Shown: piece after piece, positions 1 through 57,712 of the stretch
Numbering within the stretch: position 1 is the stretch's first letter
Layout: the number at the start of each line of letters is the position of its first letter
From: Bacteroidia bacterium
GTDB lineage: Bacteria > Bacteroidota > Bacteroidia > CAILMK01 > JBBDIG01
Length of the DNA: 57,712 nt
Assembly: GCA_040880525.1 (NCBI GenBank)
Contig: JBBDIG010000060.1
Coordinates: 1 to 57,712, forward strand
Reading direction: 5' to 3'
Program-made: the position numbers and the translations under genes
The notes under the pieces: generated by a model
Databases searched by the model: none
What the model was told of the DNA's origin: nothing
What the model saw: the letters and a program-made list of their open reading frames with translations, nothing else

Positions 1-307
1 CCAAAACGAATTAAATCAGCACTTTAGAATTGCGATCTAAAAGCCTATACCTAAATCTTATTTTCATTTATTTAAATTTTAGTAAAACTAAAAAATATTT
101 CAAATCCTCTTTTAGCGGTCGTAAAACCCCATACTCATAAGATATTATTAAGGTTGTACCAAAAGTGCTGGGCTACCAGGCTTATTCTGAAAAGAGTTCA
201 AATATTTGCTGCTCCTAAGTATTTAAAAATATCTGCGAAAACCCGTTCACGTTCAATCCGTTCCATCCGCGTTCCCATCATTTAATAAAGAAATTTTTTT
301 AACGAAC
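1..307. other. Intergenic, no gene seen
   Basis: AT-rich stretch downstream of the M32 gene, which is transcribed leftward toward it. No open frame with recognisable content is visible. At about 243-282 there is a short run of near-repeated 9-10 nt units (GTTCAATCC, GTTCCATCC, GCGTTCCCATC). It looks like a small dispersed repeat, but only one copy is present here. Confidence 0.5.
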
Positions 308-1819
308 TTATTTAATACCGTATACTATTCGATATTTCTTGCGCGCATATTCATCGAAATACTTGTAATTTAATGGCTCACCGGTAACTTGCTCGCAAAG
401 CTCTTTGGAGGTAAAAAGGCGGCCATGCGCAAAGATGTTCTTCTTAAGCCACTTCAGGAGGGGCTTGTAGTGCTTATGACGGATATGCTCATCCAGGTCG
501 GGAATGGCTTTTTCGGCAGCGGCATAAAACTGAGCACCGTAAAGGCTGCCGAGAGAATAAGTGGGGAAATAGCCAATGTCGCCATGTGCCCAATGCAGGT
601 CCTGCAAAACTCCCCGGTTATCGTCCGGCACTTCCAGGCCCAGATACTTCTGGTATTTTTCTTTCCAGCCCTGCGGCAGATAGCTTACTTCCATGGCTCC
701 GCTGATCAATTCCTTTTCCAGTTCATAGCGAATAAGAATGTGGAAATGGTAGGTAATTTCATCAGCGGAGGTACGGATAAAGGAAGGACGGACCTGGTTA
801 ATGGCCCTGAAGAAATCGAAGGCACTGATGTCTTTAAGTACTTCAGGAAAATAATTGCTGATGAGTTGGTAGTATCCATTTACAAAAGCCTCCGACCGGC
901 CTACCTGGTTTTCCCACAGCCGCGACTGCGATTCATGGATGCTCAATGAAGCGGCCTCTCCTCCCGGCAGGCCATATTCCTTCAGGCTGAGCCCCTGGCC
1001 ATATAGCCCATGGCCTACTTCATGGATCACGCTGCTGAGGCTTTCCATCAGGTCTTCTTCCTGGATGCGAGTGGTGATGCGCACATCGCGGGGATTCAGG
1101 TCGAGCGAAAAAGGATGAGCAGAAAGGTCGAGGCGGCCACGGCTGAAGTCAAATCCAAATTCACTGGCAATGACGCGGCACAGGTCGAGCTGCTTCTGGC
1201 GGGGGAACACCATCTTTAACGAAGGAGGCGCAGTGGCACGTGCCCCCCTGATCTCATCCAGGAGCTTGCCCAGTTGATGTTTAAGTCCGGTGAAAACCTC
1301 GTCCAATTCCACCACAGTCAGTCCCTTTTCATAGTTGTTCAGCAATGCATCGTAAGGATGATCTTTATAGCCAAGCAACTGCGCCTGTTCGCGTTTCAGT
1401 GCCACAATTTGCTCCAGGTGTGGCTCCAGCAGCCGGAAATTATTTTCCTTTTGAGCATCTACCCAGCCCTGATGGCTTTTGGCTACGGCCTCTGAAAGCC
1501 GCACCACAAATTCGGAAGGCAACCGCTTTTCCTGCTGGTAATCTTCCATTGAGCGCTGCACGTTCATTTGCTGATGGTTGTTCAGTGTATCATCATCGAG
1601 CAGCGAGGCAAGCACATCATAATAGTCCTCTGACACCGCCATTTCATGATGCTGCGCAGCCATCCGGGAGATTTGCCGGGCACGGAATGCATTGGCGGCT
1701 GAAGGCATATTCACCTCCTGGTCCCACTGCATCAGGGCAATGATCTTTTCCAGATCGGCAATTTCCGTTAGCATCTTGCGGTATTTCTCATACCGGTTGT
1801 GGATTGGAGCGGATGTCAT
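308..1819 (-). CDS. M32 family metallocarboxypeptidase (thermostable carboxypeptidase 1 type)
   Basis: This is a zinc (or cobalt) carboxypeptidase that removes C-terminal residues from peptides in the cytoplasm. The 503-residue length is normal for M32. All three family signatures are visible: DVRIT near residues 245-249 (the DXRXT motif), HEVGH at 266-270 (two metal ligands and the general base), and HESQSRLWEN at 295-304 (the third metal ligand, Glu296). There is no signal peptide. The ATG at 1817-1819 fits the family N-terminus. A TAnnTTTG-type -7 box lies about 30 nt upstream in the divergent region shared with the M90 peptidase gene. The function assignment is secure at family level; the physiological substrate is unknown. 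Confidence 0.95.
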   Translation of the reverse strand: MTSAPIHNRYEKYRKMLTEIADLEKIIALMQWDQEVNMPSAANAFRARQISRMAAQHHEMAVSEDYYDVLASLLDDDTLNNHQQMNVQRSMEDYQQEKRLPSEFVVRLSEAVAKSHQGWVDAQKENNFRLLEPHLEQIVALKREQAQLLGYKDHPYDALLNNYEKGLTVVELDEVFTGLKHQLGKLLDEIRGARATAPPSLKMVFPRQKQLDLCRVIASEFGFDFSRGRLDLSAHPFSLDLNPRDVRITTRIQEEDLMESLSSVIHEVGHGLYGQGLSLKEYGLPGGEAASLSIHESQSRLWENQVGRSEAFVNGYYQLISNYFPEVLKDISAFDFFRAINQVRPSFIRTSADEITYHFHILIRYELEKELISGAMEVSYLPQGWKEKYQKYLGLEVPDDNRGVLQDLHWAHGDIGYFPTYSLGSLYGAQFYAAAEKAIPDLDEHIRHKHYKPLLKWLKKNIFAHGRLFTSKELCEQVTGEPLNYKYFDEYARKKYRIVYGIK

Positions 1820-1850
1820 AGCAATGTTTTGAGGTTCAGTTGAAAATTTT

Positions 1851-1858
1851 CAAATATA
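1851..1858 (-). promoter_or_regulatory. Putative -7 promoter box for the M32 gene
   Basis: On the minus strand this reads TATATTTG, an exact match to the Bacteroidota primary sigma factor -7 consensus TAnnTTTG. It lies 32 nt upstream of the carboxypeptidase start codon. A clear -33 TTTG was not found, so this is a motif-based inference. Confidence 0.45.
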
Positions 1859-1900
1859 AAGAGGAACTAAATCAGAAGTTTAAACTGCATTTTTGCGAAC

Positions 1901-2788
1901 ATGCCAAAACAGACAGAATCCATTCCTTATGATTCCTTGCCGGATACCCTGCGGGCGCTGATTGATCACCTCATTCAGCGACCAAGTCAACAGCCGGAAG
2001 ATGAATTTTCCACGGCATTTCTTGCAGGCGCACTGATCGCTATTTTCGTAATTGCCGGCATCATAATTTTCATGTATTCGGTTCATTTGGTAGAAGGTCA
2101 AATTGCTTTCCATGCAAAGTTGAAGGAGCGGGAGCGGCAGGTATTAAAAGAATACTTCCGCTATTATCATACGCTGTCAATGGAAAGCCGGATACTTTTT
2201 GAGAAGCGGCTGGCCATGTTTATGTCACTGAAAAAATTCCGGTCGAAGCAGGGATTTGCCAATCCGCTGGAGGCAAGGGTGCTTGTTTCCGCTGTGGCAA
2301 TTCAGCTTTCTATGGGACTGCCTAAATTCACGTTGCCGCACTTCAGGAATATTTTTATTTTTCCCGAAGCGTATTATTCACACATCACGGAGCGCTACCA
2401 CAAAGGGGAGGTAAACCTGAACGGACGAATCGTTATCTCATGGAAAGATTTCATTTTAGGAATGAAACATCCTGAAGATGGCCTGCACGTGGGGATTCAT
2501 GAATTTGCTCATGCTTTTTATTTTGAAAATTATATTGACAATGATGATTATTTATTTATAGATGATGTGGCGTTTAAAAGATACTTCGCGCTGGCAACAG
2601 GGGAAATTGATAAAATAAAGAAAAAATTACCCAGCTTCATTCGCGAATATGCTGCGACCAATGAACAGGAGTTTTTTGCCGTTACTACCGAGCATTTTTT
2701 CGAGCAACCGGCAGATATGAAGATGAAATTACCTGAACTGTATGATGCACTTGCCCAGGTGTGGAACCAGGATCCTGCGGCTTATTGA
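1901..2788 (+). CDS. M90-family (MtfA-like) zinc-dependent peptidase, membrane-anchored
   Basis: A 295-residue protein with an N-terminal hydrophobic segment at about residues 38-60, then a soluble domain carrying HEFAH at 200-204 inside the GIHEFAHAFYFENY context typical of the MtfA/M90 family. E. coli MtfA is a cytosolic aminopeptidase-like enzyme that interacts with the regulator Mlc. Many Bacteroidota homologues carry an added N-terminal transmembrane helix, as here, and have no known partner. The gene is divergent from the M32 carboxypeptidase gene, and the two share an 81-nt promoter region. Metalloprotease family assignment is firm; its substrate and role are unknown. Confidence 0.85.
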   Translation: MPKQTESIPYDSLPDTLRALIDHLIQRPSQQPEDEFSTAFLAGALIAIFVIAGIIIFMYSVHLVEGQIAFHAKLKERERQVLKEYFRYYHTLSMESRILFEKRLAMFMSLKKFRSKQGFANPLEARVLVSAVAIQLSMGLPKFTLPHFRNIFIFPEAYYSHITERYHKGEVNLNGRIVISWKDFILGMKHPEDGLHVGIHEFAHAFYFENYIDNDDYLFIDDVAFKRYFALATGEIDKIKKKLPSFIREYAATNEQEFFAVTTEHFFEQPADMKMKLPELYDALAQVWNQDPAAY

Positions 2789-2944
2789 TAATATTTGAAT
2801 TTATTTTGAAATTTGCAACAGACAAAGAATAAAAGAGCGCGTCTTTACATCACTCGCTATTGCAAATGCCGTTGGATACAAAATCAAAAGGAATATTTAA
2901 CATTAAATATTAAAAAGTATAAACGAATAAAACGGTTTTGATTA

Positions 2945-3516
2945 ATGGAAAAATTTAAAAATAAATACCGCATTCCTTCAGCCCGCGCCCAGTGGTGGGA
3001 TTATGGATGGAACGGTGCGTATTTCATTACGATTTGCACCAAAGACCGGGAATGGCTTTTTGGGGAAATTATAGACGGGAATATGAATTTTTTTACCAAC
3101 GGCCATTTTGCCCATGCCTGTTGGCAGGAAATCGCCAATCAATTTTCATTTGCGGATTTGGGCGATTTTATCGTCATGCCTAACCATGTACATGGTTTTT
3201 CATTATTGACAAACCGAATGGTGGACGTGATTCCGTAGAGACGCGATTAATCGCGTCTCTACGGTCGCAATCGCCACAACCAGGCGGTTTTGTCGGGAAT
3301 AAAAATCCAATGTTTCACGAAAATATTTCGCGTATTGTCCGATGGTACAAGGGACGTTGTTCGTTTGAAATGCGGAAAACCTGTCCCGATTTTGCCTGGC
3401 AATCCCGTTTCCATGACCGAATCATCCGAAACGATGAGGAATACCAGCGCATTTCAGATTACATCATCACCAATCCCCAATATTGGGATTGGGATAAATT
3501 CAATTCGGATAAATGA
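2945..3516 (+). pseudogene. REP-associated tyrosine transposase (RAYT, Y1/IS200-like), frameshifted
   Basis: The first frame (2945-3238) encodes the N-terminal half with the HUH motif MPNHVHG at the end of the metal-binding strand. The second frame encodes the C-terminal half with the Tyr-bearing helix (SDYIITNP). Joining them needs one base at the T5 run 3196-3200: with six T the frame continues as IIDKPNGG..., as in intact homologues. In the restored frame the 32-nt palindrome at 3233-3264 is read through as VETRLIASLR, so the REP element sits inside the transposase coding sequence. The protein would be about 190 residues, normal for RAYTs. It may be a pseudogene, a sequencing error at a homopolymer, or a programmed shift; a pseudogene or error is most likely. 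Confidence 0.8.
3233..3264. repeat. REP-like perfect palindrome (32 nt) inside the RAYT gene
   Basis: A perfect 32-nt palindrome with half-site CCGTAGAGACGCGATT followed by its exact reverse complement. The outer GTAGAG...CTCTAC ends match those of the 28-nt palindrome at 36124-36151, so both belong to one family. Its position inside a RAYT gene fits the idea that RAYTs mobilise REP hairpins. Confidence 0.85.
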
Positions 3517-3547
3517 AAAAATTAAATCCTTATAAAGAATTAAAATA

Positions 3548-4294
3548 ATGAAACAAGCAACAATTTATATTATATTTTTATTCGCGCTAAGTGGTTGCGG
3601 ATTGGCGTATCGTGTTATTCTTGGAATAGATACAACACTCACCTGGAAATCAAAGCAGGAAATTGAAAAAGACTTTGACAAGCAGAATATACCTGCGGGA
3701 TCCAGGTATATTTTGGATACCGCAACTTACGCGAATGCCATTAAATCTGAATTTAGAATAGAATTAAAAAAGATGACTGATGATACTGTAACATTTGATT
3801 CTGTTCAGGCAAAATTGCTCAAAACGGTGGCGAAGGATGATTTGCAGCCTGTGCAGGTAAGGTATTTCGATAATTCGTTGCAACAAATATTTAAGCAGGT
3901 AAACTGCTACATTCGGGTAATTCCGATGAGTTGGAACGTTGACAATAGTTTCGACACTTTTCCACCTCGAATTTCTATGCCTGCATTGAACCACCGGCCC
4001 AAACCGCTGGACTACTTTCTACCGCATCTCCTGACGCTGGAAGGAGAACCGGTTACTCAGGAAAATTTGGAAACGGCAGATTACTATGTACTAATTTTTT
4101 GGAATTCATTTATGAAAAGGCCTTCAAAAAAGCTGATCAGGACGGTGAAAAGTAATATAGCAAAGAATCCTGATCGTAAAATCGTGATTTTGTACGTGAA
4201 TAACTATAACGCTGAAATTTGGGACAAACTGGATCCTTCCCAAAAAGCATTGTACAAGGAATACCTTGAATCGGGAAATGAGATACATCGGTGA
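3548..4294 (+). CDS. Uncharacterised lipoprotein
   Basis: A 248-residue protein starting with a lipoprotein signal peptide (MKQATIYIIFLFALSGC; lipobox LSGC, acylated Cys at about 17). The C-terminal third (DYYVLIFWNSF, then RKIVILYVNN) has a strand-helix-strand pattern reminiscent of a thioredoxin fold but lacks a CxxC motif, so no redox role can be claimed. The middle region mentions no known domain. It begins 31 nt after the RAYT remnant and precedes the beta-barrel receptor gene by 79 nt in the same direction, but nothing else links them. Function unknown. Confidence 0.75.
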   Translation: MKQATIYIIFLFALSGCGLAYRVILGIDTTLTWKSKQEIEKDFDKQNIPAGSRYILDTATYANAIKSEFRIELKKMTDDTVTFDSVQAKLLKTVAKDDLQPVQVRYFDNSLQQIFKQVNCYIRVIPMSWNVDNSFDTFPPRISMPALNHRPKPLDYFLPHLLTLEGEPVTQENLETADYYVLIFWNSFMKRPSKKLIRTVKSNIAKNPDRKIVILYVNNYNAEIWDKLDPSQKALYKEYLESGNEIHR

Positions 4295-4373
4295 CTAGGA
4301 AGAAATCCCTTTTAACAATATACATGGCGCAAAAACGTATGAGATATTGTTTTTAGCCTATTAACTTCCCCCG

Positions 4374-7160
4374 ATGAAAATTTTAATTGCCCCGCTATAT
4401 ATCCTCCTGTTGCTCCCAATGGCGCTTATTGCGCAAAATGATGTTGGGCGCGTAACCGGATTTTTGAAAGATTCTGCAACCCATGTCCCTGTTGATGTGG
4501 CCACTATTGCCGTATTTGCCGTTGCAGATTCCTCGGTTGTTAATTTCGGGTTGACCGACAAAGACGGAGGTTTCGAACTCTCACGGCTACCGTTGAACCT
4601 GGACCTGCGGCTCCTCGTATCGCATGTATTGTATGGCAAGTCTACTTACGATTTTATCCTTACGGAAACCAATCCGGTCAAGGATTTCGACACGCTTTTC
4701 CTGGCGGAGGGCGTGATGCATTTAAAGGCAGCCGAAATAGTATGGGAGCAGCCACCTATAACGGTGAGAAACGATACGTTGGAATTCAACGCTGCTTCAT
4801 TTAAGACCCGGCCCGGCTCAATGGTGGAGGAGCTTTTAAAGCGGCTTCCAGGCGTGGAGGTAAACCGTGACGGGCAAATCATTGCCAATGGAAAGGTGGT
4901 GACCAAAATAATGCTTGATGGAAAGGATTTCTTTGGGAGCGATCCTGTAACAGTGATGAAGAACCTGCCAAGTATGATCATTGACAAAGTGCAGATTACG
5001 GATGAGAAAGATGATTTTGGTGAGGTAACGGAAGAGAATAATGCGGTGATCAACCTAACGGTGAGAGCGGGTTCAAAAAAGGGACAATTCGGGAAAGTAT
5101 TTGGGGGCTACGGCACAGACCAACGGTATGAAGGTGGGCTGTTATGGAATTTTTTCAGGGACACCACCCAGATCAGCATCATCGGGTACGCAAATAACCT
5201 GAGCGAGGCCAGCTTTTCCATGACGGACCTCACCCAGCTTGGCGGTTTTGACCGCGGGCAACGCATATTTTATTCTTACGATGATGGCTCTTATGGCATC
5301 AATGGATTCAGGCTTGGCGGTGGCAGGGGAGTAACGGAATCATCAGGGGGCGGCATCAACGTTAACCATGACTTGCCTAAGAAGCTATCACTCAACCTCT
5401 CGTATTTCATTGGCTATAGCAATTCGCAGTTTGAAATGCAGAGCGACAGGGAAAACTATCTTGCCGATTCTACACTGATGACTTCGCAGTATACGCTCGC
5501 AAACCCTACCTCGCTGAACCATAACGGGCAGGCGCAGATTGTCTGGACGCCTGACACGATTAACCGGTTTGAAATCAGGCCCAATCTCAGGTTGAGCACG
5601 GGGATAGAGGATCATATAACCGACACCCGCAATTCCTATCTGCAATCCACCGATACCAATGTTGTTCGCAACAGCTATAATGATGAGGATAACAGTTGGA
5701 GTGGGTCCATAAGGGCAATATACAGGCGAAGGGTAAAGGAAAAATATTCGTTTAGCTTCAGTTCTTTTGCCAGCAGATATGAGGCTGAAGCTGACGGGAC
5801 AAACCTGATAGAAGAAGGGCTGCTGGCGTTCCCATTAGGTTTTGATGAACAGTTTCAAACCAGAACAAACACAAGCAGGAGACTGGGCACCACCAACTCC
5901 ATTTATTTTAGCAAAGACCTGAAAAAAGATTGGGAGGCTGGCGTGAGGGCCAGCCACGAATGGTCAACAAATGACCGGAGAATTTTCACCCTCGGGTATG
6001 ATAGTATCACTGATGAAAACCCGGTGTTGCTGGAGCAATTCAGCACCGACTTTACTGAAGACCGGAACGAAATGAAACTTACCCCTTTTGTGGGCAAAAA
6101 GTTTGGCGATTGGCAGGTACAGCTTCAACCGGAGTTGCGTTCTCAAACACTGCATACCGCCATCCAAAATTCTGATAGTTCCGGCATTCATCGTGAAAAA
6201 ACCTTTTTTAATCCAGGGCTACAGGTTCACCGTAGGGGCGCAGGATTTTATTTCAGGGCGAATTATGATTACAATTATCGGTTCCCACGTTCCAATGAAC
6301 TTATTGGCGCGGCCGATAATAGGAATCCAAACTACTTGCGACTGGGAAACCCATCCCTGGCTGGTTATTTCATCCACAGTTTTAATATGTATCTCAATAA
6401 AACCACAAAGAGCAAAATCAGCCTTTACTTCAGTGCCAATCTTGGATTAAATCAGGGTGATATAATCAGCAGTACCCGCTACACTTCAGAAGGCGTTCAG
6501 ATATTATCATACGTAAATACTGAGAAAAAGGGCCAGAATGGATATACGTATGGGAATATTCGCAAGTCGTTTAAAATTAAGAAGGAGTGGGAGCTGATAC
6601 CTGTGATTAGCTTCAATGCATCCTTTAACAACGGCTACAGGAGCATTAATCAGCGCGTGCTTTCAAGTCAAAACTATAACCTCCGGCCCGGTCTTTCGCT
6701 GGGAATCGTAAACCCTGATAAAATAGACCTGCGGCTGGCTTACAACAGGGTTACTGCATTTTCGCAAACAGCCGAGGTCACTACCGGCTTCAACTCCTCC
6801 AGCCGGCACAGTGCGCAGGCTGACGCGTGGGTAGCCATTACCAAAAGATGGTGGTTCGAGAGCAAATTGTCGGTAGTATACCAGCCATTGCACGATGCAG
6901 CATTCAGCCTGGAAGATTCCTACAAACTCTGGAGTCTTTCCATCACCCGCACTTTCTTCAAGAACAACCAGGCGCAGCTAAGGCTGAGTGTATATGATGT
7001 ATTGCTTCAAAACAGGAACCTTGAACAGGAAGTAGGCCCCAACTATGTGGAGTATAGCAGCAACAACGCGGTGACGCGCTATGCAATGCTCTCATTCGTT
7101 TACAATCTTCATAAGTTCAAGACCACAGGCCGCACCAAGCGCGGGTTTGAATTTTGGTAA
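4374..7160 (+). CDS. Outer-membrane beta-barrel protein with carboxypeptidase-like regulatory domain (TonB-dependent receptor-like)
   Basis: A 928-residue exported protein. Residues 1-21 form a signal peptide (cleavage near ALIAQ). Residues about 25-110 look like a CarboxypepD_reg/CNA-B-type beta-sandwich (GRVTGFLKDSATHVPVDVATI). Residues about 120-230 resemble a plug domain (RPGSMVEELLKRLPGVEVNRDG...VMKNLPSMIIDKVQI). The rest is an aromatic-rich alternating pattern typical of an outer-membrane barrel (OMP_b-brl_3 family). It ends in Trp, as expected for a barrel terminal strand (RGFEFW). No SusD partner lies next to it, so the ligand cannot be guessed. It may be a TonB-dependent transporter or a related receptor. 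Confidence 0.85.
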   Translation: MKILIAPLYILLLLPMALIAQNDVGRVTGFLKDSATHVPVDVATIAVFAVADSSVVNFGLTDKDGGFELSRLPLNLDLRLLVSHVLYGKSTYDFILTETNPVKDFDTLFLAEGVMHLKAAEIVWEQPPITVRNDTLEFNAASFKTRPGSMVEELLKRLPGVEVNRDGQIIANGKVVTKIMLDGKDFFGSDPVTVMKNLPSMIIDKVQITDEKDDFGEVTEENNAVINLTVRAGSKKGQFGKVFGGYGTDQRYEGGLLWNFFRDTTQISIIGYANNLSEASFSMTDLTQLGGFDRGQRIFYSYDDGSYGINGFRLGGGRGVTESSGGGINVNHDLPKKLSLNLSYFIGYSNSQFEMQSDRENYLADSTLMTSQYTLANPTSLNHNGQAQIVWTPDTINRFEIRPNLRLSTGIEDHITDTRNSYLQSTDTNVVRNSYNDEDNSWSGSIRAIYRRRVKEKYSFSFSSFASRYEAEADGTNLIEEGLLAFPLGFDEQFQTRTNTSRRLGTTNSIYFSKDLKKDWEAGVRASHEWSTNDRRIFTLGYDSITDENPVLLEQFSTDFTEDRNEMKLTPFVGKKFGDWQVQLQPELRSQTLHTAIQNSDSSGIHREKTFFNPGLQVHRRGAGFYFRANYDYNYRFPRSNELIGAADNRNPNYLRLGNPSLAGYFIHSFNMYLNKTTKSKISLYFSANLGLNQGDIISSTRYTSEGVQILSYVNTEKKGQNGYTYGNIRKSFKIKKEWELIPVISFNASFNNGYRSINQRVLSSQNYNLRPGLSLGIVNPDKIDLRLAYNRVTAFSQTAEVTTGFNSSSRHSAQADAWVAITKRWWFESKLSVVYQPLHDAAFSLEDSYKLWSLSITRTFFKNNQAQLRLSVYDVLLQNRNLEQEVGPNYVEYSSNNAVTRYAMLSFVYNLHKFKTTGRTKRGFEFW

Positions 7161-7773
7161 ATAACAATAATTCTAACTCTTTTTATTTGTCTTTTCGATA
7201 GAGGAAGGAATTGCGGGTTGTCCGTTATTTGCATGATAATTTTCTGTTAACTGAAATGTAAATACACAAACTATATTTAATAAAACTATCATTTTTTACA
7301 ATAAATAATATTTATTAACGGGGGTCGTTGTTTCATAATTTTTAATATTATTGGTTGATAATAAATCCTTTAATCATTTATCATGGTGGACTTAGAACAC
7401 TAATAATATAGCTAAAAAAATATATAAAAACGGCATCCGAATAAGCCCTGAACAGGCACTGTCAGAAAGATAGAGAATAATTTGTATCAATACCAGACTG
7501 TGGAAGTTTTGGTTGTCCCGGGCACTTTCTGGGATAAAGTGAGGATTATCAATTTACTCCAAAATGAGGCTTGGCTGGATGGGATCTTGATTAATTTGTA
7601 TTTTTCAAAGAAATCAAAAATATTGTAATAATATCTAAACACTTGCCAATGATATGCTGTTTCTTTGCCTTAGATGATGTTAACTCCTTACATAACTACA
7701 TCATTGAAAAGGCCAGGCAAACCACTTGATGGAATCAGAAGCATTTTTTTACACCATTTAAATACTTTTCATT
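7161..7773. other. Long AT-rich intergenic region, no gene seen
   Basis: About 610 nt between the beta-barrel gene and the FG-GAP adhesin gene. It is strongly AT-rich with no credible open frame on either strand. It presumably carries the promoter and leader of the large adhesin gene, but no exact TAnnTTTG box was found. No strong terminator hairpin is visible after the upstream gene. Confidence 0.5.
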
Positions 7774-10700
7774 ATGAAACAACTAGCCAAAAAGCGATCG
7801 TATGAACACTTTCCAAATCGGTCGTTTCTTCATTTTTTCAACAGGTGTTCAGCCTGGCCCGTGTGGAGCGGCATTCTCCTCGTCTTATTATTCCTGTTTC
7901 CGGTCAGTTCGGAAGCATCCCATTTTAAGGGTGGGCAGATCACTTATGAATATCTGACAAGCGGACCCAATGCCGGATGCTACGCGGTGGAAGTCCGCAG
8001 CTATTGGAGGTCGGGACTTAATGACCAATTTGGCTCTCTGTCCTACTCAGGTTCTCCTAGCACTACTGGGTTAGCATTCATTAGCAGAACATTACTGGCA
8101 GATGGAATTACTCGTGAAGTAATTCAACGCGATACTGCCTGCTGGGGTTCCAGCGGTCTTTATACGATTACGACAACTACCGGCTGCTGCCGCTATTCAG
8201 GTAGCGATGTTCCTCAGTCTCCCCAAAATTTCAGCTCTAATGATGATTATCGCTTGCAGGCAGCGGTGAACCATGTGGTCGGCAATGGAAATTCATCACC
8301 CGAATTTTTTGATATACCCATCTTCACGTTCGTAGAGAACAATCCCGTTAACCTGAATTTCAACTTTGTGGATGCTGAAGGAGATGATCAAAGATTATCA
8401 TTAACAACACCTTTTGATGTTCCCACAGCCAATTCAGATGCGCTGAATAACCATACAGGATCTCCCGGGATTTTACAGGCATCCGGTACTACTTTTCAGT
8501 GGAATGAACCTGATGATCAAGGTGTGTACGTTTTCTCAGTGTTAGTGGAAGACACGCAGGGAGGATCACCCACCGGTGCTTTTGTGCAGAGAGATTTTAC
8601 ATTGCTGGTGGTGCCAACCGGGGCCAATAACGCTCCGCAACTCACCCCTTGCTCTACTCAAACCATTAACGAGGGACAAACAGCCACATTCAGCCCTAGT
8701 GCCACTGACCCTGACGGAGGTGATGTAGTTACCCTTCAGGCGAATGGCGTTCCTTTAACTATGGGAGGCACTTTCTCACAAACTTCAGGAAATCCGGCAA
8801 CCGGTTCTTTCTCCTGGACAACAGGAAGTGGTGATGCAGGTTCGTACATTATGCAGTTTGTGGCTACCGATAATGGTTCACCACAGCTCTCTGATGTACA
8901 GAATTGCCAGATTGTGGTAAATACGGCTGCAGCACCACCGCCACCACCACCAGCAGTTGTAGGAGGAGATAGTCTCTGTCAAAAGATTTTACCGAGTGAT
9001 GGTGAAGGCAGCGATCGGTTTGGAAAAGCCGTAGCTATCAATGGTCCGGAAGCTATCGTAGGTTCTCATCGCCATCAGGATAATGGAAGAGGTTCAGGCG
9101 CTGCTTATGTTTTCACCAATATGGGAGGAACCTGGATGGAAGAGGGTGAACTTTTGGCCAGCGATGGTGATGCCGGTGATCAGTTCGGGTCTGCTGTTGA
9201 CATTTCTGGCGACTACGCCATTGTAGGTGCCCATTATGACGACAAACCTGCCGGATTTGCATCGGGCTCGGCCTACATTTTCCACAGAAGCGGTGGCGTA
9301 TGGTCCCAACAAGCGAAACTGGTATCCAGCGATATTCATATTGCCGACTTTTTTGGATTCAGCGTTGCTATCTGCGACAGCTATGCTGTAATAGGAGCAT
9401 TGGGAGATGATGACCTGGGTGGAGCGTCAGGATCAGTATATGTTTTCAAGAGATCTGGTGCTGTCTGGACCCAGGTTGCCAAATTAAACGCCAGCGATGG
9501 TAATGGAAATGATTATTTCGGTTTTGATGTGGATATTGATATGGCTTGCGATGACATTATTGTTGGCGCCCACCGCAACAGCGATGATGGTACTCATTCG
9601 GGCTCAGCCTATATCTTCAATCGCACAGGTGCTTCATGGAGCCAGACCGCTCATCTCAAAGCCTCGGATGCGGCTGCACGGGATTCTTTCGGATTCTCTG
9701 TAGATATTATATGATGGCCACGCCATCATAGGAGCGCCCGGAGATGATGATAGTGGCTCCAACTCCGGATCAGCATACATTTTTGAAAACACTGGCGGTA
9801 CCTGGACAGAAGCAGACAAGCTTGTTGCTTCTGACGGTGAAGCGCATGACTTATTTGGCTGGTCAGTAGGCATTACAAACGGCATTGCCAATGTAGGCGC
9901 CTGGGGCGAAGATGAAGAAGGTACAGAAGCAGGTGCTAGCTATGTTTATCTGAACAGTGGAGGAAGCTGGTTCGAAAGCCGCAAACTTATTCCTGCGGAA
10001 CTAGAGGCTTATGACCACTTCGGATATAGTTCAGGAGTATCTGGTGATTTTGCCATTATAGGCGCTAAAGGAGACGATGATATCGGTTCTTTCGGAGGTG
10101 CTGCTTATATCTGTCTGCTTACAGAGCCTAAAGATACACTGTTCGCTTCTGATGCAGAATCAACTGACCGCCTGGGCTTCTCCAGCGATATAAAGGGCAC
10201 TTATGCCATTGCCGGCACTCCTAATGAGAGCGATACCGGTGCTGCGTATGTATATCACAAAATGGGAAGTGATTGGCCACAACAGGCCAAACTAACGGCT
10301 TCTGACGGAGACATGAACGATAATTTCGGATGGTCAACAGGAATTACAGACAACTATGCAATTGTCGGGGCACCGAACAATACAGATGCAGGTTTTGCAA
10401 CCGGTGCAGCTTATATTTTTGAACGCACCGGAAGCACCTGGACAGAACTGGCCAAGTTGCTTGCCCCAACTTCAAAAGGCGGAGATTTCTTCGGATACTC
10501 AGTGGCCATAGCGGATGAGTATGCCGTGGTAGGCGCATTGGGCAATGATGATGAAGGAACACAAGCAGGGGCAGCCTACGTGTATATGCGTTCGGGCTCT
10601 GTATGGACTTTGGTTGATACGCTTTATGCCACTGATCCCGATGTTAATGATTACTTCGGATTCAGCGTGGATATAGATGAAGACGGTGAGAACATTATTG

Positions 10701-11683
10701 TAGGGGCACCCCGCAATGACGATGGAGGCTCTAACTCTGGAGCAGCGTATGTTTATCATCGCTCAGGCTCCGTTTGGATGTCAGAGGGAAAATTACTGGC
10801 CACGGATGATGATGCTCAGGATTCGTTAGGGTTTAGTGTTGCTATAGCAGGAGACTATGCCATAGCCGGAGCCATAGGTGATGACGAGACCGCATCGAAT
10901 GCCGGGGCTGCTTATATCTTTAACCGTAGCGGAGGTGTATGGAGCCAGCAGGAAAAACTGATGGCAAGTGACGGAAGTTCGGACGATTTGTTTGGCTATA
11001 GTGTCGGTACCGATGGAATGTGGGCAGCAGTAGGTGCTCCATTTGAAGATGATTCAGCGATGGATGCCGGAGCACTGTATGCATTCCTGCGCAGCGGAGG
11101 TAGCTGGACGGAAACTGCAAAATACAAAGCAGCCGATCCGGACATGAATGATGAAATGGGATTGTCTTCTGCAGTATCTGATGGCCGTGCAATTGTAGGC
11201 ATTCCAGGAGATGACACGAAAGCTCCAAATGCCGGTGCGGCCTGCATCATTAATCTTTCCGGAAGTGCAGCACCAGCCGCATCACCAATGCTGGTACCGG
11301 ACAACGAGGACAATTTCCTCACTTCTCTGGAGGATGTTAGCGCTGAAGAAGAAGCCGGCTTAGAGGCTGTTGCAGATGAAGAAACCGAGGAAGAGATCGG
11401 AACTGAAACGATTGAGAACCGAATTGTTACCACGCAGTTGCCTTATCCAAACCCAACCCGTGGCGAATTCAATTTCATGCTTCATTCTGACGAGCCGGGA
11501 GACGTGCGCCTGGAGATCGTAAGCATGAGCGGCAAGCTGGTATTGCGGGATATGCTACAGGTACATCAAGGCAATACAACGCACCGCATTGATTTAAGCC
11601 GTGAAAAAGGTGGTATTTATCTCGTAAACTTATTCTTCAGCAATGGAGAGCGAGTAATGCACCGGGTGGTTGTTCAGCGATAG
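7774..11683 (+). pseudogene. T9SS-secreted FG-GAP repeat (beta-propeller) surface protein, one frameshift
   Basis: Residues 1-49 are a long signal peptide ending near SSEA. A Bacteroidota surface-protein head (SHFKGGQITYEYL) and a cadherin-like domain (about 285-395) follow, then a proline linker and many about 60-residue FG-GAP_2 repeats (FGxSVDI...YAIVGA..DD...SGSAYIF...W.Q.AKL.ASD). The C-terminus is a T9SS type A sorting domain (LPYPNPTRGEF...GGIYLVNLFF). The first frame stops at TGA 9712-9714. The +1 frame is open without a stop from 9710 to 11683 and continues the repeat exactly (DGHAIIGAPGDDDSGS), so one extra base near 9708-9711 splits a gene of about 1300 codons. It could be a true lesion, phase variation or an assembly error. 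Likely role: cell-surface or adhesion protein. Confidence 0.85.
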
Positions 11684-11708
11684 CGCTATCACCTGCATTT
11701 TTCAGAAA

Positions 11709-11748
11709 GGAGGTTGCCCGCACTCAGCAGGCAACCTCTTTTTTTTTT
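11709..11748 (+). terminator. Rho-independent terminator after the FG-GAP gene
   Basis: Stem GAGGTTGCC (11710-11718) pairs with GGCAACCTC (11730-11738), with an 11-nt loop, followed by ten T residues. It lies 26 nt after the stop codon of the adhesin gene. On the other strand it could also serve the convergent PAS protein gene, but the T-run favours the plus strand. Confidence 0.9.
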
Positions 11749-11818
11749 ACCTATATTCCAGGAAAAAGAAACCGTTATTCTCTTTTTATTCATCAAATAA
11801 AATAATACTGCTATTCTT

Positions 11819-14800
11819 TTAAAAGCCGTACTTTATTGGATCAATAATACCGGAAGATGGTTCTATTACCCTGCAGAGTTCCGAGGCTTTATCTGTCATA
11901 TCATGTATGACTTCGTCCAGCTTTTCAGAGGATTCCTGAATAAGCCGAAATAGTGATTCCTTACTAATATCCTGATAATCTTCCTCTTCTAAAATGTTGA
12001 TCAACCCTGTTAAGCGTGCCAGCGGTGCGCGTACCACGTGGGATTGGATCCAGGCAATTTCCCGCAGGCGGGTATTCTGATCCTCTATTGCTTTCAGGTG
12101 CTCGGTGCGCTCCGTGATGTCCTTTGAAAAACATGCGGCTCCACAAACATTTCCGTTATGGTCAAAGATAGGATTGAGTGTAATCAGCCGGATTTCCCGC
12201 TGTCCTTCTCTGAAGTATTCCTCGGTAATATTTAAAGTTTCCTGGCTAAAAGTTTTTTCATAGTAATTATGCCAGTCTTCCACCATTTGAGGAGCCATTA
12301 GTTTTTCTACACGTTTATCACTTAAAATATTTATTCCCAATTCAAAATCAAAACCCGTTATTGACTTCATTCTTTGAAGATATGGAGCATTTGCTGAGGT
12401 CAATTTCAAATCCAGGTCCACCTCCCAGATCATATCCTGCGTGCTGTTGGCAATGGATTCCTGAAGGTTTTTGGTCGCGACCAATTCAATATTTCGTTCT
12501 TTTTCTCTGGTAATATTTTTAAAATATACAGAAAGTCCCTCCGGCTTAGGAAATGCGGAAATTTCTATCCATATTTTATACAATGGCAAGTACTCCTCAA
12601 ATGAACGTACCTCCTGGTGTTGCATTGCCGTTTCATATTCTGTGTATATTCTCTGGTAGTGTGAATCATCAAATTGTTCCCACAAATTGCGGCCAAGAAT
12701 TTCTTCCTTGGGTATTTTAAACATCTGTTCTGCAGCTTTATTCCAGTACGTTACCGTCCAGCATTTATCCACTGCAAAAAATCCATCAGTAATGCTTTCA
12801 AGGATTTCCCTGCGCTCCTCTTCGGCTTTTTTCTGGGCATGGATGTCCTGGATACTTCCAAAAATCCTGACACATTTTCCACCAGCAAACTCTCCTTTTC
12901 CAAGAGCCCTTACCCATTTTAATTTTCCCTTAGCCGTTGTAATCCGCAATTCCACATCATAGGGGGTACCCTTTTCGATCGTTTCATTCACAATCTTCCT
13001 GATCATTTCCTGATCTTTATAATAGCTTAATGCAGAATCAGGATCAGGTTCAAAATTTAACGGAACCTCATGTATTTCTTTTGTAATGTCGGTCCAGCTA
13101 AGTTTATTCCGGATAAGATCCATTTCCCAGCCCCCGATTTTCGTAAGTTTATGGACTTCATCGAGAAGGGTTTCCAGTTTTTTCTGCTCCGTTATGTCCT
13201 GTGCGATCCCTTCCAGTTTTAAGGGCTTTCCTTTCGGATCTCTGATGACTCTCATTTTCTGAGAAACCCATTTCACCTTACCTCCGGGTGTAATGATCCG
13301 ATTCTGGTAATCATAGAAAGCCTCGTCAGGGAAGACGGTATCAAGATCACGAGTCATCAACCATTGATCTTCAGGATGTACGGTAGCAAGAAAGCTCATA
13401 AACGTAGGTTTGAAAAATTCCGGATCCTGCTCCCATATCCTGTAGGTTTCTTCTGCCCATATCCCTTGGTCTTTTTCCATATCATGAGTCCAGTAACCAA
13501 GTTTTGCAATAGCCTGCGCAGTTTTAAGCTGAGCATTGCTGTGTTTTAAGGTTTCCTCAATTTTTTTCTTTTCCGTAACATCTTTTGCAATTGCATATAT
13601 AAGTTGCTCTTCCGGCACAACCGTACCAGTCCAGGCAAGCCATTTTGTCTGCCCAGTCCGGGTCACGATCCTGCATTCAAAATAGTTGCTGGAGTCCACC
13701 GTATTTATATTGGTCATTTCTACAGCCACAAGTTGGTAATCATCAGGATGAATAAAATGAGATAGGGGCAGCGTAAGCATTTCTTGTTCAGTATACCCTG
13801 TAATTGTCGTAAATGCCGGGTTTGCTTTTTTACAGCGCCCGTCAAATCCTATGATGCATAACATATCCGGAGACATGCTGAAGAATTTTTCAAGTTCATC
13901 TTCCGTTTTCTTGCGTTGCAATTCAGTTCCGAGTTGGCTGCTTACATTTTTAAAAATGCTGAAACTCTCCTTCAGTTTCTTTTTATTATTCGAGACAAAA
14001 ACAAATACGGCAATCACCTTTTCATTATAAAATATGGGGAAGCTGCAAACTGCACAAACCCCTGAACCGGTAAGGTCATTTTTGTTTTGTGTGATATAGG
14101 AGGTGTTGTCCGTCCGGAATTGAGGGACTCCTTTCTGCCAGGTTTCGCCAGGCAAGCTATCCCCTTTTTCGAGTGAGGTATTTTCTGCTGAATGTTGAAA
14201 AGAACATTCAGGATTATCTTCACTGTGCCACTGGCTGACCAGGTTAAGTTTTTCATCATTTATAGAAGTAACCCACGCTTCAGCCACAGGAAGATTAAGA
14301 AATCCGCCCAGGATGCTCAAAACGTCTGTCAGCCTCTCTCGGAGCGTTCCCGGTATACAAAGCGTATGGCTGATGGCTACTGCAATGTTTTGTTGTTTTT
14401 CCAGATTCTTCTGCTCTGTAATATCACGGGCAGCTCCGATGAGCCGGATGGCCTTTTCATCTTCATTCCTTATAATATATCCTTTGTCATATACATAAGC
14501 AAAGCTGCCGTCAGCCCGCCTGAAGCGATATTCATTTTCGCAAAAGTTTTCGGTGGGATCACCCAATTTATCTAAAAGCTGACGGGTGGCAATTACGAGA
14601 TCATCCGGATGAATATTGTTTTTCCAGAAATGTTTTTGTTTCGCCTGCTCCTGGGAATAACCAAAAAACAAACCCAGTGAGTCGTCCGGTCTGTGTACCT
14701 CTCCCTTTATCAGATCAAGGTCATAGATCACGTCTTGCGTAGCCTTGCAGGCCAGGCGATAGCGCTCATTGCTCAGCTTTAGTTCATTTTCCTTTATCAC

Positions 14801-16831
14801 CATGTCCGTCACGTCCCGTGAATTCACCACAATGCCGCCTACTGCCGGGTCATCAGATAGATCAGTGGCGATCGTCTCCAGCCAGTGCCAGTTATCTTCA
14901 CTATTTCTGAATCGAAAAGTACCCAAATGCTTGCGCTCTCCCGGGGTCAGTGTCGCTAATTGCTTGTAAATACGGTCTTTGTCATCAGGATGTATGAAAC
15001 TAAATCCGTTGTTACTTAGAAACTCTTTCTCATCAATGCCTAAAATAGCTGAAGAGGAATCGCTGACGAATAGGTAATTGCCTTCTCTGTCAAGGATCGC
15101 GATCATGTCCGAGCTTTCTTGTACCAGCGCCTTGAATCTCCGCTCGCTGGCTTTCAATAACATGTCGTGCCGTTCCTGTGCAGTAATATCCCTTATTACC
15201 GTAAGATGCACTCCGGGCAAAACATTGGCAGTAGCCTTATAGCTGCCAACAATTGTCATATTATCTTTCCGCTTTAATTCAATTCTTCCCTGCTCTGAAC
15301 CCTTATTAATAAATGATTCCCAGATTTGCCGGAATTGATTTTCATCCTCAATGCCTGTAATTTCAGATACAGTTTTGCTGTTTATTTCGGCAATGGAATA
15401 GCCAAGCATTTCTGCAGCGGCTTTATTGCAGTCAATGTAGCGACCCTCATCATCTGCAAGTAAAATGGCCTCACTTGTTTGATCAAAAATGGCCTTGAAT
15501 TTTTCCGAAGTATTCTTTCTTTCCGTAATATCCAAGGAAACTCCGTCAATCCACTGAAGCTTTCCATCGGCATTATAGACCCCATTGCCTCTTTCTTCCA
15601 CCCATTTTATTTCGCCACTCCGGCAAATTATACGGTATTGCAAATAAAATGATTCGCCTTGCTTTAATGCTTTAATGACATCGTAGGTACTTGTCAGATC
15701 TTCGGGATGGATGATGCTTGCATAAGTACGCACCCGGTTGTCAATAAAATCATCCGGAGGATAACCGGTCAGCCTTTCTACTTCGTCACTGATAAACTGG
15801 ATGGTCCATTCCGAATCAGGTTTACACCGGTAGGAAATTCCCGGGATGTTGTTTATGACTGATTGCAGCCGTTCCTGGCTTTCTTTTGCCATTGCTGATG
15901 AGAGCCGCTTGTCAATTGCCGCAGCAAAATTAACCGCGAGTGTTTTCAGAAAATCTATTTCATTTTCATCCCATTCGCGCGTGCTGGTACAATCGTCATA
16001 CCCGAGGAAACCATGAAAATGGTTTTTAATAAATATTGGCAACAAAAGACATGACTGGATATTCTGAGACATCAGCAAATTCCTGAAATCGCCATCCGGT
16101 AATTGAGCTGTATTGACGGAAAAATGCTTTCTGATTTTAAGTGGAGCAACAAATTCCTTTACTGCCTCAAAAGGAATGTTCTGAAGATCGGGATTATTGA
16201 TTTGAGTCAGGACCGAGTCCCGGCTCCATTCTATGCGCTGGCTGGAAAAGCGCTCACCGGTCAGTTTATTTTCGCTGTTCTCGAAGTAATAAACCCTGTC
16301 AGCCGAAGCTGCCTCTCCAATAATTGCAAAAGCATTGTGTAGGGCATCTTCCCAGTTTTCATAATCCACCAATGCCATATTAAAAGCCGCGATTGCCTGA
16401 AGTTGTTTCAGATACATTTTTTCACGCTGCGTTGCCCTGATTTTTTTCACCGCGCGCTTCATTGACGCTGAAAGGTCTTTTATATGGCTTTTTAATATAA
16501 TATCTGAAGCACCCGCCCGCATGGCTTCCATAATTTTTTCTCCACCTGCTTCTTCAGCCAATAGAATTAACGGGATGCTGTCCTTCTTTTCACGAAGAAT
16601 GGCCAGTAGTTCCAGATCGGTCATTCCATCCGGTTCTATATCGGCAATGATCAGCCCTGGCCTGAAGTCCTCAAGGAGACGAACATAAGTAGTGCTGTTG
16701 TGGGCTGCTTTTATTGTAAAGTCATTTGCAGCACCATTAAGCTGGCCCTGAATCCATTGATGGGAATCATGGTTTATACTGAAAACAAGTACTTTGGTTT
16801 TAATAGAGTGATCCGGGATTTTTATGGTCAT
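11819..16831 (-). CDS. Giant REC-GAF-PAS(n)-HisKA sensor protein lacking a kinase ATPase domain
   Basis: A 1670-residue cytoplasmic protein with no transmembrane segment. Residues about 12-130 form a receiver-like domain (Asp64 in LIIADIEP, Lys114 near the end), but the usual N-terminal acidic pair is replaced (FSINHD). GAF1 spans about 150-310. Four PAS/PAC modules, GAF2 and five more PAS/PAC modules follow, several ending in DITE(R/Q)K. The last 88 residues form a HisKA-like dimerisation helix (REIAWIQSHVVRAPLARLTGLI, His about 1598), after which the protein stops with no HATPase_c domain. The family is known in Bacteroidota as PAS domain S-box protein. With no catalytic domain it must be phosphorylated in trans or act as a scaffold. 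No cognate regulator lies nearby. Confidence 0.85.
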   Translation of the reverse strand: MTIKIPDHSIKTKVLVFSINHDSHQWIQGQLNGAANDFTIKAAHNSTTYVRLLEDFRPGLIIADIEPDGMTDLELLAILREKKDSIPLILLAEEAGGEKIMEAMRAGASDIILKSHIKDLSASMKRAVKKIRATQREKMYLKQLQAIAAFNMALVDYENWEDALHNAFAIIGEAASADRVYYFENSENKLTGERFSSQRIEWSRDSVLTQINNPDLQNIPFEAVKEFVAPLKIRKHFSVNTAQLPDGDFRNLLMSQNIQSCLLLPIFIKNHFHGFLGYDDCTSTREWDENEIDFLKTLAVNFAAAIDKRLSSAMAKESQERLQSVINNIPGISYRCKPDSEWTIQFISDEVERLTGYPPDDFIDNRVRTYASIIHPEDLTSTYDVIKALKQGESFYLQYRIICRSGEIKWVEERGNGVYNADGKLQWIDGVSLDITERKNTSEKFKAIFDQTSEAILLADDEGRYIDCNKAAAEMLGYSIAEINSKTVSEITGIEDENQFRQIWESFINKGSEQGRIELKRKDNMTIVGSYKATANVLPGVHLTVIRDITAQERHDMLLKASERRFKALVQESSDMIAILDREGNYLFVSDSSSAILGIDEKEFLSNNGFSFIHPDDKDRIYKQLATLTPGERKHLGTFRFRNSEDNWHWLETIATDLSDDPAVGGIVVNSRDVTDMVIKENELKLSNERYRLACKATQDVIYDLDLIKGEVHRPDDSLGLFFGYSQEQAKQKHFWKNNIHPDDLVIATRQLLDKLGDPTENFCENEYRFRRADGSFAYVYDKGYIIRNEDEKAIRLIGAARDITEQKNLEKQQNIAVAISHTLCIPGTLRERLTDVLSILGGFLNLPVAEAWVTSINDEKLNLVSQWHSEDNPECSFQHSAENTSLEKGDSLPGETWQKGVPQFRTDNTSYITQNKNDLTGSGVCAVCSFPIFYNEKVIAVFVFVSNNKKKLKESFSIFKNVSSQLGTELQRKKTEDELEKFFSMSPDMLCIIGFDGRCKKANPAFTTITGYTEQEMLTLPLSHFIHPDDYQLVAVEMTNINTVDSSNYFECRIVTRTGQTKWLAWTGTVVPEEQLIYAIAKDVTEKKKIEETLKHSNAQLKTAQAIAKLGYWTHDMEKDQGIWAEETYRIWEQDPEFFKPTFMSFLATVHPEDQWLMTRDLDTVFPDEAFYDYQNRIITPGGKVKWVSQKMRVIRDPKGKPLKLEGIAQDITEQKKLETLLDEVHKLTKIGGWEMDLIRNKLSWTDITKEIHEVPLNFEPDPDSALSYYKDQEMIRKIVNETIEKGTPYDVELRITTAKGKLKWVRALGKGEFAGGKCVRIFGSIQDIHAQKKAEEERREILESITDGFFAVDKCWTVTYWNKAAEQMFKIPKEEILGRNLWEQFDDSHYQRIYTEYETAMQHQEVRSFEEYLPLYKIWIEISAFPKPEGLSVYFKNITREKERNIELVATKNLQESIANSTQDMIWEVDLDLKLTSANAPYLQRMKSITGFDFELGINILSDKRVEKLMAPQMVEDWHNYYEKTFSQETLNITEEYFREGQREIRLITLNPIFDHNGNVCGAACFSKDITERTEHLKAIEDQNTRLREIAWIQSHVVRAPLARLTGLINILEEEDYQDISKESLFRLIQESSEKLDEVIHDMTDKASELCRVIEPSSGIIDPIKYGF

Positions 16832-17387
16832 AGTTTAATAACGTATAATCGAATTTTCTATAATGAATAATCTCTTTATTTTTCAATTTCAAAGATGCCT
16901 GGGCAATGCCATTTTTCCTGCCAACATAATATTGAGAATCACTTTAAAGCGGCTGGAATGACTTTGCACAGGAAATCCGGTTTGAATTTTAAATCGTCAG
17001 AAAATACCTGTATTTACAACTAATAACCACAATCAATTACATGACTTCAGAACTTGCACAACCCTGCTCAATGTTGCAAAACCCTCCTGCGGGAGGCGGA
17101 TGATCATGGCAATCTCTACTGGCTGGTTATCGGAATTTCCTCCCTTTTACCGCATCGGTTGATCCTGAATTGCATGGAATTCCTCATATCACTCCTGCTT
17201 AAAGCAGTGCCCTCCAATAACTTCCGCAAGTTGTGGGCGATCCGGTTAAAGATAATAGCAGTTTGCAGCAGAAGCTTACACTTCCAAGCTAAATTCAGAA
17301 AAGCGTATAAAAAGAGGAATTAATCAAAATGAGTTCGTGAGGTAGGATTTTACCTCCTGGTAGGGTCTGGAAAATTCTGCGATATTT
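16832..17387. other. Intergenic region upstream of the PAS protein gene, no convincing gene
   Basis: About 555 nt between two leftward genes. An 89-codon open frame at 17054-17323 (plus strand) has no recognisable domain, signal peptide or RBS and opposes both neighbours, so it is not called. The part next to 16832 should contain the PAS protein promoter. No exact consensus box was seen, only CAAAGATG near 16890. Confidence 0.45.
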
Positions 17388-19160
17388 TTATTGAATATCC
17401 AGATTGTACGGCATAAGGGCCTGAATGCCTTTCCGTTCTTTTAGCGCCTGTACCTGCCTGTAGAGTTCGTAATCCTCTTGCAGAGAACTTTTGAGAATAT
17501 AGGTTCTTGCCTGGCCGGAGAGATCACTGATGATTTTCTCGAAAGGGTTCTTCCTTTCCGGTAATATTCTGATCTGGTACTTATCTAGTCCGGCACTTCT
17601 GGCGGCTATGGCGAGGGCGCTGTCAAGGCCACCCATCACGTCTACCAGGCCGCGATCGCGCGCCTGAAGGCCGGTCCAGACGCGGCCCTGGCCGATAGAA
17701 TCTACAAAGGCAGTATCGAGTCCTCGGCCTTCGCCAACTTTGGTTATGAAATCAGCGTAAATGTTATTCACCAGGTGCTGGATGATCTGGCGTTCCTCGG
17801 GGCGCAATTCCCGGTTAGGATTTCCCAGGTCGGCATAAGGGCCTGTGCAGTAGCGGTCAAATGTAATTCCGAGCTTGTCCTCCCAGAATTTCTCCAGCCC
17901 TGGCAGCAGCGCAAATACGCCAATTGAACCCGTAACGGTATTGGGCTCGGCAACGATTGTATCAGCAGCGCAGGCTATGTAATACCCGCCAGAAGCCGCC
18001 ACATCACCCATCGAAACGATGACCGGTTTTGCTTCTTTGGCCAACACCATTTCCCGCCAAATCACATCTGACGCCAGGGCACTGCCTCCGGGAGAGTTCA
18101 CCCTCAGGACAATTGCCTTGATATCATCGTCCTTCCGGGCTTTGCGAATTGCTTTGCTCAGGCTCTCGCTGCCTATGGATTGCTCATCACCTTCGCCCAT
18201 TCCTATTTCGCCAACGGCATAGATCAGGGCTATTTTATCTTTTGCGCTCTCCTTCTTGTCTTTCTTATTGAATTCTTTGAGGGTCAGCAGATTCAGGTCC
18301 TTATCCTCTTCTACGTCCAATCTTGCTTTTAATTTTTCAGTCACCTGGTCGCGGTAAGCCAGGCCATCTATCATCCTGTACTGAAGCGCTTGTTGAGGGT
18401 TCACTACCAATGCACTGTCTGCGATCCTGCGCAATTCCGCCACACTAAGGCCACGGCTGTCACTTACATTTTGTAAATAATGAGTGTACATGCTTTCAAC
18501 CAGTGCCTTCATCTGTTCGCGATTTTCATCGCTCATATCTTCACGAATAAATGGCTCCACTGCGCTCTTGAATTTTCCCACTTTGATAACGCGGGCCTCA
18601 ATATTCAACTTTTCAAGTGTTCCTTTGAAAAATGCCAGTTCTGAAGCGAATCCGGTGAAAGCAACCATTCCTTCCGGTTGCATGAAAATGCTGTCAGCCA
18701 TGCTGCTGAGCAGGTAAGTTTTTTGAGACAATACATCGCTGTAGGCGTATATGAATTTACCGGATTTCTTGAAATCCAAAAGGGCATTACGCACTTCCTC
18801 AAGCGTAGCATTGCGGCCTGAAAAAAAACTGAGGTCCAGGTAAATGCCTTTGATGCGGTCATCATCTGCTGCCTGCCTGATGTTGTCCGTTATATCTTTG
18901 AGCGACAAGGGCTTTTCGCGGTCACCAAGTATAAATGCAAGTTGCTGAAAGGGGTCATCGCTGGTACGTTCCACAATTGGAAAATCCAGCTTCAGATGAA
19001 GAATTGAATTGGATTTAATATCTGCTTCATCGCTTTTGTCTCCAAAAGATGCCGAGGCAATGATGATCCCGATAAAGATCATAAACAGAAGAGATAGTAT
19101 GATTTGCGAAAGGATGAGTCCAACGATGGTGGCGAGTACGTATTTAAAAAAGTCTTTCAT
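17388..19160 (-). CDS. sppA: Signal peptide peptidase SppA, 67-kDa type (protease IV)
   Basis: A 590-residue S49 serine protease that degrades leftover signal peptides in the inner membrane. An N-terminal transmembrane helix spans about residues 10-35. The tandem S49 domains carry the Ser/Lys dyad: Lys198 in GKFKSAVEPF (N-terminal domain) and Ser390 in DVAASGGYYIA (C-terminal domain). The oxyanion loop VNSPGGS precedes it at about 354-360. Length and layout match E. coli SppA, where both domains contribute to the active site of a tetramer. A minus-strand TATCTTTG box (19183-19190) lies about 23 nt upstream of the start. The downstream M23 gene is further upstream in transcription and separated by 133 nt, so sppA is probably its own unit. 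Confidence 0.95.
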   Translation of the reverse strand: MKDFFKYVLATIVGLILSQIILSLLFMIFIGIIIASASFGDKSDEADIKSNSILHLKLDFPIVERTSDDPFQQLAFILGDREKPLSLKDITDNIRQAADDDRIKGIYLDLSFFSGRNATLEEVRNALLDFKKSGKFIYAYSDVLSQKTYLLSSMADSIFMQPEGMVAFTGFASELAFFKGTLEKLNIEARVIKVGKFKSAVEPFIREDMSDENREQMKALVESMYTHYLQNVSDSRGLSVAELRRIADSALVVNPQQALQYRMIDGLAYRDQVTEKLKARLDVEEDKDLNLLTLKEFNKKDKKESAKDKIALIYAVGEIGMGEGDEQSIGSESLSKAIRKARKDDDIKAIVLRVNSPGGSALASDVIWREMVLAKEAKPVIVSMGDVAASGGYYIACAADTIVAEPNTVTGSIGVFALLPGLEKFWEDKLGITFDRYCTGPYADLGNPNRELRPEERQIIQHLVNNIYADFITKVGEGRGLDTAFVDSIGQGRVWTGLQARDRGLVDVMGGLDSALAIAARSAGLDKYQIRILPERKNPFEKIISDLSGQARTYILKSSLQEDYELYRQVQALKERKGIQALMPYNLDIQ

Positions 19161-19182
19161 AGCACAGGTTAATTTATGGCGT

Positions 19183-19190
19183 CAAAGATA
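19183..19190 (-). promoter_or_regulatory. Putative -7 promoter box for sppA
   Basis: On the minus strand this reads TATCTTTG, an exact TAnnTTTG match, 22 nt before the sppA ATG. A good -33 element was not identified. Confidence 0.45.
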
Positions 19191-19293
19191 AATAGTTAGG
19201 ATTACTCTCAGTTATGCATTCCGCAACCCTCAGGAATTTTTTTGATGCGGAATTTAGGGCCGCATCCTGACCAGAAACGATCAGGAAATAAAT

Positions 19294-20223
19294 TTACCGG
19301 ATCAATGAATTCATAACAGGAAAACGACCATTGATGAGCATTGGAATGGCAATGTACTCTCCTGCCGAATCCAGTTGGTAGGCTTGCATGTGGAGGTGTG
19401 GCTCAATAGAATAGCCTGAATTGCCTACCTCTCCAAGCGGCTGGCCTGACTTTACGGTGTCTCCTTCCTTCACGAAAACCCGGCCTTCCCGAAGGTGGCC
19501 GGTCAATACATTCACCTCTCCACAGCGTACCACAACGTTGTTGCCTGCAGGATTTTCATAGTTCAGCACGCCAATCTCATTTTCTGCTTCATCCCTCACC
19601 ACAGAAACGATTGTTCCGTTGCAGGGAGAATAAAGCGTATCGCCATAAATCCGGTAGGCCTGCAGCGAATCAGGCAGAAATTGGGAGGCCCTGAAACCCA
19701 GGTTATCTACTTTCACCACATCAATGGCGTAGCGATATTTCTGCACTTTGAAATAATGGTGAAAAAAATTTGTGACGCCACTGTTCCCTCCTTGTATGAC
19801 GACATACTTGCCTTTTCCAAAGGGCGATTCCAGGGCCACCGGATCACCACTATACCAATATCCTCTTATTACCCAAAAATTTAAAATAAGGCCCAGCCCC
19901 AGCCCAATGAGAATATAGATAGTACCCAGATAAAAGCTAAAGCCTTTCCGTACCCAGAACTTATGGCTCCAGGTTTTATACACCGATACCATGAAAAGCA
20001 CTACGAAAATGCCGCTAAGAATGTAGCGCAGATAGTAATTGCCAAATCCCCAGGGAATGGCAAGAAACACGAACAATATCCAGGTGAAGCTGCTGAGCAC
20101 CTTCAGTAAATATGTAACGCGGTCATGGCTTTTGCCCGCTACCAGCCAAACGATCGCAATAAAAGGAATGGCCAGGGAAATAGCTCCCAGGATCAGCGGG
20201 AGCGCGCGCACCAGTTCAGTCAT
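19294..20223 (-). CDS. Polytopic membrane protein with C-terminal M23 (LytM) peptidase-like domain
   Basis: A 309-residue protein. Residues 1-120 contain about four transmembrane segments, and residues about 190-300 form a LytM/M23 fold (SPCNGTIVSVVRDE...LTGHLREGRVFVKEGDTVKSGQPLGEVGNSG...PHLHMQ). The HxH motif (His276, His278) and a likely catalytic His243 (TGHLREG) are present. The usual first zinc-ligand motif, HxGxD, is here YRYAID (Asp168), so the His is absent at the normal position. An upstream His155/His156 could substitute, or the domain may be inactive or regulatory. Presumed role: periplasmic peptidoglycan-directed endopeptidase or regulator. It is divergent from the PaaD-like gene. 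Confidence 0.8.
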   Translation of the reverse strand: MTELVRALPLILGAISLAIPFIAIVWLVAGKSHDRVTYLLKVLSSFTWILFVFLAIPWGFGNYYLRYILSGIFVVLFMVSVYKTWSHKFWVRKGFSFYLGTIYILIGLGLGLILNFWVIRGYWYSGDPVALESPFGKGKYVVIQGGNSGVTNFFHHYFKVQKYRYAIDVVKVDNLGFRASQFLPDSLQAYRIYGDTLYSPCNGTIVSVVRDEAENEIGVLNYENPAGNNVVVRCGEVNVLTGHLREGRVFVKEGDTVKSGQPLGEVGNSGYSIEPHLHMQAYQLDSAGEYIAIPMLINGRFPVMNSLIR

Positions 20224-20396
20224 AGGTTTTATTAACTTGTTGCAAATATCTTCGGTTTTTGCAATAAGCAGTTTGATCTAATGATTTGTGAATCCAGGTT
20301 TGGAAGCTCCGGTATTTCATGCTGTACTAACTTTACCGAAATTATTCGGGCTGACTGGATGAACCGGCAACATAAAAAGAAGTTTTGGAAAATTTA

Positions 20397-20876
20397 ATGT
20401 TGGAAAAAATAAAAGAAGCAATTAAGGAAGTGAAGGATCCTGAGATCCCGGTTCTTTCTATTGTTGACCTGGGTATCATTACGCAACTGGAGGTTGACGA
20501 AGAAGGCAATGTATTCGTGCGGATGACGCCCACCTTTGCCGGATGCCCGGCCATGGAAATGATGCGACAAGAGGTAGAAGAGAAATTGACCGGCCTGGAA
20601 GGAGTGGCCTCGGTAAAAGTAAAAGTTGATTTTAAGGAACACTGGACCAGCAACCGCATCAGCGAAGAAGGGCGCGAAACCATCCGCAAGTTTGGCCTGG
20701 CTCCACCGGTGCACGTGGAGGGCGAGTTTGACCTGAACCGGCTAAAGGATGCTGCCTGCCCATACTGCGGTGGATCGGACACAACTATGAATTCTCCCTT
20801 TGGCCCTACACTTTGCCGTTCCATCCATTATTGCTATGATTGTAAAGAAACATTTGAACAATTTAAACCGGTATAA
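20397..20876 (+). CDS. PaaD/MIP18-like protein (DUF59 plus zinc ribbon), annotated elsewhere as phenylacetyl-CoA epoxidase subunit PaaD
   Basis: A 159-residue protein with an N-terminal MIP18/DUF59 domain (EVKDPEIPVLSIVDLGII, TPTFAGCPAM; conserved Cys in the AGCP loop) and a C-terminal zinc ribbon (CPYCGG...CYDCKETF). PaaD is thought to help assemble the Fe centre of the PaaABC(D)E epoxidase. No paaABCE genes occur in this window, so it is an orphan and may act as a more general Fe-S or metal-centre maturation factor. I chose ATG 20397 because the domain begins directly after it; a TTG at 20385 in the same frame is the alternative. A lipoprotein gene follows after 7 nt. Confidence 0.85.
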   Translation: MLEKIKEAIKEVKDPEIPVLSIVDLGIITQLEVDEEGNVFVRMTPTFAGCPAMEMMRQEVEEKLTGLEGVASVKVKVDFKEHWTSNRISEEGRETIRKFGLAPPVHVEGEFDLNRLKDAACPYCGGSDTTMNSPFGPTLCRSIHYCYDCKETFEQFKPV

Positions 20877-20883
20877 AAATATT

Positions 20884-21534
20884 ATGGCATTGAGATTTCC
20901 AATCCTCTGGATCTCCCTTCTTCTGGTATTTTCGGCTTCCTGCAGCCATAAGGTCAATTTAAGTGGAGTGAAAGCCGCAATGATAACTCCTGAAAAGGTG
21001 CACCGTCAGGGAAGAATGCCAAATTACCTGCACATTACGCCAGGTCCCGAACTGGTGGAGCACTACGGGATGCAATACGAAGAAAAGCTGCGGGAATGGG
21101 GTGCCCAGATATTGCGCTTCCCCGAACCTAATGCAGCACCTCCAACCTTTGATAGCGGAACTGTGATCATCTCCGTAAGAAATTTGATCATAAGGGAAGC
21201 AGTGGAAGTGGATACACCCAATGCTAATATGGACGACATAGCTGATGGAAGCATGGCTGCAATAGTAGATTACAGGTATTCTGCCACCACGCATATCATT
21301 ATCAGCAAGGCAGGAAGCGATGCAGAACCGCAGCAGATAAGCGTTACCTCCGAGGCCGATCCTGAAGCCCAAAAGAGACCGTTCCTCAAACGCATTTTCG
21401 GACCCAAAGAGCCGGAGCCCGAGAAAGTCGAGATCATCAATGAACAGGTATTTCTGAACTTAGTAGAAATCAACGGGCGGCTGGCCGGAAGAAAAACAGC
21501 CAAAGCCATCAAAAAAATGTATAAGAAAAAGTGA
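20884..21534 (+). CDS. Uncharacterised lipoprotein
   Basis: A 216-residue protein if started at ATG 20884, which gives a clean lipoprotein signal peptide (MALRFPILWISLLLVFSASC; lipobox SASC). The frame is open upstream to 20800 but that would overlap the PaaD-like gene and bury the signal peptide, so the internal start is preferred. The mature part has no recognised domain. It ends in a basic tail (KKMYKKK). It lies 7 nt after the PaaD-like gene and is probably co-transcribed with it. Its stop codon sits at the edge of a nested palindrome shared with the convergent Fe-S gene. Function unknown. Confidence 0.75.
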   Translation: MALRFPILWISLLLVFSASCSHKVNLSGVKAAMITPEKVHRQGRMPNYLHITPGPELVEHYGMQYEEKLREWGAQILRFPEPNAAPPTFDSGTVIISVRNLIIREAVEVDTPNANMDDIADGSMAAIVDYRYSATTHIIISKAGSDAEPQQISVTSEADPEAQKRPFLKRIFGPKEPEPEKVEIINEQVFLNLVEINGRLAGRKTAKAIKKMYKKK

Positions 21535-21620
21535 CCTTTTAAACCATTAAAATGGTTTGGGTTCAGATTGGATTATTGGAACCCATGGTTTAAACCGTGG
21601 GTTATGGGTTCTTAAAGGTC
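21533..21620. repeat. Nested palindromes between convergent genes (REP-like and possible bidirectional terminator)
   Basis: Four interlocking inverted repeats fill the gap between two convergent stop codons: outer GACCTTTTAA with TTAAAGGTC; AAACCATT with AATGGTTT (21541-21548/21551-21558); GGGTTC with GAACCC (21559-21564/21579-21584); and AACCCATGGTTT with AAACCGTGGGTT (12 bp, one wobble). The outer arms overlap the last codons of both genes. The element may be a REP-type insertion that now works as a terminator. Confidence 0.7.
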
Positions 21621-22406
21621 TTGCGCCTGGGCGATTAGTTCGGCCACATCCCATACTTTTACGTCTTCTTCCTTGTCTTTTTCCTTTACCCCATCGCTGA
21701 GCATCGTCATGCAAAAAGGGCAGGCCGAAGCCACAACCGGTGCTTCAGTGCCGAGGGCTTCTTCAATGCGCTCAATATTAATGTCCTTCTTGCCTGACTC
21801 CGGTTCCTTGAACATTTGGGCACCTCCGGCTCCGCAGCAGAGGCCATTGCTACGGCTGCGCTTCATTTCCACCAGTTCGGCATCAAGTGCTTTGATGATT
21901 TGTCGCGGAGCCTCATAAATTCCGTTTCCCCTACCAAGAAAGCAGGAATCGTGGAAAGTGATCCTGCGGCCTTTAAAGGCTTTTCCATCTTCGATTTTTA
22001 TTCGGCCATCGTCAATAAGCTGCTGCAAAAGTTCCGTGTGGTGAATCACCTCATAATTGCCGCCAAGTTCCGGGTATTCGTTTTTCAGGATATTAAAACA
22101 ATGTGGGCAGGCGGTAACGATTTTCTTCACTTCATAACCATTTAATGTCTGAATATTCATCGCGGCCATCATCTGGAAAACGAATTCGTTACCTGCTCTG
22201 CGAGCTGGATCACCGGTGCAGTTCTCCTCAGCCCCGAGCACGGCATACTTAATCCCTGTATGGTGCAATATCTTCACAAATGCTTTGGTGATCTTCTGCG
22301 CGCGCTGATCGAAACTGCCGGAACATCCTACCCAAAACAGGATATCGGGTGTTTCACCATTTGACAGCATCTCAGACATTGTGGGTACTTTTATTTGCTC
22401 TGCCAT
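21612..22406 (-). CDS. HdrB/GlpC-like CCG-domain (Fe-S)-binding protein
   Basis: A 264-residue soluble protein with two cysteine-rich CCG-type regions (VGCSGSFDQRA and CTGDPARR...TACPHC in the first half; HDSCFLGR, CCGAGGAQ and SACPFC in the second). These bind the noncubane 4Fe-4S cluster in HdrB, and the family also includes GlpC and LutA. The gene lies 98 nt downstream of a membrane Fe-S protein gene with two 4Fe-4S ferredoxin motifs, so the pair resembles HdrB plus HdrC/E-type subunits that move electrons between a soluble donor and quinone. In aerobic Bacteroidota the donor is often assumed to be electron-transfer flavoprotein, but no etf genes lie here, so the donor is unknown. Confidence 0.85.
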   Translation of the reverse strand: MAEQIKVPTMSEMLSNGETPDILFWVGCSGSFDQRAQKITKAFVKILHHTGIKYAVLGAEENCTGDPARRAGNEFVFQMMAAMNIQTLNGYEVKKIVTACPHCFNILKNEYPELGGNYEVIHHTELLQQLIDDGRIKIEDGKAFKGRRITFHDSCFLGRGNGIYEAPRQIIKALDAELVEMKRSRSNGLCCGAGGAQMFKEPESGKKDINIERIEEALGTEAPVVASACPFCMTMLSDGVKEKDKEEDVKVWDVAELIAQAQDL

Positions 22407-22504
22407 GTTATTTTATTTGTATACACGAAGGCATTAATAATTTTAATTATTTAACCAAAAAAGGTTTATGCTCCAAAATTAGAAATTCAAGGATTTTCTA
22501 AAAA

Positions 22505-23830
22505 TCATTCCTTCATCACCCCCTCACTCCATTTAAGCCTGTCGCTTTGCGGGAAGGCCCAGGGAGCGCCATTATTTTCGATATTTCCAAACATAATGTT
22601 CCATTCATTGGGAGATTTAGCTTCTTCCATTATAAGTGATCTGCGCAGTTCTGTAATAATGCTGAGCGGATCTATGCTTACAGGACATGCTTCAACGCAG
22701 GCCTGGCAATTGGTACAGGCCAGCAACTCTTCCTGCGTGATGTAATCATGCAGCAATGTTTTGCCATCTTCTCCCGGTTTGATGCCTTTGTTGCGGGCTA
22801 TTCCCACCTCCTCCGTACGATCGCGGGTGTCCATCATGATCTTGCGGGGCGAAAGCTTTTTGCCGGTTATATTGGCGGGGCATACATCTGTACAGCGTCC
22901 GCATTCGGTGCAGCTATAGGCATCCATCAGGTGTTTCCAGTTGAGTTGCGAAATATCTTTGGCGCCAAATGCAGGATGATCATCCGGTGCCGGAGCGTCT
23001 GCGCCTGCTTCAGGGTTCATCATCAATTGCACTTCCTTGGCGATTTCCGGCATATTCTTCATCTTTCCTTGCGGCTCAAGGCGCGAATAGTAGGTATTAG
23101 GGAAGGATATGAAGATGTGGAAATGCTTGGAAAACGGGACATAACAGAGAAAGGCAAAAATCCCGATGATATGTGCCCACCAGCAAAAGCGCTCCAGAAA
23201 AATAAGTTGTCCGGTTGGGAGGCCGTCAAGGAGCGGCATCAGCGCCTGGCTGAAAAAAAAGAGGCCCGTCTGCGTGTATCCTGTCACTCCATGCCGTTGT
23301 AGTGTGAGGTCGGCTCCATTCATGGTGAGGAAAAACACCATCAGCAGAATTTCACTGATGAGTATTATGGTGGCATCCAGCCTCGGCCAGGCGGTCATTT
23401 CGCGTGCATGAAAGCGCTTGATGGCAAGCCCATACCTGCGAATAAGGAAGATGATACACGACACCAGCACGCCCAACGCCAGAAACTCCAGAAAGCTGAT
23501 AAATACCGGGTAAATGCCGCCCAGCAGCGGGAATAAAAGCCGGTGGCTTCCCAACAGTCCGTCCAGAATAATTTCCAGGATTTCTATATTGATGATGATA
23601 AAGCCCAGATATACGGCAAGGTGGAGCAGTGCAGGGATGGGTCTTTTGAACATCTTTTTCTGGCCCATTGCCACAAGGGCCATTTTCTTCCAGCGTTCAG
23701 CTTTGCGGTCGTTTATCTCCACATCCTTCCCAAGCAGTATGTTGCTGCGGATGCGACCTACTTTCCAGGCAAAGAAGCCAATAGCAGCAATGGCGACCAG
23801 CGCAAATAGAATCTGTCCCACAATAGCCAT
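22505..23830 (-). CDS. Membrane (Fe-S) oxidoreductase subunit, HdrC/NarI-like
   Basis: A 441-residue protein. The N-terminal two thirds has about six transmembrane helices with histidines compatible with haem b binding (NarI-like). The C-terminal part carries two 4Fe-4S motifs, CTECGRCTDVCP and CTNCQACVEACP. This domain order is that of quinone-reactive membrane subunits of EtfD or heterodisulfide-reductase-like complexes. It starts at ATG 23828-23830 and is followed by the CCG-domain gene, most likely in one operon. Likely function: passing electrons between the quinone pool and the soluble CCG subunit. Confidence 0.85.
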   Translation of the reverse strand: MAIVGQILFALVAIAAIGFFAWKVGRIRSNILLGKDVEINDRKAERWKKMALVAMGQKKMFKRPIPALLHLAVYLGFIIINIEILEIILDGLLGSHRLLFPLLGGIYPVFISFLEFLALGVLVSCIIFLIRRYGLAIKRFHAREMTAWPRLDATIILISEILLMVFFLTMNGADLTLQRHGVTGYTQTGLFFFSQALMPLLDGLPTGQLIFLERFCWWAHIIGIFAFLCYVPFSKHFHIFISFPNTYYSRLEPQGKMKNMPEIAKEVQLMMNPEAGADAPAPDDHPAFGAKDISQLNWKHLMDAYSCTECGRCTDVCPANITGKKLSPRKIMMDTRDRTEEVGIARNKGIKPGEDGKTLLHDYITQEELLACTNCQACVEACPVSIDPLSIITELRRSLIMEEAKSPNEWNIMFGNIENNGAPWAFPQSDRLKWSEGVMKE

Positions 23831-23965
23831 AGCAGTAGTTTTGGTTTAGCGGCCCGCAATATCGCCAAAAACAGGAGAGGCCGCCAAAGGCAAAGAAAGA
23901 TTTATAGAAAAGTTTCGGCAAGAACTGAAAAGGTATAATTTTGCACCTCTTTTCGAGAGAAAGGC

Positions 23966-24038
23966 GGTGCGGTAGCTCAGTCGGTAGAGCAAAGGACTGA
24001 AAATCCTTGTGTCGGGGGTTCGATTCCCTCCCGCACCA
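23966..24038 (+). tRNA. tRNA-Phe (anticodon GAA)
   Basis: A 73-nt cloverleaf. Acceptor GGTGCGG (23966-23972) pairs with CCGCACC (24031-24037), with discriminator A. The D arm is GCTC...GAGC and the anticodon stem-loop is AAGGA-CTGAAAA-TCCTT (anticodon GAA). The T arm contains GGTTCGATTCC. The CCA end is not encoded. An intrinsic terminator follows. It marks the left edge of the AT-rich accessory island. Confidence 0.97.
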
Positions 24039-24051
24039 CACTACTAAATTT

Positions 24052-24092
24052 AAAACCCTTGCAGGACAATGACTTGCAAGGGTTTTTCTTTT
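24052..24092 (+). terminator. Terminator after tRNA-Phe
   Basis: A 12-bp stem AAAACCCTTGCA (24052-24063) pairs with TGCAAGGGTTTT (24075-24086), followed by a T-rich tail. Confidence 0.9.
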
Positions 24093-24443
24093 TGGTGTGT
24101 ACAAATTGGTGTATACAAAGTTTGGAGAGACTACCCCCTCGCTGTGCCGGATGACAACTATGTATTTAACATTTTGGCAAAGTTTGAAGTTTTTAATGCC
24201 ACAGATCAAGGCGTGGGCCGAGCAAATACTTTTTACGTAGGGAAAAGGATAAAACGGCCAGAATCCTTGTCACCAGGTCAACAGTATTCTGTCAGAGCCG
24301 CTCCTCACCAAACGTAGCCTGAAACAAACAGTTGGAAGAGAAGGCTTCCCAAAAATAAAATATCCCTACTTTTGGTAGCGAAACCGTGGCAGAATTCCGG
24401 GTTCAGGTAAAGTGGATATATACGCAATTGAGTTTATAAACTC
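24093..24443. other. Junction segment between tRNA-Phe and the cassette cluster; no confident gene
   Basis: An open frame that begins in the terminator and ends at 24317 encodes LAVPDDNYVFNILAKF... with no recognised domain and no proper start. It may be the tail of a gene cut off by rearrangement. A hairpin CCAAAA...TTTTGG lies near 24348-24374. A perfect 14-nt palindrome GAGTTTATAAACTC (24430-24443) directly precedes the first GTTG box of the cassette cluster. No direct repeat of the tRNA 3' end was found, so no att site for a tRNA-targeting element can be claimed. Confidence 0.4.
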
Positions 24444-24480
24444 GTTGTGGGCAAGTTAAAAACGAACAAAAGAATTACAT

Positions 24481-25008
24481 ATGGAAGCATCTGAAATGAT
24501 AATGGCCTTAGCCGTACTGATTGGACCAATAGCAGCTGTCCAAATTCAGAAATGGTTAGAAAAGAATAGAGAAAACCGCTCAAGAAAGGTGGACATTTTC
24601 AAAACTCTCATGACTACTCGGGCAACACGGGTTTCGATTGATCATGTTGAAGCCCTTAATATGATCGATTTAGAGTTTACAGGAAAGGGATATGAAAAGG
24701 TAATCGCTGCATGGCGAAACTATCACGATAATTTGACCAATGGAAATCCTCAAGCTGAAACTTGGGGACAAAAAAATGAAGATTTATTTATTGAACTTCT
24801 GTATGAAATGGGAAAATCACTGAATTACCATTTTGAAAAAGTAATGTTGAAGAGGACTGCATACTCCCCAATTGCACATGGAAATTTAGAATTTGAACAA
24901 CAAACAATTAGACGAGGCTTAGCCACAATACTATCTGGCAAAGCAGGATTCCCAGTTTTTTTTACAAATAATATGGAGACAAAAGAAGAAAACAAAAAAG
25001 AAAAGTAA
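24481..25008 (+). CDS. DUF6680-like protein, cassette A gene
   Basis: A 175-residue protein with an N-terminal hydrophobic helix (about residues 5-24, MALAVLIGPIAAVQIQKWL) followed by an alpha-helical, charged domain. It resembles the DUF6680 family, found in scattered accessory loci and of unknown function. The helix suggests a membrane-anchored cytoplasmic domain. The gene is AT-rich compared with its chromosomal neighbours. It lies 28 nt after a GTTGTGGGC box and ends 5 nt before the complementary GCCCACAAC box, so it occupies a compact cassette-like unit with almost no spare sequence. The C-terminus is a lysine-rich tail. Confidence 0.75.
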   Translation: MEASEMIMALAVLIGPIAAVQIQKWLEKNRENRSRKVDIFKTLMTTRATRVSIDHVEALNMIDLEFTGKGYEKVIAAWRNYHDNLTNGNPQAETWGQKNEDLFIELLYEMGKSLNYHFEKVMLKRTAYSPIAHGNLEFEQQTIRRGLATILSGKAGFPVFFTNNMETKEENKKEK

Positions 25009-25013
25009 AACCT

Positions 25014-25143
25014 GCCCACAACAACAAATAAAGCTAATGCGGCCATTACGTCTTCGGTTGACCATGACGTCTGAAAAAGAAAATTTTCGGTTACTTTCAA
25101 AATCACGGAAAGCCGCACTAGCTTTATTAAAACCGTTGACACC
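25014..25143 (+). repeat. attC-like imperfect palindrome A
   Basis: R''-like GCCCACAAC (25014-25022), spacer AACA, then L''-like AATAAAGCTAATGCGGC (25027-25043). About 70 nt later, L'-like GCCGCACTAGCTTTATT (25112-25128, 16 of 17 paired) is followed by spacer and R'-like GTTGACACC (25135-25143). Total length 130 nt, within the attC range. Confidence 0.6.
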
Positions 25144-25162
25144 AATTTAAAAAATTAAAAAT

Positions 25163-25810
25163 ATGAAACAACCTTTAATCATTTTGATTACTTGCATTTT
25201 CTCATTGACCTGTTCAGGACAATCAGTTTTTGATTATATAAACACAGCAAATGAGAAAGCTAATAATGGAGATTGTAAGGGAGCCATTCAGGATTATGAC
25301 AAGGCCTTAGAGCAAAAGCCTGATTTTACAATGGTAATGAATATGAAAGCATTATGTCTGATAGAGTTGAATGAAACAGACCAAGCTTGCGATTTATTTC
25401 GAAAGGCCAAAGAAATGGGTAGTGGTAAGTCATCTGAGTATATTGACAAATACTGTGCGAACCGCAAGACAAAAATCGAGAAGAAAAATGTCAATTGTAA
25501 AATGGCTCATAATGGAAAATTTAAATATGGTTCAAATCAATCTGACACGACCGCCTACATTGAAAGAAAAGGCAATAAGCAAACAGAGTATTATGAAAAT
25601 AACAAATATCAAACTGAATTCAATATTAAATGGATTTCAGACTGCGAGTATGAATTGACCTTTATCAACACAAATGATCCTGCATTGAATTTTTTGACAA
25701 AAGGTGATAAACTAACCATCATAATAAGTAATGTAAATGACAAACAATATGAATATCAATCAAATTTAAATGGAATGATTTCTACCGGTACACATATTAA
25801 AATCGAATAA
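25163..25810 (+). CDS. Exported TPR-repeat protein, cassette B gene
   Basis: A 215-residue protein with an N-terminal signal sequence (MKQPLIILITCIFSLTCSGQ). The Cys17 position could make it a lipoprotein, though the lipobox is imperfect. Residues about 25-90 contain two TPR-like helical repeats (ANEKANNGDCKGAIQDYDKALEQKPDF and the following pair). The C-terminal half is beta-rich (FNIKWISDCEYELTFINTND) and resembles small exported Bacteroidota proteins that measure out a lipocalin-like strand pattern, but no family can be named. It lies 19 nt after the GTTGACACC box and ends 7 nt before the complementary GGTGCCAAC box. Function unknown. Confidence 0.7.
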   Translation: MKQPLIILITCIFSLTCSGQSVFDYINTANEKANNGDCKGAIQDYDKALEQKPDFTMVMNMKALCLIELNETDQACDLFRKAKEMGSGKSSEYIDKYCANRKTKIEKKNVNCKMAHNGKFKYGSNQSDTTAYIERKGNKQTEYYENNKYQTEFNIKWISDCEYELTFINTNDPALNFLTKGDKLTIIISNVNDKQYEYQSNLNGMISTGTHIKIE

Positions 25811-25817
25811 TAAAACT

Positions 25818-25953
25818 GGTGCCAACCACACATTGCTGCAAGCGGGAGTGCTTGCTTTGCTGACAGCTTTTGCTTAAACTTGTACTGTAAATGAGCCAAA
25901 TAAACTTAAATCGTATAAAAACCCGCCAGCAGCAATCTCGTGAGCGTTGTGCC
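25818..25953 (+). repeat. attC-like imperfect palindrome B
   Basis: R''-like GGTGCCAAC (25818-25826), spacer, and L''-like ATTGCTGCAAGCGGG (25832-25846). After about 75 nt comes L'-like CCCGCCAGCAGCAAT (25922-25936, 13 of 15 paired), then R'-like GTTGTGCC (25946-25953). Total length 136 nt. Homology to hsdM begins immediately after the R' box. Confidence 0.6.
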
Positions 25954-26272
25954 ACATTTGGGACACTTAATAAACCGAAGAATCAAAGTGCTTTCAGACG
26001 AAGATATTGATCAGATTGCCGACACTTACCATAATTGGCGTAATCCTGATGGCAACTATGAGGATGTAAAAGGCTTCTGTGCTTCGGCCCCCAAAGAACG
26101 GGTTGCGGAGTTGGACTATGTACTTACTCCCGGGCGCTATGTAGGCCTGGCAGAGGAAGAAGATGATTTTGATTTTGGAGAACGCTTTACCAGTCTGAAA
26201 GCCGAATTTGAAACACAGTTAAAAGACGAAGTTGAACTCAACGAACGTATTGCCCAAAACCTATCGAAATAG
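25940..26272 (+). pseudogene. hsdM 3' fragment (type I restriction-modification methyltransferase C-terminus)
   Basis: The translated 110 residues match the very end of type I HsdM methylases: LSDEDIDQIADTYHNWRNPDG, then YEDVKGFC, and VLTPGRYVGLAEEEDD are hallmark C-terminal motifs. The catalytic NPPF/SAM-binding domain, normally about 400 residues upstream, is missing. The first open codon is GTG 25940, which lies inside the attC-like site, so this is not a real start. HsdM-like sequence begins within a few nucleotides of the R' box (25946-25953). The simplest reading is that the cassette units replaced or displaced the 5' part of hsdM. No hsdS or hsdR is visible, so the restriction system is dead here. 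Confidence 0.85.
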
Positions 26273-26646
26273 CTCAACTTTTCAACCGGGACAAATCGGT
26301 TATTTCAAGGCATTTGCGGAATGTATATAAAGAGGGGAAATTAAGCCGTGAGTCAACTGTTGCAAAAAATGCAACAGTTCAAATGGAGGCCGGACGCGAA
26401 GTGAGCAGGGGAATTGACTACTACAATCTCGATGCAATTCTATCCGTAGGGTATCGGGTCAATTCAAAACAGGGCACCTAATTCCGTATTTGGGCTACCA
26501 ATGTGTTTAGGGAGTATCTTCTATATGGGGTTGCCATCAGTAAGCGAATGAACAGAATTGAAAACAACTTTGAAGACCTCTCGCAGGAAGTCAGGAACAT
26601 CTCTTTACAGATCAATTTTCAGGTTTATCGTGACATGCGTGGGTGA
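26266..26646 (+). pseudogene. rhuM-family remnant (N-terminally truncated, nonsense mutation)
   Basis: Reading from 26266, the frame gives EIAQLFNRDKSVISRH, then EAGREVSRGIDYYNLD, ILSVGYRV and FRIWATNVFREYL, the conserved core of RhuM (virulence/DNA-binding) proteins that often sit between hsdM and hsdS. About 40 N-terminal residues are absent. An in-frame TAA at 26479-26481 replaces the Gln usually found in GTQFRIW, consistent with a CAA-to-TAA mutation. The frame reaches a TGA at 26644. Together with the hsdM stub this marks a decayed type I restriction locus. Confidence 0.85.
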
Positions 26647-26794
26647 TTCATCCACTATGAATTGAACATTGTGGCTGAAAAAGACCTAAGCATGGGTCCC
26701 GGTACGGGCATAAAATTTATTCTCAATCCCGCCTACACTCCTGGTAATCCAACTGTATTTCCATTCCAACTTTCGGTTACCTGCCCCTTAGCAT

Positions 26795-27415
26795 TCATAA
26801 AATCATCTGATTTACCTCATTAATTTCATCCTCATTAATAGTATGGGGCATCCCGGGATATACCTTCAGCGTAACGATTGCGCCCATTTGTTTTAAAATA
26901 TCGGATGAATCCTGGCTGCGGGTGAGGGGCACATGCGGATCGTTATCGCTATTTCCTATAAAGATCTTTGTGCCCTCAAAATCACCCTTATGTTGCTGCC
27001 GATCTATTTTTTCTCCGATAAGGCCACCTGTAAAAGCAACTACTCCGCGCCACTTCCTTGCATTTCTGGCGGCAAATTCCAGCGCCAGGCAAGCGCCTTG
27101 TGAAAATCCTAACAGTACTATTTTTTCAGCCGGAATGCCTGCTTTATTAATATTCATAATTATTTCATTGATAAAATCCAAAGCGCTACCAAGCCACGGT
27201 TCGTTTTGCGGGAGCGGGGCCATAAAGCCGTGTGGATACCAGGCACCACCGGTAGCCTCGGGCGCAACGATATAATAATCATCTGTTGTCAGGTAGCGGA
27301 TCAGCGAAAGGATATCCCGTGCATCGGCCCCGCGCCCATGCAACATTATCAAAGCTTTACCGGCTTGCTGTAGTGGTATTCCGGCCTCAATAAAGTTCTT
27401 TTTATTATGCTCCAT
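26795..27415 (-). CDS. Alpha/beta hydrolase, phospholipase/carboxylesterase family (MhqD-like)
   Basis: A 206-residue cytoplasmic hydrolase. The catalytic triad is visible: Ser105 in GFSQG, Asp159 in NDPHVP, and His191 in GMPHT. The oxyanion region is LHGRGAD near residue 25. The closest described relatives are carboxylesterases of the MhqD/YpfH type. Its ATG overlaps the stop codon of the upstream dioxygenase gene by one base (TAATG), so the two are translationally coupled. In Bacillus, MhqD and the MhqE/MhqO dioxygenases detoxify quinones and hydroquinones, and the arrangement here suggests the same job; that transfer is inference. Confidence 0.9.
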   Translation of the reverse strand: MEHNKKNFIEAGIPLQQAGKALIMLHGRGADARDILSLIRYLTTDDYYIVAPEATGGAWYPHGFMAPLPQNEPWLGSALDFINEIIMNINKAGIPAEKIVLLGFSQGACLALEFAARNARKWRGVVAFTGGLIGEKIDRQQHKGDFEGTKIFIGNSDNDPHVPLTRSQDSSDILKQMGAIVTLKVYPGMPHTINEDEINEVNQMIL

Positions 27416-28374
27416 TAATCCATAAATTTATCAGTTTGAATTTTAACCGGCTGCAGCCCCTTTTCTATCTCTGATCGGGAAGATTCCAGCCAGGACGGCA
27501 ACTTCAGGTGTGATCCCAATTCAGCAATGTCTTCATCTATCGCAAAACCAGGTGGGAGGGTGGCTACTTCGAATAAAATTCCTCCCGGCTCCCGGAAATA
27601 AATGCTGTGAAAATATTGGCGATTCATGACGGGCGTTACGTTCAGGCCCATTGCCAGCAGTTTATCACGGATCTTTAATTGGGTGGCGTCATCAGGCGTG
27701 GCAAAAGCCAGGTGATGGATGGTTCCGCTACCACCCAAACCACGCATTTCGTCTGGTGCGCAAAGAATATCCACAAAATCGCCCGGCTTGCCACTGGCGG
27801 AATACCGGAACCGGTTGCCCTTTTCAGCCATCAGTTTATGATCCAGACCTTCTTGCAGGAGCCCCGCAGTTCGTTCATACCCTTCCTCGCACAGGGTTAC
27901 GCCATAAAATCCCCTTATGGAATTTTCAATCGGAATTTGTCCATAAGAAAACGCGGGGCGGTCATCATCTTTATTAAATACCAGTTCTAATCCGAGTCCG
28001 TGTACATCCTTAAAATAAATAAAAGTTTCCGCTCCAAATCGTTGCTCAGGCCTTGAAAATTGTACGTTAAATTTTGCCAGGCGCTTCTGCCAGTATTCCA
28101 TGCTTTCTTCAGGCACGGAGAACGAGGTAACCGTCATTTGTCCTTTGCCGTGCCTGCCCCTGGCCAACCCGGAATATGGAAAGAAGGTCATAATCGTCCC
28201 TGGCATTCCCTGCTCATTTCCGTAGTAGAGATGGTACACATTGGGCGCATCGAAATTGATGGTTTTCTTCACCATTCGCAATCCGAGAATGCCGGTGTAA
28301 AAATCAATGTTTTTTTGAGCGTCATCAGCCAGGGCCGTAACGTGGTGTATTCCTGTGACCGTTTGTTTATCCAT
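27415..28374 (-). CDS. Ring-cleaving dioxygenase, glyoxalase/VOC family (MhqO/MhqE-like)
   Basis: A 319-residue protein with two vicinal-oxygen-chelate domains. Likely metal ligands are His10/His11 (TGIHHVT) in the first module, and His in GTIHHLAF with Glu in GGILFEVAT in the second. The length and paired VOC layout match extradiol dioxygenases of the MhqO/LinE/PcpA group, which open hydroquinone rings using Fe(II). It is the first gene of a two-gene unit with the MhqD-like hydrolase, which presumably processes the cleavage product or a quinone adduct. No MarR-type regulator such as MhqR is adjacent. Enzyme class is secure; exact substrate is not. Confidence 0.88.
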   Translation of the reverse strand: MDKQTVTGIHHVTALADDAQKNIDFYTGILGLRMVKKTINFDAPNVYHLYYGNEQGMPGTIMTFFPYSGLARGRHGKGQMTVTSFSVPEESMEYWQKRLAKFNVQFSRPEQRFGAETFIYFKDVHGLGLELVFNKDDDRPAFSYGQIPIENSIRGFYGVTLCEEGYERTAGLLQEGLDHKLMAEKGNRFRYSASGKPGDFVDILCAPDEMRGLGGSGTIHHLAFATPDDATQLKIRDKLLAMGLNVTPVMNRQYFHSIYFREPGGILFEVATLPPGFAIDEDIAELGSHLKLPSWLESSRSEIEKGLQPVKIQTDKFMD

Positions 28375-28492
28375 TTCCTTGATGTTTAAAATAATTAAGA
28401 TGAAAATTCCCGGCTGGTTTTTTTTATTAAATGAGTGTGTAATTTTTATTTATAATTCATATTTAAATATAAAGGTTGAAAGCTGCCGGAAC

Positions 28493-31400
28493 TTATTCAA
28501 TGGCCGCCTCCTTCACCTCTTTTGCTTTTTTCACCGTGTCTTCCAAAATTAAATACAGGCTGGGAACGAGAAGAAGAATAATAGACGTGGCGAAGACAAT
28601 CCCGAAGCCCAGGGAAATGGCCATTGGAATGAGGTTATTCGCCTGGTTTGAAGTTTCTAGAATAATGGGAGTGAGGCCGCCAAAGGTTGTAAGCGTAGTT
28701 AAAATGATGGGTCTGAATCTTCGGACTCCGGCTTCATGTATGGCATTAAATACGGTTTTGCCTTTCCGCTTTTTGTTGGCATAATCAATCATGATGAGGG
28801 AATCGTTCACCACCACACCGGACAGTGCGATGACTCCCATAAGGCTCACCAGCGACAGATCGTAACCGAGCAGAATGTGCCCGATCACCGCTCCTACGAT
28901 GCCGAAGGGTATGGCCGCCATAACTATGAGCGGTTGCACATAATTATTGAACGCCATAGCAAGCAAGGCGTAGATAACCATCATAGCCAGGGCAAACCCA
29001 CCCCAAAGCGACTGCATAGACTCGCGCATTTCAGCTTGGCTGCCCTCAAAGCTCCAGGTGATGCCGGGATAATCAGCCCTGAGTTGTGGAAGCACTTCCG
29101 CTTGTAAAGCTTCTATCACCTGGGTAACCGCACTTGCCGGTTCTACATCCATGCTCACAGTTACCACCCTGCGGCCATCGCGCCTGTTGATGCTAACGAA
29201 TGCCTCGCGTTCTTCTATTAAGACCACGTCCAGAAGGGGGACTTCTGTACCATCAGGGGTGCGAACAAGGAAATCCTGAAGGTTATAAAGATCCTTTCTT
29301 TCCTCCAGCGGAAGCTTTACGCGAACTTCCACCTCATTATCTCCTCGCAACTGGCGCATGGCCAGTGCTCCAAAGAAGGCATTGCGCACCTGCCGGCCCA
29401 CCTCGCTGGAGGTTAATCCCAGGTTGCGGGCTTCAGGCAGCAAAGTGAAGTCGAACTGGAGTTTGCCTTTATCGAAGTTATCATTGATATCGCGGGTATT
29501 GTTGAAAGTTGAAACCGTTTCAGAAAATGCCTGGCTTGCCTTTTCCAGCACATCAATGTCATTGTGGCTAATATCTACACTTATGTCCTGTTGGTAACCT
29601 CCCGGTCCGCGCTCTGCTTCAAAAGTGATCTGATCTACTCCTTCGATTTCCCCAATCTCATCGCGCCAGAGTTCAATCACCTCCTGGGCCGACATATCTC
29701 GCTGGTCAGGCGGCTTCATCACAATTTCCACATCAATGAAATTTTGGTTGCGAACATTGGTTTTCACACCTTCAGCCACCTCATAGAGATTTTGGTCGTC
29801 AAACATTTGCAGCGTTGATTCCGTGATCTGGTTGGCTACTTTCGCTGCCTGGTCAGGGGTAGTACTTACCGGCAGCCTCACTCCGGCTTCAATTTCATCG
29901 GCAGCCACCTCCGGCATCATGATGATGCCCATGTGGTCGCTGTATCCGAAACCGCCAACCACTAAAAGCAGCGCAAGAGCCACACTGATGGTGATATAGC
30001 GGTAGTGAAGGCACTTTTTGAGCAACGGGCTGAAATAGCGATCCACGAAGCGGTCGAAACCTTTGGCAAACCGCTGCTGCCAGGGTTCAATATATTTCCT
30101 TATTTTAAGCGTATCTTTTTTAGAACTATGGCCAAGATGTGCAGGCAGGATGAACAGGGCCTCCATCAACGAAATAGCCAGCACCACAATGACCACTGCT
30201 GGCAGCGGCCACCAGAATTTACCTGTGGTTCCTGGGAGAAAAAGCAGCGGAATGAAAGTTATTATGTTCGTGAGAATGCTGAAAATCACCGGTCTGGCAA
30301 TATCTTTAGCGCCAGCTATTGCCGCATCCAAAAAGCCCATCCCCTGTTGCCGGTATTCATATACATTTTCACCCACCACCACGGCATCATCTACCACAAT
30401 GCCCAGTACCAACAGGAATCCGAACATGGAGATCATATTGATGCTTACATCAACTATCGGCATAAACACGAGGCCTCCTACAAACGAAATGACCATTCCC
30501 ATCATTACCCAAAAAGCCAGCTTATACTCAAGAAAAAGCGCCAGGATTAGCAGTACGATGACCACGGCCATGAGTCCGTTCCCCGTGAGTAATGAAAGGC
30601 GCTCACTGAAATCTTCTGCGGTATTGCTGTCTATGCGGTAATGCACGCCCGGTGGCAACGTTTTCTCAAAATCTCTGAGCACCTCCTGGACAATTTCAGC
30701 TATCTCAAGGGGGGATTGATCACCGATACGGAAAATATCAAGTTCGACAGATGGCTGGCTGTTGAACTGAGAATGAAAGCCGGTTTCCTCGAATCCATCA
30801 GTAATGGTGGCAATTTCCGCCAGCGTTACTGAGGCACCTGATCCTGCGGTTATGATCTCTATGGTGCCATATTCCGCTGCCCATTGCTTGCGCTCCTTCA
30901 TGCGCAGAAGAATCTCCCCGCTGCTGGTTTCCACGGCCCCTGCGGGAATATCCTCGCTGGACTGAAGAATTATATCTGCCACTTGTTCCAGTGTAAGCCC
31001 ATATTCTCGCAATCGCTGCCGGGGAATTTCCACGTGGGTTACATATTCCGGGACATTTCCAAACTCGACCTGGGTAATTTCTTCTTCATTTAACAACCGG
31101 TCGCGGAGCCGCTCTGCCAAGAGGCGCAACGTGCGGTAATCTGCCTCACCATAAAGTCCAACCTCTATTACACTACGCTGCCTTGCCTGGAGAATTACCT
31201 CAGGTTGTTCTATATCATCAGGAAACGTTCTGATCCGGGCCACTGCCTGGTCTATATCCTGATACACCCTCATGCGGTCGGTCGCTGCCAGCAGTTCGAT
31301 TGAGACGCTGCCAGAGCCTTCTTCAGCGGTGGAAACAATCTCCCTTATTCCCTGCACGCCCCGCACAGCTTCCTCTACCGGAAGGAGAATTCCCTGCTCT

Positions 31401-31621
31401 ACCTCGGCAGGTGCCGCCCCTGGATACACCACACTTATCTCCACGATGTCCAGTTCAAATTGGGGAAAGACTTCCTTCTGGATATTGTACATCGTCCATG
31501 CACCCCCCACAAGGAGGATGATCATCATCAGGTTGGCAATGATTGGATTGCGCGCCATGTAGGCAATGGGCCCTTTGTGGTCGTCAATTTCCTGAAGATT
31601 GTTTGAGTTAGAATTGGTCAT
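28493..31621 (-). CDS. RND efflux transporter permease (HAE1/AcrB-type)
   Basis: A 1042-residue inner-membrane transporter with the RND layout: transmembrane helix 1 at about residues 28-46, a large periplasmic loop, six helices at about 335-520 including the proton-relay [14 protein letters not shown] segment (adjacent aspartates), a second loop, and the last helices ending near 1020. It exports drugs, detergents or metabolites using proton motive force as part of a trimeric tripartite pump. It is the third gene in the order outer-membrane channel, adaptor, permease. It starts 193 nt after the adaptor gene, a longer gap than between the first two. Confidence 0.95.
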
Positions 31622-31814
31622 TCAGGTGAAATAACTCAGGGTAGTGCTAAATGTTTCTGCTATAAAAATGGCCTCTCAGGAAGTTTTTCTTTAATTTTTA
31701 AAACATAAAACGTTTAACACAAAAGGATTGAAATTTAAAATATGAAAGGTTGAATTCACCGGGAACATTGCTTCTTCAAAATTTTGGCTGCCAATATTCG
31801 GTCAAAAAAAATGT

Positions 31815-33026
31815 TTAATCCCCGGTATCCTCAGATGATGGATTTCTGTTATTCAATTGCCCGGTTGCCTTGTCCTGGGCAGTTCGTAAGGGAGCGCCTT
31901 CTGCAACGGTGGAAAGGTTGGTGGTTACCACCTGCTCACCGGCATTTATTCCGCTGGCGATGTATGCATAATCTGCATCCATAAAAATAACTTCCACCTT
32001 CCGGATCTGGAGCTGATCTTTTTCCATTACCCACACGGTTTCATTCTCTCTGAGGTGATCCCGGTTCAAACGAATGACATCGGATAACATTTCTCCGTGA
32101 ATTCGTGCTTCTACAAATGAGTTGATCATCAACACGGGTAAGGTGTCATTCTTATACGCCAGGGGATCAGAGACTGAGATGAGCAGTCTCGCCATGCGTG
32201 TCTGATCTTCAAGTGCGCCTATCAGTCTGAAAACGTGGCCGTTGCGGTACTGCCCGGTTTTCCAGGCTTTGTTATCCACTATTTTGGCCTCTGATCCGTG
32301 CTCCTGCCCGGGAGAGGGAAACGTTATCCAAGGCAGCTTGGAGAGCGGAACCGTGGTAACGACCCAGTATTCATCTCTGCCCACCATCCGTCCGAGATCG
32401 TCACCTGGTGCAACCTGGGAACCGACATTAACATTACGGCTGAGAATATGGGCATCAAAAGGCGCCCTGAGCACGGTTCGCTCAAGGTTCAGTTCTGCTT
32501 GTTCTGCCGCTGCCTGCATGGCTTCCACCTGCGCCTGTACCTGCCGGAGTTGTGGCTGTCGCAGCATCAAGCCTTCATTTCCCGTGTCCAGCATCTCTTC
32601 CACAAGTTCGTAATCCTGCCGGGCCACATCCTGCCTGCCTTGCTCTATTTGCAAATCTGACTGAACTTGGCTCAGCTCGCTCTGTCGAAGTTTTAATTCA
32701 TTGCGGTAATCTGCCGGATCTATTTGGAGCAACACCTCGTTCTTCTTCACAAAACCTCCGGGCATAAAACCTTTGGCAAGCGAAATTATCTCCCCACTTA
32801 CCCTGGGACTGAGGACAATATCATTGGTGGGTTGGACAATTCCTGTTGCAATGATCACGGGCCGGAAAGTTCCCCGCTGGGCTTCGGTAACATCCACAAG
32901 CATCGGAGTTTTCTTGGTTGCGCCTGCCCGCTCAGCATCCGGTTCGGTAAGGAAAATGACTGCTGTTATGGCTCCCGCCACTACAAGAATTATCAGGCTG
33001 ACAATAAGTGTTTTTCGTTTATTCAT
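31815..33026 (-). CDS. Periplasmic adaptor (membrane fusion protein) of the RND pump
   Basis: A 403-residue HlyD/AcrA-type adaptor. One N-terminal transmembrane segment (about residues 6-27, TLIVSLIILVVAGAITAVIFL) anchors it, with no lipobox. A barrel-sandwich/lipoyl half (VSPRVSGEIISL) leads into a long alpha-helical hairpin (about 100-190, LRQSELSQVQSDLQIEQGRQ and QVEAMQAAAEQAEL). The second lipoyl half (RAPFDAHILSRNVNVGSQVAPGD) and the beta-barrel and membrane-proximal domains follow. It links the permease to the outer-membrane channel. It starts 20 nt after the channel gene, so it is co-transcribed with it. Confidence 0.93.
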   Translation of the reverse strand: MNKRKTLIVSLIILVVAGAITAVIFLTEPDAERAGATKKTPMLVDVTEAQRGTFRPVIIATGIVQPTNDIVLSPRVSGEIISLAKGFMPGGFVKKNEVLLQIDPADYRNELKLRQSELSQVQSDLQIEQGRQDVARQDYELVEEMLDTGNEGLMLRQPQLRQVQAQVEAMQAAAEQAELNLERTVLRAPFDAHILSRNVNVGSQVAPGDDLGRMVGRDEYWVVTTVPLSKLPWITFPSPGQEHGSEAKIVDNKAWKTGQYRNGHVFRLIGALEDQTRMARLLISVSDPLAYKNDTLPVLMINSFVEARIHGEMLSDVIRLNRDHLRENETVWVMEKDQLQIRKVEVIFMDADYAYIASGINAGEQVVTTNLSTVAEGAPLRTAQDKATGQLNNRNPSSEDTGD

Positions 33027-33046
33027 ATATAAAACATAGGGAATGC

Positions 33047-34525
33047 TTATTCTTCATCCATTTGCTCATTGCGGTCCGCATTTTCTGCGGGTGTTTCAAA
33101 TCCACCAGCCAGGGCACGGTAGAGGGCAATGCGGAATTCCAGCAGCGCCAGCCTTTCAGATATAAGCTCGCGCTGAAGTTGCTGGGCTTGATCCATTGCT
33201 GTCAGCACTGCGAGATAATCGCTCATCCCATTGAAGTATTCGATCCGGAGTTGCTCATAAGCCTGGTCCGCAAGCTTCACCTGCTGCTCCAAAACCTGCA
33301 ATCGTTCTTGCTGTTTCATTTCCTGAATCAGGGCATCCTCCACTTCCCGGAAAGCAATCAGTACGGTTTGTCCATATTCATAAAGTCGCTGCTGTTTAAA
33401 AGCTACGGCCCTGTCTACCTCCGCACTGAGCCTTCCACCATAAAACAGGGGAGCCACGAGGTTCACGCCAAGAGAATAGGCCCAGTCCCGGAAGAGATCA
33501 TCAACATTATTAGCTCTTGATGAAACGGAGGCGCTGATGCTTAATCGTGGATATTTGGCACTAATGGCAGAAGCCACTTCCCTGTCAGCAACCTGCAACA
33601 GGCTAAATGCTGTCCGGACATCCGGACGTCTTTGCACGAGTTCCGTAGGAATTCCGGTTTCAGGCAGGGGCGGCAGCGCAGGAAAGGAGTCAGGAGCATA
33701 AATTAATTCCTCCATTGGAGGTGCCCCTATCAAAACTGCAAACCGGTGTTCCAGTATCCGGATCCTGGATTCTATCAGGATTTTTTGTCCACGGGTGGCT
33801 TCCATTAATTGCGTTTGGCGGAGAATATCCACACCTCTGATTTGTCCGCTCCCGAATCGTGATTTAAATAGCCGCAGAATTTTGTCATTGGTTTCAATCT
33901 GTGTTTCGGCAAGTTCAAGGTGTTGCCATTCCGCCAGTAACTGATACCATGTACGCGCAATTTCCGCAGAAAGTGAGATCGCAGTAGCCTGGTAGTCATA
34001 TAAACTTGCTTCGGCCCGGTATTGCTCGGCTTTAACGCGGGAACGGATCCTTCCCCAAAGATCTATTTCATATACGGAAGATAAGCCTGATCGCAGGTTT
34101 TCGCCACCTGCAAAATCCGGCTCCGGACGGCTGGTTCCAAAAACACTGAAAGCTTCAAGTTCAGGAAATAAATAGGAGGATTCGCGATCAACCACCGCTT
34201 CTGCGGCCCTGAATCGCTGCCACACAGCAAGCAAGTCGAAATTAGAATCCAGCGCCTCATTTACAAACATATTTAATGTCTGATCTTCAAACCCGGTCCA
34301 CCACTCTTCCTGCAGCGGCATATTTCCAGAATGGCCAAAGCTTTCAGGAGGGTCAAGGGGCAAGGCCGATTCAGTAATCTCCGGTGAACAACCGGCCCAA
34401 GTGGTGAGCGCTGTTCCTAGTAAGAATATGAAAATCAGCCGTTTTCCCTTTATGGCATTTGCCCAAAATTTCTTTCGGATAACTGCCAGTGTGCTGAGAT
34501 TATATTTAAAAGTATACGATGTCAT
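33047..34525 (-). CDS. Outer-membrane efflux channel lipoprotein (TolC/NodT family)
   Basis: A 492-residue outer-membrane factor. The N-terminus has an unusually long positively charged region before the hydrophobic segment LIFIFLLGTALTTWAGC, giving a likely lipobox Cys near residue 46. A methionine closer to the lipobox is not available. Two repeated OEP domains with alternating coiled-coil helices follow (DLLAVWQRFRAAEAVVDR..., EIARTWYQLLAEWQHLEL... and RRPDVRTAFSLLQVADREV...), the signature PELEAF/RRPDV layout of NodT-type channels. It is the first gene of the efflux operon, and a REP-like element lies upstream of its promoter region. Confidence 0.93.
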   Translation of the reverse strand: MTSYTFKYNLSTLAVIRKKFWANAIKGKRLIFIFLLGTALTTWAGCSPEITESALPLDPPESFGHSGNMPLQEEWWTGFEDQTLNMFVNEALDSNFDLLAVWQRFRAAEAVVDRESSYLFPELEAFSVFGTSRPEPDFAGGENLRSGLSSVYEIDLWGRIRSRVKAEQYRAEASLYDYQATAISLSAEIARTWYQLLAEWQHLELAETQIETNDKILRLFKSRFGSGQIRGVDILRQTQLMEATRGQKILIESRIRILEHRFAVLIGAPPMEELIYAPDSFPALPPLPETGIPTELVQRRPDVRTAFSLLQVADREVASAISAKYPRLSISASVSSRANNVDDLFRDWAYSLGVNLVAPLFYGGRLSAEVDRAVAFKQQRLYEYGQTVLIAFREVEDALIQEMKQQERLQVLEQQVKLADQAYEQLRIEYFNGMSDYLAVLTAMDQAQQLQRELISERLALLEFRIALYRALAGGFETPAENADRNEQMDEE

Positions 34526-34581
34526 TCTATAATCATGGGTTAACCTTTACAAGGAATTGAAGTTCGATCTGCTGGGAAGAT

Positions 34582-34660
34582 GTAGCTCCGGGCTTCCGCC
34601 CGGAGAAATGCAATAATTGATATTATCCGCTAACGCGGGTTGTCCGGCTAAAAGCCAGAC
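34582..34660. repeat. Composite REP-like element (three hairpins)
   Basis: Three hairpins in 75 nt: CTCCGGGC (34586-34593) with GCCCGGAG (34598-34605); CCGC-TAAC-GCGG (34627-34638); and GTCCGGCT with AGCCAGAC (34642-34649/34653-34660, one mismatch). It lies between the efflux operon start and the 3' end of the 475-aa gene. The layout resembles a REP doublet. Its sequence is different from the GTAGAG family. Confidence 0.6.
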
Positions 34661-34666
34661 TCTGCA

Positions 34667-36094
34667 TTATCCCAATTCGGCCAGCTTTTCCAGCAGCCAA
34701 TCTGCATCTGCTACTTTCCGGGTGTCCTGTATTTGTTTGCGGAGCTTTTCCGCATCCTCTTTTGCCCCGGGTTTCAGGTTTAGCATCTTGCGGGTATAGC
34801 GGATAAGGTTTGCATAGTTCGTTTTATGGTGTGCCGATACCAGCTTATTCCTGCGCAGATAAACGGAAAAGCTGTCAAGCAGCGAAAAGAGCGCGTTTAC
34901 CTCATTCAGTTCATAATAGGTCTTCAGCAACATGCTGCGGGAATCGAGGCTGTAAAACACGTCATCATATTCCACCTGGCTCAGCAGCCGTACCACTTCA
35001 GGGTGGTTCTGGCGGTAAAAGTGAAATTTCGCAAGATTGTAGGTAAAGGCATTTTCCCGGAATTTTTCCTCCAGCCGATCCCGGTATTCATTCAGGAAAT
35101 TCTGCACCCAGCTAAATTCCCCGAGGCGCAGCCCTGTAACCACAATGTTTTTGTAATCCCAGGGTGAAATGAATCCTTCTTCCAGCAACAAGTGCTGCTC
35201 CAGAGCCTGCCGGTAAAGGCCAAATATCTCCCGGAGGTATTCCTTTATGCCACTGTTAATCTTGCGGATGCAGTAGTTCCGGGCAAAGGCGTACAGCTCC
35301 CGCGCTTCCTCCTGCGAAAACCGGAATGCCTCCTGTTGCAGCAGGACTTTCAACTGGTGGTAATGCTCTTCCTGATCAGGGAACTGCAGCATTTGCCCCA
35401 CCTCCACGTATACGGCCACTACAGGCTCTGATGCAACAGGGTTTCCGGGAAGGGCACCAAGGATTTCCTCCATGAAATTAAGGGGTTGTATATCGCCCAC
35501 AATGCTGCGGTTGTTCAGCAGGAGGCAGTGCCACCGCAGCTTCTGCGAAACATAGAATATATCCAGGGCAGCGGCAGCCGGTTCAATATTCGTTTTGCCT
35601 GACCGCTGGAGTTGCTGCGCCAGGAAACTGTCCTTTTCCTGCTCCACCCTGAAGCGGTGCAGGTAAAACTGCCCGTCACGCACAGGGCTTTTTTGCCCAG
35701 CCTTGTCTGTTAATTTCTGCGTGCTTGTAAAATGCTTCTCCAGGTCACGCTGCCTGTACTCATTTAATAGCCGAACGCGAATTTCCTGCTCATCATTCAA
35801 AAGGGCAGAAACCACCAGGAAATGTTCCAGCAGCTTCAGGAAGTCGCTCAGGAGGTGGCGCAGGCGCAGGTCGTTGTACTTTTCTTCACCAAAAACGGCC
35901 TTGTATAGCGAAGACTTCGTTACCGACTCTATATTTGAAGCATTTCGTTGCAAAGCCTCAAAAAGCAGGTGAATTCCCTCATGCACGTTGAAGTAAGGCG
36001 ATTCAATGAATTTCGCCAGATGCAGCCACTCCCGGTCATTCAACGTCTTTAGCAGCATGATGAGTTTGGTATTGGCCAGTGAGGTTTCCTTCAT
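34667..36094 (-). CDS. Conserved hypothetical protein
   Basis: A 475-residue protein with no signal peptide or transmembrane segment. It is almost entirely alpha-helical, with regularly spaced Leu/Phe/Tyr pairs (LNDREWLHLAKFIESPYFNVHEG, LLSDFLKLLEHFLVVSALL, LLSQVEYDDVFYSLDSRS), which suggests a solenoid or scaffold fold. I recognise it only as a type widespread in Bacteroidota without an assigned function. The last helix is followed by the composite REP-like element. There is no co-directional neighbour close enough to suggest an operon except the efflux genes 142 nt downstream. Confidence 0.8.
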   Translation of the reverse strand: MKETSLANTKLIMLLKTLNDREWLHLAKFIESPYFNVHEGIHLLFEALQRNASNIESVTKSSLYKAVFGEEKYNDLRLRHLLSDFLKLLEHFLVVSALLNDEQEIRVRLLNEYRQRDLEKHFTSTQKLTDKAGQKSPVRDGQFYLHRFRVEQEKDSFLAQQLQRSGKTNIEPAAAALDIFYVSQKLRWHCLLLNNRSIVGDIQPLNFMEEILGALPGNPVASEPVVAVYVEVGQMLQFPDQEEHYHQLKVLLQQEAFRFSQEEARELYAFARNYCIRKINSGIKEYLREIFGLYRQALEQHLLLEEGFISPWDYKNIVVTGLRLGEFSWVQNFLNEYRDRLEEKFRENAFTYNLAKFHFYRQNHPEVVRLLSQVEYDDVFYSLDSRSMLLKTYYELNEVNALFSLLDSFSVYLRRNKLVSAHHKTNYANLIRYTRKMLNLKPGAKEDAEKLRKQIQDTRKVADADWLLEKLAELG

Positions 36095-36123
36095 TTTTGT
36101 AATTGATGGACATGGGTCATAAC

Positions 36124-36151
36124 GTAGAGGCAGGATGCATCCTGCCTCTAC
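36124..36151. repeat. REP-like perfect palindrome (28 nt), GTAGAG family
   Basis: A perfect palindrome with half-site GTAGAGGCAGGATG followed by its reverse complement. It shares the GTAGAG...CTCTAC ends with the copy inside the RAYT gene at 3233-3264. It lies just upstream of the start of the leftward 475-aa gene. Confidence 0.85.
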
Positions 36152-36365
36152 CGGGCCGTATTTTTAAATCTGTAACCCAAATAAATGATTTCCGACAAAT
36201 ATGTATATAAAAAATGGAATTTTAGAGTTATATGCAGGTTTATTAAAATAATAAGATTCAAACAAAATCCGACAAATTGAAAAATGTGTTCCTTATAATA
36301 AAGACAAGGTCCCGGATATTCGTATCGTCAAAAACTGTTTTAAGAACACGATAAAAATTAAAGAT

Positions 36366-39300
36366 ATGAAGCGCTTATTACTCTATACCACCCTATCTCT
36401 GTTGCTCGCAGTAGGTTCTACCTCAGAATTAGGTGCTACTCATCTTATTGGTGGGAAGCTGGATTATCAGCAGGTTGGCCAGGATACTTTTCTGGTGACA
36501 TTTACTGCTTACCGAGACTGCAATGCAATAGCATTGGATTCCTTCCAGTTGAACATTGATGGAGTTGGATTTAGTTATGCAGATTCCATGTACATCCATT
36601 CATCCCTGGGAAAAGATATAACCCCGGTTTGTGATAGTTCCGAGTCCCGCTGTTCGAATAGTTCTTCCACTTTCCCTTATGGAATTGAACGATACAGCTA
36701 CACGGCCTTAATCGTACTTCAGGGAACCGGATGTGAATATCGACTCTCGATTACAGAATGTTGTTATAGTACCAACATCTCCACCACCGTAAGCGGGGGG
36801 CCAATGTATTTTGAAGCCATAATAAACGGTTGTCTCTCCTCACCAAATTCCTCACCGGAATTGGCAGATCCCGTGTTGATCACCTGTGCCGGATCATGTG
36901 TAATTGGTAACATGGGCGCAATTGAGCCAGATGGTGATTCATTGGTGTTTTCTCTTGTTCCACCGTTGAATGCTAGCGGAACTCCAGTCTCTTACTATTC
37001 GCCCTACTCTTACGATAAGCCTCTGTATTTTAATGGTTTTCCCAATGCCAATCTCCCGCCATCACCCCCCTTATGCCGGGGGTTTGCTTTAGACCCTGTA
37101 ACAGGGAGCTATATATTTAGACCAATGCAATCCCAAGTTACTGTTTGGAGTTGGGGAATAGAAGAATACAGGAATGGAGTTAGAATTGGATATACAGCCA
37201 TGACTGCCCAGCTTTTGGTGATGGCCTGCCCCAACAATGACATTCCCTATTTAGTAGAAAGTTCAAACGCCCTCGGCAAATCCATCACTGCCTGTGCCGG
37301 TCAGTCTCTCTGCTTTGATATAGAAACTCGTGATGATGATATATCTGACACAGTTGCCTTAACTTGGAGTAATAATATCCCAGGAGCATCATTTACCGTA
37401 TCTGGAGACACCGCTAAAACCGGCACCTTTTGCTGGACACCGGATTCGTCCCATATTCGTTCGCAACCGTATACTTTCACTGTTACGGCCACTGATAATG
37501 CATGTCCTATGGTGGGAAAGGTAACAAAGGCTTATTCAATTAAAGTGGTGGAAGCCCCGGAAGCCAGTATCCGTATAATAAACCACATTGGCTGCGGTAA
37601 GTACAGTTTTGATGTTTCAGGGTATAATATGACACCTGCCGGCATAGAATGGTGGATTGACAGCCAGATGGTTGCGACCACTGAGGGCTACATGCACCAG
37701 TTCAAGACCGGGGGCAACCATGTTGCAGAGCTCCGGGTGAAGGGGTTGCACTGCACTACGTCCTACATTGATACGCTCAAAGTGCCGCTGGTAAATCAGT
37801 TGACTATCGGACCCGACACCACGGTTTGTACCGGAAATACTTTCAGGATTAACTCAATCTACTCCGGCTGGCCGGTGGAAGAGTACAACTGGAGCAATGG
37901 CGATACTACATCTTATGCTGACATACTGGTATCTTCTGATACCACAGTGATGCTGTCTGTAATGGATAGCCTGGGCTGCCTCATCAGCGACACGATCCAT
38001 ATTACCGCAACTTATACGCCCTGGATTGGTCTGGGTCCTGACCGCAATATTTGCCAAACCAGCCAGGCTAAACTGAGCGTGGGTGTTTCCTCTAACTATC
38101 CTGATGATACCATCGTCTCCTGGGAATGGTATGATGCCGTCTTAAACAAACAGCTCAGTTCTGACAGCACTTTTACAATAGGGGCCACAGGGACTTATGC
38201 GGTAGTTGTAAATACACTTTATGGTTGCACGGCAACGGATACCGTAATGATATTTGACCAGCGCCCGGCAGTCTCAGCCGGAAGCGCGGTAGAACTCTGC
38301 CTCTATGATACGCTGGCTTTACAAGGTTCTCCGGCAGGTGGTACATGGACCGGGGCGGGCATTACCGGGAATTCCTTTTACGCAGATTCGGCCGGGACAG
38401 GGAATTTTGAGCTTATTTACAAAATTGTGGATACTACTACAGGCTGCGACAATCAGGATACACTTGCGGTCACTGTTTTTGGATTGCCAAATGCCGATGC
38501 AGGAAATGACACCTTTATTTGCGCAGGCGACACGATCCAACTCCAGGCATCTGGCGGTATGTTTTATACCTGGACCGCCTGCCCGGAACTGGATCAATTC
38601 AATATTGCAAACCCAAATGCCTTCCCCGATCACAAGAAAACTTTTCTGGTTCTGGTAACCGATTATAACAGTTGCAAGGCCATTGATTCAGTGACGGTGG
38701 ATGTGGACACTGCCTGCGTTTGGCCGGGGGATGCAGATTATGATGGCGTGGTCAATAATTTCGATTTGCTTGCACTGGGCCTCGCTTATGGGAACACCGG
38801 CCCTGTTCGGCCCAATGCCAGTATCGCTTTCACGGGGCAGCCTGCTTATTTATGGGACAGTGTATTTGCCAGCGGCCGCAATCAAAAGCACGCTGATTGT
38901 AATGGCGACAGCATCGTTACAGCAGCGGATACCACGGCTATTTCACAGAATTACACGCTTACCCACAGCAAGTGGCGGTTGAATAAACGCAATGGTGGGA
39001 TCCCCCTGTATTTCACGGTGGAGAATGATTCCGTAAATATCTCAGATACAGTCACAACGTTTATCAATCTTGGAGATTCAGCCACCCCTGCTGCAGATGT
39101 ATATGGTGTCGCCTTTACCGTAACCTATTCCGCAAATCTGGTGGACAGCGGCAGCCTCAGTTTCGACTATTCCATGTCGTGGCTTGGCCAACCAAGTGAA
39201 CTGCTTTACATAGCGAAGGATTTCTATGGCCTTGGTAAAGCAGATGTTGCCATCACCCGGATTGACCAGATTGCGAAGGCGGGGAAAGGTCGTATCAGCA

Positions 39301-39725
39301 AAATGACCCACGTAATTACCGACAACATTGACGGTAAAAACGGCAACGCCCATCCGCTCGTGCTGGACATCAGCAATGTAAAACTTATCAATGCCAGTGG
39401 AGATACAATTGAGGCCAGTTCAGTACCCGACACAATATCTGTACTGGAGGAGCCTTCCGGGATTGCGTCCAAAACCAACATGAGCCATGAGATACAACTT
39501 TACCCCAACCCGGCATCAGGCATGTTTACGCTCCAAACTGGCGATATCTCCGTCCAGGAAGTTTATATCTCAGATATGCTCGGAAAGCAAATGCAATTGA
39601 AGCCATCGGAAGTGGCCACAGGGAATTTGACATATTCAGTAAATGACCTCAATGATGGTGTGTACTTCGTTACAGTGGTTACTTCAAAAGGATTGACCGT
39701 AAAGAAGTTATTGATTCAAAATTGA
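36366..39725 (+). CDS. T9SS-secreted multi-domain surface protein with dockerin-like segment
   Basis: A 1119-residue exported protein. The signal peptide ends near residue 24 (LGATHLIGG). The N-terminal region has the ATH(L/I)xGG...FTAYRDCN pattern of a large Bacteroidota surface-protein family. Several PKD/Ig-like domains follow (about 300-760, for example VNAGNDTFICAGDTIQL-like strands). At about 782-850 there is a dockerin-like stretch with two calcium-loop motifs (DADYDGVVNNFD and DCNGDSIVTAAD). The C-terminus is a T9SS type A sorting domain (LYPNPASGMFTL...VYFVTVVTSKGLTVKKLLIQN). Presumed role: a cell-surface or secreted structural/adhesive protein. A strong terminator follows. Confidence 0.88.
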   Translation: MKRLLLYTTLSLLLAVGSTSELGATHLIGGKLDYQQVGQDTFLVTFTAYRDCNAIALDSFQLNIDGVGFSYADSMYIHSSLGKDITPVCDSSESRCSNSSSTFPYGIERYSYTALIVLQGTGCEYRLSITECCYSTNISTTVSGGPMYFEAIINGCLSSPNSSPELADPVLITCAGSCVIGNMGAIEPDGDSLVFSLVPPLNASGTPVSYYSPYSYDKPLYFNGFPNANLPPSPPLCRGFALDPVTGSYIFRPMQSQVTVWSWGIEEYRNGVRIGYTAMTAQLLVMACPNNDIPYLVESSNALGKSITACAGQSLCFDIETRDDDISDTVALTWSNNIPGASFTVSGDTAKTGTFCWTPDSSHIRSQPYTFTVTATDNACPMVGKVTKAYSIKVVEAPEASIRIINHIGCGKYSFDVSGYNMTPAGIEWWIDSQMVATTEGYMHQFKTGGNHVAELRVKGLHCTTSYIDTLKVPLVNQLTIGPDTTVCTGNTFRINSIYSGWPVEEYNWSNGDTTSYADILVSSDTTVMLSVMDSLGCLISDTIHITATYTPWIGLGPDRNICQTSQAKLSVGVSSNYPDDTIVSWEWYDAVLNKQLSSDSTFTIGATGTYAVVVNTLYGCTATDTVMIFDQRPAVSAGSAVELCLYDTLALQGSPAGGTWTGAGITGNSFYADSAGTGNFELIYKIVDTTTGCDNQDTLAVTVFGLPNADAGNDTFICAGDTIQLQASGGMFYTWTACPELDQFNIANPNAFPDHKKTFLVLVTDYNSCKAIDSVTVDVDTACVWPGDADYDGVVNNFDLLALGLAYGNTGPVRPNASIAFTGQPAYLWDSVFASGRNQKHADCNGDSIVTAADTTAISQNYTLTHSKWRLNKRNGGIPLYFTVENDSVNISDTVTTFINLGDSATPAADVYGVAFTVTYSANLVDSGSLSFDYSMSWLGQPSELLYIAKDFYGLGKADVAITRIDQIAKAGKGRISKMTHVITDNIDGKNGNAHPLVLDISNVKLINASGDTIEASSVPDTISVLEEPSGIASKTNMSHEIQLYPNPASGMFTLQTGDISVQEVYISDMLGKQMQLKPSEVATGNLTYSVNDLNDGVYFVTVVTSKGLTVKKLLIQN

Positions 39726-39735
39726 TATGTAAAAA

Positions 39736-39768
39736 GAAAAGATCCTGCTGACAACGCGGGATCTTTTC
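39736..39768. terminator. Bidirectional terminator between convergent genes
   Basis: Stem GAAAAGATCC (39736-39745) pairs perfectly with GGATCTTTTC (39759-39768), with A-rich and T-rich flanks that suit both strands. It separates the T9SS gene from the convergent helicase gene, whose stop codon abuts it. Confidence 0.88.
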
Positions 39769-41120
39769 TATACCGTATCTTTCTCTGCTATCACATTGAA
39801 GATTCCCTTCTTTACTTCCTGGCTGAAAGAGCGAATACGATGGTGAATGAATATATCGCGCGGAGCGATGCGCGAAAGAAGGTGCAACCCATCAAAAGAG
39901 GTGCAACGGCTCAGTGCCACATATACCTGGCCGCCAGCAAAGGCCCCGCGTCCCAGGTCTATCACCACCTTCTCGAAAGTAAGTCCCTGGCTTTTGTGAA
40001 TAGTGATGGCCCAGGCAAGCTTTAGCGGGTATTGAGTAAATGTGCCTTTTACGTCAGCAGATATCTTGTTTTGCCCTGCATTGAATTCATAGCTGAGATT
40101 TTCCCACGTTTCCGGCTGCACAGTGTGGATCTCTCCATCATCCGTTTTTACCTTAATATAATCATCACCAAGTTCATGAACCTGGGCAATGGTACCATTT
40201 ACCCAACGTCTTTCTGCGTCATTTTTTACGAACATTACCTGTGCCCCTTCCTTCAGGAACAGGTTAAGATCTGTTGGGAAACGGGAAGGCTCAAATTCTT
40301 TTGAGACGGTACCTTCATAGCCGTATTTCTGAGCGTTCAGTTGCTCAAGTTGCTGATTGTTGATGCGTTGCGCAATGGCATTGGTGCTGGTAAGCGTAAT
40401 GGTAAATTCCTTCTGCCGGGCTTCCTCTGGCCGGATAAAGCGCTCATTCAACCGGTCAAGATGCTCGCGGGCGGGTTGTCCGTGCCGCACGCGCTCCAGC
40501 AGCCCGATGAACTCCCGGTTTTTTTGCCTGTAAATTTTCTTCAGTTCAAGCAATGGCAGTTTCATCCCACGGATCACATAAGAATCGAAAAAAAAGGGAC
40601 TGGGGTAGAGTTGTGTAAATATTTGTTGCTCTCCCGGATTTTTCCCCACTACCGGCTCCAATTGAAAGAGATCACCAATCAGCACCACCTGCTTGCCGCC
40701 AAAGGGCAGCGCTTTGTTTCCGGTATTCAGCCGCAGCGATTGATCAATGGCATCCAAAACGTCTGCCCTCACCATACTGGCCTCGTCAATTACCAGCACG
40801 TCCATGCGATTGATGATCTTCCAGCGGGAGCTATCCTTTTTAAATGGCTGGATCTCGCTATCATTCGGCAGCAGCGGCCTGATGGGAAGGCGGAAAAAAC
40901 TGTGGATGGTAACGCCATTTACATTTATCGCGGCAATGCCGGTAGGTGCCACCACTACGAACTCCTTTTTCACATGCTCCCGCACATATTGTAAAAAAGT
41001 GGATTTTCCGGTTCCCGCCCTGCCGGTCAGGAAGAAACTCTGGTTGGTCTTCTGCACCAACTCCAGTGCCTGCAGGAACTCCTTATTTTCAAGATCAATT
41101 TTTCCCTGGACGGGGCGCAT
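39768..41120 (-). CDS. Pif1/RecD-like superfamily 1B DNA helicase
   Basis: A 450-residue helicase core. Walker A is GRAGTGKS (33-40). Motif II is VLVIDEAS at about 110-117. GVTIHSFF, DLFQLEP (motif III region) and the C-terminal AITIHKSQGLTF and VYVALSRC motifs (V and VI) define the Pif1/RecD2/Dda group, 5'-to-3' helicases that unwind DNA at forks, G-quadruplexes or during repair. It lacks an obvious N-terminal extension. It lies alone on the minus strand between convergent and divergent neighbours. The motif set is complete, so it should be active. Exact pathway is unknown. Confidence 0.92.
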   Translation of the reverse strand: MRPVQGKIDLENKEFLQALELVQKTNQSFFLTGRAGTGKSTFLQYVREHVKKEFVVVAPTGIAAINVNGVTIHSFFRLPIRPLLPNDSEIQPFKKDSSRWKIINRMDVLVIDEASMVRADVLDAIDQSLRLNTGNKALPFGGKQVVLIGDLFQLEPVVGKNPGEQQIFTQLYPSPFFFDSYVIRGMKLPLLELKKIYRQKNREFIGLLERVRHGQPAREHLDRLNERFIRPEEARQKEFTITLTSTNAIAQRINNQQLEQLNAQKYGYEGTVSKEFEPSRFPTDLNLFLKEGAQVMFVKNDAERRWVNGTIAQVHELGDDYIKVKTDDGEIHTVQPETWENLSYEFNAGQNKISADVKGTFTQYPLKLAWAITIHKSQGLTFEKVVIDLGRGAFAGGQVYVALSRCTSFDGLHLLSRIAPRDIFIHHRIRSFSQEVKKGIFNVIAEKDTV

Positions 41121-41354
41121 AATTTGGATTTGAGATTAAAATGAAAATGAGGGCGTAAAGATAGAATATGACTTGAGGGCTGGAAAATTTAAGACTTCCT
41201 GGCAACAAAGAAGTGCAAATGCTGCGGAGATATACATTAAGCAAAAGGTTCCCAGGTGTTGGATATTCCTTGTAATGATGAAAAGCAATTTCCCGAAGTA
41301 TCTTTTCCGGAATTAAAGCGTGGAGGCATTTCCTCCCATTCCTGCATTACCCCG

Positions 41355-41362
41355 TAATTTTG
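41355..41362 (+). promoter_or_regulatory. Putative -7 promoter box immediately before surE
   Basis: TAATTTTG is an exact TAnnTTTG match that ends 4 nt before the surE ATG. If used, transcription would start at about the start codon and give a leaderless or nearly leaderless mRNA. No convincing -33 box was seen. Confidence 0.4.
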
Positions 41363-41366
41363 CCGA

Positions 41367-42194
41367 ATGAAGAAAAAGCCCACAGAGGAAAAACCTATTA
41401 CCACAAAGAAGGAGAGGAGGAAAGGGAAAAAACCTGTAATCCTTGTATGTAATGATGATGGGATTACTGCTCCGGGAATCCGGGCACTGGTGGATGCAGT
41501 CCGGCCGCTTGGCGAGCTGGTGGTGGTAGCGCCCGATAGTCCGCAATCAGGAATGGGCCATGCAATAACGGTGGGGCGTCCCCTGCGGCTCGACAAGGTG
41601 GATGAGTTTAAAGGCGTGGACTGCTACCAGTGTTCAGGAACTCCGGCAGATTGCATTAAGCTGGCAACGGATGTGGTGCTGCATCACAAACCCGATCTGA
41701 TTGTTTCCGGGATCAATCACGGATCTAATTCTTCCATCAACGTCATTTATTCCGGAACGCTGTCGGCAGCTATGGAAGGTGCTATCGAAGGTATTCCATC
41801 GGTAGGCTTCAGCCTGCTGGACTTTTCGCTTGATGCCGATATGAAAGCGGCTGCCAGAATTGCCCGTATGATCGCTGAGCGCATTCTGAAATATGGCCTG
41901 CCGGAGGGTACGCTGCTCAACGTGAATATTCCCACCGTGCCTTATGAAAATTTAAAGGGTATTAAAATTTGCCGCCAGGCATCTGCTAAATGGGAAGAGG
42001 AATTCGATCAGCGCGTAGATCCGCGCGGCCGTGATTATTATTGGCTGGTGGGCAAATTCACCAACTATGATAAAGGTGAAGATACCGATGAATACGCCCT
42101 TGCCCATAACTACGTTTCAGTTGTGCCTGTTCACTTCGACTTTACAGCGCATTTTGCCGTACCCGCTCTCAATAAATGGGATCTCAATGTTTAA
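41367..42194 (+). CDS. surE: 5'/3'-nucleotidase SurE
   Basis: A 275-residue metal-dependent nucleotidase. The catalytic CNDDG motif is at about 28-32, the APDSPQSGMGHAIT loop follows at about 57-70, and the SGINHGSNSSINVIYSGT segment completes the active site. Active enzymes form dimers or tetramers and dephosphorylate nucleotides during stress or stationary phase. The first 22 residues are a lysine-rich extension that many SurE proteins lack; no internal Met is available before VILVCNDDG, so the ATG at 41367 is the only candidate. It overlaps the next small membrane-protein gene by 8 nt and is followed by lpxB, suggesting one transcript. Confidence 0.95.
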   Translation: MKKKPTEEKPITTKKERRKGKKPVILVCNDDGITAPGIRALVDAVRPLGELVVVAPDSPQSGMGHAITVGRPLRLDKVDEFKGVDCYQCSGTPADCIKLATDVVLHHKPDLIVSGINHGSNSSINVIYSGTLSAAMEGAIEGIPSVGFSLLDFSLDADMKAAARIARMIAERILKYGLPEGTLLNVNIPTVPYENLKGIKICRQASAKWEEEFDQRVDPRGRDYYWLVGKFTNYDKGEDTDEYALAHNYVSVVPVHFDFTAHFAVPALNKWDLNV

Positions 42195-42468
42195 AAGAAA
42201 TCATGTAGTTTTTGGGCTCCTGATAAGTATCGTCTTAACGATGGCCACATTTGCCCTGCTCTTCGCGCTGAATTTTTATATAAGCAGGGTTCTACTGGAC
42301 AGGAATCCCATTCTTTCATTTAATATCCTTCTTATTTTTTCCATTGCCATCAACTTTTTACCGCTCAATTATTACACAAAAGTCCGGGCTTTTAATACCG
42401 CAAAAGGTGTAATGGCTGGCGTGTTTCTCTTTGCTCTGTTCTACGTTTACCGTACTTTTTTTATTTAA
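42187..42468 (+). CDS. Small three-helix membrane protein
   Basis: A 93-residue protein starting at ATG 42187, 8 nt inside surE (ATGTTTAA overlap). It has three hydrophobic segments (about 7-27, 39-55, 69-90) with no conserved polar motif that I recognise. A longer version of this frame opening at 42031 would overlap surE heavily and is not believable. Translational coupling to surE and the 21-nt gap to lpxB suggest an operon of surE, this gene and lpxB. Possibly a small envelope factor; function unknown. Confidence 0.7.
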   Translation: MFKRNHVVFGLLISIVLTMATFALLFALNFYISRVLLDRNPILSFNILLIFSIAINFLPLNYYTKVRAFNTAKGVMAGVFLFALFYVYRTFFI

Positions 42469-42489
42469 TATAAAAGCAGGCGCTGCAGG

Positions 42490-43602
42490 ATGAAATATTA
42501 CATCGTGGCCGGAGAGGCTTCAGGCGACCTGCACGGAAGCAACCTGATAAAAGCTTTGAAGCAGGAAGACGCGGCAGCAGAATTCCGGTTCTGGGGTGGT
42601 GACCAAATGGCAGCAGAGGCGGGTCCACCCGTCAAACACATTGAGGAGCTGGCCTTCATGGGTTTCAAAGAGGTGGTGCTGAACCTGCGGACCATAATGC
42701 GAAACCTGCGATTCTGCAAACAGGATATTCTCGCTTATAAGCCTGACGTGCTGATCCTGATTGATTATCCCGGATTCAATCTTCGGCTTGCGCAATTCAC
42801 CCAAAAAAATGGCATTCGCGTCTGCTACTACATTTCGCCACAGGTCTGGGCCTGGAAAGAGAGCCGTGTAAAAAAGATAAAGCGAACAGTAGGCAAGATG
42901 CTGGTGATCCTTCCCTTTGAGGAAGAGTTTTACAAAAAGCATCAATATGAAGTCACTTTTGTTGGGCATCCGCTGGTAGATGTAGTGGACGAATTTCGGC
43001 CGGATCCCAATTTCCGTGAAAAGAACTCCCTGACAGAAAAACCGCTTGTGGCGCTGGTGCCGGGCAGTCGCAAGCAGGAGATTAGCAGCATGTTGCCGCT
43101 AATGCTGAATGCTGCGAAGGAATTCCCGGCTCATCAGTTCGTGATTGCAGGAGCACCCGGTATCCGCCCCGAATTTTACCGGCAATTCATGGAAGGGCAG
43201 GATGCAGCCATAGTCTACGGCCAGACATATAATCTGTTTTCCCATGCGAGTGCCGGCTGCGTCACCTCCGGTACGGCTACTTTGGAGGCAGCGCTTTTTA
43301 AGATGCCTGAAGCTGTTTGCTACAAAGGCCATAAGCTTTCGTTCTGGGTGGCGACCAAGCTGGTAAAGGTGAAATACATTTCACTGGTGAACATCATTAT
43401 GGATAAGCTGGTAGTCCGGGAACTGATCCAGCGGGATTTTACCCTTGCAAACCTGCGCCAGGAATTGGACAGGTTGCTGAATGACGATGCCTACCGGAAA
43501 TCTATGCTTGAAAATTATACAGCCTTGCAACAGCGGCTGGGGAGGGGAGGTGCGTCAGCAAAGGCCGCGAAGATCATCGTGGAATGGATTAGCAGTGATT
43601 GA
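42490..43602 (+). CDS. lpxB: Lipid-A-disaccharide synthase
   Basis: A 370-residue GT-B glycosyltransferase that joins UDP-2,3-diacylglucosamine and 2,3-diacylglucosamine-1-phosphate during lipid A synthesis at the inner membrane. It begins with the LpxB N-terminal motif YIVAGEASGDLHGSNL (residues 3-18). FMGFKEV at 54-60 and ISPQVWAWKESRVKKI at about 114-129 are family signatures, and VTSGTATLEAAL at about 258-269 is the donor-binding region. It shows the organism makes lipid A. A terminator hairpin and a convergent tRNA-Ala lie after it. Confidence 0.97.
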   Translation: MKYYIVAGEASGDLHGSNLIKALKQEDAAAEFRFWGGDQMAAEAGPPVKHIEELAFMGFKEVVLNLRTIMRNLRFCKQDILAYKPDVLILIDYPGFNLRLAQFTQKNGIRVCYYISPQVWAWKESRVKKIKRTVGKMLVILPFEEEFYKKHQYEVTFVGHPLVDVVDEFRPDPNFREKNSLTEKPLVALVPGSRKQEISSMLPLMLNAAKEFPAHQFVIAGAPGIRPEFYRQFMEGQDAAIVYGQTYNLFSHASAGCVTSGTATLEAALFKMPEAVCYKGHKLSFWVATKLVKVKYISLVNIIMDKLVVRELIQRDFTLANLRQELDRLLNDDAYRKSMLENYTALQQRLGRGGASAKAAKIIVEWISSD

Positions 43603-43625
43603 AACCAGAGAAAGTGTCGTAAATA

Positions 43626-43654
43626 AAACAGGCAGCCCGGATTGGACTGCCTGT
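43626..43654. terminator. Terminator between lpxB and convergent tRNA-Ala
   Basis: AACAGGCAG (43626-43634) pairs with CTGCCTGTT (43646-43654), flanked by A-rich and T-rich ends on both sides, so it can serve both the lpxB transcript and the tRNA transcribed toward it. Confidence 0.8.
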
Positions 43655-43658
43655 TCTT

Positions 43659-43732
43659 GTGGAGGATATCGGATTCGAACCGATGACCCCTTGCATGCCA
43701 TGCAAGTACTCTAGCCAACTGAGCTAATCCCC
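43659..43732 (-). tRNA. tRNA-Ala (anticodon GGC)
   Basis: A 74-nt cloverleaf on the minus strand. Acceptor GGGGGAT pairs with ATCCTCC (one G-U), with discriminator A. The anticodon stem-loop is CTTGC-ATGGCAT-GCAAG, so the anticodon is GGC. The T arm contains GGTTCGAATCC. The 3' CCA is not encoded. Confidence 0.96.
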
Positions 43733-44092
43733 CGCATTGGGGTGCAAAAATCCATATTTATTTTAGAAAAATACAAGAACATTGGGATTTCTATTTTATG
43801 TCTGATATTTACTCGCTGCTTCTAAGCACCTTGTCTCCTCATATTAACCGCAATAGGTGGGCGAAAACGTAGGCTCAGAGATAACGATAAACTGTTTGCA
43901 ACCTGTGGTGAGTCTGCAATAGCGCTATTCCATTTCTATTCCGGCTTGGCAGCGTGAAGAATAGATTCCCGGAAGGAGGGGGAGGAAGGATGTATAAGAT
44001 AAAAACATTTATATCATTATTAAAGCCTTGAGGTATATTTGCAGGGCTTTTTGCATGAAACAAATTTTTCTAATCTACAAATCTTACAGCAC
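43733..44092. other. Intergenic region, no gene seen
   Basis: About 360 nt upstream of both tRNA-Ala (minus) and the lipoprotein gene (plus). No open frame of interest is present. It includes a G-rich patch (GGAAGGAGGGGGAGGAAGG) at about 43972-43990 with no recognised role. Confidence 0.4.
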
Positions 44093-44542
44093 ATGAAAAC
44101 CTTAAAATTAATTTGCTTTGTTGTGGTCGCTGGTGTTGCGTTTACTGCCTGCAGCAAAGAAAAACGTCTGGAAAAAAGACTTACCAAGAAAGAGGGCGTT
44201 TGGAATATTACTTCCCTGGAGTACAAGTATTTTGCTGATGGAGCCCTCTACGAGGATAGAACTTTTAGCAATGTAGGTAGCTTCGAATTTGAAGAAACTA
44301 GTGGGACTATGCGCTTAGACAGCGCCCTGTTTGGCGATTCCGCCATGTCCATTCCATTTACCTGGGACAACACTGAAGATATGGTAACGGTGTATACTGC
44401 TGACTTTGACACTTTGGCGTTTACTGTAGAAACAGATGAAAAGAAAGAGCAGGTTTGGTTCAGAGCTCAGGAATTTTATAACGCCACTGCTGATGAAGAT
44501 ATAAGGGAAGAGTTCCGGTATACTCTTATCAGGGAAGATTGA
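44093..44542 (+). CDS. Small lipoprotein, lipocalin-like
   Basis: A 149-residue lipoprotein when started at ATG 44093, which gives the signal MKTLKLICFVVVAGVAFTAC with a lipobox at FTAC. A frame open from 44039 would add 18 residues before this signal and is less likely. The mature part (KEGVWNITSLEYKYFADG..., FEETSGTMRL, and RYTLIRED) has the pattern of small Bacteroidota lipocalin-like proteins that form a beta-barrel in the outer leaflet or periplasm. Its ligand is unknown. A terminator hairpin follows the stop codon. Confidence 0.8.
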   Translation: MKTLKLICFVVVAGVAFTACSKEKRLEKRLTKKEGVWNITSLEYKYFADGALYEDRTFSNVGSFEFEETSGTMRLDSALFGDSAMSIPFTWDNTEDMVTVYTADFDTLAFTVETDEKKEQVWFRAQEFYNATADEDIREEFRYTLIRED

Positions 44543-44573
44543 TTAACTGACGTTTTTCAGCGTATATTATAGC

Positions 44574-44602
44574 AAAAGGCTGCCCGGTGGGTGGCCTTTT
44601 TA
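44574..44602 (+). terminator. Terminator after the lipocalin-like lipoprotein gene
   Basis: AAAAGGC (44574-44580) pairs with GCCTTTT (44594-44600) within a T-rich context. The stem is short, so the confidence is moderate. Confidence 0.6.
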
Positions 44603-44783
44603 GTTAGGCCGTCAATGATTTTATAAAGATTGTATTAAACTTTCAAAAAGGGAAATTTCTCCCTTCTGGCGAGCCGGGTATTTGAATCTCCTTTCTCTTT
44701 TTAATACGAGACCTTTCCATTTTTTTAAGAATCTTTAACCTTCTGGTATATGGCCTTTCACAGGCTGAACATGGATTTTTAAT

Positions 44784-44791
44784 TACTTTTG
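44784..44791 (+). promoter_or_regulatory. Putative -7 promoter box for the S46 peptidase gene
   Basis: TACTTTTG is an exact TAnnTTTG match 40 nt before the preferred ATG at 44832. The -33 position shows no clear TTTG, so only the -7 box is called. Confidence 0.45.
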
Positions 44792-44831
44792 CCCGTTTAT
44801 TTACCAATCTGATAATTTGAAAAGCAACGAA

Positions 44832-47087
44832 ATGAAAAAAGCAAGTCTGCTCCTTGTCGGTCTCTTTATAGTCAATGCCACCACCGTTTTTGCGGATGAG
44901 GGCATGTGGCTGTTGATGTACCTGAAGAAGCTCAATGAAAACAAAATGCAGGAAATGGGGCTGAAGCTTTCTGCGGATGACATTTATAGTGTGAATAATT
45001 CCAGCCTGAAGGACGCCATAGTTTCTCTTGGGGGTTTCTGTTCAGCCGAGATCGTTTCTGAGAAGGGATTGATGTTTACCAACCATCACTGCGCGTATGA
45101 CGCGATAGCTGAAAACAGCAAGAAAGGCGATGTCAATTACATTGAAGAAGGATTCTGGGCCAGAAGCCTGGAAGAGGAACTACCAAACGAAGGACTTACA
45201 GCCTCCATCCTGGTTCGGATGGAAGACGTTACCAACGTCATCAGGCCGGTAATTGACACGGTTCAGAATCCGATGCAACGTGATATGATCCTGAGTCAAT
45301 TGGTTGATTCCATTCAAAATGCGGCTACAGAAGGTACGCACTACAATGCGCAGGTGAAGACCATGTTTTATGGCAATGAATATTACCTCTTTATTTATGA
45401 AACATTCCGTGACGTACGGCTGGTTGCCGCACCTCCGTCATCTATTGGGAAGTTTGGTGGCGACACTGACAACTGGATGTGGCCCCGCCATACAGGAGAT
45501 TTCGCCATGTTGCGAATTTATACCGCCCCTGACGGAACACCCGCAGACTTTAGTGATGAGAACATTCCATACAAGCCCAAGCACCACCTCCCTATTTCCC
45601 TCAAAGGTGTTGACTCCGGCACTTTTTCAATGATCATGGGATTTCCCGGATCTACGCAGCGTTATCTTACTTCTTATGATATAAAACTCAAGTACAATCA
45701 GACTCTTCCCGCGTATAAAAATATTCTGGGGAAAATTCTGGAGATCATGAAAACCGACATGGATGCGGATTCAGTGAAAAAGCTCACAATGGCATCGAAA
45801 TATGCATCCTTAAGCAATGCACACAAATATTTCATTGGTCAGCACAGGGGCCTCACAATGCACGATCTGGTCGCAGAAAAACAGGAAGATGAAAAAGCAT
45901 TTAACCAATGGATAAATGCAACCGAAAACCGGAGGGAGAAATATGGCGATGTATTTTCCAAAATGGAAGAAGCCTATAATGAGGAGCGATCCGTACAGCC
46001 TGCCGTTAATTATTATTTAATGAGTTTTAATACTGAAACTTTTAGCTATGGCGTATCCCTGTATCGGTTAGGAGCTCAGATGAAGCAACTAGAGAAAAAG
46101 GAAGATTTGCCCGAAGCCTCAATTGAACGTGCGAAACAATCGGCTGAGGATTATTTCAATGAAGCATTTCTCTCTACCGAGCGGAAATTAATGAAGGCCC
46201 TGCTCCTGATGTTTTATGAAAACGTTCCCGCAGATCAGCAACCGGAATATATTAGTGAGATCCTTGATAAAGCTAAGGGAGATACTCCGGAGGAAAAATT
46301 CAATTCCTACGTAGATGATATGTTCGACAAGGGCCTGACCATGGATAAGGATAAATACATGAGTTTTCTGAAGAAGCCGAAGCAGAAGAAACTGGAGAAA
46401 GATCCCCTGTATCAGCTTATTACGAATGTAATTACTACCTACCAGACCCAGATCGCCCCCACTTTTGCCAATGCCAGTCAAATTCGTGAGGAACAGCAGC
46501 AGTTGTATTTGGAGGCATTGCGGAAGTACAAAGCCGATGAAGTGTTCTATCCGGATGCCAATTCAACCATCCGTCTCTCATTCGGAGAAATTATGCCCTA
46601 CGAGCCAAGAGATGCCGTGAAATATAAATACTACACTACGTATGAAGGCATTCTCGAAAAGGAAGACCCTGAAGATGATGAATTCATGGTTCCGGAAAAA
46701 CTGCTTGACCTACTGGAAGAAGGAGATTTCGGGCGGTATGCAATGGATGATACTTTGCGTGTCAACTTCCTCACAAATCATGACATTACCGGAGGGAACT
46801 CAGGGAGCCCGGTATTGGACGGTGAAGGAAACCTCATCGGCATTGCATTCGATGGCAACTGGGAGGCGATGATCGGAGATATTCTGGTGGTGCCTTCACT
46901 GAACCGCACCATTTCCGTAGACATTCGCTACGTTCTTTTTATCATTGATAAATATGCGAATGCCCAGAACATCATCGCGGAACTGGATATTATCGAAGCC
47001 AAACAGCCTGAAAAGAACACATCTCAGGAAACACAACAAGCCCTTCCCGCTGAAGCTGAAACTGAGGCACCTGCTGAAGTACGGTAG
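44832..47087 (+). CDS. S46 family dipeptidyl-peptidase (DPP7/DPP11 type), likely DPP7-like
   Basis: A 751-residue exported serine peptidase. The ATG at 44832 is preferred to the TTG at 44817 because it gives a clean signal peptide (MKKASLLLVGLFIVNATTVFA). The catalytic His is in TNHHC (about 85) and Ser657 in GGNSGSP. The residue 18 after Ser is Gly675 in FDGNWEAM; Porphyromonas gingivalis DPP11 has Arg there for acidic P1 residues, whereas DPP7 has Gly. That points to DPP7-like preference for hydrophobic P1 residues. The enzyme cleaves dipeptides in the periplasm during growth on peptides. A terminator follows. Confidence 0.93.
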   Translation: MKKASLLLVGLFIVNATTVFADEGMWLLMYLKKLNENKMQEMGLKLSADDIYSVNNSSLKDAIVSLGGFCSAEIVSEKGLMFTNHHCAYDAIAENSKKGDVNYIEEGFWARSLEEELPNEGLTASILVRMEDVTNVIRPVIDTVQNPMQRDMILSQLVDSIQNAATEGTHYNAQVKTMFYGNEYYLFIYETFRDVRLVAAPPSSIGKFGGDTDNWMWPRHTGDFAMLRIYTAPDGTPADFSDENIPYKPKHHLPISLKGVDSGTFSMIMGFPGSTQRYLTSYDIKLKYNQTLPAYKNILGKILEIMKTDMDADSVKKLTMASKYASLSNAHKYFIGQHRGLTMHDLVAEKQEDEKAFNQWINATENRREKYGDVFSKMEEAYNEERSVQPAVNYYLMSFNTETFSYGVSLYRLGAQMKQLEKKEDLPEASIERAKQSAEDYFNEAFLSTERKLMKALLLMFYENVPADQQPEYISEILDKAKGDTPEEKFNSYVDDMFDKGLTMDKDKYMSFLKKPKQKKLEKDPLYQLITNVITTYQTQIAPTFANASQIREEQQQLYLEALRKYKADEVFYPDANSTIRLSFGEIMPYEPRDAVKYKYYTTYEGILEKEDPEDDEFMVPEKLLDLLEEGDFGRYAMDDTLRVNFLTNHDITGGNSGSPVLDGEGNLIGIAFDGNWEAMIGDILVVPSLNRTISVDIRYVLFIIDKYANAQNIIAELDIIEAKQPEKNTSQETQQALPAEAETEAPAEVR

Positions 47088-47111
47088 TAATTCACTGAAA
47101 TAACCATTATT

Positions 47112-47148
47112 AAAGGCCACAGCACCCAATCCGGGCTGTGGCTTTTTT
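47112..47148 (+). terminator. Terminator after the S46 peptidase gene
   Basis: GCCACAGC (47116-47123) pairs with GCTGTGGC (47135-47142), followed by TTTTTT. Confidence 0.88.
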
Positions 47149-47349
47149 GTGAAATCCTGTGGAAAGAACTATGAAAAACCCAAATTGCAACATATTTTAT
47201 TCTAAAATCCGCTAATTGAAATAAGCCCATTCCATTAAATATCTGTAGCGGTGGCTTTTCCACCAAAAAAATTTTATGATTTTGATTTGTTAATTTAAAA
47301 GAATCAGTAGCTTGCTTTTCAATTTTATGTAACCCTTAACCTGAGACTC

Positions 47350-48375
47350 ATGAAACTGAATGGCAAGGCAATCTTCTGCTTTTTGACGCTCATGCTTTTT
47401 GCCCCGGACGCTATGGCGCAGAAAGTACACTATATCAGGCTCATACCGGACCGGATGGATTTTTACGACAGTCAATTTTATATTGATACTGTGGTGGATG
47501 CCCGTGAAGACAAGACTTCTATCGGCACTGTAAGGATGGGGCTTTTGAATGTCAAGCGAAAAGCACAACTGGAAAGCGATTTTTCAACTATACTCAACCG
47601 GTATTTTGCAACCGTATTGCCCCAAATGCTGGACAAAAAACCCGTGACGGTAGTTTTCCGGAAATTTTCGGTTTCAGAAAAAGCTTCTTTCACCCAGGAA
47701 TACGGTTCCGTGAATATTGAGGTGGATTTTTATTATCAGAACGACAGCGTTTATTCTTCCTATCAGCGTGTCGCAACCAGAGGGACCGATGTCACCGGGC
47801 AACATGATGAAAGTGTGGTGCGGGCCCTGGAAATGGCAATTATGGATTTCAAGAAAGTTGTAACGGAAAAACGGATTTTTGAAAGGATGAGTGATTATAA
47901 GGAAGACATACCAGCTTCATTTTCGTTGAAGGTCCCGGAACAAAGGAAACCGGAAGCGGAAGAAGCGCCCATAAAGGAAAACCGGAATATTTTTGCCGTT
48001 GGTTACCAGATTGGCGGATATACCCTTATAGGATTTAATGCTGAAGTTCGTATCCTTAATTATTTTGGATTGCATGGTGGTGGCGGGATAAGGGGATATA
48101 CTGCGGGTGTTAAAATACACACCGGTCCTGGAAAGAACAGCCCATTTTTCAATGTGAGTTATAAAGATGGCGGATTTGGCCTGATAAGTACAATGGGGTT
48201 GGAATTTGGCGGGCGTATTACTTTCGGGAGTAAGGGTGATTTTGCACTGCACGGACAGTTGGGGGCAGCGGAAATATTATATATTGATAAAGCGTTTGCG
48301 GAAATACTCTTTGGTGATATACCCGTTCCTGAGCGGATGCTTTCTATGGGAATTGGTTTTAGTTGGCCTTTTTAA
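47350..48375 (+). CDS. Exported protein of unknown function, beta-rich
   Basis: A 341-residue protein with a signal peptide (MKLNGKAIFCFLTLMLFAPDAMAQ). The first half has strands and helices around YFATVLPQMLDKKPVTVVFRKFSVSEKASF. The second half alternates short strands and glycine-rich turns (NAEVRILNYFGLHGGGGIRGYTAGVKIH...) and ends in SMGIGFSWPF, which looks like a small outer-membrane barrel or an OmpA-like terminal strand. No named family could be recognised. No operon partner is visible. Confidence 0.7.
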   Translation: MKLNGKAIFCFLTLMLFAPDAMAQKVHYIRLIPDRMDFYDSQFYIDTVVDAREDKTSIGTVRMGLLNVKRKAQLESDFSTILNRYFATVLPQMLDKKPVTVVFRKFSVSEKASFTQEYGSVNIEVDFYYQNDSVYSSYQRVATRGTDVTGQHDESVVRALEMAIMDFKKVVTEKRIFERMSDYKEDIPASFSLKVPEQRKPEAEEAPIKENRNIFAVGYQIGGYTLIGFNAEVRILNYFGLHGGGGIRGYTAGVKIHTGPGKNSPFFNVSYKDGGFGLISTMGLEFGGRITFGSKGDFALHGQLGAAEILYIDKAFAEILFGDIPVPERMLSMGIGFSWPF

Positions 48376-48620
48376 GTAAGGATTGAATTATTGAAGGAAG
48401 TAAGGATTAAATAAATTAAATAAAAAGGAATACCATCCTGAATTTTCTACTATAACAATCATGTTAACCAAAGAATAAAATAAATCATGGTTCAGATGAT
48501 TTAAGGAATGAATTATTATTAAAATGGAAATATGATTTTCAGCTTCGCATTTTAATATCTTATTAGTCCAATAATCTCAAAACCTCATTTCTGACAAACT
48601 CCTGTTCCCCAACATCTGCC
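48376..48620. other. AT-rich intergenic region, no gene seen
   Basis: About 245 nt between the exported-protein gene and the dnaE2-type promoter. No credible open frame and no strong hairpin were found. Confidence 0.45.
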
Positions 48621-48628
48621 TATATTTG
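48621..48628 (+). promoter_or_regulatory. Putative -7 promoter box for the error-prone polymerase gene
   Basis: TATATTTG is an exact TAnnTTTG match. It places the transcription start near 48635, directly over the dyad at 48637-48652. Confidence 0.5.
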
Positions 48629-48636
48629 TCGTTATA

Positions 48637-48652
48637 AAAGACAAATGTCTTT
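48637..48652 (+). promoter_or_regulatory. Operator-like dyad at the dnaE2 transcription start
   Basis: Seven-bp arms AAAGACA (48637-48643) and TGTCTTT (48646-48652) separated by AA. It overlaps the inferred start of transcription of a DnaE2-type gene, a class usually under SOS control. A LexA-like or other repressor site is plausible but untested. Confidence 0.4.
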
Positions 48653-48669
48653 AAATAAGATAACGACTC

Positions 48670-51600
48670 TTGCTCAACAACCACACATACTTTTCCCACG
48701 GCTATGGAGCCATGTCGCCTGAAGAGCTGCTACAGGAGGCAAAATCCAAAGGCTGGGAAACTGTCCTGCTGACCGACATCAACACTACGGCTGCGGTGCT
48801 GGACTTCATCCGGCTGGCGGAGGAGCAGGGAATACGCCCCGTGGTGGGCATTGATTTCCGCATTGGCGTGGCGCAGCAATTCGTGGCGCTGGCACGAAAC
48901 AACGAAGGGTTCCGGGAGATGAATGAGTATTTGTCGCTTTATTTCCCCCAACCCTCCAAGGGTTCCGAACCCTTGGAGGGTTTAGAACCTATCGCCAACA
49001 CCCCCCTGCCCCCCTCAAGGGGGGATTCATTCGCTCCGCAGGAGCTAAACTGTCCCCTTGAGGGGACTACAGGGGTGTCTGCCGCGCAGCGAGACACAGA
49101 ACTTTCCAAAAGTTTGGAACTTTTGGAAAGTTTCCACCACTGCTACCTCATCTATCCCTTCCTGAAAGCACCTCAACGCAAACTCCGCGAAAACGAATTC
49201 ATCGGTATCCGGCCATCGCAGTTGAACCGGCTACGCTACCAAATCTCCAAGGTTTCCAAAACCTTGGAGATTTCAAAGCTCGTGGTGATGCAGCCCGGCA
49301 CATTCCGCCACAAGCGCGATTTCAATGCACACCGCCTGCTGCGCGCCATTGACTTGAACACGCTACTTAGCAAGCTGCCCAAATCAGAAGAAGGGCTACC
49401 GGAAGATGTGATGTGGTGCAGGGATGCATTGCGCACCGCCTTCTCCGACTTCCCGGAGATTATCGCCAACACTGAGCGCCTGCTGGAAGACTGTTCCATT
49501 CATTTCACTTTTGGCGAGTATTCTAACGTTAACAACAAGCGGGTTTTTACTGATTCCATTGCCAATGACCGTGAACTCATCCGCAGCCTGTGTGAGAAGG
49601 GGATGGCGTACCGCTTTCCCAACTCCCGCAAGGACGTGCAGGAGCGGGTGGAGAAGGAACTGGAAGTAATTGAGCAGCGGGATTTCCTCAGCTATTTCCT
49701 CATTAACTGGGACATTGTGAATTATGCCCGCAGGAACAACTATTTCTACGTGGGACGTGGCAGTGGCGCCAACAGCATGATCGCCTATCTCCTGCGCATT
49801 ACCGATGTAGATCCCATCGAGCTGGACCTCTACTTCGAGCGCTTCATCAACCCCAGCCGGAAGCAGCCGCCCGACTTCGACATTGACTTCTCATGGCGCG
49901 ACCGGGAAGACGTGACACGGTATATTTTCGAAACCTATCCGAATGCAGTTCTGGTAGGCTCCCACACTACCTTTAAACAGCGGGCGGTAATGCGCGAACT
50001 GGGCAAAGTCCTGGGGCTGCCGCCACGAGAAATTAACAAGCTGAGCCAACCTAGCCTGCACCTGCAAAAGCTCGATGATATGGCACTGCTGGTGTTAAAA
50101 TACAGCCGCTATATCCAGAACTTTCCACACCACAAAACCATCCATTCCAGCGGTATTCTTATTCCCGAAAAATCTATCTTTTGCCACGGGGCCACCTTTA
50201 TGCCGCCCAAAGGCTTTCCCACCACACATTTTGACATGTACATTTCAGAGGATGTAGGGCTGCATAAGTTCGACATCTTGGGGCAGCGCGGCCTGGGCAA
50301 AATCAAGGATGCACTGGAGGTGATCCGCCTCAACAACCCCGCTGAGCCGGAAATTGACATTCATAACATTGAGCCTTTTAAACATGACGAGCGGGTGAAG
50401 GCGATGCTGCGCAATGGGGAGACGATGGCCTGCTTCTATGTGGAATCGCCCGCCATGCGCAGCCTGCTCACTAAGCTACACGCGGATACTTATCTGGGGC
50501 TGGTGGCAGCAAGCTCCATTATCCGTCCGGGCGTGGCACAATCGGGAATGATGCAGGAGTACATCAAGCGCTTCCGCCACCCGGAAACCCGCAAATACAT
50601 CCATCCCAAACTGGGCGAATTGATGCACGAAACCTTTGGCGTAATGGTGTATCAGGAGGACGTTCTGAAAGTGGCGCACTACTTTGCCGGCCTCACCCTG
50701 GCCGAGGCTGACGTGCTGCGCAGGGGCATGAGCTGGAAGTTTCGCGAGCGCAACGCTTTCTGGAAAATCAAGGACAAATTCTTCAGCAACTGCCATGAAA
50801 GGGGCTATGAAGAAAGCGTGACCGGGGAAGTGTGGCGGCAGATCGAGAGTTTTGGCAACTATGCCTTTGCCAAAGGCCACTCGGCCAGCTATGCGGTGGA
50901 AAGCTACCAGAGCCTGTATCTGAAGGCCCACTTCCCGCTGGAGTACCTTGTGGCGACCATCAACAACGGAGGTGGCTTTTATACCACCGAAGTGTACGTC
51001 CACGAAGCCCACATGCAGGGTGGCATTATCGAGGCACCCTGTGTAAACAACAGCGATTTGGAAACCTGCATAAAAGGGCGACACATTTACCTGGGCCTAA
51101 ACCTGATGAAAGACCTGGAGGCGCGGGCGATTAAGGTACTGCTCACTGAGCGCGAAAGGCTTGGGGAATTTGTCAGCCTGGGCGATTTCGTAGGTCGTGT
51201 GGAAATTTCGCTGGAGCAGCTCATCATTCTTATCCGCATCAACGGCTTCCGCTCGTTTGGCATCGGCAAAAAGGAACTGCTTTGGGAAGCACATTTCCTG
51301 CTGGGACATGCGAAAAAGTCGAGGCCAACGCTGGACCTGTTCATTACCCGCCCCAAAAAACTCACCCTTCCTAAACTGGAATACGGGGAAAACGAAGATG
51401 CCTTCGATGAGATTGAAATCCTGGGCTTCCCGCTGAGTTCACCCTTCAGCCTGCTAGATACCATTCCACGCGGCACCATCATGGCGCAGGAGATGCCACA
51501 CTATATCGGCCAACAAGTGCGCATGACCGGCTACCTCGTCCATGTAAAGAACCTGCACACCCGCAGCAAAAACCCGCAGCACATGCAGTTCGGGACTTTT

Positions 51601-51846
51601 ATTGATGAGGAAGGCCATTTCATAGATTCCGTCCACTTTCCCAACACAGCCGCCCGGTACCCCTTTCGGGGCCGCGGCTGCTATTTGTTGACAGGCAAGA
51701 TAATCGAGGAATACGATTTCGTAAGTTTGGAAACGCACACGATGGAGAAGATTCCGTTGTATGATATGAAGGTGCAGACGCGGTCGCTGGCGGGGGTAGC
51801 GAGACAAATTATTTCACGCAAAGCCGCAGAGTCGCAAAGAGAATGA
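48670..51846 (+). CDS. dnaE2: Error-prone DNA polymerase, DnaE2/ImuC type, with palindrome insertions in its PHP region
   Basis: A 1058-residue C-family polymerase. The TTG at 48670 is the only usable start, because a stop lies three codons upstream and the N-terminal PHP motif (NNHTYFSHGYG) begins at once. PHP residues follow (VLLTDIN). The catalytic motif PDFDIDF is at residues 401-407, and a C-terminal OB-fold region is at about 950-1030. It lacks the long C-terminus of replicative DnaE and matches DnaE2/ImuC, which makes mutagenic translesion patches with ImuA/ImuB; neither is in this window. Codons 94-155 and 191-202 contain palindromic insertions absent from orthologues I know. The stop codon lies in a tandem repeat. 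Confidence 0.88.
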   Translation: MLNNHTYFSHGYGAMSPEELLQEAKSKGWETVLLTDINTTAAVLDFIRLAEEQGIRPVVGIDFRIGVAQQFVALARNNEGFREMNEYLSLYFPQPSKGSEPLEGLEPIANTPLPPSRGDSFAPQELNCPLEGTTGVSAAQRDTELSKSLELLESFHHCYLIYPFLKAPQRKLRENEFIGIRPSQLNRLRYQISKVSKTLEISKLVVMQPGTFRHKRDFNAHRLLRAIDLNTLLSKLPKSEEGLPEDVMWCRDALRTAFSDFPEIIANTERLLEDCSIHFTFGEYSNVNNKRVFTDSIANDRELIRSLCEKGMAYRFPNSRKDVQERVEKELEVIEQRDFLSYFLINWDIVNYARRNNYFYVGRGSGANSMIAYLLRITDVDPIELDLYFERFINPSRKQPPDFDIDFSWRDREDVTRYIFETYPNAVLVGSHTTFKQRAVMRELGKVLGLPPREINKLSQPSLHLQKLDDMALLVLKYSRYIQNFPHHKTIHSSGILIPEKSIFCHGATFMPPKGFPTTHFDMYISEDVGLHKFDILGQRGLGKIKDALEVIRLNNPAEPEIDIHNIEPFKHDERVKAMLRNGETMACFYVESPAMRSLLTKLHADTYLGLVAASSIIRPGVAQSGMMQEYIKRFRHPETRKYIHPKLGELMHETFGVMVYQEDVLKVAHYFAGLTLAEADVLRRGMSWKFRERNAFWKIKDKFFSNCHERGYEESVTGEVWRQIESFGNYAFAKGHSASYAVESYQSLYLKAHFPLEYLVATINNGGGFYTTEVYVHEAHMQGGIIEAPCVNNSDLETCIKGRHIYLGLNLMKDLEARAIKVLLTERERLGEFVSLGDFVGRVEISLEQLIILIRINGFRSFGIGKKELLWEAHFLLGHAKKSRPTLDLFITRPKKLTLPKLEYGENEDAFDEIEILGFPLSSPFSLLDTIPRGTIMAQEMPHYIGQQVRMTGYLVHVKNLHTRSKNPQHMQFGTFIDEEGHFIDSVHFPNTAARYPFRGRGCYLLTGKIIEEYDFVSLETHTMEKIPLYDMKVQTRSLAGVARQIISRKAAESQRE
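48950..48982. repeat. 33-nt palindrome 1 inside dnaE2
   Basis: Perfect arms AACCCTCCAAGGGTT and AACCCTTGGAGGGTT (15 bp) with a 3-nt loop CCG. It begins at the second base of a codon and encodes QPSKGSEPLEGL together with flanking bases. Confidence 0.9.
48998..49078. repeat. 81-nt inverted repeat inside dnaE2
   Basis: Outer arms ACACCCC(C)CTG and CAGGGGTGT, and inner arms CCCCTCAAGGGG (49011-49022) and CCCCTTGAGGGG (49054-49065). Each inner arm is itself nearly palindromic. The reading frame stays open through it (TPLPPSRGD...NCPLEGTTGV). Confidence 0.85.
49100..49132. repeat. 33-nt palindrome 2 inside dnaE2
   Basis: Perfect arms AACTTTCCAAAAGTT and AACTTTTGGAAAGTT with loop TGG. Same length, arm size and codon phase as the copies at 48950 and 49241. 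Encodes ELSKSLELLESF with flanking bases. Confidence 0.9.
49241..49273. repeat. 33-nt palindrome 3 inside dnaE2
   Basis: Perfect arms AAATCTCCAAGGTTT and AAACCTTGGAGATTT with loop CCA. Same size and codon phase as the other two. Encodes QISKVSKTLEIS with flanking bases. Confidence 0.9.
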
Positions 51847-51917
51847 ATACTTGGCGTCTTAGCGTCTTGGCGAGACATATTATTTCACGCAAAGCCGCAG
51901 AGGTGCAAATAAAATGA
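51801..51917 (+). repeat. Tandem 46-nt repeat spanning the dnaE2 3' end
   Basis: Copy 1 (51801-51846) and copy 2 (51872-51917) are near-identical 46-mers at 71-nt spacing, sharing the core ATTTCACGCAAAGCCGCAGA. Copy 1 supplies the last codons and stop of dnaE2. The intervening CTTGGCGTCTTAGCGTCTTGG is partly complementary to the repeat, giving a hairpin-like arrangement typical of a dispersed Bacteroidota repeat. Confidence 0.85.
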
Positions 51918-52006
51918 GGTTGAAGAAGTCGTAGGAAAAAATTTAGCTTGCAGCCGGAGTGGAGCTGCGCCTCGAGCGGAAGCCTTGAAACTCATTTTCT
52001 CACAGC

Positions 52007-52027
52007 AAGTTTACCATTTGTAAACTT
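52007..52027 (+). promoter_or_regulatory. Operator-like dyad upstream of higBA
   Basis: AAGTTTAC (52007-52014), spacer CATTT, GTAAACTT (52020-52027), a perfect 8-bp dyad that ends 26 nt before the higB ATG. It is well placed for HigA (or HigBA complex) autorepression. Confidence 0.6.
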
Positions 52028-52053
52028 TAGGCGTTAAATTTGAACCTGAAAGA

Positions 52054-52386
52054 ATGAAAGTTCATCTGATAAAGAAACAAACCATTGAAGATTATGTAGA
52101 GGAGCATGCTGCTGGCCATTCAGCATTTGAAAGGTGGCTTTCTATAATCTTAATAGCAGATTGGGAAGAACCTGCCGATATCCTTTTCACCTTTGGATCG
52201 GCTGATATTTTAGGCAGTGGGAGCAACAGAGTGGTCTTCAACATTGGAGGAAATAATTACCGGATGATCTGCAAATATGCATTTGGAAAAAAAATGGTAC
52301 ACCTATTTGTTTGCTGGATGGGAACACATGCTGAATACACCAGGCTGTGTAATACAAACATGCAGTTTGACATAAACAAATATTAA
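52054..52386 (+). CDS. higB: HigB-type toxin (mRNA interferase)
   Basis: A 110-residue toxin of the HigB family (PF09907 type). The conserved order of motifs is FERWLSIIL near residue 25, ADILFTFGSADIL at about 41-53, VVFNIGGNNYRMICKYAFGKKMVHLFVCWMGTHAEY at about 60-95. The last part is the hallmark HLxxxxxHAEY region that contacts the ribosome A site and mRNA. It is encoded first, with the antitoxin gene immediately after it, the reverse of most type II pairs and typical of higBA. An 8-bp dyad lies upstream. HigB cleaves mRNA on the ribosome. Confidence 0.9.
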   Translation: MKVHLIKKQTIEDYVEEHAAGHSAFERWLSIILIADWEEPADILFTFGSADILGSGSNRVVFNIGGNNYRMICKYAFGKKMVHLFVCWMGTHAEYTRLCNTNMQFDINKY

Positions 52387-52387
52387 G

Positions 52388-52780
52388 ATGAAGAACAAAC
52401 TGAAATACGCGATTATCAAGACCCGCCAACAGTACAATGAGTACTGTCAACAGCTTGAAACCTTGGCATCCACAGGAATGGATTCTAAACAGGATGAAAT
52501 CGAACTCCTCACCTTTCTGATTGAGAAATGGGATAAGGAGCATAGCACCTTTACGGAAAAGGATCCTGTAGAGACTTTAAAATACCTGATGGAAGAGAAT
52601 GGCCTCAAGGCCATGAACCTTATGGCAATTTTAGGAGTTTCAAAAGGAATGGTATCAGCAATTCTGAATTACCGAAAAGGTCTGTCTAAGGAGAATATCA
52701 GGAAGTTGGCTGCGTACTTTAAAATATCTCAGGAAAATTTTAACAAGCATTATTCGCTGGACAGCGTTTTATCGAAATAA
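52388..52780 (+). CDS. higA: HigA-type antitoxin (XRE/HTH)
   Basis: A 130-residue antitoxin that starts 1 nt after the higB stop codon. Residues about 60-115 form an XRE helix-turn-helix (LKYLMEENGLKAMNLMAILGVSKGMVSAILNYRKGLSKENIRKLAAYF). The N-terminal part is an extended helical region (YNEYCQQLETLAS) as in HigA proteins with an N-terminal toxin-binding arm. It neutralises HigB and represses the operon through the dyad at 52007-52027. Its location next to dnaE2 and dispersed repeats fits an accessory insertion. Confidence 0.9.
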   Translation: MKNKLKYAIIKTRQQYNEYCQQLETLASTGMDSKQDEIELLTFLIEKWDKEHSTFTEKDPVETLKYLMEENGLKAMNLMAILGVSKGMVSAILNYRKGLSKENIRKLAAYFKISQENFNKHYSLDSVLSK

Positions 52781-52888
52781 CCCCCACGGCCGCCCGAGCG
52801 TAAACCACCTCTTCAAGCGGATAAAACAATGCTTCACCAGAAGCCATTCTGTTTAGTAATGTATTTAACAAAGTAAAGAATTTGAAGA

Positions 52889-53833
52889 ATGAAAAGGGCA
52901 ATAACTGCTTGCGGCCTTGCCATTATTGGTACGGCCCTATTGATATTAGCGGCCTTTCAAATTAAGAGCAATCCGCGGTTAATTAAGGAAATGCATGCTT
53001 CAGTGAGGGAAGATATCCAAGGTTTGGTGACGTACAACGTAATTCCGACTCAAAAGGTAGCCATGGACAAGCTGGACCCGTTCCTATTCCTGAACCACCA
53101 TGGCCCCCAGGTTTTTTCGGCAAATAATAAAGGGCTGCCTTTTGGGGCACATCCCCACAAAGGATTTGAAACAGTGACATTTATCCTGGATGGGGACATT
53201 GCCCACAAGGACAACAGCGGCCATTCCAGCATCATAAAGGCTGGTGGCATTCAATGGATGACGGCCGGGAAGGGCATTATCCACTCAGAGGTATCATCAA
53301 ACGAATTCATGAAGAATGGCGGAAATGTGGAAATCCTGCAATTATGGATCAACCTGCCCGCCAAGCTGAAAAATGCCGAGCCTAAATACATTGGGCTGGA
53401 GAAAGACCAAATTCCTGAATTGACTTTTGATGACGGTAAAGTAAAGGTCAATCTGATTGGAGGCCAATGGGGAGAGGAGGAAGCACCCTTCCAATCGCTG
53501 ACGGATGTTTTAATGACCACCATCGAAATAGAAAGCGAGGGCAGCATCAGGCTTCCGGTTGACAATTCGCGGGAAGTGTTCTTTTATGTGGTGAGTGGAG
53601 CGGTCCGGGTTAATGAACAGGACGTGGAGAAGAGAACACTGATTGAATTTGATAGGGAAGGCGATCATATATTTTTGCAGGGAATAAAGAAAGCGGTTGT
53701 GCTTTTTGGGACCGCCACGCCTACTAACGAGCCGGTGGTTGCAAAAGGGCCATTTGTTATGAATACACAAGAGGAAATAATACAGGCGTATAAGGACTAC
53801 CGGGAAGGTAAATTTGGAAGTCCGATGGAATAA
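52889..53833 (+). CDS. Pirin-family protein with N-terminal membrane anchor or signal
   Basis: A 314-residue bicupin. The metal-binding residues of the pirin N-terminal cupin are intact: His88 and His90 in GAHPHKGFETV, His132 and Glu134 in GIIHSEV. The C-terminal pirin domain follows (FYVVSGAVRVN). An N-terminal hydrophobic stretch (MKRAITACGLAIIGTALLILAAF) is unusual, since pirins such as YhhW act in the cytoplasm as quercetinases. It would anchor the enzyme at the membrane or export it. An internal Met at 35 (MHASVREDIQ) matches the normal pirin start, so the hydrophobic part could also be non-native, but it shares the frame without a stop and has a signal-like composition. Confidence 0.85.
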   Translation: MKRAITACGLAIIGTALLILAAFQIKSNPRLIKEMHASVREDIQGLVTYNVIPTQKVAMDKLDPFLFLNHHGPQVFSANNKGLPFGAHPHKGFETVTFILDGDIAHKDNSGHSSIIKAGGIQWMTAGKGIIHSEVSSNEFMKNGGNVEILQLWINLPAKLKNAEPKYIGLEKDQIPELTFDDGKVKVNLIGGQWGEEEAPFQSLTDVLMTTIEIESEGSIRLPVDNSREVFFYVVSGAVRVNEQDVEKRTLIEFDREGDHIFLQGIKKAVVLFGTATPTNEPVVAKGPFVMNTQEEIIQAYKDYREGKFGSPME

Positions 53834-53877
53834 CCGGGATTTCCTTTACTTATTTTTTAAATTGAATTATTAATAAT

Positions 53878-54771
53878 CTATTTTTCATCCAGCCTTACGC
53901 GGTACGCCAGTTCTACCTGCGCAAAAAACCCATCATGAAACGGCTGGAATACGGGATTGGTGTCTATTGCTTCTTTGTCCTTGTTGTACAGGTCGTATTG
54001 CCGCCATGCGGTGTGGCCTATGCCGGTGCTCATCACCACATTCTTTAGCGGGTAATAATCGAGAAATGCCCACAGTTGGTTATGGCCCCAAAACGTGTTG
54101 CCTTCCCTTACGTAGTAGCTGGCCGGGGCATCGCTCAGCCGAAAAGAGGCGGTCATGGATCGGTAGGATATCCCTGTATAAAACCGTTTGTTCAGCTCAT
54201 ATTCCACGTTCATGCTTCCCGGCAGGACGCCAAATATGTTCAGTCGGTCATTCACGTTCCAGTCAATTCCTACCAACGGAATAATGAAGTTGCCAAAGAA
54301 TTCACGGTTGTAGTACATGCCAAACTTGTATTTCAGGTTGTCATGCCGCTTGTAAGTTACTAACCCTACACCGCCCAACTGAAAGTGCCTGCCTGTAATT
54401 TCTTCCATATCAGAGTTTAAGCGGGGAATGGCGAGCACCATTACCTTAAACTTGTCGTTCCAATGCTTTATATACCCAATCTGCATTGCAGTGCTATAAA
54501 GGCATGCACCAGCAAAGCTATCCTCATGCTGACGAAGGTTGGTGCGGTCAAAGCTCCCGCCAATCATCAGCACGTCCTTATTCTCAAACTCCAGTGGGAG
54601 GAGGAATTTACCCGTCATCTGTTCTGTTCCGAGGTGCAGGTGGGGAGTGTTCCGGTAGTTCACCTCTGGCAGGTAGCGATAGCGCAATTTGATTACATCC
54701 ACATAGGGCTGGGCCTTCAGATGTGCAATTAATCCAATCAGCATGAAAATGGTGAATATGACACTTTTCAT
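53878..54771 (-). CDS. DUF6268-like exported outer-membrane barrel protein
   Basis: A 297-residue protein with a signal peptide (MKSVIFTIFMLIGLIAHLKAQ). The body alternates aromatic and polar residues in short strands (KVMVLAIPRLNSDMEEITG, YYNREFFGNFIIPLVGIDWNVNDRLNIFGVLPGSMNVEYELNKRFYTGI) and ends in YRVRLDEK, suggesting an outer-membrane beta-barrel. This fits DUF6268 family proteins. It is transcribed toward the pirin gene, with 45 nt between their ends. Function unknown. Confidence 0.75.
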   Translation of the reverse strand: MKSVIFTIFMLIGLIAHLKAQPYVDVIKLRYRYLPEVNYRNTPHLHLGTEQMTGKFLLPLEFENKDVLMIGGSFDRTNLRQHEDSFAGACLYSTAMQIGYIKHWNDKFKVMVLAIPRLNSDMEEITGRHFQLGGVGLVTYKRHDNLKYKFGMYYNREFFGNFIIPLVGIDWNVNDRLNIFGVLPGSMNVEYELNKRFYTGISYRSMTASFRLSDAPASYYVREGNTFWGHNQLWAFLDYYPLKNVVMSTGIGHTAWRQYDLYNKDKEAIDTNPVFQPFHDGFFAQVELAYRVRLDEK

Positions 54772-55112
54772 GATTAGCTTATTTAAATATAAAGAAACTG
54801 GCCTTTTTTAAGGTCACTATTATTTTGCAGCGTTATTTATCACAAATCTATTTTCGTTCATGGATAATAGGAAATGAGGTATTGCCAAACTGTTTTAATA
54901 AAATAGTGATAATTAATAAATTCTCAGAAAACTAATAGGAGAGAAGCAGAAAATACTAAAATTCAAGAGGCAGGAAATAAAGGGCCATAATTTGAGGAAA
55001 CTAATTGAATGCCGGGTATTTAATAATGGGTTGGCGGTTCCATAAATAAAAAACCCTGTCGATCCGGTATGGAAAAAAGATTTGAAAGCCCTGAAGGGAA
55101 TGTTCTTGTATT
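54772..55112. other. Intergenic region, no gene seen
   Basis: About 340 nt, AT-rich, between the starts and stops of two leftward genes. No open frame or repeat of note was found. Confidence 0.4.
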
Positions 55113-56318
55113 TTACAATGCAAATTTGATAGGTAATACCATCTCTGCGGCAACGTGCTCCCCGTTGGCCAGGGCAGGTTTCCATTCTGGCATTGCGTTT
55201 ATTACCCTTAATGCTTCTTCCGCGAGTTCATCATCCACAGTGTTCGCGATCCGGGCTTTTTTGATTTTTCCGTCCACATCCACAATGAATTTTACTACAA
55301 CTGTGCCGGTGGTTCCGGCTGCCTTTGCATCAGCAGGATACTTTACGCTATTGCCAACATACTGGTACATGGCATCCTTTCCGCCCGGGAATTCAGGCAG
55401 TCTGTCAATCTTTTCGGTTTCCAGAAGGGAGCCCTGCACTTCCGATTGATCCTGTCCCAGGTTTTCATTTTTAGAGCAACTGAAGGCGAAAACAACCAAT
55501 GCCAGTGCTGGTAACGCAAGCCAACCACGCAAAATGGATCGGGTCATAATTTTGGTTTTGTTTAACATGATAATTCGTTTTTTAATGTTTGAATGAAAGA
55601 TTGAATTTAATATTGTCGGATGTAAAGACCCAAGTGCAGATTTTAGCAGCAGGCGCTTATAACTGGTTGTTGCTTCCGGGTTGGTATTTACGGCTGCATC
55701 AGCCTGATATTCGTGTACCAGTTGCAATTCGTTTTTCAATACATAAGCAATCGGATTTATCCAAAATATGGCACGGGTTATTTCCATGAATACCACATCC
55801 CAACTATGGTTATATCGGATATGCGCTTTTTCATGTGCCATTATATTCTTTTGCTCTGACGGGTTCAATGAACGGCAATCCCCTTTGAGAAGATAATTAA
55901 AGAAACTGGCGGCATAAGTCAGCCCGGGCGTATGGACCAGGATATAATGTTGGCGCCTTTCCTGTTTGCTGTAATGGACAATGCGAAAAATCCTGTATAG
56001 CCGCAGGGCGAACAATAGCAGAAAAATTACACAACCTGCCACATACGCCCATATCACCAGATTGTGCCAGTGATAGGCAGCTTCCGGCCCACTGGGTTTT
56101 ACCAGGATTTCGGCCATTGAAAAAGAAAATATTGTAGTTTGCGGAATAGCCTGAAAAAGACTGGAAATTGGGAGCAGGGGCACCAATATGGCCATGATTG
56201 GAATGAGAAGCAATGATAACCTGCTGGCCATGAACGATGCACCATCTTTTATAAAAACAAAATAGCAGGCACCGAAGGCGATAAGCAGAAGATTTATTTC
56301 GATAATCAGTTGGAGCAT
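55113..56318 (-). CDS. M56 (BlaR1-like) membrane metallopeptidase fused to a TonB C-terminal domain
   Basis: A 401-residue integral membrane protein. The N-terminal half has about four transmembrane helices and a cytoplasmic zinc-protease loop with HEKAH at 162-166 (M56/BlaR1 peptidase). A further helix (about 268-283) leads to a periplasmic TonB C-terminal domain (LPEFPGGKDAMYQYVGNSVKYPADAKAAG..., ending PIKFAL). The fusion is widespread in Bacteroidota as an M56/energy-transducer protein. It could couple sensing at the outer membrane to cleavage of BlaI. Its ATG overlaps the stop of the blaI-like gene by one base (TAATG), so they are translationally coupled. Confidence 0.88.
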   Translation of the reverse strand: MLQLIIEINLLLIAFGACYFVFIKDGASFMASRLSLLLIPIMAILVPLLPISSLFQAIPQTTIFSFSMAEILVKPSGPEAAYHWHNLVIWAYVAGCVIFLLLFALRLYRIFRIVHYSKQERRQHYILVHTPGLTYAASFFNYLLKGDCRSLNPSEQKNIMAHEKAHIRYNHSWDVVFMEITRAIFWINPIAYVLKNELQLVHEYQADAAVNTNPEATTSYKRLLLKSALGSLHPTILNSIFHSNIKKRIIMLNKTKIMTRSILRGWLALPALALVVFAFSCSKNENLGQDQSEVQGSLLETEKIDRLPEFPGGKDAMYQYVGNSVKYPADAKAAGTTGTVVVKFIVDVDGKIKKARIANTVDDELAEEALRVINAMPEWKPALANGEHVAAEMVLPIKFAL

Positions 56319-56689
56319 TATTCTTTTTCTTTAGCCTGATCTTCCAATAGACGTATTATTTCGTCCATTTCCTTTAAGTCCACATTTTCTTGTTTCACGA
56401 AGAAGTTGACCAATTCCTTGAGGGATCCATCAAAATAGTTTTCGAGTAAATTGCTGAGAGAGAACTTCTTGTATTGAGGCGCTGACACGAGGGGGAAATA
56501 GCGATGGGATTTTCCAAATGCCTCATGGCCTACAAAGCCTTTCCTTTCCAATATTCTCACTATGGTAGAAACCGTGTTGTAGGCCGGTTTGGGTTCCGGC
56601 AGCCCATCCAGCATTTCCCTCACAAATGCCTTTTCCATCTTCCAGAGCACTTGCATTATTTGTTCTTCGGCCGTGGTGAGTTCTTTCAT
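56318..56689 (-). CDS. BlaI/MecI/CopY-type transcriptional repressor
   Basis: A 123-residue winged-helix repressor. The N-terminal DNA-binding half has the family pattern LTTAEEQIMQVLWKMEKAFVREML and TVSTIVRILERKGFVGHE, and the C-terminal half is the dimerisation helix. In BlaI the dimer is inactivated by cleavage by the partner M56 protein, here translated directly after it with a one-base overlap. Two identical AACTA-N6-TAGTT dyads sit 11-47 nt upstream, so autorepression is likely. No beta-lactamase gene is nearby, so the inducing signal is probably not a beta-lactam. Confidence 0.93.
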   Translation of the reverse strand: MKELTTAEEQIMQVLWKMEKAFVREMLDGLPEPKPAYNTVSTIVRILERKGFVGHEAFGKSHRYFPLVSAPQYKKFSLSNLLENYFDGSLKELVNFFVKQENVDLKEMDEIIRLLEDQAKEKE

Positions 56690-56699
56690 ACCACGAATG

Positions 56700-56717
56700 T
56701 AACTAAAAAAATAGTTA
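56700..56717 (-). promoter_or_regulatory. BlaI-type operator dyad 1
   Basis: TAACTA-N6-TAGTTA, a perfect inverted repeat (core AACTA 56701-56705, TAGTT 56712-56716) just upstream of the repressor start codon. Confidence 0.65.
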
Positions 56718-56720
56718 ACA

Positions 56721-56736
56721 AACTAATAATTTAGTT
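56721..56736 (-). promoter_or_regulatory. BlaI-type operator dyad 2
   Basis: AACTA-N6-TAGTT, identical in arms and spacing to dyad 1. The two centres are 20 nt apart, close to two helical turns, which suits cooperative binding of two dimers on one face. Confidence 0.65.
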
Positions 56737-57174
56737 CAAAAGTTCATAAGTGGTACGTTTGGAATATGAGAGGAGAGATGGAGCCAAATGAAGACCGGCA
56801 AATTATACATAGGATTTCCCGACTGAATGGAGGTGATTTCATCAGAATCGATCTGGGTACTCAGTCTTGGGAAATGATCCAGGTCCCACTGAAGTGTATC
56901 AGAAGGTGGGCCGGGAGGCGGGGAAAGGCATGCGCTGCCAATAATGCTGTTGCCAGCACTGTAATAATGAGTGTTTTCATGTTGATTGATTATTTAAAAA
57001 AGTTAATGATTAATATGATACCGCAAAAGCTCATACACCCTTCCATCAAAATACTCCCTTCTTATCACCAGCACGAAGCAGTGTTTTACCATAAGCTGAA
57101 TAATTTTTTAAGTGAAAGGTCCCTTAGCTAATGTTCGATCCTGTTTTAAATCTGCATTTTCAACATGAAATTTT
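56737..57174. other. Intergenic region upstream of blaI; possible small secreted-peptide remnant
   Basis: No confident gene. On the minus strand, 56861-56980 encodes a 39-residue peptide with a clean signal-peptide start (MKTLIITVLATALLAAHA) that stops early. The neighbouring frame continues open for about 40 more codons to 56736 (DTLQWDLDHFPRLSTQID...). This could be a frameshifted small exported protein, but the evidence is weak. The overlapping plus-strand frame 56766-57131 has no recognisable feature. Confidence 0.3.
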
Positions 57175-57675
57175 CTAATACTTAATAAACCTGGAGCGGA
57201 AAGATGTTTTTTCCTGCGTAACTAATTCCACGAAATATATGCCTTCGCTCAAATGGCTGATATCTAATGAAATTTCCCCATTATCAATTTCAACAGCCGG
57301 TATTATTACAACCCCGGTAATTCCAATAATCCTAATGTTTTCTACGATAACATTGGATTGTGGCAATGAGAGCGTTAAACGCTTTTGTGCAGGATTAGGA
57401 TAGAACTTAAGTTCATTTTTCTGAGGTACCTCCTTCATGCCAGTTATTTTCGGTATATCAATTTCCTTGTGAACAGTATCAGCACACCCGAAAATGTTTT
57501 CAGCTACCAAGGAAACAATGTAAGTGGTGTCCTCAGATTTATAATCATGTGCAGGCGACTCTTGTGTGGAAGTAGCTCCATCCCCAAAATTCCAGGAAAC
57601 ATTCATTAAGTTACCTGTAGAAGATGTTAAAGTAAACTCCACCAACGTGGTATTTACAATTTTGACTAACGTCAA
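57175..57675 (-). pseudogene. C-terminal part of a PKD-domain T9SS surface protein, 5' end broken
   Basis: The 166 readable residues comprise a PKD domain (VSWNFGDGATSTQESPAHDYKSEDTTYIVSLVAENIFGC) and a T9SS type A sorting domain (LKFYPNPAQKRLTLSLPQ...EGIYFVELVTQEKTSFRSRFIKY). Members are normally much longer and start with a signal peptide; none is present. Directly upstream an in-frame TGA lies at 57679-57681, and the 31 nt left to the window edge have stops in the other frames close by, so the gene is either truncated or frameshifted, or the rest lies outside with a lesion here. Confidence 0.7.
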
Positions 57676-57712
57676 ACCTCATCATTGCAAATCAGGCAGT
57701 TACAATTCCGAG

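Follow-up and report, generated by a model that had tools for sequence, protein, structure and literature searches.

Palindromes in a Bacteroidia dnaE2 gene as likely copies of a 33-nt REP-like repeat, and their probable link to a divergent RAYT subgroup

The dnaE2 gene of a Bacteroidia bacterium contains three perfect, in-frame palindromes, which we consider likely to be copies of a mobile, REP-like repeat: a nested palindrome of 33 nt without the GTAG/CGTC tag. Judging from palindromes in and around the corresponding genes, such elements are probably spread by a divergent subgroup of RAYT transposases. The window, i.e. the whole stretch of DNA that was analysed, comprises 57,712 nt. The features discussed below are the following:

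48670..51846, + strand: dnaE2 (error-prone DNA polymerase III alpha-like), intact ORF hosting the insertions
48950..48982, + strand: palindrome 1, 33 nt, AACCC-type arms, core TCCAA...TTGGA, peptide (Q)PSKGSEPLEGL
48998..49078, + strand: imperfect inverted repeat of 81 nt, a second family, ACACCCC..CCCCTCAAGGGG / CCCCTTGAGGGG..GGGGTGT, arms of 25 nt with 80% complementarity
49100..49132, + strand: palindrome 2, 33 nt, AACTT-type arms, peptide (E)LSKSLELLES
49241..49273, + strand: palindrome 3, 33 nt, inner arms AAACC-type, outer arms AAATC, peptide (Q)ISKVSKTLEIS

The dnaE2 ORF starts with TTG and encodes 1058 amino acids with the Pfam domains PHP, DNA_pol3_alpha, finger and HhH. Its best orthologues share 50–61% identity, and the catalytic motif PDFDID is kept. 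The polymerase gene of the window has remained open and its product is probably active. A previous, sequence-only reading of this DNA had described three perfect 15-3-15 palindromes in dnaE2 that share one codon phase. Both points are correct: at the positions given above the arms are 100% complementary over 15 nt around a loop of 3 nt, and each of the three elements starts at codon position 2. Palindrome 1 can also be read with arms of 16 nt and a loop of 1 nt. The encoded peptides are QPSKGSEPLEGL, ELSKSLELLESF and QISKVSKTLEIS for palindromes 1, 2 and 3, respectively. The remainder of the 57.7-kb window is free of perfect 15/3 palindromes, as were all 40 copies of it generated with a first-order Markov model. 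As single-stranded DNA each of the three folds fully, with energies of -13.6 to -16.8 kcal/mol (z-scores from -5.8 to -6.8).

The 81-nt repeat represents a fourth insertion in dnaE2 that had been overlooked in the sequence-only reading. It is located between palindromes 1 and 2, corresponds to 27 codons and is in the same phase as both. Its core is present at 7 places in the genome to which the window belongs (G000). Members of the CCCCTTGAGGGG family with ACACCCC/GGGGTGT ends were observed elsewhere in this genome at C38:98598-98773, C28:122016 and C55:1368 and 13847, and a palindrome similar to the 81-nt family is located downstream of dnaE2 in Winogradskyella (L057:7025-7062). Two further palindromes of the window, at 3233-3264 and 36124-36151 (GTAGAGACGCGATT.. 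and GTAGAGGCAGGATG..), are intergenic, have GTAG and CTAC at opposite ends, and resemble double-foot GTAG REPs of another class. Just downstream of dnaE2 (52054-52780) there is a pair of small genes whose translations, inspected by eye, look like a HigB-type toxin and a HigA-type antitoxin.

An alignment with 22 orthologues revealed residues 93–153 of the window DnaE2 as an extra segment, which holds palindromes 1 and 2 together with the 81-nt repeat. The linker at this position comprises ~10–13 residues in the orthologues as compared to ~60 in the window protein, and subtraction of 33 + 81 + 33 nt (49 codons) leaves about the linker length of the orthologues. Within the order, the protein matches in 11 further genomes are interrupted at approximately residues 92–154. 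Palindrome 3 is located in a loop of variable length, where the net gain amounts to just ~4–6 residues, which means that its insertion either displaced a few codons or hit a loop that was short. In the AlphaFold model residues 92–147 have a pLDDT below 50; palindrome 3 starts at the end of a helix, within a block of mean pLDDT ~63. The earlier suggestion that dispersed copies of a palindromic element had inserted into dnaE2 with the frame kept is thus borne out. Its corollary, that the peptides are extra to the protein, applies to palindromes 1 and 2, whose peptides are missing from the orthologues, and to palindrome 3 only to the extent of its small net gain. Among 91 other dnaE2 loci no palindrome of the TCCAA...TTGGA family was found.

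The repeat family was assembled from 395 Bacteroidia genomes, 15 of which contributed a total of 61 places. The consensus, A....TCCAA.....NNN.....TTGGA....T, is 33 nt long and has sharp ends. Three matches (L008, L184 and L234) were treated as chance because their outer arms are unpaired, which leaves 58 copies. Beyond the 3-nt centre each position of the arms is paired in 52–61 of the 61 places, and the first base outside drops to the chance level (16/61); near-complete pairing spans exactly 15 + 15 positions. The arms covary, with 98.3% of cells paired (83.9% in shuffles) and 101 double-changed cells (37.7 in shuffles). Each half of the palindrome is itself an inverted repeat (X-TCCAA-X'; 91.8% of cells paired). 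Where pairing within the halves conflicts with pairing of the full hairpin (L168, L169 and L235), it is the long hairpin that is retained. The layout is that of a nested palindrome, X-TCCAA-X'-NNN-X-TTGGA-X', which forms a hairpin of 15 bp when single-stranded; variants with TTGGA ahead of TCCAA occur as well. Target duplications of at least 3 nt accompany at most one of the 61 copies at each length, and no motif or consensus was found in the flanks of these copies. The family consensus lacks the GTAG/CGTC tag. A search of Rfam gave nothing better than chance, and a search by sequence among open-licence papers found no paper on the 33-nt repeat.

The genome of the window was examined by searching and sampling. 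Its 3.8 Mb contain five copies of the core pattern TCCAARRNTTNNNAANYYTTGGA and one variant of 34 nt, i.e. six copies, and none of the reversed form of this pattern. Three of the six sit inside dnaE2 within 324 nt, a clustering far from random. Exact-pattern copies are more numerous in G005 (19), G359 (16) and G270 (7), and genome G084 has two family copies. Genome G005 also contains a hybrid palindrome (L310:1554-1588) with a TCCAA core in one arm and a TACGA-type core in the other. In G359, half-palindromes (AAACCTCCAAGGTTT) occur in short tandem arrays that close with a full palindrome (L223:2855-3028, L221, L222, L219 and L230), one example having a period of 47 nt and 3.7 copies. An interpretation of the half-sites as IS ends was discarded: they fall in full palindromes, imperfect copies or the G359 arrays, and no intervening transposase was seen.

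The majority of the copies (46 of 58) are located outside of ORFs of at least 120 aa. Counting gene ends no more than 40 nt from a copy gives 23 3' ends, most of them 3–14 nt away, and 6 5' ends; intergenic copies often follow a stop codon at this distance. The coding copies occupy all three codon phases. Position 2 is the start in the three dnaE2 palindromes, a molybdopterin oxidoreductase and a broken RAYT; position 3 in an Eco57I-type methylase, a methylmalonyl-CoA mutase ORF and seven RAYT ORFs; and position 1 in a kynurenine-formamidase-like cyclase. In the molybdopterin oxidoreductase, a fused protein, the in-frame copy is located between the [2Fe-2S] and hammerhead domains, and in the cyclase it faces a 10-residue gap in the homologue. 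In genome G372 (L189, ~1490-1530) an element lies within one ORF at the point where methylmalonyl-CoA mutase is joined to a truncated mutase-like segment, possibly a fusion.

These placements bear on the idea, put forward in the sequence-only reading, of a coding-adapted palindromic element that resembles the Rickettsia palindromic elements and was selected to spread through ORFs in a single phase. The dnaE2 trio by itself would fit, as it shares one phase, encodes stop-free peptides and consists of multiples of three, and the copies inside RAYT genes are also in one phase. The wider family speaks differently: a specialization for protein-coding sequence is at odds with the largely intergenic distribution, a single phase with the three phases just listed. 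The length is not a sign of coding selection either, since intergenic copies have the same size of 33 nt. Finally, the element is least prone to stop codons when it starts at codon position 2: in this phase 58 of 61 copies are open, as compared to 45 and 46 in the other two. We therefore regard adaptation to coding sequence as quite improbable.

The preference for gene 3' ends could also indicate a transcription terminator or a hairpin at mRNA 3' ends that is selected after genes and has strayed into dnaE2. The spacing of 3–14 nt past stop codons and the stable fold agree with such a role. It leaves unexplained, however, why the TCCAA core is conserved and the unit exactly 33 nt long, as well as the copies within RAYT genes and the RAYT link as a whole; a terminator within dnaE2 would be harmful, and a function at 3' ends can be incidental, which has been proposed for REPs as well. 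This explanation appears very unlikely. Still less probable is mobilization by a DDE transposase, with the repeat being a minute MITE or two joined IS ends. The two 15-bp inverted repeats with their variable 3-nt spacer do look like abutted IS ends, and the single half-sites in the G359 arrays point in the same direction, but neither a target duplication nor a flank consensus is present, and in a Y1 subgroup 16 of the 18 genes have such palindromes. As for dnaE2 alone, a single insertion might have been copied twice by local duplication, which would account for three of six genomic copies within 324 nt. The arm types AACCC, AACTT and AAACC/AAATC differ, however, and each also occurs in other genomes. 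Because of these three arm types separate insertions or conversions would be needed in any case, and we consider local duplication unlikely.

The link between the REP-like repeat and RAYTs emerged from a palindrome-flanked ORF in G359, which is an HUH protein and led to the divergent RAYT subgroup. Members of this subgroup were gathered by relaxed searches, followed by a profile search of 30 genomes (n = 18). They are characterized by the motifs FYHIYN.AN...LF..E.NY.FFL, AYCLMPNHFHF, FSN.FNSY.QAFNK.Y.R.GSLF...FKRK and YIHANP..HG. The HUH and Y motifs are present, the latter region reading mostly YIHANP or YIHQNP. The WQ motif (motifs according to table 1 of PMC6006769) is missing, with mostly SLF at that place. 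Five tested members match the NCBIfam entry REP_Tyr_transpos (NF047646) with 44.6–62.8 bits (E-values from 1e-11 to 3e-17), the curated cut-off being 80 bits, and the subgroup scores ~14–20 bits in a PF01797 search. The first hits with PF01797 all belonged to other Y1 classes, in whose flanks the palindrome was rare.

A palindrome of 31–41 nt lies inside the gene or at most 150 nt away in 16 of the 18 subgroup RAYTs. The corresponding frequencies are 4–6% for random 900-nt windows and 4 out of 33 for Y1 genes outside the subgroup. These numbers are descriptive, because both the set and its controls were selected with the first few cases already known, and the set grew from those. Palindromes with the TCCAA/TTGGA core are associated with RAYTs in G270, G206, G359 and one gene of G005, and other cores elsewhere. 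In these four genomes the repeat thus flanks a cognate RAYT: on both sides in G270, ~46 nt upstream in G206, and with one copy inside the gene together with one just past the stop codon in G005 or one upstream in G359. The three RAYTs of G005 each have their own repeat family, with the cores TTGGA/TCCAA, TGACA and TCGTA.

Seven of the 18 ORFs contain an in-frame palindrome. In six of them it is located 9–30 residues past the HUH motif, always at codon position 3 and always 33 nt long. The seventh is at the extreme N-terminus and perhaps lies upstream of the true start. In the RAYTs with both inside and flanking copies (L270, L253, L275 and L279) at least one flanking copy matches the internal core. 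The recurrence within RAYT genes could in part be the vertical inheritance of one old insertion.

Neither the genome of the window, where the best hit (42 bits) belongs to another RAYT class, nor G084 with its two palindrome copies yielded a strong RAYT of this subgroup. The genome of the window does contain RAYTs of the WQ class. Two near-identical genes of 183 aa each are arranged in tandem (C48:51222-52052), and a broken one (C38, L145:10432-10936) carries a TCCAA palindrome at a ~80-nt deletion that took out the HUH motif. The flanking hairpins of this broken gene (GGCGCGAGC..GCTCGTGCC) are of another type.

Based on these observations we propose the following course of events for the 33-nt repeat. 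The RAYT, an HUH single-strand nuclease, would recognise the hairpin and copy or insert it into single-stranded DNA without target duplication. Copies that enter genes would survive if they are in frame, free of stop codons and located in flexible linkers. The dnaE2 copies are probably separate insertions into two loops of the PHP region, since their arms are of three types and all three types also occur in other genomes. The copies in the genome of the window may be leftovers, as a strong RAYT of the subgroup is missing there. Their clustering in the window dnaE2, set against the absence of copies from 91 other dnaE2 loci, could reflect either a hot spot or tolerance combined with history.

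Taken as a whole, the findings tip the balance somewhat towards an undescribed REP-RAYT system of Bacteroidota. It would comprise RAYTs without the WQ motif and tag-less, nested 33-nt palindromes, a RAYT-internal in-frame copy whose core changes with the flanking copies, in-frame copies in dnaE2 and other genes, and a dnaE2 gene hit thrice by different arm types. Such a system would offer a likely source for anonymous hairpin repeats of Bacteroidota and widen the REP-RAYT concept past GTAG-tagged repeats. The RAYT-internal copy would be a natural record of joint change in transposase and repeat.

Rickettsia palindromic elements, to which the sequence-only reading had likened the dnaE2 palindromes, are mostly longer and are known for insertion into coding sequence. 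The likeness holds for palindromes in frame in unrelated genes with the protein kept open, and fails for the mainly coding distribution, the family copies being 33 nt long and mostly intergenic. REP elements and RAYT transposases are the closer relatives, and the dispersed 33-nt copies fall within the size range of 20–40 nt of REPs in the broad sense of palindromic repeats tied to a RAYT. The spread of REPs is attributed to their RAYTs, nucleases that act on single-stranded DNA (PMC6006769, PMC8266576). A survey from 2013 reported in-frame REPs inside genes, often genes of DNA synthesis or repair with DnaE2 named among them, and double insertions of GTAG/CGTC REPs in uvrA (PMC3733652). In-frame REPs in genes, dnaE2 included, have thus been known since then, and the present dnaE2 case repeats the 2013 observation independently in another phylum and with another repeat. 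Like the GTAG/CGTC REPs, the 33-nt family is short, palindromic, mostly intergenic near gene 3' ends and in some cases in frame in ORFs; unlike them it is tag-less, nested with a 5-nt core, found in Bacteroidota and associated with a different RAYT subgroup.

According to a survey from 2018, RAYT genes of subclass 2.4 hold in-frame REPs between the HuH and Y motifs, while subclass 2.6 of Bacteroidetes is accompanied by atypical hairpins and subclass 2.1 by none (PMC6006769). In our subgroup, too, palindromes occupy in-frame positions between the HUH and Y motifs as well as positions next to the gene, but the WQ motif given for 2.4 is missing from the proteins and GT[AG]G from the palindromes. 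With subclass 2.6 it shares the phylum and flanking hairpins without GTAG; it is set apart from 2.6 (WQ, YIH[QN]NP) by its motifs, with SLF replacing the W motif and YIHANP or YIHQNP in most members. The WQ-type RAYTs in the genome of the window (C48) are unconnected with the TCCAA palindrome. Without a GTAG/CGTC tag and with RAYTs that lack the WQ motif, the 33-nt family and its transposases fall, by their sequence features, outside the GTAG/CGTC REPs and subclasses 2.4 and 2.6 as defined, though they appear to be alike in their working.
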